Shown: piece by piece, positions 1 to 34,554 of the stretch
Layout of the letters: each line of letters starts with the position of its first letter
Numbering within the stretch: position 1 is the stretch's first letter
DNA from: a virus
IMG/VR virus record: IMGVR_UViG_3300037245_000471
Location: 1-34,554 of that record
Direction: 5' to 3' (one strand)
Length of the DNA: 34,554 bases
The notes under the pieces: generated by a model
The model's database searches: none
Seen by the model: the letters and a program-made list of their open reading frames with translations, nothing else
What the model was told of the DNA's origin: nothing
Program-made: the position numbers and the translations under genes

Positions 1-127
1 CAACCATGTCAAGTTACCAAACTCTTCATTGACTGCATCGACAGTACCGCAAACCATCTTGCTGTGTTCTGCCTGGATCTTGCCGGTTTGATAATACTTC
101 TCAAGACTACCGTGTATATCAGTTCCG
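1..127. repeat. Terminal direct repeat, left copy (circular assembly overlap)
   Basis: Bases 1-127 are identical to 34428-34554. The reading frame of the nuclease gene continues across the join, so the ends represent the same place on a circle of 34,427 bp. A length of exactly 127 matches the largest default k-mer of a common short-read assembler, which argues for an assembly overlap rather than physical phage ends. Confidence 0.95.
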
Positions 128-435
128 CGTTGTGCTGCGTCCTTGGCCTGTTCTGATGCGTCCTGTATGCAACGCTTCGCGTAATCGTCAAGGCTTTCAC
201 CGTCAACGCGTGGCAACGTCAATGCAGACATAAGCAGGTTGTTTTGCTTCCACCTCTCAAGCCCTGGTTTTGCAACGATTGACATAACGGTAGTGACTGA
301 GGGGAATAGGTGCAGTTTCTTGGCATCGCGCAGAGTTGTACCGCGCATTCCTTTTGACTTGTCGGCATACGGGACTTCGTATGCTGTGCCGCCTTTCCTG
401 TCGTACCAGTGACCAGACTCGCTTGCTATCTTCAT
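1..435 (-). CDS. RecB-like PD-(D/E)XK exonuclease, N-terminal part (continues at right edge)
   Basis: This is the first 145 codons of a 257-residue nuclease whose remainder lies at 34089-34427. The start ATG at 435 overlaps the stop of the gene before it. The N-terminal part holds the RecB/Cas4-type motif around residues 104-112 (RGTDIHGSLE, with the conserved His). The catalytic Asp and Asp-x-Lys motifs are in the other piece. In phages such nucleases resect double-stranded ends to give 3' single strands for an annealing protein, and here the next gene encodes exactly such a protein (ERF). Together they should form a Red-like recombination pair, used for repair, concatemer formation or circularisation. 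Identification rests on motif order; the exact family is uncertain. Confidence 0.85.
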   Translation of the reverse strand, partial: MKIASESGHWYDRKGGTAYEVPYADKSKGMRGTTLRDAKKLHLFPSVTTVMSIVAKPGLERWKQNNLLMSALTLPRVDGESLDDYAKRCIQDASEQAKDAAQRGTDIHGSLEKYYQTGKIQAEHSKMVCGTVDAVNEEFGNLTWL

Positions 436-656
436 TCCTCCAACCTCCCTATAATTTCTTCCCGTTGCTCTCGGCTCAACGACTTGTCTAGCTGATGCTC
501 GGTATAAGTTGTCTCTCCGTCAATGGCATCGCCAAGAAACTCAACGACGATATTCACGCCGCCTGAGAGAATCAGACCCATCGTACATGCGAAAACTACT
601 ACCATTGCAAACCACAGCAGGAAGCCGCTTTGTGGTGTCTGCCGTTTGGTGGTCAT
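432..656 (-). CDS. Small single-span membrane protein
   Basis: A 74-residue protein with one clear hydrophobic segment at about residues 11-33, a short basic N-terminus and an acidic, charged C-terminal half ending in a probable helix. The topology is probably N-in or a signal anchor. Its ATG overlaps the stop of the preceding gene as ATGA, and its stop overlaps the start of the nuclease gene, so it is translated within the early operon. I do not recognise the family. Small early membrane proteins in phages often act in superinfection exclusion or host takeover, but nothing in the sequence shows this. Confidence 0.7.
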   Translation of the reverse strand: MTTKRQTPQSGFLLWFAMVVVFACTMGLILSGGVNIVVEFLGDAIDGETTYTEHQLDKSLSREQREEIIGRLEE

Positions 657-958
657 GGTGTGTCACCGTAGGCCTTGGATACTGCTGTATCCCAAGGTTG
701 CACAGTGAATGTGTCTGGATCATAGTCGCCTGAGAGTATCCCGTTAACTAAATCAATGGCCTCCTCAAGCGCCTCCAGCAACTCAGGAGCTGCGGCTATT
801 AGGTGGCCGTTGGCTTGGCGTTGTTCTAGCGTCTCAGTCGGGCCACAAGAGCATACCTCCTGTAGTGTCGTGCCACGCAGTCTTGCGTCAATGTAGATTG
901 TACCTGACTGTGGCTGGTTCTGTTCCCACGGGCCCGGCGTAAACTTCTTTTCTCTCAT
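653..958 (-). CDS. Conserved phage protein with TPGPW / LIAAAPELLEALE motifs
   Basis: A 101-residue protein of a type very common in phages of enteric and related bacteria. The N-terminus has TPGPWE and the middle has NGHLIAAAPELLEALEEA, the signature of this family. The function is unknown. It lies in the early operon, overlapping its downstream neighbour by four bases (ATGA) and its upstream neighbour similarly. It has two cysteines (CSCG) near residue 37 but no full zinc site. The motif is recognisable enough to be sure it is a real gene. Confidence 0.8.
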   Translation of the reverse strand: MREKKFTPGPWEQNQPQSGTIYIDARLRGTTLQEVCSCGPTETLEQRQANGHLIAAAPELLEALEEAIDLVNGILSGDYDPDTFTVQPWDTAVSKAYGDTP

Positions 959-1278
959 GGCATCGACTCCTTGGCTTTGGTGATAACGCTATAGGCCAAA
1001 TGTAGAGCAGCGTTGGCATCCGTGCCGCGTGTCTCAGATATACAATCTACCAAGCATTGCAACGACTCAGACAACTCACCAACCAACTCAACCAGACCAC
1101 CGTCAAGCAAGCCTTTCAGCTTCACGGTCAAGTCCTGCTCGTTTTCAAGGTCTGCCTCCAGCTCGTTGATGCGATACTCAAGGGCTGTGACAAGTGCGTC
1201 TGCTTCAAGTCCAGCAGCTTGGCGTGATGCCTTTACGAAATCCTTGCGCTCTTTGATGTCTTCGGCGAATGTTGTCAT
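955..1278 (-). CDS. Coiled-coil hypothetical protein
   Basis: A 107-residue acidic protein with a long helical stretch (about residues 25-60) rich in Leu, Glu and Lys at heptad-like spacing, probably a coiled coil. The C-terminal half contains two cysteines and a further helix. I do not recognise the family. It sits between the zinc-ribbon gene and the TPGPW gene, overlapping both by about four bases, which supports co-translation in the early operon. Confidence 0.7.
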   Translation of the reverse strand: MTTFAEDIKERKDFVKASRQAAGLEADALVTALEYRINELEADLENEQDLTVKLKGLLDGGLVELVGELSESLQCLVDCISETRGTDANAALHLAYSVITKAKESMP

Positions 1279-1502
1279 GATGTCACCGTGACTGGACCTG
1301 TTCCATAATCGTTCTTTACTTTAGGATTCTCACCTGCACGATTAAGTCCGCACTTAACGCAAGTCATAGCAGGAATAACGTTGTTGTGATAGAAGCTGTC
1401 ATCGTACCCTGTTGTAAGTTTGTTGGTGTTCCCGCAATGCTCACACACCATGATTGCGTGAAAGTCGAAACGGCTTTGGTTTGTCATCTCCTGGATTCTC
1501 AT
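1275..1502 (-). CDS. Small zinc-ribbon protein
   Basis: A 75-residue protein with two CxxC knuckles, CEHC at about residues 20-23 and CVKC at about 48-51, separated by about 25 residues. This spacing is typical of a zinc ribbon. The ends are polar and probably flexible. It is the second gene after the early promoter, directly behind the HTH regulator and overlapping it by four bases. Zinc ribbons of this size in phages often bind nucleic acid or a host protein; the actual partner is not visible. Confidence 0.75.
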   Translation of the reverse strand: MRIQEMTNQSRFDFHAIMVCEHCGNTNKLTTGYDDSFYHNNVIPAMTCVKCGLNRAGENPKVKNDYGTGPVTVTS

Positions 1503-1750
1503 GACTCCCCCTTCAACTCTTCGGCCTCTATCAACTGCTTGCGAACAGCGATAAACAAAGTCCGGTCAGTTTGCTTGACGGTCTTCTTCTTCTTGCCTTT
1601 GTACCAGCTGGAGATTGTGTTGGTGCTGCAGTCCATATAGTCAGCCCATTCTTGACGTGACCATCCAGACCTGTCGATAAGATCAGGGATTTCGTCTGCG
1701 TTGAAAAGTTCCATTGTGCCGCCTTTGATGCCTTTGATTGACTGGTTCAT
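1499..1750 (-). CDS. Helix-turn-helix transcriptional regulator
   Basis: An 83-residue protein whose centre (residues about 18-55) reads as an HTH of the XRE/CII general type: an amphipathic helix, the segment SRQEWADYMDCSTNTISSW and a very basic KGKKKK stretch after the recognition helix. The ATG at 1750 is preceded by a strong Shine-Dalgarno (GGAGG, 4-5 nt away); an internal ATG 12 codons later is less likely. It is the first gene after the promoter at 1778-1806, and a palindrome overlaps the -10 of that promoter, so autoregulation is a reasonable inference. It lacks the size and C-terminal domain of a lambda CI-type repressor and is more Cro- or CII-like. Confidence 0.75.
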   Translation of the reverse strand: MNQSIKGIKGGTMELFNADEIPDLIDRSGWSRQEWADYMDCSTNTISSWYKGKKKKTVKQTDRTLFIAVRKQLIEAEELKGES

Positions 1751-1762
1751 GTTGCCTCCGTG

Positions 1763-1784
1763 TTAAAAGTTAATCAACTTATAA
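1763..1784 (-). promoter_or_regulatory. Palindromic operator overlapping the early -10
   Basis: A 22-bp dyad in which 9 of 11 base pairs are symmetric, with core arms AAGTT and AACTT around GATT. It covers the -10 and the start point of the early promoter, immediately before the HTH gene, as expected for a self-controlled operator. Binding by the adjacent regulator is inference. Confidence 0.55.
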
Positions 1785-1806
1785 CAAGGAAAAGGCAAGG
1801 TGTCAA
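1778..1806 (-). promoter_or_regulatory. Early sigma70-type promoter
   Basis: The -35 is TTGACA (1806-1801), a perfect consensus, followed by a 17-bp spacer and the -10 TATAAG (1783-1778). The start point would fall about 20 bp before the ATG of the HTH regulator. It lies in the short gap after the last late gene. No intrinsic terminator is visible between that gene and this promoter, so late transcripts may read through. Confidence 0.8.
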
Positions 1807-1855
1807 CAAGGAAATACAAGGAGAAGTGGTTTTTGTAGAATTATACTAGGGGGAT

Positions 1856-2212
1856 TTAAAACAGGAAGGAGTAGAACATTGAGCCGCCTTTGCTGACGCC
1901 TTGGTAATACAGGAAAGCACGGGCGTATCTGAATCGACGGAAGAACCCGCCATGATTGTTTATCTTGGCCTTGATGTTTCTATACATGCGCTTGTCGGCC
2001 ACTTCTTTTTTTGTCTTGGTGTAATAGTCGTAGTCGTGGATATCGAAGCAGTCGGTCATGCTCAGACCCCACATCGTGTCAGGCACTAACCAGCCCCAAC
2101 CTTTCGGGCCGCCGCCGTTGCAGATTTTGGCTTTCCGTTCTGGCGTTAAACTCCAGAAGGTAGTAGGGGCTTCAAGTAGTCCTCTTGTTTCTACTGTTGG
2201 GATGTTCACCAC
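1856..2212 (-). CDS. Phospholipase A2-like phage protein
   Basis: A 118-residue protein with a Gly-rich segment (NGGGPKGWGW, residues 32-41) followed by DCFDIHDYDYY (residues 54-64). A Gly-rich calcium loop and a Cys...His-Asp...Tyr helix are the hallmarks of the phospholipase A2 fold; here His59-Asp60 would be the catalytic pair. The second half is basic and aromatic. It is the last gene of the late operon, overlapping the end of the M15 endolysin gene. Such an enzyme could attack phospholipid during lysis or virion release. The family is often annotated only as a hypothetical phage protein, and the enzymatic role is inference from the motif. Confidence 0.5.
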   Translation of the reverse strand: MVNIPTVETRGLLEAPTTFWSLTPERKAKICNGGGPKGWGWLVPDTMWGLSMTDCFDIHDYDYYTKTKKEVADKRMYRNIKAKINNHGGFFRRFRYARAFLYYQGVSKGGSMFYSFLF

Positions 2213-2595
2213 CTGGCCCCTCCATTAGTGCGCGTGTCTAAATGCGTAAACTTTGGATACTTGCCTATCCCGTATTTACCCGGATACTTTTCGTCAAGGT
2301 GCTTATAAACCTTTGCCGGTGCAACGTTGGCAATCCTGAAATCTAAAGCCCTACCCTTCGGATGATAGCTTCCGTCATTGCTTCCAGGCCCACCATCAGA
2401 CACAGGTATTCTATTGTATTCAAGGCAACGGTTACCGCTCGATATGATAACCACCACTCTGTATCCCGCTTCCTCAGAGAAATGATCGCAACAAGCCTGG
2501 AGAACCTTTATCGTCTCTGTGTCGATAGAATCAGAGCAGCAACCGCATCGGCAAGCAACCTCGTATCTTGATATGTTTTTGGATAGGTTGCCCAT
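2206..2595 (-). CDS. Endolysin, peptidase M15 family (D-Ala-D-Ala carboxypeptidase fold)
   Basis: A 129-residue zinc peptidase. It carries SGNRCLEYNR, then SYHPKGRALDF (His78 and Asp85) and THLD (His118, Asp120), the His-Asp-His zinc ligand set and catalytic acid of M15A enzymes. This subfamily is widely used by phages as a small globular endolysin that cuts peptide cross-links in peptidoglycan. There is no signal peptide or wall-binding domain, so export should depend on a holin; holin-like genes are at 4968-5452. An N-terminal cysteine cluster (CRCGCC, residues 15-20) is typical of the phage members. The overlap with the downstream PLA2-like gene suggests a lysis cassette. Confidence 0.88.
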   Translation of the reverse strand: MGNLSKNISRYEVACRCGCCSDSIDTETIKVLQACCDHFSEEAGYRVVVIISSGNRCLEYNRIPVSDGGPGSNDGSYHPKGRALDFRIANVAPAKVYKHLDEKYPGKYGIGKYPKFTHLDTRTNGGARW

Positions 2596-2603
2596 TGGCT
2601 CAC

Positions 2604-3032
2604 TTATGGCGTGTACTGATTAACAAGATCCGTCAGAGTAGCAAACTCTTCCTTAGCTTTGTCAGATAGTGCCGGGACATTCAAAACACCGTCTGCATAC
2701 AGGAGTGCGAATACCTCAGTGATCAAGATAGCACTTGAAATAGTAGCCTGCTGGAGGTCTGAATCAATCCGCGACTTCTCTTTGGCAGCTATTTCTTGTG
2801 CTGTTAGAGATATAACGGTGAAAGCATAAACCTTGCCGCCTGTATCCACTATAATATCGGTTCTTTTCTCAACAGAAGAATCAACAGGAAGAACAATGTA
2901 TTCTTCAATACCCCAGTCAGACCACACAATAGTTTCAATCGGCTCCGCTTTACCTTCAGAAATAACACGATAGGCTTTATACGCTTTAGCAAGAGTGTTG
3001 TAGACTGTCTTTGTCAGTACGTGTACTTTCAT
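2604..3032 (-). CDS. Hypothetical protein after the lectin-domain gene
   Basis: A 142-residue protein with a mixed alpha/beta N-terminal half and a helical C-terminal half (residues about 75-142) with few charged clusters. I do not recognise a family. It lies between the LamG-like tail protein and the endolysin, where tail-fibre accessory proteins and chaperones are usual. The ATG at 3032 has GGAGTAAGT just upstream. A fibre-associated or assembly role is possible but is inferred from position only. Confidence 0.65.
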   Translation of the reverse strand: MKVHVLTKTVYNTLAKAYKAYRVISEGKAEPIETIVWSDWGIEEYIVLPVDSSVEKRTDIIVDTGGKVYAFTVISLTAQEIAAKEKSRIDSDLQQATISSAILITEVFALLYADGVLNVPALSDKAKEEFATLTDLVNQYTP

Positions 3033-3035
3033 TAC

Positions 3036-3716
3036 TTACTCCGTTCCATCGTAGGGGCCTGTAGGGGGTGTGAAGTCTGACGTATGACCTCCAACGCCTT
3101 TCTGTATTCTTAGCTCATCAATCCCATCAAGGGGGGCATTACCAGCCAGGTCAGTGCCAATACGCAACCCACTTGCCACACCAGTAATCACTCCTGTTTC
3201 AACAAGATTATTACCAACTCCGTTAACATATAAGTAAAGCACCCCTGCCGTTCTTGACATCTCAACGTGGTACCAAGAATCGTCAAGGGGAATAGTTCCT
3301 GCTAGTGTATTGACCCCTCGTATAAACGCGTTCAAGGTAGTCCCGCTCGAATATATTGCCCACTGGTTAGTCCCGGCCCCTTTTGAGACGGCTATAGCTA
3401 GCCCGGCATCTATGTTCCTGCCCCAGTAATCAATAGAAAACTCACCTGTGCCAAAATCGAAAGTCGTATCATCTGGGCCTATTAAGTTTCCACTGGCATT
3501 GAGTGCTGCTGCTGCTGTACCAAACTTCGGATCTGTCGTTTCTGTTGTAACAACGGGGTTATTAACACTAAACGTATGACCATAAAAACCATCATCCGTG
3601 AATACAGTACCACCATCAACCCCATCCATGTGCATTAATAAAGATAATGTACTTGGTATTACTCCTCCACTACTAGCGGGGGCATACAGTCCAGACTTCT
3701 TGTTAAATACGTCCAT
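3036..3716 (-). CDS. LamG / concanavalin A-like lectin domain protein (tail-associated)
   Basis: A 226-residue protein. From about residue 25 to 205 it reads as a LamG-type jelly roll: LLMHMDG near the start, the FDFGTGEFSIDYWGR strand pair, DSWYHVEMSRTAGVLYLYVNG and the closing GIDELRIQKG. Such domains bind carbohydrate and are common on phage tail fibres or decorated virions. The short N-terminus (residues 1-20) may attach it to another structural protein. Its ATG overlaps the stop of the 413-residue fibre-like gene. A role in host-surface recognition is inferred from domain and position. Confidence 0.75.
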   Translation of the reverse strand: MDVFNKKSGLYAPASSGGVIPSTLSLLMHMDGVDGGTVFTDDGFYGHTFSVNNPVVTTETTDPKFGTAAAALNASGNLIGPDDTTFDFGTGEFSIDYWGRNIDAGLAIAVSKGAGTNQWAIYSSGTTLNAFIRGVNTLAGTIPLDDSWYHVEMSRTAGVLYLYVNGVGNNLVETGVITGVASGLRIGTDLAGNAPLDGIDELRIQKGVGGHTSDFTPPTGPYDGTE

Positions 3717-4957
3717 TATCCTAAGCTCCCCGAAAGACGAAACACGAAAGCAGCCACAGTATCATCTACCAATTCGAGGACCGCACCACCCTTGGCTTTA
3801 ATGTCCAAAAAATCACCATCGCTTAGAATGGTTGCGTCTGCCGTTGCCAACTGAGCAACAGTAACAACACCACCTGACGGTGCGTATAGAGTTACGAACC
3901 ACCCAAGACTAAACTCCGATGTGTCTGCTGGTAAACTGAACGTTTTTGCTGCTCCTGTTTGTGGGAAAGAAATACCGCTGTTAACTGCAAGGAGAGTGTA
4001 GTCATCAGATTTTTCTACCACTAGACTTTTGCCGCCTGATACTGCATCATCAATGCTGATTGTAATCCCTGTTTTCTTGATGCCCTTCGCACCGTCATCA
4101 CCCACAACTATGGTTTGTGCGTCGACATTCTCAGCTGCGGTTACGTCACCACCACCTGCAGGCGTTGAGTAAACAAGAGTGTCACCACTTACCGTAGGTA
4201 CTTGCCCTTCAGTCCCGATCTGAAGCCGCGAAGGAAAGCCAGAACCATCACCTACAATCATGTCTCCTTCGGTGGTGGTAGTGTTAAAGAAAATGTAAGC
4301 GTTTTCGTCTATGCCTTGAGCGCGGACCATAAGAGTGCCGCTTGGAACTGCGTCTATTACAAATGCAACGGGTAAGCAAAGAGAAGGTTGTGAAGGTTTC
4401 ACATCCACAACCTCACCTACAACGGTAGGAGAGACATAAAGCACATCGCCATCGTTGAACGCAGACAGATCAAGACCCCTTACCTTACCGTCCTTCGTAA
4501 CTTTTCCGTCAGAGCTGTCTGCTATATTCTGGGTCGTAAAGCCTAGGAAAAACTTTGCATTAGCTGCGTCAGTCCCGTCCATTTTCCCAATCAGGATACG
4601 TCCAGACGCTCCGACAGTACCAATCGCCATAACCGGCGTTCCGTCTACAATGGTGCTGCCTGTTGTATTCCTGACGTGATAATGAAACTCTTGTCCCAAC
4701 TGGAGGGTTGCCTCACCTAACCCAAGGTCTGCTGTCTCTTCGTCTTCATTCCAGACAAGCTCGCCCTGTGCTGCAGTCTCACCTGCATTAACGTTTAGTT
4801 TAAATTTATCAATTCCAAGAACGCCGAGAACCTTGTTAAGGATGTTGGCAATGGTTGCCTTGAAGCTGTCACCGTCGTTTGTTTTCTGTATTTCCATCTC
4901 GTCAGTTGCAACCGGCGTTACCTCTTCGTCTAGTTGAAATATTGTTTTGTTTGCCAT
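3716..4957 (-). CDS. Tail fibre / virion surface protein
   Basis: A 413-residue protein rich in Gly, Thr, Val and Asp, with many short beta strands and almost no cysteine. The first 50 residues (FQLDEEVTPVATDEMEIQK) resemble N-termini of phage fibre proteins that start with a trimerising segment. The middle region (about 80-215) has repeated SGRILIG / GDVLYVSPTVVGE strands of the kind found in fibre shafts, and the end is a small beta domain. It follows the holin-like gene and precedes the lectin-domain gene. A structural, probably trimeric fibre is likely; receptor specificity cannot be read. Confidence 0.7.
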   Translation of the reverse strand: MANKTIFQLDEEVTPVATDEMEIQKTNDGDSFKATIANILNKVLGVLGIDKFKLNVNAGETAAQGELVWNEDEETADLGLGEATLQLGQEFHYHVRNTTGSTIVDGTPVMAIGTVGASGRILIGKMDGTDAANAKFFLGFTTQNIADSSDGKVTKDGKVRGLDLSAFNDGDVLYVSPTVVGEVVDVKPSQPSLCLPVAFVIDAVPSGTLMVRAQGIDENAYIFFNTTTTEGDMIVGDGSGFPSRLQIGTEGQVPTVSGDTLVYSTPAGGGDVTAAENVDAQTIVVGDDGAKGIKKTGITISIDDAVSGGKSLVVEKSDDYTLLAVNSGISFPQTGAAKTFSLPADTSEFSLGWFVTLYAPSGGVVTVAQLATADATILSDGDFLDIKAKGGAVLELVDDTVAAFVFRLSGSLG

Positions 4958-4967
4958 GGCTTGCTCC

Positions 4968-5162
4968 TTAATTCATAACGCTGAGAATAGCTGCGGCTGC
5001 TACTGTTGCCGTAATTGTGGCGATAATACCGACAGCCCATTTACGGGATGATTCTAGGCTCTTTAACCTTTCGTGCTTTCGTCCGTCACTCACAAGTAGC
5101 TCGGTCACGTCTTCGCTGATCTTGTCGACAACTTTATTTATCCTTATAAGGGTCTCTTCCAT
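4968..5162 (-). CDS. Holin-like membrane protein (XhlA-type layout)
   Basis: A 64-residue protein with an N-terminal amphipathic helix or coiled coil (residues 1-38, including HERLKSLESSRKW) followed by one hydrophobic segment (about 41-61) rich in Ala, Ile and Thr. This layout, a soluble coil then a C-terminal transmembrane helix, is that of XhlA-type hemolysin/holin proteins. It lies three bases after a second membrane gene and a few genes before the endolysin. Holin function is probable but rests on topology and neighbourhood; a spanin-like or antiholin role is possible. Confidence 0.55.
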   Translation of the reverse strand: MEETLIRINKVVDKISEDVTELLVSDGRKHERLKSLESSRKWAVGIIATITATVAAAAILSVMN

Positions 5163-5164
5163 AT

Positions 5165-5452
5165 CTACTCCAAGTCCCGCAGTCTTTTCTGAATGCGCTC
5201 TATCTGACCCTGAACTTTCGTTTTGTTTTTGTCTGTGCTTTCACGTAGCAAATCAACCTGCTCACTTACGTTTACTATCCCCACAGTATTACTTGACACC
5301 CCTGCTTGGATTGAAACTGCGACTGGGAATAGTGCCAACAGGAGAGCTACGGCAACGCTTGACAATGTGAGTAGGATGTTAATCTTGACGTTCATACCGC
5401 TATGCGCAGTGCAAGAAGTGTGCGGCGAGTCTTCCATTCTTCGTCCTCCCAT
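5165..5452 (-). CDS. Membrane protein with C-terminal coiled coil, lysis-associated
   Basis: A protein of up to 95 residues with one hydrophobic segment (about residues 25-48 from the first ATG) followed by a charged coiled coil (about 60-95). Starts at codon 1 (AGGAGG 5 nt upstream) or codon 6 (GGAGG 7 nt upstream) are both well supported; a start at codon 20 is also possible. Its topology is the mirror image of the following gene (membrane then coil, instead of coil then membrane). The two may work together as holin/antiholin, or this may be an inner-membrane spanin-like subunit. No lipobox partner is visible. Confidence 0.55.
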   Translation of the reverse strand: MGGRRMEDSPHTSCTAHSGMNVKINILLTLSSVAVALLLALFPVAVSIQAGVSSNTVGIVNVSEQVDLLRESTDKNKTKVQGQIERIQKRLRDLE

Positions 5453-5463
5453 ATAGCCTCCTG

Positions 5464-5988
5464 TTAGGAAACTCTGGTTACAATTAAAGATCCCTGAGTT
5501 GGCGTGATAGTAGTACCGCCGTCAGGCGAGGAAACAAACACATTGATTTTATCGTTTACGGCACAAGTTATAAGCGCCTCAAGTGGACCAGAGCCAACAT
5601 CTGACCCTGTGCCTAGTTTACGCTCAAACCCATAATTTGTGCTAGTGGAATTAATGTAGATATCAATATCAAACGTTGCGTTGGAAGACCCAACAAAAGA
5701 TAAAGCACCGCTCACAAGGTAGTCGCCAGCTACAGAAATGGTTATGTCGTCTGTAGTGTGGTCTGGAACTGTGCCGCTTGCTATTCCGTTGGTATCGAAC
5801 CCTGTCAGCTTAACAGGCGTTGATGTTATACTGCCCTGGGCTGATGCTCCACCGTGAACAGAGATAGCACCATATCCACCAGACACCGAGACCAGAAGAT
5901 CGCGTATATCCTGCGGTGATATGTCACCTGTGACGTTGTCTGCAAGGAGTGCCAATAGTGCTGCTGTGGTTCTCTGTGTGTCTGACAT
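5464..5988 (-). CDS. Fibre protein with C1q-like beta-sandwich
   Basis: A 174-residue protein. The first 35 residues (LLADNVTGDISPQDIRDLLVS) match the N-terminal segment seen on many phage head or tail fibre proteins. The rest is a beta sandwich resembling the C1q/TNF-like fold often found on phage virions (GDYLVSGALSFVGSSNATF, then DIDIYINSTS). It is probably a trimeric decoration or fibre tip. It lies between the CGGC-motif protein and the holin-like pair, at the 3' part of the tail cluster. Confidence 0.7.
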   Translation of the reverse strand: MSDTQRTTAALLALLADNVTGDISPQDIRDLLVSVSGGYGAISVHGGASAQGSITSTPVKLTGFDTNGIASGTVPDHTTDDITISVAGDYLVSGALSFVGSSNATFDIDIYINSTSTNYGFERKLGTGSDVGSGPLEALITCAVNDKINVFVSSPDGGTTITPTQGSLIVTRVS

Positions 5989-5992
5989 TTTT

Positions 5993-6304
5993 CTACCCCT
6001 TAAAAGGAAACATCATGTTTAGTTTATCTTGTCTTTTTTTACATCCACCACAGGACTTCATCCCCACAGCGTTGGTAATCTTTGCTACAATATCGCCACC
6101 GCCACGCGCCTTGTTTAATGGTGTCCATGTTCCGCTTTTGAGCCACTTCATGTAATCGCTTAAGTACCACTTGTTGAACTTTAAAAACTCACGGATTCTT
6201 TCACGTCTTGAAATAACGCTATTGATATCTCCTGAGCCTATCAATGACATAAACTCTTCGTCTGACAAGCCCAAAGAATCGTATGTTACTTGGTTTATAT
6301 TCAT
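5993..6304 (-). CDS. Phage protein with C-terminal CGGC motif
   Basis: A 103-residue protein. I chose the ATG at 6304, which overlaps the previous stop as ATGA, over a GTG four codons earlier. It is mostly helical and basic and ends with KSCGGCKKRQDKLN, a C-terminal CGGC-KR motif found on various small phage virion-region proteins of unknown role. The conserved Cys pair could bind metal or form a disulfide. Its position between tail and fibre genes suggests a tail-assembly or connector role, but this is not shown. Confidence 0.65.
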   Translation of the reverse strand: MNINQVTYDSLGLSDEEFMSLIGSGDINSVISRRERIREFLKFNKWYLSDYMKWLKSGTWTPLNKARGGGDIVAKITNAVGMKSCGGCKKRQDKLNMMFPFKG

Positions 6305-6978
6305 GGGCAGCGCCACTCATAGTCTGACGTGTTTGTAACGTGACCAATGCAAGTTAGACCGCCCAAACTACCACACGGTCCTGCAAGAGTTGGTGGCACA
6401 ACATCGCAATAAACATATCCTAGTAAGGCCCACCCTGGATCGATGCAAACAACATCTTCTTGTAACCTTGTTGTCCCGCTTATCAGAAAGGTTTGTATGT
6501 CTGTTGGGTTGTTACATGCACCAACATTCTCTTTGTTTTCGCAATCATCTTGGCTAATACTAGGTGCTTGGTTTGGATGGTTAGCTATAAGCTGCCACAC
6601 ACCACCTGTTAGCCTTACGGTTAAATTTGATCTATTACCACAAGTATCTGTTGCTGTGACAACGCCGCCCCTATCGTCACCCGGAGAAACGCACGAGCCT
6701 ATGGATGTTATCTCGCCACTATCGTCTATGCCTCCTGAATCGAAGGACCACGAATAAGGTGGGAAACCTCCGGTGGCAGTGTAAACATCCCCTACATTAC
6801 AATCTATATCTCCTGCTATTATAAGATTAGAGGCTTGATCGCATTTATCTGTCCTGTCGTCTCCATCACACACCCGAATGTCATCAGGAGTGATTGTGTC
6901 TTCGCCTTCACAAACTATGATGTCGGACGGTGTTGATCCTGTGCTGTTTTCGTCAGTGCATACTTTAATGTCACTCAC
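6301..6978 (-). CDS. Cysteine-rich extracellular-type tail protein
   Basis: A 225-residue protein with about 18 cysteines spread along its length, acidic N-terminal repeats (the patterns DIKVC, DIIVC and DIRVC with Glu/Asp-rich spacers) and an Ig-like stretch around residues 50-125 (GGFPPYSWSFDSGG, then GVVTATDTCGNRSNLTV). The start is GTG, overlapping the previous stop as GTGA. The cysteine content is very unlike its neighbours and suggests disulfides formed after release. It lies among tail-tip genes and is probably exposed on the virion. The family is not recognised. Confidence 0.6.
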   Translation of the reverse strand: MSDIKVCTDENSTGSTPSDIIVCEGEDTITPDDIRVCDGDDRTDKCDQASNLIIAGDIDCNVGDVYTATGGFPPYSWSFDSGGIDDSGEITSIGSCVSPGDDRGGVVTATDTCGNRSNLTVRLTGGVWQLIANHPNQAPSISQDDCENKENVGACNNPTDIQTFLISGTTRLQEDVVCIDPGWALLGYVYCDVVPPTLAGPCGSLGGLTCIGHVTNTSDYEWRCP

Positions 6979-7229
6979 AACAAGAAAGACCTTTCTGCGG
7001 CAAACGGTGAATACGTGCTATCGCCTGTTATAGTGTAGACTTTCTTGTCCGTCCTGACCTCAACTGTTGACCCATTCTCGAAAGTAGCACCTGCTGTTTT
7101 ACCAGCCCTTACTATCTGACCCTTCGGAGTCCTGACCGTGGCTGACGTATCAAGGTCGTTAATAACCTCGCACATCAATATGTTCTGTTGGTCAATGTTT
7201 AGTATCTGCTTTGTTCTTCTTAGACTCAT
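6975..7229 (-). CDS. Small beta-rich tail-region protein
   Basis: An 84-residue basic protein predicted as short beta strands (ATVRTPKGQIVRAGKTAG, then KKVYTITGDS). It overlaps the stop of the 672-residue tail protein (ATGA) and the GTG start of the cysteine-rich protein. I do not recognise a family. The position suggests a small tail or baseplate component. Confidence 0.6.
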   Translation of the reverse strand: MSLRRTKQILNIDQQNILMCEVINDLDTSATVRTPKGQIVRAGKTAGATFENGSTVEVRTDKKVYTITGDSTYSPFAAERSFLL

Positions 7230-9244
7230 GAAAACACCACGTAGTAAGCTACGATTAAATTGTACTCTATCCTATCACCAGACACGTCTCTTTGTTTAGC
7301 TAAAACCTCGCATTTTTGATTAGTCAGGTCTATAGCAGGAGCGTCTATAGTGATTATGTCCCCCCTTGATATCCCTTGCGTTGCGTTGCTAGAGTCGTCT
7401 GTGTCGAGAACCCTGATAGGGATAATGACCTTGTGATAAATGCCATTCTCTACCATCACAGTCGCCATGGCGTTTGCCTGGTCTTCGTCAACTATGAACC
7501 CTGTCACCACTTCATCAAGCCAGTTAACATTCACACCTTTAAACGTATCCTCCGCGTCGGTCAATGACAAGTCTTTATAGACAATTACATTCGGCGGGCT
7601 TGTAGCAGAAGGGTTATCGTTTAACGCCGTCTCTGTTGTGAATGATGCCGACTGACTAAAGGTGTCACCAGATCCATCAACGGCGATTAGCGCCACAGTC
7701 ACAGTTTTGCGAAACCCTGACGCGCTTGGTGGTGTGTACGTTACAACAAACCCTTCACTCCCAAAGCCAGAACTAAAACCGCTGCTAAACCCAGATCCTA
7801 AAGACGTGATCGTTGGAGAAACTACAATACCGTCCACCTTCAATGTTATATCATCTGAGGACAGTCCGTTGATTGTATCACCAATCTCAAAGTAGATTGA
7901 CCATGACCTTGTAACATCCCTAGCCCCACCTGATGGGCTAACGTTCGATATAAATGCGTGCCGCTCAAGCTCAGAATCATACAGTGCAAGATCAGCCTGG
8001 ACATCAATCCAACATGAGGAAAAATCGCCGCTATGTGTCTCCACATTAGAAGAAGTATCGAGGTTGAAAATATGAACGTCGGCGATTGAATCAACGTATG
8101 CGATATCTCCTGATGCTCTTTCAGCAATAGGTGAAGGCCAAACAAAAGGAACGTTACCGGATGCAAGATTAAAAGTTGAATATTCTTTTATAGAAACATC
8201 ATCAACCTCAAACGCTTCACCATCTATAGCGCCGTCTACATTACCGACATTTAGTGTAGTATTTGATACGCTTCTAGTAAAAAACCCTATATATGTTTCC
8301 TCTATGCTTGTTGGTGTTACCTCAAAATAGTCTAAGTTTTCCGTCCCGGTTATGTTCCCACCTATCCTAAATGGCACGGAAGAACCAGACCCACCACCTA
8401 CAGTCGTATTTTTAATCTTCATTGATACTAAGTAAATCTTAGTAGCCGTCAATACGTCCAGGCTTGCGGCATCAGTCCCGCCATCCCCCTTCATATATAG
8501 CTTTTCGGCAACAGTTGTATTTACATCGAACGTTCCTAGATTGGCTCCACTCCAGTTATTCGGTCCGCTCATATCTGAGTCTGTGCCGGTCGCTAATTCA
8601 CTCCCTAGAGATTCACCACGGTCATATACATCAATACCACTTGCCGTTGCGATAAAAAGACTATCAGTTAAACCATACTGAATATGGTTAACCGTATTAC
8701 TAGAGAGTGGTGGACTTGAGCTAGTTGTCAATATAAGAGCATCACCGGCCACCCAATCTGAGGATGGTATATCTAGTGTATGCAGGCCAGATGAAACCGC
8801 GTAAGAGATAGCTGTGTCGTTAACGTCACAAGCACCACAACCACCCGCGTCTGTGTATTGGAAAGGGACGCCAGGTGCAGGAAAATACTCAGCACCGGCA
8901 TCATGAGTAACGAGCAGCGAAGACCCATTGCCAGCAACATGACTTATGTTGTCACTTTGGATGAAAAACGAAGTGCCTATGGTTGCGTAATACTTCCGTA
9001 ACAAAGAGGTCAGGTTGCCGGTTCCAGGCGGTAGATGCCAAACACCACGGTCAGAAGTGCCTAACCATAAACCGTTTAAATTGAACGCCCCTGAAGTCAC
9101 GTTAGGTAATGATGCAAAGCCAGTTCTGACCCATGCCGAGTAAGTTTTTTGATATAGGTCTACACCACCTGAAGAAAAGATAGCTATCGTGCCGTTTAAT
9201 TCAGCATAGTCTTTAATGTCTGTTGATTGTGTGTCTAAAACCAT
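7226..9244 (-). CDS. Large modular tail-tip/fibre protein (propeller-like, CBM-like, Ig-like domains)
   Basis: A 672-residue protein with several modules. Residues 1-220 contain repeated blades of the type IAIFSSGGVDLYQKT and LWLGTSDRGVWHL, resembling a beta propeller. Residues about 225-355 look like a carbohydrate-binding module of the CBM4/9 sort, ending FEVDDVSIKEYS. Residues about 445-560 read as a bacterial Ig-like domain (NVSPSGGARDV, then VTYTPPSASG) interrupted by a GSGFSSGFSSGF repeat. The last 100 residues form a tail-tip-like beta domain. It follows the 813-residue tail protein and probably builds the adsorption end of the tail. Domain calls are by eye. Confidence 0.7.
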   Translation of the reverse strand: MVLDTQSTDIKDYAELNGTIAIFSSGGVDLYQKTYSAWVRTGFASLPNVTSGAFNLNGLWLGTSDRGVWHLPPGTGNLTSLLRKYYATIGTSFFIQSDNISHVAGNGSSLLVTHDAGAEYFPAPGVPFQYTDAGGCGACDVNDTAISYAVSSGLHTLDIPSSDWVAGDALILTTSSSPPLSSNTVNHIQYGLTDSLFIATASGIDVYDRGESLGSELATGTDSDMSGPNNWSGANLGTFDVNTTVAEKLYMKGDGGTDAASLDVLTATKIYLVSMKIKNTTVGGGSGSSVPFRIGGNITGTENLDYFEVTPTSIEETYIGFFTRSVSNTTLNVGNVDGAIDGEAFEVDDVSIKEYSTFNLASGNVPFVWPSPIAERASGDIAYVDSIADVHIFNLDTSSNVETHSGDFSSCWIDVQADLALYDSELERHAFISNVSPSGGARDVTRSWSIYFEIGDTINGLSSDDITLKVDGIVVSPTITSLGSGFSSGFSSGFGSEGFVVTYTPPSASGFRKTVTVALIAVDGSGDTFSQSASFTTETALNDNPSATSPPNVIVYKDLSLTDAEDTFKGVNVNWLDEVVTGFIVDEDQANAMATVMVENGIYHKVIIPIRVLDTDDSSNATQGISRGDIITIDAPAIDLTNQKCEVLAKQRDVSGDRIEYNLIVAYYVVFS

Positions 9245-9246
9245 GC

Positions 9247-11688
9247 CTACCCCTCAAACGTTGTTTCGCCGGTTTCGTTATCTGTGCAAACAAGCTTATA
9301 ACCGCCACGGTCGGAGCTGTCTTTTGGTGATATCTCAAAGCTATATGATTTACCGTTTACAGTGATTGAGTTAGTGCCTTCTGACCCTGTAGCGAAAGAG
9401 AACCGCCCATCTGGACCTGTAACAGATGTTACACCGTCCATAGACACGACAGCCCCGGAAAGTGGTTCGCCTTCACAGTCCACTAGCTTTCGGCTACCCC
9501 CTACTGATCCGTTATCGTCGTTGTCGTCGTTAGCGACAGGCTTACACGTTTCTGCACCAGTCCGTTCTGCTCTCTCTATAGCTTCTTCCTGTTCTGATAG
9601 GTTGCTAGTGCTCCAAGTCCATCCACCAGATGAACCGAATATCTTTTTATTGCCGCCGCTTATGTCCTCATCAGTTATGGTGACTTCAACCTCTGCATGA
9701 TAACCACCAGAAATCGCTCTTACCGACACGATGCCAGCTTGAGTGCCTGACGTTATGGCTATTTCTGCAACACCATCTGTAGTTGTTGCCGATGCCGAGG
9801 AAAGAGTGCAATCAAGATCACGCCTACCAACAAACTCGAAATAAACGACAGTACCATCAGTTACAAAAGATCCATCCTCTTTAAACAATACAGCTGTCAG
9901 CGTGGCGGTCTTATCCTCTTCTGACACAACAGCATAGCCGTTATAGGTAACTGCTGCCAAAGTTCCACCAGGAGGCAGAGCGCCAGTTATGTAAACGCGG
10001 AAACTTGGGTCTATGTTCTCCCACCTCAACAGTTGAGCTGACCCAAACCCGGTCACTATTAACGACTCAACGTTGTAAATTGGGTTCATTACTTCTATAT
10101 ATCTGTCATTTCCGGACTCTGTTATATCACTAACCTCACCTGTGATAAGGTTTATAATCGTCTCGTCTTCAATACTCTTTCTGATTATGGAAGGATCTAC
10201 GTCGAGAGTAAGAGCGCCAACAGATGAACCTGTTAGACTGAACTTCCCAAACCCTTGTTGTCCTAGAGAACTTGCAGCGACAAAACCAACACCAACTTCT
10301 GTCGCGCTCCCGACAGTCGTTTTCGCTATACCGTCAGCATCACACAATGAGCTAGAAGGGCTTATGATTGCACCAAGCGGTGTCGCGTTGAACTTGACAT
10401 AATCTATCAGCACCGCCGTCCCTGTTGGCCCTGGTGATATGCCTAGTGTGATGTCCGTTGTGTTTGGAGTAAAAGAACCACCTGTAAAGTAATTAGTACC
10501 GATTCTTCTGGTGTCAGTATCTCTATAAACACCGATTATCGTGCCAAGAGGAAAGTCACTTGACACCGCCAATGTGCCAGAGGTGTTCTCTGCTTCACCG
10601 TCTACCCTGTCTGCGTAGTCTTCAATAAACCAGTTAACCGTTTCAGCTTGAACGTATGTGACAATAAAAAGATCGCTCGGCTGAGTTGGTACTGTAACCG
10701 TGTTTGCGTCAAAGGTTGTTATCTCTATCCTGTTACCCTTGACCGGCGTTCCCTGTGTTCCGTCGTTTGCCCATACGCCATTAACTGAGAAGCAACCGCT
10801 AACCGGAATAGACGTGAATGAGTCAGCGTCAATAGCCTGGTCTAAGATTGTCGATTGTTGAACCGGCACACCTAAAGCATTGAAAACTTGAGCCGCTGCG
10901 GTTGAACTACTCACACCATCAGCAGGGATTGAGTCAGGTTGTACCCAAACGTTAATAACTGGAATCTTGCCAATTGAATAATCGAAAGCCGAGCCTTTAA
11001 TGCGTATAGCGTTCTGAGGCTTGTTAATTCGTTGCTCGTCGTATGTGATTGTCAAAGGGCAATCGTAGTTAAAAGAAGACGACGCGCTTAACTCTTTGTC
11101 TGGAATATCAAAAACCTCAAAACCAAGCCCATCGGAAGAAGCTCGTACACCAGCGCCGCATGATTCAGCTATATCACGTAAGGAATTAAGCCTCTCTGCC
11201 CGGTTAAACTCTAGCCGCTTCCCTGGTACTGTCGGGTTTTGGGTCGCCGCCCATGTCACCGACACACTGTCGCCTGTCTGGTCGTTTACGTTCTCAACGC
11301 ACAGTTGTTGAGCTATGGAACTCATCAATAAATCTATGACAGGAACGTAAGTGACAAGCGGAAAGTCAACTATCCTTCCGCAAAAAGCACGGCCACTGGT
11401 AACCGGAAAAGGGAAGTTTTCTTGTACCCTTCCCCGCTGGCTCTCCATCAAGTAGAATGTTGTGGTGGTGTTCTCTGTAATCCGTATGCGTGGCCTGTCA
11501 GGGTTAACAGTAGCGTCAAGCAATGGCCTCACGTCGTCTTCGTCAATGCCAAAGTCTATTGCAATAGTCGGTACTATCTGAGCTTCAGAAGTAGTACCAT
11601 CAAGAAGAGAAACGACAGAATTAGTCACGTCTATCCACACCATGGAATCGTTTTCAATCTCAATTTTAAATGTTGAGGGGAGAGCCAT
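9247..11688 (-). CDS. Tail tip / hub protein with Ig-like and carboxypeptidase-regulatory-like domains
   Basis: An 813-residue protein directly after the tape measure gene, the usual place for the distal tail or hub protein. The first ~250 residues look like a tail-hub fold (GRIVDFPLVTYVPVIDLL, then RLNSLRDIAESCGAGV). The middle is beta-rich. Residues about 590-680 resemble a Big_1/invasin-type Ig domain (TATLTAVLFKEDGSFVTDG). Residues about 735-790 resemble a carboxypeptidase regulatory-like domain (GEPLSGAVVSMDG, then TGPDGRFSF). Added Ig-like domains on a hub are common and thought to help virion-surface contact. The join to the tape measure gene is a one-base overlap. Confidence 0.75.
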   Translation of the reverse strand: MALPSTFKIEIENDSMVWIDVTNSVVSLLDGTTSEAQIVPTIAIDFGIDEDDVRPLLDATVNPDRPRIRITENTTTTFYLMESQRGRVQENFPFPVTSGRAFCGRIVDFPLVTYVPVIDLLMSSIAQQLCVENVNDQTGDSVSVTWAATQNPTVPGKRLEFNRAERLNSLRDIAESCGAGVRASSDGLGFEVFDIPDKELSASSSFNYDCPLTITYDEQRINKPQNAIRIKGSAFDYSIGKIPVINVWVQPDSIPADGVSSSTAAAQVFNALGVPVQQSTILDQAIDADSFTSIPVSGCFSVNGVWANDGTQGTPVKGNRIEITTFDANTVTVPTQPSDLFIVTYVQAETVNWFIEDYADRVDGEAENTSGTLAVSSDFPLGTIIGVYRDTDTRRIGTNYFTGGSFTPNTTDITLGISPGPTGTAVLIDYVKFNATPLGAIISPSSSLCDADGIAKTTVGSATEVGVGFVAASSLGQQGFGKFSLTGSSVGALTLDVDPSIIRKSIEDETIINLITGEVSDITESGNDRYIEVMNPIYNVESLIVTGFGSAQLLRWENIDPSFRVYITGALPPGGTLAAVTYNGYAVVSEEDKTATLTAVLFKEDGSFVTDGTVVYFEFVGRRDLDCTLSSASATTTDGVAEIAITSGTQAGIVSVRAISGGYHAEVEVTITDEDISGGNKKIFGSSGGWTWSTSNLSEQEEAIERAERTGAETCKPVANDDNDDNGSVGGSRKLVDCEGEPLSGAVVSMDGVTSVTGPDGRFSFATGSEGTNSITVNGKSYSFEISPKDSSDRGGYKLVCTDNETGETTFEG

Positions 11689-12974
11689 TAGCTGCCTTCA
11701 TTCCGTTCTAGATTGGTAAGGAGGTTTTCGTCTCCAAAGGTTCTGCGGCCTGAAGACGCGCCTGCACCTATAGACACATTACCAGCTGACTTTGCAGCCC
11801 TATCATAAGCGTCTGCTAGTTTGTTTACTTTCTCTGTTTGCTCTACGACTGACCCTGTTCCGTCATTAAGCGACTTAACAAAACCGTCAATGTCTTTCTT
11901 GATCTGCTCTATGCCTGTTTGTTCTTTTTTCTGTCCCTCCACTAGCTTAATCTGTTGCTGGATTGCCTTGTCTCTGTCTCTAATTATCTCTTCCTGAACC
12001 CTCTTCTGTTCTGCCAGGGTATCTGCACCACCAAAACGAGCAGCAAGGGTTATACCTTTCTGGATAATAAGAAGGATGTTGAGCCATAATATTTTAATCT
12101 CTTGCAGCAACATCTGCCAGCCACGGAAAGCCGTCATTAAGCGACTGACCACGTTGATTACAATTATAATGCCTTTGGGTATGGCACTAATCAAAAAGTC
12201 TGCTAACGTTTTGGCAAACTTTAAAAGACCACCAGACTCCACAAACTTCTTGGCAGACTCAGTGGCTTTTAAAAGTGGCGCTGACAGGTTGGCGATTATC
12301 GTCTTACCAAACCCACCCAAAGCAGACAACAGAGTGGTCAGGTTGTCGTTTATCTGCTCGACTTCACCAGACGATACTTCGTCCATTGCAAGCCCGAAAA
12401 GTTTTGCTTCCTTCTGCCCACGCGCAAAGGCGTCTGCTGTTACGTTTAATAGCTTGGCGCCAGAACGCCCAAAGATATCCATTGATATCTGAGTTTTTCT
12501 GTTCTGGTCGTCTATACCTTTAAGAGCTTCGACTATCTGGGCCATAGCATCAGCAGGACCAGCTTTAGATAAGTCCTCTATGGACAAGCCGAGGGCTTTA
12601 AATGCGTCAGCCTGCGCTGCGGTTCCGTCTGCTGCCTCTGCTATGTTCCTCTGCATGAACTGGATAGACTTGTCCATGGCTGAAACTTCAATGCCTGCGA
12701 ACTTTGCCGTCTGTCTGAGTGCCGCAAGCTCTTCAGTGGTAAGTCCTAACGCTCTCGCAGATTTAGCAAGAGCGTCTTCGGAGTCAAGCATAGACTTTGT
12801 AAAAGCGAACACAGCAACGGTTGCAACGCTGAACCCTGCAGCTAAACCAATGCCTAGCCTCTTGCCTGCAGCAACGACCGACTTCATGCCCTTCTTGAGT
12901 CTGTTAAACGCTCTTGTGGCGCCCTTAGTCGTCGCTGTTACAATTATCTCAAGTCTTTTAGTACCTGCAGCCAT
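11688..12974 (-). CDS. Tail tape measure protein (short)
   Basis: A 428-residue helical protein with an Ala/Lys-rich N-terminus, a hydrophobic segment (about residues 40-60), TTEELAALRQTAKFAGIEV (the helical signature of many phage tape measures), further hydrophobic segments (about 255-310) and a coiled C-terminal third. It lies between the tail tube and hub genes, as in siphoviruses. At roughly 1.5 angstrom per residue the tail would be about 60-65 nm, which is short for a siphovirus. No transglycosylase or peptidase domain is visible. The ATG directly follows the stop of the 22-codon ORF. Confidence 0.85.
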   Translation of the reverse strand: MAAGTKRLEIIVTATTKGATRAFNRLKKGMKSVVAAGKRLGIGLAAGFSVATVAVFAFTKSMLDSEDALAKSARALGLTTEELAALRQTAKFAGIEVSAMDKSIQFMQRNIAEAADGTAAQADAFKALGLSIEDLSKAGPADAMAQIVEALKGIDDQNRKTQISMDIFGRSGAKLLNVTADAFARGQKEAKLFGLAMDEVSSGEVEQINDNLTTLLSALGGFGKTIIANLSAPLLKATESAKKFVESGGLLKFAKTLADFLISAIPKGIIIVINVVSRLMTAFRGWQMLLQEIKILWLNILLIIQKGITLAARFGGADTLAEQKRVQEEIIRDRDKAIQQQIKLVEGQKKEQTGIEQIKKDIDGFVKSLNDGTGSVVEQTEKVNKLADAYDRAAKSAGNVSIGAGASSGRRTFGDENLLTNLERNEGS

Positions 12975-13043
12975 TTAGAAAGTAAACCCCGTGAAGTACG
13001 CGATGCAGAATGTCCCAGCAACCAACCATATTAAGAACTTCAT
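12975..13043 (-). CDS. 22-residue hydrophobic micro-ORF between tail tube and tape measure
   Basis: The ORF runs from ATG at 13043 to TAA at 12975, abutting the tape measure ATG. The product is almost wholly hydrophobic (MKFLIWLVAGTFCIAYFTGF plus two residues). An upstream AGGGGT is a modest ribosome-binding site. It fills the 78-bp gap where siphophages normally encode tail assembly chaperones. It may be a real membrane micropeptide or only a translational-coupling leader for the tape measure. Confidence 0.4.
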   Translation of the reverse strand: MKFLIWLVAGTFCIAYFTGFTF

Positions 13044-13052
13044 GAACTACCC

Positions 13053-14003
13053 CTAAGTGAAAGCAATAGTTACACCACCTGTCACAATGAAAGGCACGGT
13101 ATACTCTACGCTGTTGTCATCGTCTCCACCGTCGATAGCTCCATACTGACAATCAATCAACGTGATGGTTACGGTTTCAGGTACGCCACCGTTTGACACT
13201 GTGCCAGCAATAACGATATCGCCCAGAGTCCCTTCAAAGTAACGAGTAATCTCTGTGTCGTCTTCTGCGTCAATCACCATGGACCCTTCGATGGTAAAAT
13301 GGGAATCCTCTGGAAGTTCGCTAATCCCAGAAGCGTTTGCACAGTTGATAACTGTCGGCCTTTCAACCGTGCACTCTACTGACTTCATGCACTTGGTCAC
13401 GCTGTCAGAAGTAAACGTGAGACTGTCGCCGACAAACGGGTTAGCCAGGTCATCAACGCTCGGCGTGTTTGGGTCGTTTGCGTCTGAGGTTGTAGCCGTA
13501 AGTGATTTTGCGTTAAACCTCTGCGTGATAATTTCGCCTACAGCAACGTCAATGCCCCAAAGCCTTACCCTAGCATCAACGCCTGATACTTTTGTCCCTG
13601 TGCCAGTAGATTTGCCGAGGAACGAGTGGATTGTGTAGAACGTATCATCACCTGTATTGTCTGCAGGCATCGAATAGGTAACTGACGTTGAAGCCACCAC
13701 CGTTTCGTCACCGAATAACGATTTGATCATCTCGCCATATTCAGGAGCAGTGCCGACAGTACCAGAACCGTGAAGCTCTACAATCAGGTCGCCAGGATTC
13801 TCACCCCAACTACCGATAACCAGAGTTTTCGGTGGTAGGTTGCTGGATCTGATGTTGTTCCTTACGACATCGTTACCCATTTGCTTAAACGGCAACACGG
13901 CACTATCGAATGTAATCTCAACGGCGTCGGTAGCAGACATTGTAGCCTCTGCACCCTTGCCACTCTGAGCTGCGAAATAATACGAAGTCAATTTTCTGTT
14001 CAT
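13053..14003 (-). CDS. Major tail tube protein
   Basis: A 316-residue beta-rich protein encoded just before the tape measure and just after the tail terminator, the canonical position of the tail tube gene. It begins NRKLTSYYFAAQSGKG and has long alternating beta strands with acidic loops (DAEDDTEITRYFEGTLGD). The long C-terminal part may add an outward-facing domain. There is no sheath gene nearby, which fits a siphovirus. The call rests on position and composition. Confidence 0.75.
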   Translation of the reverse strand: MNRKLTSYYFAAQSGKGAEATMSATDAVEITFDSAVLPFKQMGNDVVRNNIRSSNLPPKTLVIGSWGENPGDLIVELHGSGTVGTAPEYGEMIKSLFGDETVVASTSVTYSMPADNTGDDTFYTIHSFLGKSTGTGTKVSGVDARVRLWGIDVAVGEIITQRFNAKSLTATTSDANDPNTPSVDDLANPFVGDSLTFTSDSVTKCMKSVECTVERPTVINCANASGISELPEDSHFTIEGSMVIDAEDDTEITRYFEGTLGDIVIAGTVSNGGVPETVTITLIDCQYGAIDGGDDDNSVEYTVPFIVTGGVTIAFT

Positions 14004-14012
14004 GGTTTGCTC

Positions 14013-14504
14013 CTATTGAAGAACTATTCTAGTGTCGCCGTTTGAAGTTGTCCGGGTAAATCCGTCCGAAGTTACCCTTATAAATGTTGCAAGCGCACGG
14101 TTGCGCCTAAATTTCACAGTCACGAAAACGCTTGAAACAGCTAACCCACCTTCACGCTCTATCGGGTCAATGCTTTCAGGTGTTATCATTGTCACGTCAA
14201 GTGAGCGTCTTGTTGTCGGTTTCGTAAGTATGTCAAGAACGTCATAAAGAGCGTCGGTCATTACACCGTCGTCAGCTGAACTGCTTCTCAACTTAACCTG
14301 TATAGGTAGGTCGTGGGTGATTCTGTTGTCTGTCGTGTTGACTACAAAAAAGCTTAAATCCTCGCCTGGGTATAATACTTCAGCGGTTATCTGTCCACTA
14401 CCAGGAGAACTGGTTTTAATGTCACCAGAGGCGCGCGATATGCTCGAAATGTTTTCAACGAGTACAACCACAGCTGCCATTATTTCAGTAGCATTTGTCG
14501 CCAT
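14013..14504 (-). CDS. Tail terminator protein
   Basis: A 163-residue alpha/beta protein between the head-tail adaptor and the tail tube gene. It has a helix-strand start (TEIMAAVVVLVENISSISRA), a middle segment DALYDVLDILTKPTTRRSLDV and a closing beta strand (VSSVFVTVKFRRNRA), the general layout of the gpU/gp17-like terminator that caps the tail tube. One base is shared with the preceding stop. The call is by synteny and fold pattern. Confidence 0.65.
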   Translation of the reverse strand: MATNATEIMAAVVVLVENISSISRASGDIKTSSPGSGQITAEVLYPGEDLSFFVVNTTDNRITHDLPIQVKLRSSSADDGVMTDALYDVLDILTKPTTRRSLDVTMITPESIDPIEREGGLAVSSVFVTVKFRRNRALATFIRVTSDGFTRTTSNGDTRIVLQ

Positions 14505-14968
14505 TACTTACTAAAGAACTTCTGACCAGAAGTCCTCTCCTCATCCTCTGTGATAGTTCCTGACTCATCAATGTCAACGTCAAGCTGTGAAATCTTCAAG
14601 GCGTTGTCATACTCTGACCTGTAGAACGTGTAAAGGTTGAACCAGCGAGACTCTACGTCGTCAGAAGCGGCAATCATGAAGTCACGAAAGACTAAAGCGA
14701 TAGTCAGGTTGCAAAGGATGTCTTTGCGTATCTTGTTAAGGTTGCGCGTGTAGTCGTCGGTGTCGCTAAAGTATTCGTCTGCGGTATCATCGAAAACCTG
14801 CGTAAACTTGAATCCACGCACGTCCTCAATGTCGTTCTTGAACTCAGCAAGGGCCGAAGCTGCATACTCTTGTAGCGTCTTGCCTTGGTCGAGAAACGGG
14901 CCGTTGTCAATATCAAAACGAATCGCTTTTATTTCGTCGTCTGTGGGTGGTGCGTTGACTTCTGACAT
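14504..14968 (-). CDS. Head-tail adaptor with EF-hand-like loop
   Basis: A 154-residue, mostly helical acidic protein in the position of the gp6-like head completion protein, between capsid genes and the tail terminator. Near its C-terminus it has DIDESGTITEDE, which matches the 12-residue calcium-binding EF-hand loop: Asp at 1 and 3, Ser at 5, Gly at 6, Ile at 8 and Glu at 12. Similar loops occur in some phage adaptor proteins and could stabilise the neck by binding calcium. The adaptor call is by synteny; the loop is directly visible. Confidence 0.65.
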   Translation of the reverse strand: MSEVNAPPTDDEIKAIRFDIDNGPFLDQGKTLQEYAASALAEFKNDIEDVRGFKFTQVFDDTADEYFSDTDDYTRNLNKIRKDILCNLTIALVFRDFMIAASDDVESRWFNLYTFYRSEYDNALKISQLDVDIDESGTITEDEERTSGQKFFSK

Positions 14969-14982
14969 TGTTGATTCCTGTT

Positions 14983-15201
14983 TTAAGCTTTCATTGTTTT
15001 CTTACGGATTGTGGTAGCCAATCCACCTGGGGGATTCTTTATGGCACCACTAAGTATGCCTGATATGGTGCTTGCATCCCTACCTGCTGCTCGTCCTATT
15101 TGGGCCAAAGACATACCAGCTTTTTGCGCGCTTCTAATTGCCTTCCTTGTGTCGCCGCCTGTTTTTTTACCTACCGAGCCTTTCGGCGCTGCTTTAGCCA
15201 T
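14983..15201 (-). CDS. Small basic HTH protein inside the structural operon
   Basis: A 72-residue, strongly basic protein. Residues about 28-52 (KAGMSLAQIGRAAGRDASTISGI...) form a textbook helix-turn-helix (SLAQIGRAAGRDASTIS). GGAGG lies 7 nt before the ATG at 15201. A DNA-binding protein between the coat and head-tail adaptor genes is unexpected; it could regulate late expression or help DNA packaging. Family unknown. Confidence 0.7.
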   Translation of the reverse strand: MAKAAPKGSVGKKTGGDTRKAIRSAQKAGMSLAQIGRAAGRDASTISGILSGAIKNPPGGLATTIRKKTMKA

Positions 15202-15224
15202 GGGTGGGCCTCCATTGTATTTAT

Positions 15225-15332
15225 TTACTCAGCCTTTTTAGTCTTCCGGGTCTTTTTCTCTTTCGGCTCATCGCCCTTGTTATAAACAACGCCGTTTACT
15301 TTCACGGTTTCGCACGTGTCAGTTGCGCTCAT
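15225..15332 (-). CDS. 35-residue lysine-rich protein after the coat gene
   Basis: The ORF runs from ATG at 15332 to TAA at 15225, with GAGGG 4 nt upstream. The product begins MSATDTCETVKVNGVVYNKG and ends in a Lys/Glu/Arg-rich tail. Short proteins with a KV-x-GV-x-Y-x-KGDE core directly downstream of coat genes are common in phages. The function is unknown; a capsid-associated or neck role is possible. It lies downstream of the hairpin that follows the coat gene. Confidence 0.55.
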   Translation of the reverse strand: MSATDTCETVKVNGVVYNKGDEPKEKKTRKTKKAE

Positions 15333-15342
15333 AATCCCTCAC

Positions 15343-15372
15343 AAAGTAAAGGGGGAGGTTTTGCCCTCCCCC
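15343..15372 (-). terminator. Intrinsic terminator after the coat gene
   Basis: On the minus strand, CCGGGGGAGGGC opens an 8-bp GC-only stem (15372-15365 with 15358-15351), loop GCAAAA, then CCTCCCCC followed by TTTACTTT. It lies 8 bp after the coat stop. Partial termination here would raise coat transcript over the downstream tail genes, a common phage arrangement. Confidence 0.75.
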
Positions 15373-15379
15373 GGTTTAA

Positions 15380-16555
15380 TTACTGACCCAGCAGGATTGC
15401 TGTGTGTTCGGGTTTGATGTTCTTAACGCCCCAAGCTGCAGACAGCTCGTAATGAACCTGACGATACTGACGGTATACTGCCAACTCGAAAGGCAGGCCA
15501 CTGCGAGGATCGACAATGGTCATACGGTCATCGGCCATGTCGCCGCCGTCAGGCAGTGCAGGAAGGCGCTGTGCGAGTACGATAGCGCTTGGTGAGAATG
15601 CCAAGTTCTGCACGGCACTGTCAACAACAGTGATATTAGTAGCGGAAGCACCAACTGCAACACGGATGCCAGGCGCCGCGATGGTGATGATATCACCAGA
15701 TGCAGGGTTAGCCCCTGCGAACACGGCAGAGGTAACAACGTACTTGTTAGTGTCTCCTGCGATAGTCATGACATCACCAGCACCAACAACACCAGTACCG
15801 GCTGTCGCTACGGGGATATCCACTTGACCGACTACAATCGCTACTGCTGTGGTCGTAGCACTTGCCATAGCGCCCTTGGTGTGATCGACAACCTGTGCGC
15901 TTTCTGTGATAGCAAAGCCAGCAGTGTCAAGCAGTACGCCTTGGCGCATCATCTGATCTTGGCCAGCGATGTCCATACGAGACTGCTTACCGATAAGGTT
16001 TGCGCCTGCGGTTGTATTGATGACCAGACGATTACCAACAGGAGGTGCGCCGTTGTCCTTCAGAATCTTGGCGACCAATGAGGCGTCTGTGAAGTCTCCA
16101 GCAGTACCGAAAGGCGTAATCGGAGTTGTTGCGTGTGCTGAATACGCGCGGCTAAACGTTGCGCTCAGTGCGCAAAGGTCAGTCTCAATCTCGTTGGCGA
16201 GTGTGCGGAAAGCCTGAGCAATCTGCTGTTGGCGGAGGTTCAAAGAGCCAGGGCCGTTGTTATTGACACCAAGGGTCTCTTCGCCGTTCCAGCGGAAAGG
16301 TACTGCACGGCTTTTTGTAATCTCAATCTTGGTCGAGCCGATGACCTGATCACCAGTGTTTGGCGCGCTGACTGCAGGTGTAATATCTGCAGCGGTTGAC
16401 GCTGGAGCGATATCAACGAAAATGTCCTGTCCTACTGCCACGTTGTCAGCTTTCGCATCACGTGTGACTCCGGGGATCATGCCGATAAGCTCACGGGAAA
16501 CAACGTCGAGTGCGGTGTACAGATCCGGGATGAGGTTTGTAAGTGTGTTAGCCAT
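15380..16555 (-). CDS. Major capsid protein, P22 coat-like
   Basis: A 391-residue protein starting MANTLTNLIPDLYTALDVVS, with SRELIGMIPGV early on and a strand-rich middle (about residues 235-315, GDVMTIAGDTNKYVVT) that looks like the inserted beta domain of P22-type coat proteins. The HK97-like core includes TKSRAVPFRWNGEE and the closing ELAVYRQYRQVHYELSAAWG. CGGAG lies before the ATG. It directly follows the scaffold gene and is followed by a terminator hairpin, as for a highly expressed coat gene. The coat call is firm; assignment to the P22 branch is by eye. Confidence 0.88.
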   Translation of the reverse strand: MANTLTNLIPDLYTALDVVSRELIGMIPGVTRDAKADNVAVGQDIFVDIAPASTAADITPAVSAPNTGDQVIGSTKIEITKSRAVPFRWNGEETLGVNNNGPGSLNLRQQQIAQAFRTLANEIETDLCALSATFSRAYSAHATTPITPFGTAGDFTDASLVAKILKDNGAPPVGNRLVINTTAGANLIGKQSRMDIAGQDQMMRQGVLLDTAGFAITESAQVVDHTKGAMASATTTAVAIVVGQVDIPVATAGTGVVGAGDVMTIAGDTNKYVVTSAVFAGANPASGDIITIAAPGIRVAVGASATNITVVDSAVQNLAFSPSAIVLAQRLPALPDGGDMADDRMTIVDPRSGLPFELAVYRQYRQVHYELSAAWGVKNIKPEHTAILLGQ

Positions 16556-16566
16556 TTGTTACTCCG

Positions 16567-17124
16567 TTAATCGTGTATTTTCCCGCCGTCACTGATATGC
16601 TTTGACTTGTCTGCGGGTGACAAAGCGTCGAACGCCTGCCGAGTGATTGAATTGCTGCCGGGTTCGCCCGGTTCTTTGTAGCCGGGAACCTTTGTTTTTG
16701 TCCCTGCCAAGGCACGGGCTAGTGTGAGCCTCTTTGCCAATGGTAAGGATTCATCTGATACTTCAGCCCTCAACGCTTCTGGAACATTCGGTAGGAGTGC
16801 GTCAAGTTCTTTCTTGTCACGCTCCTGATAACCAGCAAGAGTCTCATCACGCTTGGTAATGTCGCCAGAGAGGGAATCCACTTTAACCTGTAGTTGCTCA
16901 GACAGTGTTTTAAACTCGCCTTGCTCGGTGAGTCGTGCCGTCTCTGCATTGTCCCTTTCTTTTTTGGCTTTGTCCCTTGCTTCGATAAGCGTCTTGTTGT
17001 CACCTTCCAAGAAAGTCAACCGGTCCCGGTCTTCTTTACTCATCTGGCCTTTACTGGCCTCATCCAAGGCCGTCTGTGCTGCTTTCAACTCTGCCTGTAA
17101 ACCTTCAACCGTTGCTTCTGCCAT
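16567..17124 (-). CDS. Capsid scaffolding protein
   Basis: A 185-residue, highly charged helical protein with a long coiled coil (about residues 5-115), an Ala/Leu/Arg segment and a C-terminus ending in ISDGGKIHD, typical of phage scaffolds (the FDxLSPADxxxxIxxGGK pattern). I chose the ATG at 17124, which has AGGCAGGA upstream, over an upstream ATG at 17172. It precedes the coat gene, as expected. Scaffolds guide prohead assembly and then leave; no protease gene is visible, so exit without cleavage, as in P22, is likely. Confidence 0.82.
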   Translation of the reverse strand: MAEATVEGLQAELKAAQTALDEASKGQMSKEDRDRLTFLEGDNKTLIEARDKAKKERDNAETARLTEQGEFKTLSEQLQVKVDSLSGDITKRDETLAGYQERDKKELDALLPNVPEALRAEVSDESLPLAKRLTLARALAGTKTKVPGYKEPGEPGSNSITRQAFDALSPADKSKHISDGGKIHD

Positions 17125-17212
17125 TGTCCTGCCTTTCACCGCCATCCAGCGGAGATAAAGTGATAGGAGCATCCACCCCTAATGTAATTAACTGCCTCTT
17201 TGTAAACGTCAT
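17105..17212 (-). CDS. Possible 35-residue ORF before the scaffold gene
   Basis: The ORF runs from ATG at 17212 (AAAGGA just upstream) to TGA at 17105, overlapping the scaffold start in another frame. The product begins MTFTKRQLITLGVDAPITLS. It may be a small real gene or a leader coupling translation into the scaffold gene. No family is recognised. Confidence 0.33.
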   Translation of the reverse strand: MTFTKRQLITLGVDAPITLSPLDGGERQDNGRSNG

Positions 17213-17235
17213 ATCCTTTATGTAAACGAAAGTTT

Positions 17236-17667
17236 CTACTTGAACCCGTTTTCTTTTGCTATGAATTTTGAAACTCCTTTTAGAATTTCGTCAGCTTGCT
17301 TGTCGTCAATGCCGAAGAACTCACGGCCTCTTTCCTCGTTCTGGAAAGCCTTAAATCCTTGCTCGCCTGTTAACCTAACAATCGCCATACCTTTGCGGCC
17401 TATGGCAATCATGCCGCCCAACATCTTGCCGGTAAACGACAGGTTAGGCTTTGCGCTGCGCCCCTTCTTGCGTCTGAAGTCTGCGTACGTTGTGCTGTAA
17501 GCGTCAAAGGTCTTTAAGTCAACGTCCTTGCCTTCGCTCTCCGTCCTTTTGCGTACTGACTTCTGAACTTCAATAGCTACGGCTTTCCAAAACCGTGGAG
17601 AGTCAGGCGCGTCAAATGTAATGCGCGGTGTCTTCGTCTTGAATGAGAAATCAATTAAACCGGCCAT
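17236..17667 (-). CDS. Head-tail joining / virion morphogenesis protein (gpG/gp10-like)
   Basis: A protein of about 143 residues from the ATG at 17667, which sits two bases after the stop of the MuF-like gene; an earlier in-frame start inside that gene is unlikely. The segment YSTTYADFRRKKGRSAKPNLSFTGKML is cut here as YADFRRKKG and LSFTGKMLGGM. It matches the 'Y-x-RRKG...L-x-FTG-x-M' pattern of phage virion morphogenesis/tail completion proteins, and REFFGIDDKQADEIL matches the conserved end. It probably works at the head-tail connector. Its place upstream of scaffold and coat is typical of phages with a MuF gene. Confidence 0.65.
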   Translation of the reverse strand: MAGLIDFSFKTKTPRITFDAPDSPRFWKAVAIEVQKSVRKRTESEGKDVDLKTFDAYSTTYADFRRKKGRSAKPNLSFTGKMLGGMIAIGRKGMAIVRLTGEQGFKAFQNEERGREFFGIDDKQADEILKGVSKFIAKENGFK

Positions 17668-17669
17668 GG

Positions 17670-18437
17670 TTATCTCAATACAGGAAAGAGTTGATGCTGA
17701 CAATTGAACCCGCCAGGAGTACCACCCCACCACGGTTCGCCTGCTTCATTTGTGTGTTGCAACCACGCTGCCTTTGTCCTTACATTATCTTCTATTGCGT
17801 CAATGCACGACTGTCTTGATGTATCTATAATTGGCCCGACTGCCTCCCATAGTTGTTCGTCTTCTGGGATGCCTAACTGGTCGAAGATGTTCTCGCCGGA
17901 GACTCTTAACACCTCGCCGCCGAAATCAAGCACTGCTGTATTAGCAATCGTGCGCGCGTGGTTGGCCATTGGAGAGCCTTTCCCATCAACACCCACGGTA
18001 GCAGCAGCAATGCTTCTCACTAACGCTGAAAACGGCTGATTGCTAACTGCTTGCTTGTAAAGTCCTATCCTCAGTTCGTCCATGGCGTTGCGGCCAATAG
18101 CGGTAAACGCCTGAAGGTCTGCTCTGGCAAGACCTGCGAATATCTCAGCATCAGCCGGAGTAAACTGTGGTAGCGGTATACTCCTTGCCTTCATCGAGTC
18201 TTTGACTATCTGCGGGAAAGCTTCGTACTGCGCAATGTACTGTGCATTAAGAGCATTGTAACCGGACGTTTCTAACGCGCCGATTATGGCCGCGCGGTCA
18301 TTTAAAATCCCTATGGCGTCAGTGCTGGAGACAATATCTACCAACTGCCTGTCGAGCCTACGCAGTACAACATCTAGCCGCTTGTTGTATTCAGCGGCTA
18401 ACTTGTCTCCTGCATTGAGTATCTTTGTGTTAGCCAT
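17670..18437 (-). CDS. MuF-like minor head protein
   Basis: A 255-residue protein following the portal gene with a one-base overlap. The first 130 residues are helical. The C-terminal part carries the MuF signature: TANTAVLDFGGEVL, then SRQSCIDAIEDN and GGTPGGFNCQHQLFPV, a Cys and Cys-x-His pair that probably binds metal. In Mu and SPP1 relatives this protein sits inside the capsid near the portal and is sometimes co-injected. No toxin domain is fused at the C-terminus here; the protein ends right after the motif. Confidence 0.8.
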   Translation of the reverse strand: MANTKILNAGDKLAAEYNKRLDVVLRRLDRQLVDIVSSTDAIGILNDRAAIIGALETSGYNALNAQYIAQYEAFPQIVKDSMKARSIPLPQFTPADAEIFAGLARADLQAFTAIGRNAMDELRIGLYKQAVSNQPFSALVRSIAAATVGVDGKGSPMANHARTIANTAVLDFGGEVLRVSGENIFDQLGIPEDEQLWEAVGPIIDTSRQSCIDAIEDNVRTKAAWLQHTNEAGEPWWGGTPGGFNCQHQLFPVLR

Positions 18438-19834
18438 TATGCCTCGCTAACGATGTTCCCAAACCCTGGCACGTCGCCCTGACGGTCTGCGATAATCAAG
18501 GCCTTGCGCGCCTCAATCTCTGCGTCTGTAATGTCAGCGTCTTTATCACGCCAAATCTGCTCACGGGAAATCAACTCAAGAGCAAGTTCTTCTTTCCTGA
18601 TGTCGTGCGCTTCCTTCTCGTTGACAGGTAGACGTGGAGCAGGGAACTTCACAAGCAACTCTGAATCGGCTGGCAGTCCTAAGTTCTGGTCGTTTGAAAT
18701 AGCCAGGATGACTTGGTAGAAATCACGCTCAAACTGAGTCGCCGCCTTCAATCTGTCGTTGCGCGTCTCAAGATTCCAAATCTCTTCAACTACCAGCTTA
18801 AAGCCTGAATCAGCAGACCCGCCACCAGAGACACGAAGGTTAACGCCCCAATCATCAGCAACGTCTGCGGTCAGGTCTTTCAACCAGTTCATGAACTCGT
18901 CAAGGTTTATATCTGAAGACCTGTATTCAAGGAATATTGCAGCGCCACCGCCTGGGTCTTGAATCTCTACCACAGCGTCAGATCCTATGACCATATCTGC
19001 AGGCATTTTTGCATTAGTGAACAATGGAGGGAAAGCCTGGAATCTTTCAGCGTGTTTCACCTCTGTGTGCATGAGGTTAGTGCCTTCATTAAGTCTGACA
19101 ATCTCATCCCATGCTGGCTTGTGCCAGAAACCACAGCGCGGCCTTGAAGTATCGAACAAGACAGCTGCAGGTATAATGCCGAATCCGTGCGACTCTCTGC
19201 CAACAACAACAGGTTTACTGCCCACTAGCTCAATGTCTAGACTTTCTTCGGTTGTCCACATATGGAACAGTTTCCCGCCATGCGGACCACATCCAGCAGA
19301 CTGGAACATCAACGACCTAATCGTACCGTTCTTGAAATCGAAGTCTACATCACAATTACCACGATGCAGAATGTTAACCATTATCTTGTCTTCTCCGTTT
19401 TCAACCTCAACCGGTTGGGCGAGAAGTATAACCTCTTTCAGAAGACGTGCCACACTATCTGCCACATCCATAACAGACTCAAATCGTGCGTTCCTCAGTA
19501 TAGCCTTGTAATCGTCTGTAGCTGACTCGTTGAGTGTTTCACCTACCATAACCTTGCGCTCTGGTGGTCTCTGATAAGACAACGCTGAACGGTCAATAAT
19601 CTTCTTGGTGACGTTTACGAACAGAGGATAAACACCCCTTGCTCGCCAATCCTTAATCCCACCGTTGAGGATAGTCTGACCCTGACTGTCAGTGTTGCCT
19701 CTACCGTCTGAGCGTCCTCCGTCGAGAAGATACTCCAGGTGTCGCAATTGGTCACCATCGTAATAGTCAAGGGCCTTGTTTGCGCTCACTACATCAAGGT
19801 GTGTCATGTGCTGTAAGTGTTGGAGATGATCCAT
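18437..19834 (-). CDS. Portal protein
   Basis: A 465-residue protein between large terminase and the MuF-like gene. The central part shows portal features: a beta-rich wing (MVNILHRGNCDVDFDFKNG), GFWHKPAWDEIVRLNEGTNL (stem entry helix) and LKDLTADVADDWGVNLRVSG followed by the long clip/crown helices. The N-terminus has an unusual His-rich run (HLQHLQHMTHL, residues 3-13). Portals form the dodecameric DNA channel at the capsid vertex and bind the terminase. The call is firm from synteny, length and pattern. Confidence 0.88.
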   Translation of the reverse strand: MDHLQHLQHMTHLDVVSANKALDYYDGDQLRHLEYLLDGGRSDGRGNTDSQGQTILNGGIKDWRARGVYPLFVNVTKKIIDRSALSYQRPPERKVMVGETLNESATDDYKAILRNARFESVMDVADSVARLLKEVILLAQPVEVENGEDKIMVNILHRGNCDVDFDFKNGTIRSLMFQSAGCGPHGGKLFHMWTTEESLDIELVGSKPVVVGRESHGFGIIPAAVLFDTSRPRCGFWHKPAWDEIVRLNEGTNLMHTEVKHAERFQAFPPLFTNAKMPADMVIGSDAVVEIQDPGGGAAIFLEYRSSDINLDEFMNWLKDLTADVADDWGVNLRVSGGGSADSGFKLVVEEIWNLETRNDRLKAATQFERDFYQVILAISNDQNLGLPADSELLVKFPAPRLPVNEKEAHDIRKEELALELISREQIWRDKDADITDAEIEARKALIIADRQGDVPGFGNIVSEA

Positions 19835-19835
19835 G

Positions 19836-21161
19836 CTAACTAATCCTCACGGTTGCACGTCCTTGTGACGGGAACTCTGTATGAGCAAAGTATCTCAAAG
19901 CTGTTCCAATGTGCTGCGCGTTGTTTGTTTCGTCCTCTAGGAACGCTGAACCTGGCTTGCCGTTCACACCAGCTTTGACCTTTACTGTCGTTAATGCCTT
20001 ATGACATACAGGAGCTAATTCCTTGTTGACAAAAAACGTCCTCTCGCCTAACGAGTTGCGTATCTTTGCCTTCAGGCTGTTCTGACCGTCCCTGATTGAC
20101 AACGTGCTTAACTGGACCTTGCGGGTAACCTTGAAACCATGCTCACGAAGGATAGCCTCAATCTCAATGTAGTTTGACACCTTGCCGTGTTTCTCGCCAA
20201 CACGTCCAGATGGGTCACCGTATAGAATCACCGGGCATTGCCTGTAGTCTTTGTACCTATCTACAAACTCTAATGCAGAATCTCTTGCATCAGCATGGTC
20301 AATTACTATCTCATCAACCACATAACACTTGTCACCGTCTCGCTGGATGATAGCCGACGACATGGGCAGGAAGTTAAAGTCATGCGTCCAGATAATCGGC
20401 CCTGGCTTAAATACTCTATCTGTCAGATTATCATCATTGTAGTCACGATAGATAACGCCCTTGCCACGCAATACGAACAACCCGTTGACATAAGCCTCGA
20501 CAGTCTCAGCGTCGTAACCTTTCAACAGACTGTCAATGTATTGCCTTGGCAGCGTCTTGTTGTCTGCGCTTGATGCGTGGATAACCTCAATGTCAAAGTT
20601 ACCTGCTTCGTCACCCTCGCATATCTCGTAACCCCAATTCAGTTCTTCAGGAGTCCCGGTAAGCGTTATCTCTCTATGCCTAGCAATCGGATCTCTTACC
20701 CTTGCAAGCACTTGGTCAAACACTTCCCTGCTCTGTATGAAAGGTTCATCTATGTTAGCAGCGCCGATGTTCGGGCCTTTCAATGCGTCCGGGTCATCAC
20801 CTGAACCAATCCAGATTAAACCCTCACGGCCTTTGTGGTAAATCCGAAATTCGAAGTCGGACTTATTAAACGTGTGCTTTATTCCCTTGCCATTCAATAG
20901 CGTCTTGAGGTGAGGGATTATCGTTCTCTTTGCCAGCTTGTAAGACGGTGACACATACAGGTACGGGCTAGGTGCGTTATGAAGAGCCAGTGCTGTTGCC
21001 CTCTTTGCGCTTATTAACGTCTTGCCTCCACCGTATCCTGTTATCAATGCCTTTATGTAGGCTTTGCTCTCCCACCACTTTCTCTGGTGTGGGAACATCC
21101 CGCCACGTATTACACCACCGTCATCGTCAAGTATCGGATCAGTCTTATTCCATAAGCTCAT
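19836..21161 (-). CDS. terL: Large terminase subunit (ATPase and nuclease)
   Basis: A 441-residue packaging motor. Walker A is GYGGGKT (residues 42-48), Walker B is AANIDE (Asp138, Glu139) and the coupling motif is TGTP (168-171). The RNase H-like nuclease domain has HDFNF (Asp261), YGDPSG (Asp316) and a C-terminal acidic/His segment near NNAQHIGTALRYF. The enzyme cuts concatemers and drives DNA into proheads through the portal. Its ATG overlaps the stop of the small terminase gene (ATGA). Headful versus cos packaging cannot be told from this sequence alone. Confidence 0.95.
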   Translation of the reverse strand: MSLWNKTDPILDDDGGVIRGGMFPHQRKWWESKAYIKALITGYGGGKTLISAKRATALALHNAPSPYLYVSPSYKLAKRTIIPHLKTLLNGKGIKHTFNKSDFEFRIYHKGREGLIWIGSGDDPDALKGPNIGAANIDEPFIQSREVFDQVLARVRDPIARHREITLTGTPEELNWGYEICEGDEAGNFDIEVIHASSADNKTLPRQYIDSLLKGYDAETVEAYVNGLFVLRGKGVIYRDYNDDNLTDRVFKPGPIIWTHDFNFLPMSSAIIQRDGDKCYVVDEIVIDHADARDSALEFVDRYKDYRQCPVILYGDPSGRVGEKHGKVSNYIEIEAILREHGFKVTRKVQLSTLSIRDGQNSLKAKIRNSLGERTFFVNKELAPVCHKALTTVKVKAGVNGKPGSAFLEDETNNAQHIGTALRYFAHTEFPSQGRATVRIS

Positions 21162-21511
21162 ATGAACTCATCGTCCGACTTGAACTCTCCAACTGCAACG
21201 TCATGTTTGTCAGTCTGATTCAGGTACTGCTTACCGAGCCAGATCAACATAGTAGGGTTGCCTTTTTCTGCAGACTTGTACTGCATACGACGGAGCGAAG
21301 CACGTCCTCCTGCTGCGTGTTTTTTATAGTAGTCCGTAAAGCATAGTTTGTGCTCACGCTTAATTGCCTTCTCTAATGTATCGTAATCAATGCCAAGAAT
21401 AGACGCAATCTCTTCGCCGGTGCATTGGATATAGCACAGCTTTTCAACCTTCGGCCAGTCGATTACATTTGGTTTTCTGCCATCTGGATTGTTAGTGTGT
21501 CCCTTTGGCAT
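21158..21511 (-). CDS. terS: Small terminase subunit
   Basis: A 117-residue protein with an N-terminal basic tail (PKGHTNNPDGRKP), an HTH (CTGEEIASILGIDYDTLEKAIK, best seen around residues 30-50), a central helix pair and a short end. It directly precedes large terminase and overlaps the end of the ParB-methyltransferase gene by about 20 bases. Small terminases recognise the packaging site and regulate the motor; the site is usually in or near this gene, but no pac sequence is obvious. Confidence 0.85.
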   Translation of the reverse strand: MPKGHTNNPDGRKPNVIDWPKVEKLCYIQCTGEEIASILGIDYDTLEKAIKREHKLCFTDYYKKHAAGGRASLRRMQYKSAEKGNPTMLIWLGKQYLNQTDKHDVAVGEFKSDDEFI

Positions 21512-22697
21512 CTCTCTCTTCCTTCATCTGCGAGTATGTCTTGCCGGTTTCGATGTGTGTTGCTTCCTTGCCAGTGAAGTCTTGCCAGCGGTTTATGATT
21601 ACGTCTGTGAATTTTTCCTCTAACTCCATCATCATGCATTGCTTGTGGTTCTTCTCACACGATATCAAGGTTGAACCTGAACCGCCGAATCCGTCATAGA
21701 CAACCTTCTTATCTGACTGATCAACCATAGCCATGTCAATCAACTCGACAGGCTTCATCGTAGGGTGAACGGTGTTCCTCTGCCTCTTTAGTTGCCACAC
21801 ATCCCCACGGAGTGTCTTGCTTCCACCAAAGTCACCGTAATAATAAATTATTTCGTGCTGCTTGTAATATTTGTCAAGGTGTTGTGCAGGGTTAATCTTG
21901 TCCCATACTATCATCGCCTTTGGTTTTCTTGCGATATTCTCCATGGCTTGTTTGAAGAGGTGAGAATACTGCCAACTACAACAGACATACATCGTCTCGC
22001 ATCCCATAACAGACATAGAAAGGAAGTCTATGAAGTCAGCGTCACTCATTTTATCGTTCTTGATCTTGTCGCGCTTGTCGCTCACAGCCTCGTAATCAAT
22101 ATTGTAAGGCGGGTCAGTAAAAACCATGTCGGCCTTCTGCCCATCCATCAACTTCTCAACCGCATCAATACTTGTCGAGTCACCGCACATTAATCGATGG
22201 TTGCCGAGTTGCCAAATGTCACCTAGTACGCTAACGGGAATCTCTGGTGGTTCTGGAACTGCGTCTTCGTCTGTCAACCCTTCCGTCTGCTCTTCCATCA
22301 GCCCGTCAAGGAAGTCTTTGTCAAATCCGAGGAGCTCTGTGTCGAAGTCCAACTCTTGTAATCCCTCTATCTCAAGCTTCAGCATATCCAGATCCCACCC
22401 AGCATTAAGAGCCAGTTGGTTGTCTGCTATGATGTATGCCTTTTTTTGCGCCTCTGTAAGCCCTGACAGCGTGATGGTCGGCACATCGTTTAACTTTAGT
22501 AGTGCAGCCGCCTTCACTCTTCCGTGTCCGGCTATGATGCCACCGTCTGTGTCAATCAGTATTGGATTTGTGAAGCCGAATTCTTTTATAGAGGATGCTA
22601 TCTGCGTGACTTGCTCGTCGCTGTGTGTCCTGCTGTTGCAGGCGTAAGGGATAAGCGTCGCAGTCTCTTTGTAATTTATTGAAAGGTTATCGCTCAA
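21492..22697 (-). CDS. ParB/Srx-like domain fused to N6-adenine DNA methyltransferase
   Basis: A 401-residue fusion. Residues about 1-100 are a ParB/sulfiredoxin-type domain with IIAGHGR (54-60). Residues about 155-385 form a beta-class amino-methyltransferase: DPPY (195-198) comes first, then HPTMKP (311-316) and the AdoMet-binding FGGSGST (337-343). It should methylate adenine in a specific site, protecting phage DNA or tagging a packaging or origin region. The start codon is TTG at 22697, overlapping the TGA of the zinc-ribbon ORF upstream. This architecture is known in phages, usually near terminase genes. No partner restriction enzyme is present. Confidence 0.9.
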   Translation of the reverse strand: MSDNLSINYKETATLIPYACNSRTHSDEQVTQIASSIKEFGFTNPILIDTDGGIIAGHGRVKAAALLKLNDVPTITLSGLTEAQKKAYIIADNQLALNAGWDLDMLKLEIEGLQELDFDTELLGFDKDFLDGLMEEQTEGLTDEDAVPEPPEIPVSVLGDIWQLGNHRLMCGDSTSIDAVEKLMDGQKADMVFTDPPYNIDYEAVSDKRDKIKNDKMSDADFIDFLSMSVMGCETMYVCCSWQYSHLFKQAMENIARKPKAMIVWDKINPAQHLDKYYKQHEIIYYYGDFGGSKTLRGDVWQLKRQRNTVHPTMKPVELIDMAMVDQSDKKVVYDGFGGSGSTLISCEKNHKQCMMMELEEKFTDVIINRWQDFTGKEATHIETGKTYSQMKEERDAKGTH

Positions 22698-22861
22698 CTC
22701 GTAAATCCTGTAGTGTGGTCGCGTCTGTATCCCATCAACTGAACCGCGTTTGGTATCATCAACCTATCACAGCATAGCGGGGAATGTGGGAATTGTGTGT
22801 TGATCCACTTCTCTTCGGTCTTGTTGCACTTAGGGCATGTCATGTCTATGGGCTTAATCAA
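22694..22861 (-). CDS. Small zinc-ribbon-like ORF before the methyltransferase
   Basis: An open frame ends at TGA 22694, overlapping the TTG start of the methyltransferase. It could start at TTG 22861 (AAAGG upstream) or at ATG 22843 (49 residues). The product has CPKC near its start and CC about 20 residues later, enough for a small zinc site. The frame is the same as the gene just upstream, separated from it by one stop. It is probably a real small gene; the start is uncertain. Confidence 0.5.
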   Translation of the reverse strand: MIKPIDMTCPKCNKTEEKWINTQFPHSPLCCDRLMIPNAVQLMGYRRDHTTGFTS

Positions 22862-22891
22862 ATTGAACTGCCTTTGCTCTTTGGCCTCATA

Positions 22892-23191
22892 TCAAAACCT
22901 GTGCATAGGTGCTTTACTTGCTGGCCCATGCTTACCTTCTGCGACAATGCCAAAATCGAAATTGGGTGTTTCCATAACAGGTTTCTTGCTTTTAATCATT
23001 AGTCTTGACACATCGAACCACCTGCAATCTTTCTGCTCGCCGTCATTGTTTAGCCCTGGGTTTACTCCTGCCTGTATACATCCATACAGGTCGAATGATA
23101 CAGAGTCTACTACACCAGAGTATCCTGTTACCCTGTCTTCTACTTTAAGCCCTAGCATGTCTAGATGATTTTTTACATTTTGCATTATCAT
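22892..23191 (-). CDS. Conserved phage protein (DRVTGYSGVV / DLYGC motifs)
   Basis: A 99-residue protein of a family widespread in phages. LGLKVEDRVTGYSGVV, SFDLYGCIQAGVNP, a DCRWFDVSRL segment and GKHGPASKAP at the end are characteristic. The fold looks like an SH3-like beta barrel and the function is unknown. It is the first gene after the late promoter and its leader; AAAGGTGA lies before the ATG at 23191 (a second ATG two codons later is also possible). Confidence 0.75.
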   Translation of the reverse strand: MIMQNVKNHLDMLGLKVEDRVTGYSGVVDSVSFDLYGCIQAGVNPGLNNDGEQKDCRWFDVSRLMIKSKKPVMETPNFDFGIVAEGKHGPASKAPMHRF

Positions 23192-23209
23192 TCACCTTTC
23201 GGTAGTAGT

Positions 23210-23246
23210 AAAAAGTGGCGAGCCGGGGGAAGTAGTAACACGCCAC
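23210..23246 (-). terminator. Hairpin with T-run in the late leader (possible attenuator)
   Basis: On the minus strand GTGGCG (23246-23241) pairs with CGCCAC (23220-23215), followed by TTTTT (23214-23210). The 6-bp stem with a 20-nt loop is a weak terminator by itself. It lies between the late promoter and the first late gene, so it would act as an attenuator. A second GCCG/CGGC hairpin followed by TCTTTTTC precedes it (about 23281-23250). Confidence 0.35.
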
Positions 23247-23318
23247 GAAAAAGAGCCGCCCGGTAAATTCACGGAGACGGCACTTGTTTTTCTGTCGGCT
23301 TTCAGACGTTACAACGAA

Positions 23319-23348
23319 AGTGTACCAAATTGTTCGTGAGAATGTCAA
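23319..23348 (-). promoter_or_regulatory. Probable late promoter
   Basis: TTGACA (23348-23343), an 18-bp spacer and TACACT (23324-23319). It starts six bases after the stop of the upstream gene and gives a leader of about 120 nt before the first late gene. This is the only good promoter between the replication block and the packaging genes, so it probably drives packaging, structure and lysis. Confidence 0.7.
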
Positions 23349-23353
23349 GGGTA

Positions 23354-23695
23354 TTAAATACTTTGTGCAATCGTCAGACCCTGCCATAGGATCTTCTTCT
23401 TCCTGGCCTCCCTCCATAGCTCACGAATGGTCACCGTTAACGCCTTGCCCTTTGAATCCCTTGTCTCTGAGAATGGGCGTTGATAGTGAGCCTGTAGCAC
23501 CCACCTTGAACCGTCTGGGATGCAGCCGAAAAACTCAATCTGCCAATCTTTCCAGTTGAGCCGACTCTCGCTGTATTCCCTTGACTCTCCGCTCTCCGGT
23601 GTCCCTGACGCCATTATGCTTGCTTCTTCGATCTGTATGGCAGCGTTGAATATGTCACGTCTCTGCTCAATGGTCAGTTGCGTTCTGTCCCTCAT
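23354..23695 (-). CDS. Hypothetical protein next to the late promoter
   Basis: A 113-residue protein with an acidic N-terminal half (IQIEEASIMASGTPESGESRE), an aromatic middle (LNWKDWQIEFFGC) and a very basic C-terminus (IRELWREARKKKILW). I recognise no family. It is the last gene before the late promoter, the place where lambdoid phages carry the antiterminator Q. It does not look like a known Q protein, but a regulatory role is worth testing. Confidence 0.6.
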   Translation of the reverse strand: MRDRTQLTIEQRRDIFNAAIQIEEASIMASGTPESGESREYSESRLNWKDWQIEFFGCIPDGSRWVLQAHYQRPFSETRDSKGKALTVTIRELWREARKKKILWQGLTIAQSI

Positions 23696-24297
23696 GCTCC
23701 CCCCTTCTCGCTCTCTGTGTCAATGAGAGCTTGCTCTGCTATACAGTACTGCCTGTTTGCTAAGTGGTTATGACAAGAGGGCCTGTAGTCTTTGGTTGCT
23801 ATCTTCTCCAACGCCACTCTGTATCGCTTGCTGTCTGCTACGGCATCTTTCAGCGCAACGCTCGCCCCTTTTGACCATTTTCTAAAAAGCTCATCACGCT
23901 CGGCTTCGGCCTTCTCACGTCCCGCCTTCATTAGCCTTGCGTAGTCCTTGAAGCTCAGGTCAAACCATGCGGGGTCTGGTTCTGTCCACTCAGACCACTT
24001 ATCTTCCAGAAACTCCACCCTGGCTTCTGACGATTTGTTCTTCACTGTTTCAAGGTATAGCTCTTTGTCAAGTTCCTTCACCCTGGATTCGGCTTTCTCG
24101 GCTCTGGCATTTGGTGCATCACAAATAGCTTGCAAGTCTTTCAGTGCCTGGATTAGCTCGGCGATGGCTTTCTCACCTTCAACAATTCTACTCTGCGCCC
24201 AATCAGGTTCAGATCTGACCATCCTGTAGAGCGTTGTCTCTTTGCTGTCTATGTCGTAATAGACTTTTGCTGTGCTTCCTGGTGGGTATTCACTCAT
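23692..24297 (-). CDS. Coiled-coil phage protein
   Basis: A 201-residue protein with a long coiled coil (about residues 40-105, including ARAEKAESRVKELDKEL), a second helical section and a conserved-looking C-terminus (ALEKIATKDYRPSCHNHL) with two Cys and two His. The C-terminal pattern recurs in several phage early proteins of unknown function. It overlaps the next gene by four bases. Confidence 0.65.
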   Translation of the reverse strand: MSEYPPGSTAKVYYDIDSKETTLYRMVRSEPDWAQSRIVEGEKAIAELIQALKDLQAICDAPNARAEKAESRVKELDKELYLETVKNKSSEARVEFLEDKWSEWTEPDPAWFDLSFKDYARLMKAGREKAEAERDELFRKWSKGASVALKDAVADSKRYRVALEKIATKDYRPSCHNHLANRQYCIAEQALIDTESEKGGA

Positions 24298-24320
24298 GGC
24301 TTTATCTCCTTGCGGATAGC

Positions 24321-24533
24321 TTAGTGTGGGCTAAATTCGGAGAATCCTTGTGCATATCCTTTGTGTTCCTCTGCTATCTCAGCCGCCCTCTCCATCCCTT
24401 GACGTTGACCGGAGACTTGACCGGCTTCAAAGAACTTTTTACCTTGGGCAATTTCACCTGCGATATAATTCTTCTCTGCCCAATAAACCTTACATTTCTC
24501 TTGCAGGTATTTATCAAACTCTTCATTTTTCAT
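24321..24533 (-). CDS. Small helical hypothetical protein
   Basis: About 70 residues from the ATG at 24533, which has AGGAG 7 nt upstream; an earlier in-frame start at 24572 lies within the preceding gene and lacks a site. The protein is charged and helical (KNEEFDKYLQEKCKVYWAEK, then GMERAAEIAEEHKGY). No family is recognised. It is part of the small-gene block after DnaB. Confidence 0.6.
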   Translation of the reverse strand: MKNEEFDKYLQEKCKVYWAEKNYIAGEIAQGKKFFEAGQVSGQRQGMERAAEIAEEHKGYAQGFSEFSPH

Positions 24534-24789
24534 CGTCACACTCCTGTAAAATAGATTGACGGATAGAACCATCAGCCAGTTGATGCCAAGGGACTACCCT
24601 GTATTTGCAATCACGCTTCCAGGACGAGTCTAGCAAGACGTTTAGCAACCTGTCGTCCCTCTGCACCATTTCCTTGTACTTCATTATCACGGCATGGTGA
24701 TCTGCACTCGTGACAGTCGTGGGTGGTGCAGTTGTCAGGCCATACAGCAGAGCGCCGATGATCGACCCCAGCGCGTACCTTAACCACAC
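24523..24789 (-). CDS. Small membrane-anchored protein (GTG start, overlapping frame)
   Basis: The frame is open from 24912, but the part overlapping the zinc-finger gene looks like a shadow. A GTG at 24789 gives an 88-residue protein starting with a hydrophobic helix (WLRYALGSIIGALLYGL) and continuing as a soluble domain ending QSILQECDDEK. Its stop overlaps the ATG of the next gene. A secreted or membrane-tethered role is possible; the start is uncertain. Confidence 0.45.
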   Translation of the reverse strand: MWLRYALGSIIGALLYGLTTAPPTTVTSADHHAVIMKYKEMVQRDDRLLNVLLDSSWKRDCKYRVVPWHQLADGSIRQSILQECDDEK

Positions 24790-24916
24790 GTTTAAGCTTC
24801 CCGACACAAATATAGTCGAGCATGTTTGAGTGACAATAATATGGGCTGTCATCCGGGGTTCTTTTAACGATTTTATAATCCGCAAAACATACCGTGCATT
24901 TCCAGTGTTCATACAT
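24611..24916 (-). CDS. Zinc-finger protein overlapping the membrane-protein frame
   Basis: About 101 residues from the ATG at 24916, with GGGAGG 5 nt upstream. The N-terminal 45 residues are convincing: YEHWKCTVC, then YYC and YIC with basic KLKRVVKV, a likely zinc site. The C-terminal half (with CTTHDCHECRSPC) overlaps the other frame for about 180 bp and could be either real coding sequence or a read-out of the overlapping gene. Which frame is used past about 24780 is unclear. Confidence 0.5.
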   Translation of the reverse strand: MYEHWKCTVCFADYKIVKRTPDDSPYYCHSNMLDYICVGKLKRVVKVRAGVDHRRSAVWPDNCTTHDCHECRSPCRDNEVQGNGAEGRQVAKRLARLVLEA

Positions 24917-25091
24917 GACCACCTCCCGTTAGAATTAAATATCGTCCCGCATCAGGGTTGAGCTTTACCACTAACCGCAACTCTCTGGCTTCGTGCCTTG
25001 CAATCATCTCGGCCTGTTCCTGTGGTGTCCATAGGTCGTGGTTAACTGCTTCGGTGATTGAGGTTGTGTATGCTGGACTTAGTTGGATCAT
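24909..25091 (-). CDS. Small hypothetical protein
   Basis: A 60-residue protein with a strong AGGAGG before the ATG at 25091. It is a helical, acidic/basic mix (WTPQEQAEMIARHEARELRL) followed by a short strand and GGGH end. It overlaps the next gene by about eight bases. No family is recognised. Confidence 0.6.
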   Translation of the reverse strand: MIQLSPAYTTSITEAVNHDLWTPQEQAEMIARHEARELRLVVKLNPDAGRYLILTGGGHV

Positions 25092-25099
25092 GTTACCTC

Positions 25100-25303
25100 C
25101 TAGTATTCAACGTCATCTATTTTAAATTCGTGGTAACAGTCAGGACATGTGTACTCTTCACCTTTGAGGTCTTCCCACTTGTTGCTAAAGATTGCCGTAC
25201 TTGCCAACTGATCATCATCGGCGTCGAAGAGGTCCAGTGTCGCATCACAGGCCGGACAGTCCACGTATAGATTCGCTGAAAGTCTCGCCACATTTTTACT
25301 CAT
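25100..25303 (-). CDS. Small zinc-ribbon protein
   Basis: A 67-residue protein with CPAC (about residues 16-19) and CPDC (about 53-56), the two knuckles of a zinc ribbon, and an acidic loop between them (DLFDADDDQLAS). AGGAGG precedes the ATG. It follows DnaB closely; such small zinc ribbons may bind nucleic acid or polymerase, but nothing specific can be read. Confidence 0.7.
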   Translation of the reverse strand: MSKNVARLSANLYVDCPACDATLDLFDADDDQLASTAIFSNKWEDLKGEEYTCPDCYHEFKIDDVEY

Positions 25304-25347
25304 GTCATCCTCCTAGTTGGTGAACTGCTGATTTAAAGGTCATGCCG

Positions 25348-26658
25348 TCACATCTCAAAGCGTTGAATCTCACCGTAAAATGTCATTGGTATAGTCCCTA
25401 TCGGTCCATCCTTTTGCTTGGCAATGATAAGCTCTGCTGTTCTCTCATGGCCTTTGCCACAATCGCCACCGTCACCGTTTTTCATACTCTTGCAATCTTC
25501 ACAGACAGCAGACTCTCGCCAGGGGAACATGATTATGCTTGCGTCCTGCTCTATCTGCCCACTCTGTCGAAGGTCGCTCATTGTCGGCTTCCTGGTCCCG
25601 TCATACCGCTTTAGTTGTGAGAGTGCAACCATTGTTATGCCTAACTCTTTTGCGAGTGCCAGGAGATCTTTGCTTACGGTAGTCACTGCCGAAAATTCGT
25701 CTCGCGCTTCAGGGACTCTAATAAGCTGGAGATAATCAACGACAGCAAGATTGAAATCTGGATTTTTCATCTTGTACCTGCGGAGTCTTGACTTGTACTC
25801 TCCTAGAGTTATACCGCCTTTATCGTCTATCATCAGTTCCAAGTCTGAAAACTCATGGGCACCGTTTACCAACTCTGGGAAATCTACTTGATGAAAGTTT
25901 CCTGTCCTTATCCTTGAAAGACTAACACGGGAGTAATTAGCCATGAATCTATCTACTATTTTTTGTCGTGTCGTCTCAAGGCTTGATAAATATGCGTGTT
26001 GCCCTGAGTTCTTAATCAGGTTGAGAGCGAATGCAGTCTTTCCCATGCTCGGTTGTCCTGCAACAATGATTAGATCACCAGGGCAACCACCGCCTGTCAT
26101 ATTGTCAAGTCTATCAGACCCCCACGAGAACCCGGCAAGTTTTGATTCACTGGCATATCTTTTCTCGTATACTTTCATGGCCTCCATTGATGCTTGCTTC
26201 GCCATGATGGTCGTCTGAAGTTCAACCTCAGAGAATGCTGTTAGCTTGTTATTTACAATCTCCATCGCCTCGGCATTATCACCATAAGCGGCGTCCATTA
26301 TCTCAATAGCGGTTTGTATCGTGTGCCGCTGGTCTGATTTGTCCTGCACAATTTTAGCATAGTATTTTATGTTTGCTGCTGTTGGTACATAATCAACCAG
26401 TGTGGAAAGGTAAGAAATGCCGCCAACCTCTTCAAGCCTCTCAAGCTGTTTAAGCTTCTGGCTCAAGGTTACCAAGTCGATTGGCTCATTATCGTCAAGG
26501 AGGTATTGCATGGCCTCATAAATGATTTTGTGAGGTGCACGGTAGAACACGCCAGAGTTAATGGAGATATCAAGTAGAGATTCATTCTCTAGCAGGATAG
26601 CACCAAGCACAGACATTTCAGCTTCTAGGTTTTGAGGTGGTAATCTATGCGAGTCCAA
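25348..26658 (-). CDS. dnaB: Replicative DNA helicase, DnaB family
   Basis: About 436 residues from a TTG start at 26658, which has GGGAG 7 nt upstream; the protein then begins DSHRLPPQNLEAE as normal for DnaB. Numbered from there, the N-terminal domain is 5-145, Walker A is GQPSMGKT (201-208), Walker B is VVDYLQL (Asp308) and motif H4 is SDLRQSGQIEQDA. An unusual CEDC...C...H insertion lies at 386-404, just before the last beta strands. It unwinds the fork as a hexamer. The gene overlaps the end of the winged-helix initiator/loader gene by 14 bases, so the pair should act together. Confidence 0.92.
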   Translation of the reverse strand: MDSHRLPPQNLEAEMSVLGAILLENESLLDISINSGVFYRAPHKIIYEAMQYLLDDNEPIDLVTLSQKLKQLERLEEVGGISYLSTLVDYVPTAANIKYYAKIVQDKSDQRHTIQTAIEIMDAAYGDNAEAMEIVNNKLTAFSEVELQTTIMAKQASMEAMKVYEKRYASESKLAGFSWGSDRLDNMTGGGCPGDLIIVAGQPSMGKTAFALNLIKNSGQHAYLSSLETTRQKIVDRFMANYSRVSLSRIRTGNFHQVDFPELVNGAHEFSDLELMIDDKGGITLGEYKSRLRRYKMKNPDFNLAVVDYLQLIRVPEARDEFSAVTTVSKDLLALAKELGITMVALSQLKRYDGTRKPTMSDLRQSGQIEQDASIIMFPWRESAVCEDCKSMKNGDGGDCGKGHERTAELIIAKQKDGPIGTIPMTFYGEIQRFEM

Positions 26659-27337
26659 GTTCTTTCTCCCTTGCTGCAATTTCTGCTTGACGTTCCTTGC
26701 TGATAGTCTTTAGACCTTCTGGCTCTTTCGGAATCTTACCGGCTGCGCGTTTCATCCAGTCCATCAGATTCAAGTTGAGGTCTAAAACTGGTTTTTTCCC
26801 TTGACGGTATTCGCGCCACTTCACAAACTCAAAATCATAAAGACTTCTCATCGCAGGGAAAAGCTCTAAGATTGTGTCTTTCATCCTCAAAGAAGCTTCT
26901 TCGTATTGGTCTAAGGTTTCTTTCTTTACTTCTTTTACTTCTTTTACTTCTTTAGATGTGTCCGTTCGGTGTTCGTTCGGTGTCTGTTCAGTGTTCGTTT
27001 TGGTGTCCGTTCCATTATAGTCATCGTAATTAAGTATTGTAATTAAGGTAGTTACGTTACTTTTCTGGTGTTCGATTTGGTGTTCGTTTTCGAGTTGTTT
27101 TAGGAACCTGTCAACTTTCCCCCTTGACCATCCCCAACGGTCAGCAAAGCCCTTTGTTGATATAGCAATCTGACCACGTTTAACCTCTATGACCTGGCTA
27201 CGCTTGACGAACTTTGTATCTTTAATGTTCGCGCTGATTAATAGATCAATCCAGGCATGTCCAAATGAAAAGGGCTTGTCTTGCCACATCCAATTGTCTT
27301 GGATCTTTCTGTATAATTTTAGATACCCACGTTTCAT
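26645..27337 (-). CDS. Replication initiator / helicase loader with winged helix
   Basis: A 230-residue protein. Residues 1-105 match the N-terminal winged-helix domain of phage replisome organisers: GYLKLYRKIQDNWMW, VKRGQIAISTKGFADRWGWS and RGKVDRFLKQLENE. A polar linker (about 108-140) is encoded by the iteron repeats and contains a KEV repeat. The C-terminal domain (about 145-230) is helical and probably contacts DnaB, whose gene is next. The layout (DNA-binding domain, origin in the linker-coding DNA, helicase-contact domain) mirrors lambda O plus a loader. The ATG at 27337 lacks a strong Shine-Dalgarno. Confidence 0.78.
   Translation of the reverse strand: MKRGYLKLYRKIQDNWMWQDKPFSFGHAWIDLLISANIKDTKFVKRSQVIEVKRGQIAISTKGFADRWGWSRGKVDRFLKQLENEHQIEHQKSNVTTLITILNYDDYNGTDTKTNTEQTPNEHRTDTSKEVKEVKEVKKETLDQYEEASLRMKDTILELFPAMRSLYDFEFVKWREYRQGKKPVLDLNLNLMDWMKRAAGKIPKEPEGLKTISKERQAEIAAREKELGLA
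26925..26951 (-). repeat. Three perfect 9-bp tandem repeats next to the iterons
   Basis: Three exact copies of AGAAGTAAA (minus strand) encode KEV-KEV-KEV. The block is A/T-rich and purine-only on one strand. It lies directly beside the iteron array and may be part of the unwinding region of the origin. Confidence 0.7.
26956..27088 (-). repeat. Iteron array: probable replication origin
   Basis: Five 11-bp units (consensus AACRRACACCG, minus strand) lie head to tail at 27011-26956: AACGGACACCA, AACGAACACTG, AACAGACACCG, AACGAACACCG and AACGGACACAT, with one extra base after the first. Two more copies (AACGAACACCA and TCGAACACCA) lie at 27088-27066. Between the groups is an A/T-rich segment with a repeated CTTAATTAC (27047-27039 and 27034-27026). 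Iterons at one-turn spacing inside an initiator gene, beside A/T-rich DNA, are the mark of a lambda-type origin. Confidence 0.75.
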
Positions 27338-27355
27338 TAGTTATCACTTAAACGC

Positions 27356-27399
27356 AAAAAACCCGCAACAGGGTGGGGACAGCCACTCCTGAAACGGGT
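27356..27399 (-). terminator. Leader terminator-like hairpin before the replication genes
   Basis: On the minus strand ACCCG (27399-27395), CAGG (27391-27388) and GTGG (27386-27383) pair with CCAC (27376-27373), CCTG (27372-27369) and CGGGT (27365-27361), closing a CTGTCC loop and followed by a run of six T. It lies between the promoter and the first replication gene, so it should attenuate transcription. Confidence 0.7.
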
Positions 27400-27420
27400 C
27401 TTTCTACTACTATCGTTTAT

Positions 27421-27436
27421 CGCATCTGTCCATGCG
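27421..27436 (-). promoter_or_regulatory. Leader hairpin with loop complementary to the terminator loop
   Basis: CGCAT (27436-27432), loop GGACAG (27431-27426), ATGCG (27425-27421) is a perfect 5-bp hairpin. Its six-base loop is the exact complement of the six-base loop CTGTCC (27382-27377) of the terminator hairpin downstream, so the two could form a kissing complex in RNA. Confidence 0.5.
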
Positions 27437-27456
27437 CCTACAATCAATGTTTTTAA

Positions 27457-27485
27457 AATATACATGATGCCTTTTCTGTTGTCAA
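27457..27485 (-). promoter_or_regulatory. Replication promoter
   Basis: TTGACA (27485-27480), 17-bp spacer, TATATT (27462-27457), near consensus. It gives a leader of about 110 nt carrying two hairpins before the initiator/loader ATG at 27337. Confidence 0.8.
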
Positions 27486-27512
27486 GCTTTCATGTCTTAC
27501 CTGGGGGAAGGG

Positions 27513-28436
27513 CTAGAATAGCAACTCTTGACCTTTGTCGCCAGCAACACCGTATGGGATTTCTAAGAAGTTTAGAACCTTGATTTCTTCAGGATCATTA
27601 ACAATTGATTCCCATAAATCTGGGTGTGTGTCTTTCATTAATACAAATCGTCCTGGTGACGGTTCCATGTCACAACCAAATTTACACTTATAACAACCGG
27701 TTCTGTCATAACCCATACTGTAGACAATACAGATCTTCAGATTAAATCTTTTGGTGTATTCAAGTTTATCCTTATGTGTCCAGAATGACATAGGCATAGA
27801 TTTAGGTATATCTCTGTCAAAAGCATTGCACCCTGTCCTGTTATATACCTCTTGCCTATTCTTACTATCTACGGCCATCTCTGCCGTCATAGGTACGTTC
27901 CCTGACTCCTTATGTCTCCTCTTTGCCGGTTCCTTTTTCATTACATCACAACATTTGTCGCTTATTTTAAAAGGAGCATCAATCACTCGGTGATATTTTT
28001 TAGGTATGGTGCGGGCCTGTTTTTTACCGGAAGATGGGCATGTGCCACCGTTAGCCCTCAGATCCCTTTGTTTTTCGCTCTTAGTTCCTCGGTATCGCGA
28101 GATAGCCATTGATACTTTTTTACTTATTACCGGATGGCCGTATTTCTTAATAACCTTCCGATATGACATCTTTGGTCGAATAATTACAACGTTGTCGAAT
28201 GTTTTTACAAACGCTTTAATCTCTGGGAACTCAAGCCCGGTGTCAACAAAGACAGCTGCAATGTCTGGGTACATTCCCCTCGCTATGTCTAGCAATATCG
28301 TGGAGTCCCAACCACCAGAAAAGAAGATATCAACGTTTCCCTCATAATATTCATACCATTCGCTGATCCTGCGCTGAGTAAGTATGATTTTAGCCTCAAG
28401 TGGAAGACTTTGTTTTTGAGCTAACTTCCAATTCAT
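27513..28436 (-). CDS. PP-loop protein, PAPS reductase-like
   Basis: A 307-residue protein of the phage PAPS-reductase/PP-loop family. The nucleotide loop is SGGWDST (residues 40-46), with Trp where Lys is usual (SGGKDS). VDTGLEFPEIKAF (64-76), RPKMSYRKVIKKYGHPVISKK (best seen around 87-107), a CC pair (162-163) and CYKCKFGC (248-255) follow, the Cys set probably binding an iron-sulfur cluster or metal. Relatives adenylate substrates or take part in sulfur chemistry such as DNA or tRNA thiolation; the phage substrate is unknown. AAAGGTGA precedes the ATG. It lies between NinG and the replication promoter. Confidence 0.8.
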   Translation of the reverse strand: MNWKLAQKQSLPLEAKIILTQRRISEWYEYYEGNVDIFFSGGWDSTILLDIARGMYPDIAAVFVDTGLEFPEIKAFVKTFDNVVIIRPKMSYRKVIKKYGHPVISKKVSMAISRYRGTKSEKQRDLRANGGTCPSSGKKQARTIPKKYHRVIDAPFKISDKCCDVMKKEPAKRRHKESGNVPMTAEMAVDSKNRQEVYNRTGCNAFDRDIPKSMPMSFWTHKDKLEYTKRFNLKICIVYSMGYDRTGCYKCKFGCDMEPSPGRFVLMKDTHPDLWESIVNDPEEIKVLNFLEIPYGVAGDKGQELLF

Positions 28437-28547
28437 AATTCACCTTTCGTTTGTCAAATGCTATTCATGTAAGGCGTCAATAGTTCAGTTTAAAGATCAC
28501 GGTTCCTGAATAGTAAACGGCGAATAGAAATAGAACCTTGAGGATAA

Positions 28548-29081
28548 TCATTTTTCAATCGCCTTAATCAAGCCCTTATAATATTTGCCGATTAGTATAA
28601 CCTCTTCGTTATTAAACTGGCGCGGTGTCTGGTCAGCTTCCAGGTTCTCAACGTAATCTGTACCGAACTTTTTTACAAGCGAGATTCTAAACTCAATCAA
28701 ATTTGCACTCAACTCACTGTTACACCTGGCGCATTGTTTAAAAATGTTGCGTGTGTTGTACCGTAAATGGGGGTGACTTCCAACTGACCGATAGTGACCG
28801 GCTTGCATCTGCCCGGTGTATGTCCCACAGCTTATACAAGGCTCTGACGCATCCCGTAAGCGAACAAACTTGTTTACGAGTGCTTGGGTTAGCTTCTTCT
28901 GTAAAGGCTTGTCAGAGAGGTTAAACGACTTCTTCGCCTTGGTGTGTTCCTTCGCTGCTTTCTTCGCCTTCTTCTGCTTGTCGTAGTCGATAGAGCACTT
29001 CCAATCACAGACGACCTGGGCGAACTGAGTTGGAGTGAACTTCTTTTTGCATGTGAGAAGTTTGCAGGTTTTCTGCTTCAT
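28548..29081 (-). CDS. ninG: NinG/Rap recombination protein
   Basis: About 177 residues from the ATG at 29081, which overlaps the previous stop as ATGA (an ATG four codons earlier is also open). It has an N-terminal Cys-rich knuckle (CKLLTCKKKF, then VVCDWKC), a basic Lys/Ala-rich helix and the NinG core CISCGTYTGQMQAGHYRSVG, HPHLRYNTRN and QCARCNSELS, an HNH-related metal site. In lambda, NinG (Rap) is a Holliday-junction or D-loop-cutting endonuclease that works with the phage recombinase. With ERF, RecB-like nuclease and NinB it completes a recombination set. The 111-bp gap after it shows no clear promoter. Confidence 0.88.
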   Translation of the reverse strand: MKQKTCKLLTCKKKFTPTQFAQVVCDWKCSIDYDKQKKAKKAAKEHTKAKKSFNLSDKPLQKKLTQALVNKFVRLRDASEPCISCGTYTGQMQAGHYRSVGSHPHLRYNTRNIFKQCARCNSELSANLIEFRISLVKKFGTDYVENLEADQTPRQFNNEEVILIGKYYKGLIKAIEK

Positions 29082-29308
29082 GGCTCCGGGCATCCTTCCA
29101 CAACGTCAGCGACCCACGGCCTGTCGTCTTCATCTATAATCGCAGATGAGCAACAGTCAGAAGTCCATTCTTCGCCGTAGCTGTGAGTGCCTTTGATGCT
29201 GCCATGTTCAAAGTCGAAAGATCCATCGTCGCAGATTGGCTCGCACCGAAAAGAACATTCAGAGCACCAAGCTTCGTCAGCGTTTTCAATATAACTGTGC
29301 TTTGCCAT
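29078..29308 (-). CDS. Cysteine-rich acidic small protein
   Basis: A 76-residue, very acidic protein with seven cysteines (WCSECSFRCEPIC near residues 14-26, then DCCSS). The spacing suggests zinc binding. It overlaps the NinG start by four bases and follows the DUF551 gene by one base. Proteins of this kind are frequent in nin-type regions, function unknown. Confidence 0.65.
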   Translation of the reverse strand: MAKHSYIENADEAWCSECSFRCEPICDDGSFDFEHGSIKGTHSYGEEWTSDCCSSAIIDEDDRPWVADVVEGCPEP

Positions 29309-29309
29309 G

Positions 29310-29516
29310 TTATGCCTCCGGTGGTGATGGTAGTGGCATCCAGTGGGTGACTACGAGTGATTCGAACTTAGACCAGTATTCAATGGTGTTGCCAGCGATG
29401 AAAGTGTCTACATAAACACGATGACCATCATAAACTAGCACCTCCATAGTTATATACTTTGCAAAGTGGTCACCTCTATCAACAGGCAACCTATCCTCAA
29501 CGCTAATCCATTCCAT
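29310..29516 (-). CDS. DUF551 domain protein
   Basis: A 68-residue protein with the full DUF551 pattern: WISVEDRLP at the N-terminus, VLVYDG in the middle and VVTHWMPLPSPPE at the end. DUF551 proteins are common in phages and prophages of enteric bacteria; the function is unknown. AAAGGAG precedes the ATG. Confidence 0.88.
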   Translation of the reverse strand: MEWISVEDRLPVDRGDHFAKYITMEVLVYDGHRVYVDTFIAGNTIEYWSKFESLVVTHWMPLPSPPEA

Positions 29517-29626
29517 GTCATTGCTCCTTTAGTGTTGTGTGCTTAGAAGGATGGACAGACCCGGCTCGGGAATTGTGCAAGTAACCAGCTTGCTACCGTC
29601 TGCCCACCCATCTAAATGCACAACTG

Positions 29627-29803
29627 TCATTGCTTGTCTGGCAATCCGTTCACCATGTCGATATGCTCCTGACGGTCTGAACTCAGCACCAAGTTAACCC
29701 ATCGTCTACGGCTGTGCTCTTTGACAGGGCGTGACGGCGGCCACCTTAGTACAAGGTCTGATACGGTGTATCCTTTGGCTTCTATGATCTTGCGTAGGTT
29801 CAT
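29627..29803 (-). CDS. 58-residue conserved phage protein
   Basis: ATG at 29803 overlaps the previous stop as ATGA; TGA is at 29627. The sequence (MNLRKIIEAKGYTVSDLVLR, then WPPSRPVKEHSRRRWVNLVL) has an HTH-like N-terminus and a basic middle. It has the look of a conserved small phage protein. The 110 bp after it hold no convincing gene. Confidence 0.65.
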   Translation of the reverse strand: MNLRKIIEAKGYTVSDLVLRWPPSRPVKEHSRRRWVNLVLSSDRQEHIDMVNGLPDKQ

Positions 29804-30015
29804 GGTCTGTCCTGTCGTTTGGCTTGGCGTTTGGCTTCTCTTCTGGCATCGACTTGAGCGCGAAGACCGCGAAATGACTGATAGCGTCTTTCCCCTGTAT
29901 CAACATCTGTCGCCATTACAGTGTAAAAGGAACCGCCGTTGTGATAAATGTTTACGTCGTAGTCAATCCCTAGGAGAGTTTCTGCTAAGAATTTTTTAGT
30001 ATGTCCCGTTGGCAT
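29800..30015 (-). CDS. Small basic protein after the second early promoter
   Basis: 71 residues from the ATG at 30015, with AAGGAG 6 nt upstream; an earlier in-frame start at 30081 lies in the promoter. A beta-rich first half (YDVNIYHNGGSFYTVMATDV) and a very basic Arg/Lys-rich end (ARREAKRQAKRQ) suggest nucleic-acid contact. It is the first gene after the promoter at 30053-30081. Confidence 0.6.
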   Translation of the reverse strand: MPTGHTKKFLAETLLGIDYDVNIYHNGGSFYTVMATDVDTGERRYQSFRGLRAQVDARREAKRQAKRQDRP

Positions 30016-30040
30016 TTCGTTCTCCTTGTTGGTTTGTCGC

Positions 30041-30068
30041 CTTGTTAAGTACATAGTACAAGAACAAG
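30041..30068 (-). promoter_or_regulatory. Double inverted repeat (operator candidate)
   Basis: Nested inverted repeats CTTGTT...AACAAG (30068-30063 and 30046-30041) and GTAC...GTAC (30059-30056 and 30052-30049) surround the -10 and start point of the promoter. Such symmetry at a -10 usually marks a repressor site; the protein is not identified. Confidence 0.5.
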
Positions 30069-30081
30069 TTTTCTCTGTCAA
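30053..30081 (-). promoter_or_regulatory. Second early/middle promoter
   Basis: TTGACA (30081-30076), 17-bp spacer, TACTAT (30058-30053). It lies in the gap after ninB and drives the small genes, the DUF551 protein, NinG and the PP-loop protein. Confidence 0.78.
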
Positions 30082-30105
30082 GGATAATAAGCATATATTT
30101 TCTTT

Positions 30106-30537
30106 TTATTTACGTTCAGAGTTAGCAGCGTCAGAAGGATCTTTCCACACCACGTTATTCTCAGCTCCGAACATGTAAAGCCATTCGATCCAGAGAACCG
30201 TCTTTTTAACTCCAAGCTTGCTGGACTTCTCATAGATAATATCAATACCACAACCGTCAAGAGCTGGAACAAGTATCGGCTTCTCTCCAATCTCACGAAG
30301 CATCGCCGCAATGGTCAACCGTTTCCAGACTTCAACGCTCAACTTAACACCGTGCCATGTAACCTGCTTTGATATGTCAGACAGCATAGCGTGTGCCTTG
30401 GCGTTCTGCTCTATGCTACGGAGTGACTCAGCTTGTCTCAGCACCATTTCGTAGACGGGTTCATCAGGAGATTTCTTGATCAGCTCGATAGCTCGACTGC
30501 GAACGCCGTCATTGATAAGCCTGAGAGGTTTCACCAC
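30106..30537 (-). CDS. ninB: NinB recombination protein
   Basis: A 143-residue protein with the NinB signature: LRSIEQNAKAHAMLSDISKQ, VEVWKRLTIAAMLREIGEKP, LVPALDGCGIDIIYEKSSKL and IEWLYMFGAEN. In lambda NinB is a single-strand DNA-binding protein that modulates recombination. The start is GTG at 30537 or the next GTG at 30534, overlapping the stop of the upstream Cys-cluster gene. It fits the ERF/RecB/NinG recombination set in this genome. Confidence 0.92.
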   Translation of the reverse strand: MVKPLRLINDGVRSRAIELIKKSPDEPVYEMVLRQAESLRSIEQNAKAHAMLSDISKQVTWHGVKLSVEVWKRLTIAAMLREIGEKPILVPALDGCGIDIIYEKSSKLGVKKTVLWIEWLYMFGAENNVVWKDPSDAANSERK

Positions 30538-30683
30538 GTCACCGGACAGTCAGGCTTGCACTCCTGGTTCTTAAACGGGCAATCAGCGCATGTGTCAGCA
30601 AGGGCCAGCTCTCTGTTCCACTTGGCTATCATGTTTTTGACGAACAGCTGGCGGCGTCTTATGTCTTCCTGTGATCGTTTCAT
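30531..30683 (-). CDS. 50-residue Cys-cluster protein before ninB
   Basis: ATG at 30683 (AGGGGAAG upstream) overlaps the previous stop as ATGA; TGA at 30531 overlaps the ninB start. A basic N-terminal helix (KRSQEDIRRRQLFVKNMIAK) is followed by CADCPF and CKPDCP, a likely zinc site. It is tightly packed between two phage genes and looks real; no function is known. Confidence 0.65.
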   Translation of the reverse strand: MKRSQEDIRRRQLFVKNMIAKWNRELALADTCADCPFKNQECKPDCPVTW

Positions 30684-30958
30684 GTCTTCCCCTTTGGTGA
30701 CAGAACTTTCATTTCAACAATTGCCGAAGTAGGAATTGACATATCACCGCACCCTGTTAACCGTGCGCCTATTTCTTCGTTGTCAGGCGAAAGATGGGGG
30801 ACAACGATTTTAATCTGCTCACCATCCTTAATTAACCAACCTGTAGAATAACAATAGTGTGGTTCTTTCGGTAGGTCTTCAGTTATATCAACCCATGTCG
30901 AACTGACTCCAAAACTATCAGCCCATTTTATACAGACAAGTGGATATTTGTCGATCAT
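30680..30958 (-). CDS. Conserved small phage protein
   Basis: A 92-residue protein with the pattern L-x-x-IKWADSFG, W near residue 22, YCYSTGWLIKDGEQIKIVVP, then MSIPTSAIVEMKVLSP. This arrangement recurs in many phage genomes as a protein of unknown function with a small beta fold. AGGAG precedes the ATG. Confidence 0.7.
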   Translation of the reverse strand: MIDKYPLVCIKWADSFGVSSTWVDITEDLPKEPHYCYSTGWLIKDGEQIKIVVPHLSPDNEEIGARLTGCGDMSIPTSAIVEMKVLSPKGKT

Positions 30959-30984
30959 CGTCTTCTCCTGTTGTGGGGAAAGGG

Positions 30985-31437
30985 CTAAACAACCTGTTTA
31001 TTCTTTTCTATGGCTATCCACGCTTCATCGGTCCGGCACTTCACTCCACAAAAATAAAGGTAGTCTTCCTTGATGTTTTCGTCTTGCCATTTCTTGTTTG
31101 GGTGAGGATCATGGACGCATATAAAAGCAGTATTCATAACGACAGCGTGAGTGATGCCTTCTTCTAGGTCGTATGTTCGACTTGGGATAGACACATCATA
31201 GAATCCGTTAAAACTACCTTCTCCGCTTGCAACATCCCACGTGCCGTGATGACCGTTACCATCATACTCCCAACCAAGCGACCACAAGTACATGATATAG
31301 ACGTTATGCCATATCCATCCCGGCAGAAAGTTGAAGTTAGGCACTGCCTCGTAAGGTATCTCTAAAAGGCTTGCAAGTACGGCTGTCATGCAATCGCCTT
31401 TACCCTTATCAACTAAGCGTTGCTCAACTTTGTTCAT
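30985..31437 (-). CDS. Papain-like-fold phage protein (cysteine peptidase-like)
   Basis: About 150 residues from the ATG at 31437, overlapping the previous stop as ATGA; an earlier in-frame start would lie within the zinc-finger gene. The motifs GDCMTAVLASLLEIP (Cys near residue 16), THAVVMN (His) and VHDPHPN (Asp) give the Cys-His-Asp order of papain-like enzymes. Such proteins occur in many phages, usually without known substrate. Neighbours (zinc finger, HNH, NinB) do not suggest a cell-wall role, so it may act on a host protein or ubiquitin-like target; this is speculation. Confidence 0.65.
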   Translation of the reverse strand: MNKVEQRLVDKGKGDCMTAVLASLLEIPYEAVPNFNFLPGWIWHNVYIMYLWSLGWEYDGNGHHGTWDVASGEGSFNGFYDVSIPSRTYDLEEGITHAVVMNTAFICVHDPHPNKKWQDENIKEDYLYFCGVKCRTDEAWIAIEKNKQVV

Positions 31438-31868
31438 GTCTTCGCCCTCGTAGCGCCTAAGTTGCGCGTCTTTGGATAGTTGTCTAATATGCCTCTGACG
31501 CTGTGAAAGTTGTAGCAGGGTCGGCAAAGGCCGCGACCTTGGATAAACTTCTCTTTAGAGCAGCACAGGCATTTGTGAATACGTGGTGCAGGTCTACGCC
31601 GTGGCTTCTTGTGATGCTCCTGGCTACCACCTACGACCTTCGGCTTCTCGCCTGCGAACCGTGGGCAGTCGCAACTTTGACAGGAATGTTTCTCCAGTCT
31701 GACAGCGCAACTCGCCTTATAGTAATTCAGCTTGTAGTCCGGGCCTGGTATCGCTTTACAGTATAAATTATACTCAGCGTCAGGCAGAGCCCCGTTGCTT
31801 CCTGTCTTGTCCTGTAGGCTGTTATAACTTGGTTGGTCAAACATTGGCTCTCTCCTATACTGAGACAA
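31434..31868 (-). CDS. Zinc-finger protein
   Basis: A 144-residue basic protein with an N-terminal polar part, CQSCDCPRF (about residues 63-71) and a C-terminal zinc site (CLCCSKEKFIQGRGLCRPCY, about 99-118) followed by GILDNYPKTRN. The last part resembles phage zinc proteins that bind DNA or RNA polymerase. A role in transcription control, including antitermination, is conceivable given the leader terminators elsewhere, but no known family is recognised with certainty. Confidence 0.65.
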   Translation of the reverse strand: MSQYRREPMFDQPSYNSLQDKTGSNGALPDAEYNLYCKAIPGPDYKLNYYKASCAVRLEKHSCQSCDCPRFAGEKPKVVGGSQEHHKKPRRRPAPRIHKCLCCSKEKFIQGRGLCRPCYNFHSVRGILDNYPKTRNLGATRAKT

Positions 31869-31884
31869 CTACCGAGTGAAGGGG

Positions 31885-32091
31885 TTAATACATCTTCATG
31901 TCGCTATACTTCATGTCCAAGTCGTGCGCTCTCTGCCTCTGCTTAACAATTCTTACTGTGTCCTCTTTTAGCGTTGTCTTCCCGGCAAAGATGCGTACGT
32001 AGTTAAGATTCAGCTTGTGGTCGAACTCGTTGCCACTCAAGTAGATGTAGAACCAGCACCAATCGCATATCCTCTTCCATCGGTCTTTCAT
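31885..32091 (-). CDS. Small hypothetical protein
   Basis: A 68-residue basic protein with an aromatic N-terminus (RICDWCWFYIYLSG) and a helical, charged C-terminus (KQRQRAHDLDMKYSDMKMY). AAAGGAG lies before the ATG. It follows the HNH gene by 30 bp. Family not recognised. Confidence 0.6.
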   Translation of the reverse strand: MKDRWKRICDWCWFYIYLSGNEFDHKLNLNYVRIFAGKTTLKEDTVRIVKQRQRAHDLDMKYSDMKMY

Positions 32092-32121
32092 TTTGTTTCT
32101 CCTTTGTTAGAGACAATCCGA

Positions 32122-32604
32122 CTAATCGATATGTTTCCATGCAGTTCGTGTTATTATTTTCCGTATTGCAGATTCCTGCACATCATACAACTTTGCAAGA
32201 TCTTTCGTTTTAGCACCTTCAGCGGCTCTTAATCTTATGGATACAATGTCGCCATCTTTGAACTTTGAATTATAGCAACTTTCCCCATGTGGTCGAGTCT
32301 CTTCATTGCCCCTATACCCTCTCCCCTTCGCGATCATATCGTCTGTGTTGTCTTGGTGTGTGCCAACGAATAGATGCTCAGGGTTTACGCACGGCGGGTT
32401 ATCGCATTTATGTAGAACAAGAAGATTGTCAGGGATAACACCAACGTGTATTTGATAGCTCATTCTATGGGCAAGGACTACCTTAGCGTTTACCACAAAC
32501 CTGCCATACCCATCATCAAACCGACAGGCATTCCATTCCCAGCAACCAGAGGTTACTTTGGATATCTTCTTATTGAATCTGTCTAACAATTTATCGTCGA
32601 ACAT
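32122..32604 (-). CDS. HNH endonuclease with C-terminal HTH
   Basis: A 160-residue protein. Residues about 18-90 form an HNH_3-type nuclease: CWEWNACRFDDGYGRF, then LAHRMSY, LVLHKCDNPPCVNPEHLFVG. The C-terminal half (about 115-155) has an HTH-like segment (AKTKDLAKLYDVQESAIRKI). This two-part form is typical of phage homing endonucleases that spread as free-standing genes. CGGAG precedes the ATG. It directly follows the highly structured untranslated region at 32605-32848. Confidence 0.88.
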   Translation of the reverse strand: MFDDKLLDRFNKKISKVTSGCWEWNACRFDDGYGRFVVNAKVVLAHRMSYQIHVGVIPDNLLVLHKCDNPPCVNPEHLFVGTHQDNTDDMIAKGRGYRGNEETRPHGESCYNSKFKDGDIVSIRLRAAEGAKTKDLAKLYDVQESAIRKIITRTAWKHID

Positions 32605-32848
32605 ATTCTTGCTCCGCCGGTAAGAGTGACGCTCTTTGTTCTATGTTTCCTTGTGAGCCATCCCGCCAAGTATTGACGATTTGTTTAGGTGAAACTCACG
32701 CCACCAAATAGGAAAACCCCACACGATCCTTTCGACGGGATGTGCAGGGTTTAGCGTTTGTGCGGGGTTTTCCCAAAATGATGTAAGCTAAACCGTACCC
32801 GTCGAAAAGTACACAGTTAGCTTATCACACTGGTTGTTGGTGTCAACA
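32605..32848 (-). other. 244-bp untranslated region with strong RNA structure
   Basis: There is no gene in this gap. On the minus strand it opens with TTGACA (32846-32841) and only a weak -10 (TAAGCT, 16-bp spacing), then has three long stems between 32824 and 32711, two small hairpins (GTGAgttTCAC, and AAGAGcgtcaCTCTT just before the ribosome-binding site) and the HNH start. The stems are listed separately. Confidence 0.75.
32711..32824 (-). other. Nested inverted repeats: possible RNA switch or pseudoknot
   Basis: Minus-strand RNA could form S0 (32824-32817 with 32791-32784, 8 bp, plus GTAC 32812-32809 with 32798-32795); S1 (32807-32798 with 32739-32730, 10 bp, plus 32794-32787 with 32755-32748, 8 bp); and S2 (32773-32760 with 32724-32711, 14 bp). 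S0 and S1 use the same bases and exclude each other. S1 and S2 interlock as a pseudoknot. S2 contains one G-U pair only if the minus strand is transcribed; in the plus-strand RNA it would be an A-C mismatch. Confidence 0.6.
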
Positions 32849-33145
32849 TTAAATCTCTAGCCGGTCGAGTGTGTCTCTGACCTGTGAGATAAACTCGTCA
32901 ATGTTGTACCTGCTGGTTCTGACCTCACCGGCTACCTGTACCAACTCTTGATCTTTTTCACACTCCTCTTGTTTGCAGGTGGAAGGTAGTTGGTGTCTGA
33001 GTACAGGAGTGAGCCTATCGAACAGACGAGATAGCTGTGTGTCAAGCTCTTGGATTGCTGCGGCCATATGCCCTATTTCCTGGCTCACCTCTGACGGTCG
33101 TTTTACCTCACATGCTGGGCCAAGTTGTGCTTGATTCTTTTCCAT
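32849..33145 (-). CDS. Helical phage protein
   Basis: A 98-residue protein with a long amphipathic helix (GHMAAAIQELDTQLSRLFDR) and a C-terminal helix (ISQVRDTLDRLEI), probably a coiled-coil dimer. The EVSQEIGHMAAAIQELDTQ...RLTPVLR pattern recurs in phage genomes without known function. It is the last gene before the structured region. Confidence 0.65.
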   Translation of the reverse strand: MEKNQAQLGPACEVKRPSEVSQEIGHMAAAIQELDTQLSRLFDRLTPVLRHQLPSTCKQEECEKDQELVQVAGEVRTSRYNIDEFISQVRDTLDRLEI

Positions 33146-33189
33146 AGTTTCCTCCGTTAAGGTTAGTCTGTCGTGGTGTCAAGAATTAA

Positions 33190-33399
33190 TCAGGCGCTAC
33201 CATATTTAAAACTAATAAAACCATCGTCTCCGTCTTCGCTCACAATAAACCCTAAGGCGTTAAGTTCTTCCTTGTCCTCGACAGTCACCATGTCTGGCTC
33301 AATGCCACAAATATACATAACATCCTGCTCGCAGTGTGTCGGATATGTCGGGTTTCCGTATTTCAGGAAAATGGTTAAAGCTCTAATCAGGTTTTCCAT
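33190..33399 (-). CDS. Conserved small phage protein (KYG / PTHCEQD / FKYGSA)
   Basis: A 69-residue protein with the pattern LIRALTIFLKYGNPTYPTHC, then LGFIVSEDGDDGFISFKYGSA at the end, a small conserved family found next to recombination genes in many phages. Function unknown. It lies between the ERF gene and the coiled-coil protein. Confidence 0.75.
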   Translation of the reverse strand: MENLIRALTIFLKYGNPTYPTHCEQDVMYICGIEPDMVTVEDKEELNALGFIVSEDGDDGFISFKYGSA

Positions 33400-33450
33400 G
33401 TTCTGCCTCCGTGGTTAAAGGGAATGGAGATGGGCTATTGTGGCGGTTAA

Positions 33451-34092
33451 TCAGAACGGAATATCGTCGTCAAAAACTTCCTGCACCATGTCGGCCTTAT
33501 GACCTGACTCGGCCCACTCGCAAATCTCTTTGTACTGAGACTTGTTAATCTCACCGGCCTTTTTAAAGCCGAATTTGTTTGCACAGTCAGCAATCGTTGT
33601 GCCGGATGATTTGCAGATAGCGAACAGGCGCTTGCCTTGTGCTTCTGAAATGCAACCAGAGGCAGCAGGTTGGCTTGTGCTGGACGTTGTTGACGGTGGT
33701 GGTGTGTAACTGTTGTCTTGCGTGTCTGCGTCCTTGGTGTCGTCAATCAGGAACAGACCATTAAGAGCGTATTTCCTGGCATACGATGAAGCGGCACCAG
33801 TGATCTGTGCCGAGTCCATACCCTTCTTGCTCTCAGCCTCGCAAGCGTTAGCGGTGACTTCTGCTATGAGCGTGTTCTTATCGTCATACAATCTTGCTGT
33901 TGCCTTGACGTAAACGCGGCCACCGACTTCGATCATTTCATCATCAAGCGTCATGATAAGTTTGTTCTTCACCAGGAGAGGCTTGACGGCTTCAAGGATA
34001 TCTTCACAACTACGATAGTCGTAATTTCCGAAATCGTTTCTCTGCCCCTTATGGGCTTTTAACTCTTGCTGGATGTCTCCGAGTCTTTTCAC
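33451..34092 (-). CDS. erf: ERF-family single-strand annealing protein with SSB-like tail
   Basis: A 213-residue recombinase. The core (residues about 1-135) has the ERF pattern, including NDFGNYDYRSCEDILEAVKP and SAQITGAASSYARKYALNGL. A Ser/Thr/Pro linker follows, then a small helical domain (ISEAQGKRLFAICKSSG, about 155-205) and the acidic end EVFDDDIPF, which matches the C-terminal tip of bacterial SSB. ERF proteins anneal complementary single strands, allowing circularisation or repair. The start is GTG at 34092, overlapping the nuclease stop as GTGA. The tail may recruit host SSB-binding enzymes. Confidence 0.92.
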   Translation of the reverse strand: MKRLGDIQQELKAHKGQRNDFGNYDYRSCEDILEAVKPLLVKNKLIMTLDDEMIEVGGRVYVKATARLYDDKNTLIAEVTANACEAESKKGMDSAQITGAASSYARKYALNGLFLIDDTKDADTQDNSYTPPPSTTSSTSQPAASGCISEAQGKRLFAICKSSGTTIADCANKFGFKKAGEINKSQYKEICEWAESGHKADMVQEVFDDDIPF

Positions 34093-34554
34093 TTCGTCAC
34101 CTCCTGTGATGCGTCATAACCCTTTGTCCATTTCCACAATTCCAACATCCTGCGAAAGCCTTCAAAGTAATGCGCTGTTGATTCCTTCCAGATATGCACT
34201 TTAACAAGGCCAGGATTCGTTACACTGACAAAAACGTTTGCAAGGGTAGCATCAGGCATACCCAGACCGTAAGCGTAAGCAGCGAGTTGAATCGCTTGTT
34301 CCTCCCAATGCAACTTCTTATCACCTTCGCCAAACTCTTTAGTCTTGAAGTCGATTACCAAGTTATCCCCATGCAGGTCAATCTTGCCACCATATCCATG
34401 CTCAAGAGAAGAGAAGGACTTTTCAGACAACCATGTCAAGTTACCAAACTCTTCATTGACTGCATCGACAGTACCGCAAACCATCTTGCTGTGTTCTGCC
34501 TGGATCTTGCCGGTTTGATAATACTTCTCAAGACTACCGTGTATATCAGTTCCG
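34089..34554 (-). CDS. RecB-like PD-(D/E)XK exonuclease, C-terminal part (wraps to left edge)
   Basis: This is the rest of the 257-residue nuclease whose start is at 435. The catalytic motif is here: GGKIDL (Asp162), VIDFKTK (Asp171-x-Lys173) and AIQLAAYAYGLG (Gln192, Tyr196), the order seen in RecB/Cas4 and lambda-exonuclease-type enzymes. The last 127 bases duplicate bases 1-127 of the window. It feeds single strands to the ERF protein encoded directly after it. Confidence 0.88.
   Translation of the reverse strand, partial: GTDIHGSLEKYYQTGKIQAEHSKMVCGTVDAVNEEFGNLTWLSEKSFSSLEHGYGGKIDLHGDNLVIDFKTKEFGEGDKKLHWEEQAIQLAAYAYGLGMPDATLANVFVSVTNPGLVKVHIWKESTAHYFEGFRRMLELWKWTKGYDASQEVTK
34428..34554. 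repeat. Terminal direct repeat, right copy
   Basis: It is identical to bases 1-127; see the left copy. The repeat lies inside one coding sequence, which is not typical of physical phage termini. Confidence 0.95.

Follow-up and report, generated by a model that had tools for sequence, protein, structure and literature searches.

A candidate kissing-loop attenuator ahead of phage replication genes

In the plasmid rep attenuators of the pT181/pIP501 type, the leader of the replication initiator gene contains a terminator that is controlled by kissing hairpin loops, and the loop sequence sets the specificity (PMC4878617). The CI RNA of phage P4 comes from the leader of the phage replication genes and causes premature termination by pairing with complementary sequences in that leader (PMC4825925). 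The same source describes IsrK of the Gifsy-1 prophage as a leader RNA whose end is set by an intrinsic terminator that some transcripts pass into the operon, and whose short form acts in trans on the long one (PMC4825925).

The locus considered here lies in a virus record of 34,554 bases, the whole of which was analysed and is referred to below as the window. Its assigned genes are nearly all on the minus strand, as is the leader in question (element 1), which is made up as follows together with the genes behind it:

27457..27485, minus strand: sigma-70-like promoter, TTGACA-17-TATATT, with 11 of 12 consensus matches
27421..27436, minus strand: hairpin 1, CGCAT-GGACAG-ATGCG, with a 5-bp stem and the loop GGACAG at 27431..27426
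27356..27401, minus strand: intrinsic terminator hairpin, GACCCGUUUCAGGAGUGG-CUGUCC-CCACCCUGUUGCGGGUU, with the loop CTGTCC at 27382..27377 and T6 at 27361..27356
26645..27337, minus strand: gene for a DnaD-like helicase loader (initiator) of 230 aa (phrog_2514, E 8.5e-31)
25348..26679, minus strand: gene for a DnaB-like replicative helicase, next in the operon (PF03796 and PF00772)

The initial annotation had placed two hairpins with perfectly complementary six-base loops between a replication promoter and the initiator gene, and had likened the second, with its T-run, to an intrinsic terminator. The minus-strand sequence and its predicted folding agree with this description. The loops are exact reverse complements over 6 nt, the complementarity ending at the loop edges; both the MFE and the centroid folds contain both hairpins, which are separated by a linker of ~20 nt; and the leader has a z of -3.5 relative to shuffles. 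The terminator alone folds at -24.9 kcal/mol (z -5.2); a simple terminator scan misses it because its stem has an internal loop and a bulge. Since a DnaD-like loader and then a DnaB helicase follow, the label ‘replication operon’ is right as well. In Markov shuffles, neighbouring hairpins with perfectly complementary 6-nt loops occur ~0.2 times per window, and never directly before a T-run. We also noted that UAAACG after hairpin 1 (27421-27415) is complementary to CGUUUA after the T-run (27361-27350), both being invariant in the relative described below; a helix enclosing the terminator could therefore form in the read-through RNA only.

Attenuation of the pT181/pIP501 type and the P4 CI RNA are closer to element 1 than are ColE1 or the HK022 put sites, with which it had originally been compared. 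Those two comparisons are valid only in principle: the search gave no antisense transcript, and the target of put is RNA polymerase, not a terminator loop of its own. The put sites form a pair of hairpins close behind an early phage promoter and affect termination; they modify RNA polymerase such that it passes distant terminators. To our knowledge, the second put hairpin is not a terminator with a loop matching the first, whereas here it is. ANTAR target RNAs resemble element 1 in their pair of 6-nt hairpin loops and in the overlap of the second hairpin with a terminator; their loops carry A1 and G4 for protein binding. Unlike these, GGACAG and CTGTCC do not each have A1 and G4 and complement each other instead.

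Element 1 has in common with the pT181/pIP501 systems that an intrinsic terminator lies in the leader ahead of the replication initiator. The kissing RNA of those plasmids is a separate countertranscript, whereas in element 1 the leader carries the partner hairpin; a consensus scan of the plus strand gave no promoter for a countertranscript near 27340-27490, and such a scan cannot exclude one. Moreover, switching in the plasmids relies on an antiterminator paired to the terminator's 5′ arm, whereas hairpin 1 of element 1 matches the apical loop only. The resemblance to P4 CI lies in a phage replication operon leader with internal complementary sequences. In P4, CI RNA has two pairing sites, one upstream of CI and one downstream, whereas here there is one, the terminator loop, and no processed RNA is known. 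IsrK differs in acting on translation of the read-through mRNA, and matched hairpin and terminator loops are not reported in the text consulted. No Rfam covariance model, any for the RNAs compared above included, matched above its gathering score, low-threshold scans giving only sub-threshold, chance-level matches. Among open-licence papers, a scope in which a subscription paper could have been missed, no description of a kissing-loop attenuator was found.

A single close relative of element 1 was found in the searched collections (L002, IMG/VR 3300037245_000461). Window and L002 have in common a module that starts shortly upstream of the promoter and runs into the N-terminal part of DnaD (78% identity, residues 1-161); the upstream gene and the helicase differ. 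Directly upstream of the replication promoter, the window has a PAPS-reductase-like gene (27513-28436) and L002 a DNA methyltransferase-like gene, a difference that makes the leader a module boundary. The promoter hexamers are kept in L002 (TTGACA/TAGATT) and much of the spacer differs. The stem of hairpin 1 is invariant, and the loops read GGCGAG/CTCGCC.

The two leaders differ by 13 substitutions in 117 nt; 9 of these are at paired positions, and pairing is preserved at all 9. Both partners have changed in two kissing pairs and in two apical-stem pairs; one further stem pair alternates between A-U and G-U. As a control, the partner was slid by 1–3 columns, which left zero two-sided changes. 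With the 13 changes placed at random, the probability that loop 2 exactly compensates the observed change in loop 1 is 7e-4, and the whole structure was intact with at least 4 loop changes in only 8 of 2 million trials. Changes are concentrated in the loops and apical stem (8 in 20 nt vs. 5 in 97 nt elsewhere in the leader; ~12-fold odds, Fisher p 1.4e-4) and, to a lesser extent, in the loops alone (4 of 12 vs. 9 of 105 elsewhere, p 0.03). The recognition surface, i.e. loops and apical stem, is the fastest-changing part of the leader, yet it still matches. We regard this compensatory change, read from the aligned leaders, as the decisive evidence that the observation is real.

The window contains another such arrangement (element 2, 32813-32714), in which the loops are complementary over 8 of 8 positions:

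32794..32813, minus strand: hairpin 1 of element 2, with the loop TTTCGACG at 32807..32800
32714..32752, minus strand: terminator-like hairpin of element 2, with the loop CGTCGAAA at 32737..32730 and T4 only after the stem
32122..32604, minus strand: gene for an HNH endonuclease downstream of element 2 (PF13392, phrog_1872)

Compared with element 1, its promoter match is weaker and its T-run shorter.

We then scanned for intrinsic terminators whose apical loop complements the loop of an upstream hairpin, starting with the loci of DnaD relatives and continuing with whole phage records and Bacteroidota prophages. Initial, looser scans that lacked a T-run anchor proved too noisy, and a T-run-anchored scan with controls took their place. 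About 20 elements were found in phages and prophages, and their sequences are mostly unrelated. Those outside the window and L002 are listed here by their loops; ‘less certain’ marks elements that were accepted by inspection on relaxed criteria and are individually less certain.

L041: loop GTCGCAG
L054: loop GTGATGG (less certain)
L056: two elements, GATTCGAG (less certain) and GTATGAG
L265: GAGATAG, a third element in the same phage as L056
L077: GTAAGAGG
L270: CCACTAC, in the same phage as L077
L129: loop GTAGCAT, at ~7512-7608 of NZ_WUQY01000003.1, a prophage region of Sphingobacterium bovisgrunnientis KCTC 52685
L177: loop GCGTGA (less certain)
L188: loop GTTACGG (less certain)
L204: loop GAGTAAG
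L221: loop AGTAAG
L222: GGGAGCGGAAC (less certain)
L228: loops ATAGGGA/TCCCTAT
L238: loops GTGGCA/TGCCAC
L335: loops GTAGAGA/TCTCTAC
L259: loop GGGCAG
L315: TCGTGGCG (less certain)

A promoter, hairpin 1, a terminator with perfectly complementary loops and an early gene occur together in elements 1 and 2 and in ~19 others, the promoter match of element 2 being weak and its T-run short. Where one phage has several elements, their loops are never shared. For 1055 distinct strong terminators at the phage and prophage loci, complementarity of at least 7 with an upstream loop was observed 12 times vs. a mean of 0.90 in 100 loop permutations (maximum 5), and a whole-loop match 11 times vs. an expected mean of 0.55 (maximum 4). 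The corresponding values for 569 terminators in a bacterial chromosome control of 752 kb are 1 vs. 0.47 and 0 vs. 0.44. Perfect whole-loop complementarity is enriched in phage terminators and not in chromosome controls.

These results bear on the explanation that element 1 is an ordinary terminator or insulator whose loop match is due to chance. Terminators between phage genes are common, and one match per window is not impossible. Nevertheless, this reading is contradicted by the covariation between the window and L002 and by the enrichment over permutations and chromosome controls, and a second match of 8 nt within the same window also speaks against it; we consider it very improbable. The loop matches could, on the other hand, be read at the level of DNA, as halves of a protein-binding inverted repeat with incidental hairpins, given that inverted repeats ~50 bp apart would be usable by a dimer or a looping repressor. 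In the simplest cases, however, the match ends at the loop edges, the stems covary too, and the sites lie inside transcribed leaders, before T-runs. In addition, one phage's elements have unrelated loops, unlike the operators of one repressor. The operator reading was rejected as highly unlikely.

A series of alleles is present at one homologous Bacteroidota-type locus, where three phages (L228, L238 and L335) have three different loop pairs, each complementary within itself. The upstream gene and promoter of L228 and L238 are 82% identical, through the TANNTTTG box, which we take to be a Bacteroidota-type promoter box. L335, with the same promoter, was brought in by a search with the upstream protein of L238, which is blind to the leader. 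Terminator flanks are partly conserved among the three. L259 has a related terminator, in which the loss of one base on each side keeps the loop match. The initial annotation had suggested that relatives be compared for compensatory loop changes, and that relatives keeping one loop without its complement would count against the pairing; in L002 and at the locus of L228, L238 and L335, both loops change and the complementarity is retained.

The promoter is usually found directly before hairpin 1. It is sigma-70-like in element 1, L002, L221, L265c and L056b, and the TANNTTTG box occupies this position in L077, L270, L177, L204, L228 and L238. The first downstream gene in most cases encodes a DnaD-type loader, with or without a small ORF ahead of it; that of L265c is likely of the RecT type, as judged by eye. 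In four cases (element 2, L188, L228 and L270) endonuclease genes lie downstream. These are free-standing homing-type genes (HNH_3, NUMOD4-HNH or GIY-YIG) directly behind the elements, at 32122-32604 in the window, 4663-5037 in L188, 1928-2443 in L228 and 12367-12987 in L270. The NUMOD4/HNH gene of L228 is inserted between the leader and DnaD. Relatives of L188 lack the entire promoter-element-HNH cassette; thus the unit can travel, and no covariation is obtainable from L188.

Approximately 10 of 215 distinct DnaD upstream regions carry a kissing-loop element. It is absent from the distant DnaD phages Vibrio 1.064.O, SL25 and Shewanella 3/49, and is therefore not essential to DnaD replication. 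Distant DnaD phages of Vibrio, Pseudoalteromonas, Shewanella and Anoxybacillus have a short gap without an element, and whole or near-whole records of four yielded none that was convincing. In L012-L017 (Vibrio, Pseudoalteromonas and Shewanella phages) the ~50-nt gap before DnaD holds an A-run and then a hairpin, terminator-like in the opposite direction. Searches of annotated phages and plasmids with the leader DNA returned no matches, and stem-pattern searches of viral and genome contigs returned L002 only, or nothing. Several candidates were set aside: as chance or coding-region matches, L257 (near-identical L255 does not keep its match), L070/L072, L095/L116, L209 and L325; and a Chlorobiaceae group (CCTTTT/AAAAGG; L297, L322 and relatives), in which the loops are invariant. 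L337 matched the promoter pattern and carries no element.

Taken together, selection of the loops to pair is well supported by these comparisons. We are quite confident that the pairing is functional and bears on termination, and the element is probably a promoter-proximal attenuator whose key contact is the kissing of an upstream hairpin with the apical loop of an intrinsic terminator on the leader RNA. The earlier proposal that the pairing may alter termination, or that a second RNA may bind, is plausible. The kiss cannot be a classical competing antiterminator because its target is the apical loop, which is exposed in the finished hairpin, and not the 5′ arm. In most elements the kissing duplex is worth -4 to -10 kcal/mol, against -13 to -29 for the much stronger terminator stems, and hence pairing cannot thermodynamically prevent the terminator. 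For both of these reasons a classical antiterminator/terminator switch does not apply.

In such an attenuator, the strong terminator would end most transcripts and so yield a short, stable RNA composed of hairpin 1 and the terminator, and a minority would read through into the replication genes. Acting in cis, hairpin 1 would touch the terminator loop after the loop exits RNA polymerase and before the 3′ arm is made, and this contact could change the timing or shape of termination and so tune read-through. The element might be a folding device of this kind with no trans function at all: hairpin 1 would capture the emerging terminator loop and delay completion of the hairpin, or a bulky kissed structure would form in the exit channel of the polymerase, with fixed or factor-dependent read-through. 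This account is possible, though we would not favour it outright. The hairpins are always near each other on one transcript (linker mostly 14–40 nt, loop-to-loop distance ~50–70 nt), and a rough estimate suggests that the majority of linkers are long enough for the coaxial stack. There is also a polarity: hairpin 1 precedes the terminator in every element, and in 19 of 21 its loop segment is richer in G than in C, with the reverse once (sign test p 4e-5; background hairpin loops, 65:44). This unplanned observation lends support to the set, on a list that was curated after the scan and is partly dependent (element 1/L002; L228/L238/L335/L259 related). On the other hand, loops and apical stem change fastest, and one homologous locus shows complete replacement of the loops; a purely internal contact needs neither.

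Acting in trans, terminated leader RNA, its loops still exposed, would kiss the nascent leader, and the concentration of this RNA would reflect how many phage genomes are present, providing feedback or immunity with a specificity encoded in the loops. The fast, concerted evolution of the loops seems to favour a specificity function. By analogy, such change, together with several non-matching elements per phage, is as expected of plasmid antisense loops or phage immunity and would point to trans action. Our slight preference is for a contribution in trans, since no part changes faster than the loops and yet they always match; overall, opinion is evenly balanced on whether the action is in trans rather than purely in cis.

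A specific form of trans action is RNA immunity or copy-number control, in which the terminated leader RNA (or hairpin 1) would bind nascent leaders of its own kind and force termination as P4 CI RNA does, the loop type being the immunity group. We hold this only tentatively. It would account for the concerted loop switching between otherwise similar phages and for the unshared loops of one phage's elements; the control point is the replication operon, and P4 provides a precedent (PMC4825925). However, a leader carrying both loops can satisfy itself in cis, and no lysogeny genes were identified within the window. More doubtful is a general scheme in which each early operon would have a self-matched loop pair with its terminated leader as trans regulator, and in which the pairs would diversify like immunity or incompatibility determinants, making related phages mutually insensitive with feedback on their own replication kept.

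The element has the look of an RNA switch that is widespread and has so far gone undescribed. If pairing controls read-through, phages of different bacterial groups would share, or have converged on, a switch for replication and homing-endonuclease genes that needs no protein. Sequence-based RNA surveys would tend to miss it because stems and loops change and only the two-loop relation persists. Its recognition code would be simple (6–8 nt, two loops), and it could offer a basis for RNA-level phage immunity as well as a ready supply of orthogonal attenuators.

Some additional features were seen at or near these leaders. A small middle hairpin with a GGCC or GCCC stem lies between the kissing hairpins in L056 (1405-1430 and 865-880) and L221 (4730-4745). 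On the minus strand of L135 (Melainabacteria MAG), at ~6060-6290, two nearby terminator-like hairpins agree in their stem letters, AAAACCCAC...GTGGGTTTT, and have loops that are inverted, TCTGATG/CATCAGA; this inverse repeat is a different arrangement from the kissing-loop element and was set aside. The DnaD gene of the window holds ~5 copies of tandem GTGTCCGTTCG-like 11-bp repeats (26958-27012 and 27066-27090), and similar tandem repeats are present in or before the DnaD gene of L228 and L238; the 11-bp repeats inside the initiator gene are likely an iteron origin. Finally, the terminator of element 2 has a competing 5′ arm that is better matched and further upstream (~32771..32759), such that at 32774-32711 one 3′ arm, GTGTGGGGTTTT, faces two alternative 5′ arms, AAAACCCCGCACA and AAACCCTGCACA, in what looks from its sequence like a built-in fold switch.

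Follow-up and report, generated by a model that had tools for sequence, protein, structure and literature searches.

The 244-bp gap ahead of the HNH gene

Does the gap in front of a phage homing-type endonuclease gene encode an RNA that controls the gene behind it? The 244-bp gap 32605-32848 lies between a 98-aa gene and an HNH_3 gene, both on the minus strand, in a phage contig in IMG/VR, from which a stretch of 34,554 nt (the window) was analysed. No ORF of at least 50 aa was present within this gap, and no tRNA was detected. Further upstream, beyond the 98-aa gene (p98), lie ERF and exonuclease genes, and downstream of HNH follow NinB, NinG, a DnaD-like helicase loader and DnaB. The features of the gap and of its two flanking genes are collected in Table 1. 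Two other minus-strand genes of the window were also observed: a PAPS-reductase-domain gene (Pfam PAPS_reduct) at 27513-28436, in the early region and adjoining the replication genes, and an ORF at 21492-22697, the first part of which matches ParB-like partition families and the second part DNA methyltransferase families.

Table 1. Features of the gap and its flanking genes, in window positions, listed in the direction of the minus strand
Feature	Position	Strand	Remarks
98-aa gene (p98), 5' of gap	32849..33145	-	orphan; no relatives found
-35 box TTGACA	32841..32846	-	promoter score 11.8
-10 box TAAGCT	32819..32824	-	16-nt spacer; TGA in front (extended -10)
D stem, TAAGCTAA/TTAGCTTA + GTAC/GTAC, X1 in loop	32784..32824	-	only in RNA begun upstream of the local promoter
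X1, CUUUUCGACGGG	32798..32809	-	predicted transcript 5' end; seqA-like; 12 bp with X'
C', GGUUUAGC	32787..32794	-	adds to the X1-X' fold; 8/8 pairs in nascent MFE
H5, 5' arm of terminator-like hairpin H	32760..32775	-	AAAA tract + CCCCGCAC core; 16 bp with H3
C, GCUAAACC	32748..32755	-	within loop of H; pairs with C'
X', CCCGUCGAAAGG	32728..32739	-	within 35-nt loop of H; seqB-like
H3, 3' arm of H	32709..32724	-	GUGUGGGG core, then UUUUCCUAUUU; putative terminator role
X2, UUGGCGGGAUG	32659..32669	-	second X' partner, seqC-like; 11 bp with 2 G-U; P = 0.003 (0.002 in another test)
UUCGACG, HNH codons 2-4	32595..32601	-	third X' partner, 7 bp; local shuffle p = 0.055, marginal
HNH_3 homing-type endonuclease gene	32122..32604	-	160 aa; Pfam HNH_3, E = 2e-11

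Complementary segments of the minus-strand leader

The original prediction, made from the letters of this DNA, had placed three long complementarities within 114 nt of the gap, and all of them were found in the sequence. In the 14-bp stem (arms 32711-32724/32760-32773), an A/C mismatch of the plus strand is a G-U pair on the minus strand, as had been proposed. The minus-strand hairpin H comprises 16 bp (32775-32760/32724-32709), with two G-U pairs possible on this strand only. The 10+8 bp long-range stem was recovered as 10 Watson-Crick pairs (32730-32739/32798-32807) and a further 8 bp (32748-32755/32787-32794); in minus-strand RNA, X1-X' has 12 bp with one G-U pair (32809-32798/32739-32728) and C'-C has 8 Watson-Crick pairs (32794-32787/32755-32748). 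The G-U pairs that end both long stems become mismatches in plus-strand RNA, the minus strand being the sense of the genes. X1-X' and H use separate bases and are interlocked. The CGUCGAAA part of X' can also occupy a small AUCC/GGAU sub-hairpin at 32726-32741, and the last bases of X2, the second partner of X', are the AUG that opens a six-codon ORF (MAHKET).

The stems in the gap are beyond chance. A search of the whole 34.5-kb window for exact inverted repeats that reach 10 bp and span no more than 130 nt gave two, both inside the 244-bp gap; among 2000 dinucleotide shuffles of the gap, none contained a pair of exact stems of 10 bp or longer. When H was taken as given and the 60 nt upstream were shuffled, 0.02% of the shuffles had an X1-X' duplex this good (P = 0.0002; this and the other P values for the element are post hoc). 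The minus-strand MFE z score was -4.6 for 126 nt (32705-32830). When the whole gap was folded, z was -2.4 for minus-strand RNA and an unremarkable -0.2 for plus-strand RNA.

Promoter and folding order

A sigma-70-like promoter lies ahead of X1, and its score was reached by 0 of 300 shuffles and by 0.11% of window positions (p about 0.001). From its boxes, transcription is predicted to start near 32812, about 3 nt before X1, so that X1 would be the extreme 5' end of the RNA. The 8+4 local stem of the original prediction, here called D, does exist (8 bp, 32784-32791/32817-32824, plus GTAC/GTAC); because its 5' arm at 32817-32824 overlaps the predicted -10 box at 32819-32824, it is restricted to RNA started further upstream, that is, to read-through RNA.

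We folded the growing RNA by MFE, which disregards kinetics and cannot score pseudoknots, and the results showed a three-state switch. As H3 emerged, through 32716, the nascent chain held X1-X' (12/12 pairs) together with C'-C (8/8 pairs) at -31 kcal/mol, and at 32707 the best fold was H with 16/16 pairs (-35.6). With the RNA 5' end at 32826 or beyond, D formed first and X1-X' briefly next, and the flip away from X1-X' came about 9 nt earlier (32716); in this model, the D stem of read-through RNA thus favours earlier switching to H. The succession of the X1-X' fold and H confirmed that the stems are mutually exclusive, as had been claimed. X1-X' and H could conceivably combine in an H-type pseudoknot, the linkers of which would measure 22, 20 and 3 nt. 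The G+C-rich core of H is 8 bp long; with UUUUCCUAUUU behind it, the hairpin resembles a weak or two-way intrinsic terminator. Termination at H may be weak, given its 35-nt loop and a U tract that lies partly within the stem.

The same phage has another candidate leader at 27337-27485 (minus strand), upstream of the DnaD-like gene. Behind a promoter TTGACA...TATATT at 27485 comes a terminator-like hairpin (GACCCG...CGGGTTTTTT). The leader has a hairpin loop GGACAG, and the terminator-like hairpin has the inner loop CTGTCC; shuffles of the region gave 0/3000. CGTTTCA near the loop also matches the start of the DnaD-like gene. A general screen for kissing loops of 6 to 8 nt found no excess (526 vs about 600 in shuffles), and kissing loops alone are therefore no evidence. 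That this region is a second attenuator leader is only suggestive.

Homologue and family searches

Homologues of the gap were found neither in annotated phages nor, by pattern, in viral contigs; the pattern TTTCGACGGG...CCCGTCGAAA had its sole match in L164, in an unrelated context, and was discarded. The pairs of the window element are accordingly known from a single sequence. Three capsid relatives of the phage (G001, G003 and G004; 82%, 77% and 70% identical) had only structural genes in common with it; ERF, p98 and the gap were absent from them and their early region was different. The leaders of 80 HNH relatives revealed no common structure.

The Rfam search of the gap that had been proposed as a check gave no match at the gathering threshold, nor at E <= 5 for 31800-33300. 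A group I intron or a HEARO/IscB guide RNA was accordingly rejected, the gene itself encoding a 160-aa HNH_3 protein. Riboswitch and RNA thermometer, two of the functions initially suggested for the leader, are not supported either: besides the missing Rfam match, a conserved aptamer-like core is absent, and H stops about 104 nt short of the HNH start codon, leaving the ribosome-binding site uncovered.

Recurrence of the layout in other phage DNA

We searched 3.2 Mb of phage-related DNA with an architecture descriptor: a T-tailed hairpin, a loop of 14-70 nt and, 8-45 nt upstream, a segment able to form 11 bp or more with that loop. Strict hits had both scores at or above 26 and a T-rich tail. 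The X1-H5-X'-H3 layout with a T-rich tail was found at six places (the window, L163, L256, L142, L006 and L249), compared with a mean of 0.25-0.38 per shuffled set, with a descriptor that was shaped partly on the window and L163. A strong upstream partner was present for 10 of 238 T-tailed large-loop hairpins of moderate GC, vs 0.6 with shuffled upstream sequence and 0 with DNA 200 nt further up. These counts suggest an enrichment of the layout that holds for the 3.2 Mb searched and for a descriptor built on the first examples. High-GC interlocked pairs, such as those in L090 and L158, were near shuffle levels and were dropped.

The sequences of the six loci are unrelated. The flip from X1-X' to H at completion of H3 was computed in 6/6 loci, less cleanly in L249, where it was delayed, and in L006, which flipped back later. 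A promoter before X1 was strong in L256 (p 0.002), weaker in L249 and L163, and not convincing in L142 and L006; L142, L006 and L249 overlap predicted ORFs. X2-type partners in L256, L142, L006 and L249 were not significant. The L256 element (3971-3870, minus strand), a very clean case, comes from G001, the capsid relative of the window phage, and lies between a TTGACA-16-TACTAT promoter and the first of two replication-like genes; its 18-nt 5' segment can pair with the loop of the terminator at its end, GGGGGTTTTTTT, which is of the classic intrinsic kind. L163 precedes a NUMOD4/HNH gene (Pfam matches under the cut-off), L249 lies about 350 nt ahead of a serine-recombinase-like gene, and the gene after L142 is non-HNH with no function assigned.

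L163 (2625-2762) has a leader segment in common with L162 (1-130), at 78% over 45 nt. The hairpin arms of L162 and L163 differ yet pair in both (18 bp and 16 bp), and their loops differ too; the genes that follow are two different HNH-type genes, and each loop is complementary to the bases that immediately precede the start codon in its own locus (GTCGTTGTT/AACAACGAC and GTAGTTAATT/AATTAACTAC). This comparison of two sequences, too few for a formal covariation test, suggests that the loop pairing outlasts changes on both sides. No more members of the shared leader were found.

Other structured regions were observed in the same DNA. L248 4960-5140 is a MITE-like palindrome with GTAACTTCTCAATAAGTGGTG inverted ends and two inner hairpins with fully complementary 9-nt loops, upstream of a DnaB gene; its centre, 5018-5087, had been a candidate for the layout and was rejected as part of this palindromic element. 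At L336 18917-18780 (minus strand), a 12-nt pairing joins a hairpin loop to the ribosome-binding site and start codon of a putative 50-aa ORF. L028 8340-8475 contains a long-range inverted repeat (more than 20 bp with interruptions, loop of about 80 nt) just upstream of a start codon.

Comparison with known leader RNAs

The original prediction held that no known phage element matches this arrangement, which is too strong: P4 CI RNA and the hairpins in T4-type homing endonuclease leaders work by a related logic. In P4 CI RNA, the loop seqB is complementary to the upstream seqA and the downstream seqC of the same transcript, and the pairing leads to premature termination before the replication genes (PMC4825925). 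This published seqA/seqB/seqC logic was traced in the P4 sequence: TCCTGTGAA of the C4/CI RNA is complementary to TTCACAGG upstream and also to TTCACAGGA, which lies at the Shine-Dalgarno site of the next gene. Like C4/P4 CI (RF01695, IsrK/seqA RNA), X' of the window is complementary to both upstream X1 (12 bp) and downstream X2 (11 bp). In contrast to C4 (RF01695), the window has no covariance-model match and its downstream gene is HNH; P4 and N15, the positive controls, gave Rfam matches to C4 and isrK RNAs, which the window did not. Moreover, C4 is a processed two-hairpin RNA, whereas the window element, known here from sequence, is a single compact hairpin, about 105 nt in length, that has X1 at its extreme 5' end. 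The layout descriptor did not pick out P4 as such, because P4 divides its pairings, which are also shorter, between two RNAs. On paper the window works like P4 CI, but it lies outside the P4 CI family.

The pT181-type attenuator has alternative anti-terminator and terminator leader folds with kissing-type initiation (PMC4878617), and the window likewise has, by computation, two mutually exclusive folds, one with a predicted intrinsic terminator. The pT181 anti-terminator covers the 5' arm of the terminator, whereas the partner in the window is the terminator loop. The antisense RNA of pT181 is made from the opposite strand; in the window, a consensus scan of the gap gave no plus-strand promoter-like site. 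Homing endonuclease expression is also set by RNA structure, dependent on the promoter used, in the I-TevI, mobE and segB leaders, and the leader hairpins of T4 I-TevI and Aeh1 mobE are promoter-dependent (PMC2988022). The structure of the window leader would similarly depend on the promoter that made the RNA. The T4/Aeh1 hairpins cover the ribosome-binding site, whereas H in the window ends well upstream of the start codon and the loop has a marginal 7-bp match to codons 2-4.

A candidate transcription attenuator and its alternatives

We give an even chance to the reading that the element is a transcription attenuator close to its promoter, one that perhaps acts in trans too, through its own terminated RNA. 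RNA from the local promoter would begin just before X1, and X', once made, would pair at once with X1 (and C' with C), trapping H5 in the interlocked loop and delaying H, so that RNA polymerase could get past the U-rich tract and on into HNH. Were X1 occupied or late, H would form and the RNA would stop at about 105 nt. Read-through RNA from the upstream genes would carry the D hairpin, by which X1 would be held and H favoured. In the terminated RNA, X' would be exposed and might pair with a different transcript at X1 or X2, causing more termination or a translation block, as with seqA and seqC of P4 CI RNA. We take the target to be the HNH gene rather than the whole downstream operon. The self-regulating or antiterminator-type minus-strand leader of the original prediction is well supported computationally, by promoter placement, strand-specific G-U pairs, folding order and recurrence in unrelated phages.

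A simpler account makes H the plain intrinsic terminator of the exonuclease-ERF-p98 operon, beside a separate HNH promoter, with X1-X' incidental. The position of H, 125-140 nt past the p98 stop codon, its G+C-rich core followed by U-rich sequence, and the commonness of T-tailed hairpins in phage DNA (the 238 of moderate GC) are consistent with it. However, H is downstream of the promoter, so that HNH is reached only by reading through H, and both the P value of X1-X' given H (0.0002) and the recurring order X1-H5-X'-H3 argue against an incidental pairing; we consider this account fairly unlikely. Translational control, in which X' would be antisense to the HNH initiation region and keep the endonuclease silent, draws on the T4 I-TevI and Aeh1 mobE precedent of hairpins that sequester the ribosome-binding site (PMC2988022), on the 7-bp pairing of X' with HNH codons 2-4 and on the loops of L163 (9 bp) and L162 (10 bp), which pair with bases before the HNH start codon. 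The single matches are marginal (p 0.055-0.09), a shared structure is absent in the eighty other HNH leaders, and the layout precedes a replication gene in L256 and a non-HNH gene in L142, which makes this explanation unlikely.

The gap might instead act as DNA. Several similar 8-15 nt repeats (GGTTTAGC/GGTTTTCC) lie in both orientations over the promoter and its flank, as an operator or iteron cluster with sites for a regulator would have them; yet their spacing is irregular, the layout recurs with unrelated sequences, and the end pairs of both long stems are G-U, possible in minus-strand RNA only, so that such a cluster appears quite improbable. Direct and inverted copies of short motifs clustered in the gap, repeated segments in L163 and the mobile palindromes present in such DNA (L248) would also fit chance or a functionless relic of inverted duplication, by template switching or endonuclease-induced repair. 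This origin is very improbable in our judgement, as promoter, T-tail and ordered pairing coincide at several unrelated loci.

Implications for phage leader RNAs

Beyond the attenuator reading of this one element, it is possible, though doubtful, that the loci belong to a class of phage leader RNA that recurs with divergent sequences. In its members, the transcript's 5' end would pair with the loop of a terminator close to the promoter, making a self-contained attenuator, and the terminated product would be its own trans repressor. RNA-only control or immunity would then extend beyond P4/P1/N15 and be placed before HNH and replication genes. If this is right, phages outside the P4/P1/N15 group run early and mobile genes by compact leader RNAs, and such leaders escape sequence-based RNA families, the loop sequence differing from copy to copy. 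The layout is easily searchable and would supply small natural attenuators. Every copy would be specific in its own way, a point relevant to the exclusion of close relatives and to the silencing of homing endonucleases.
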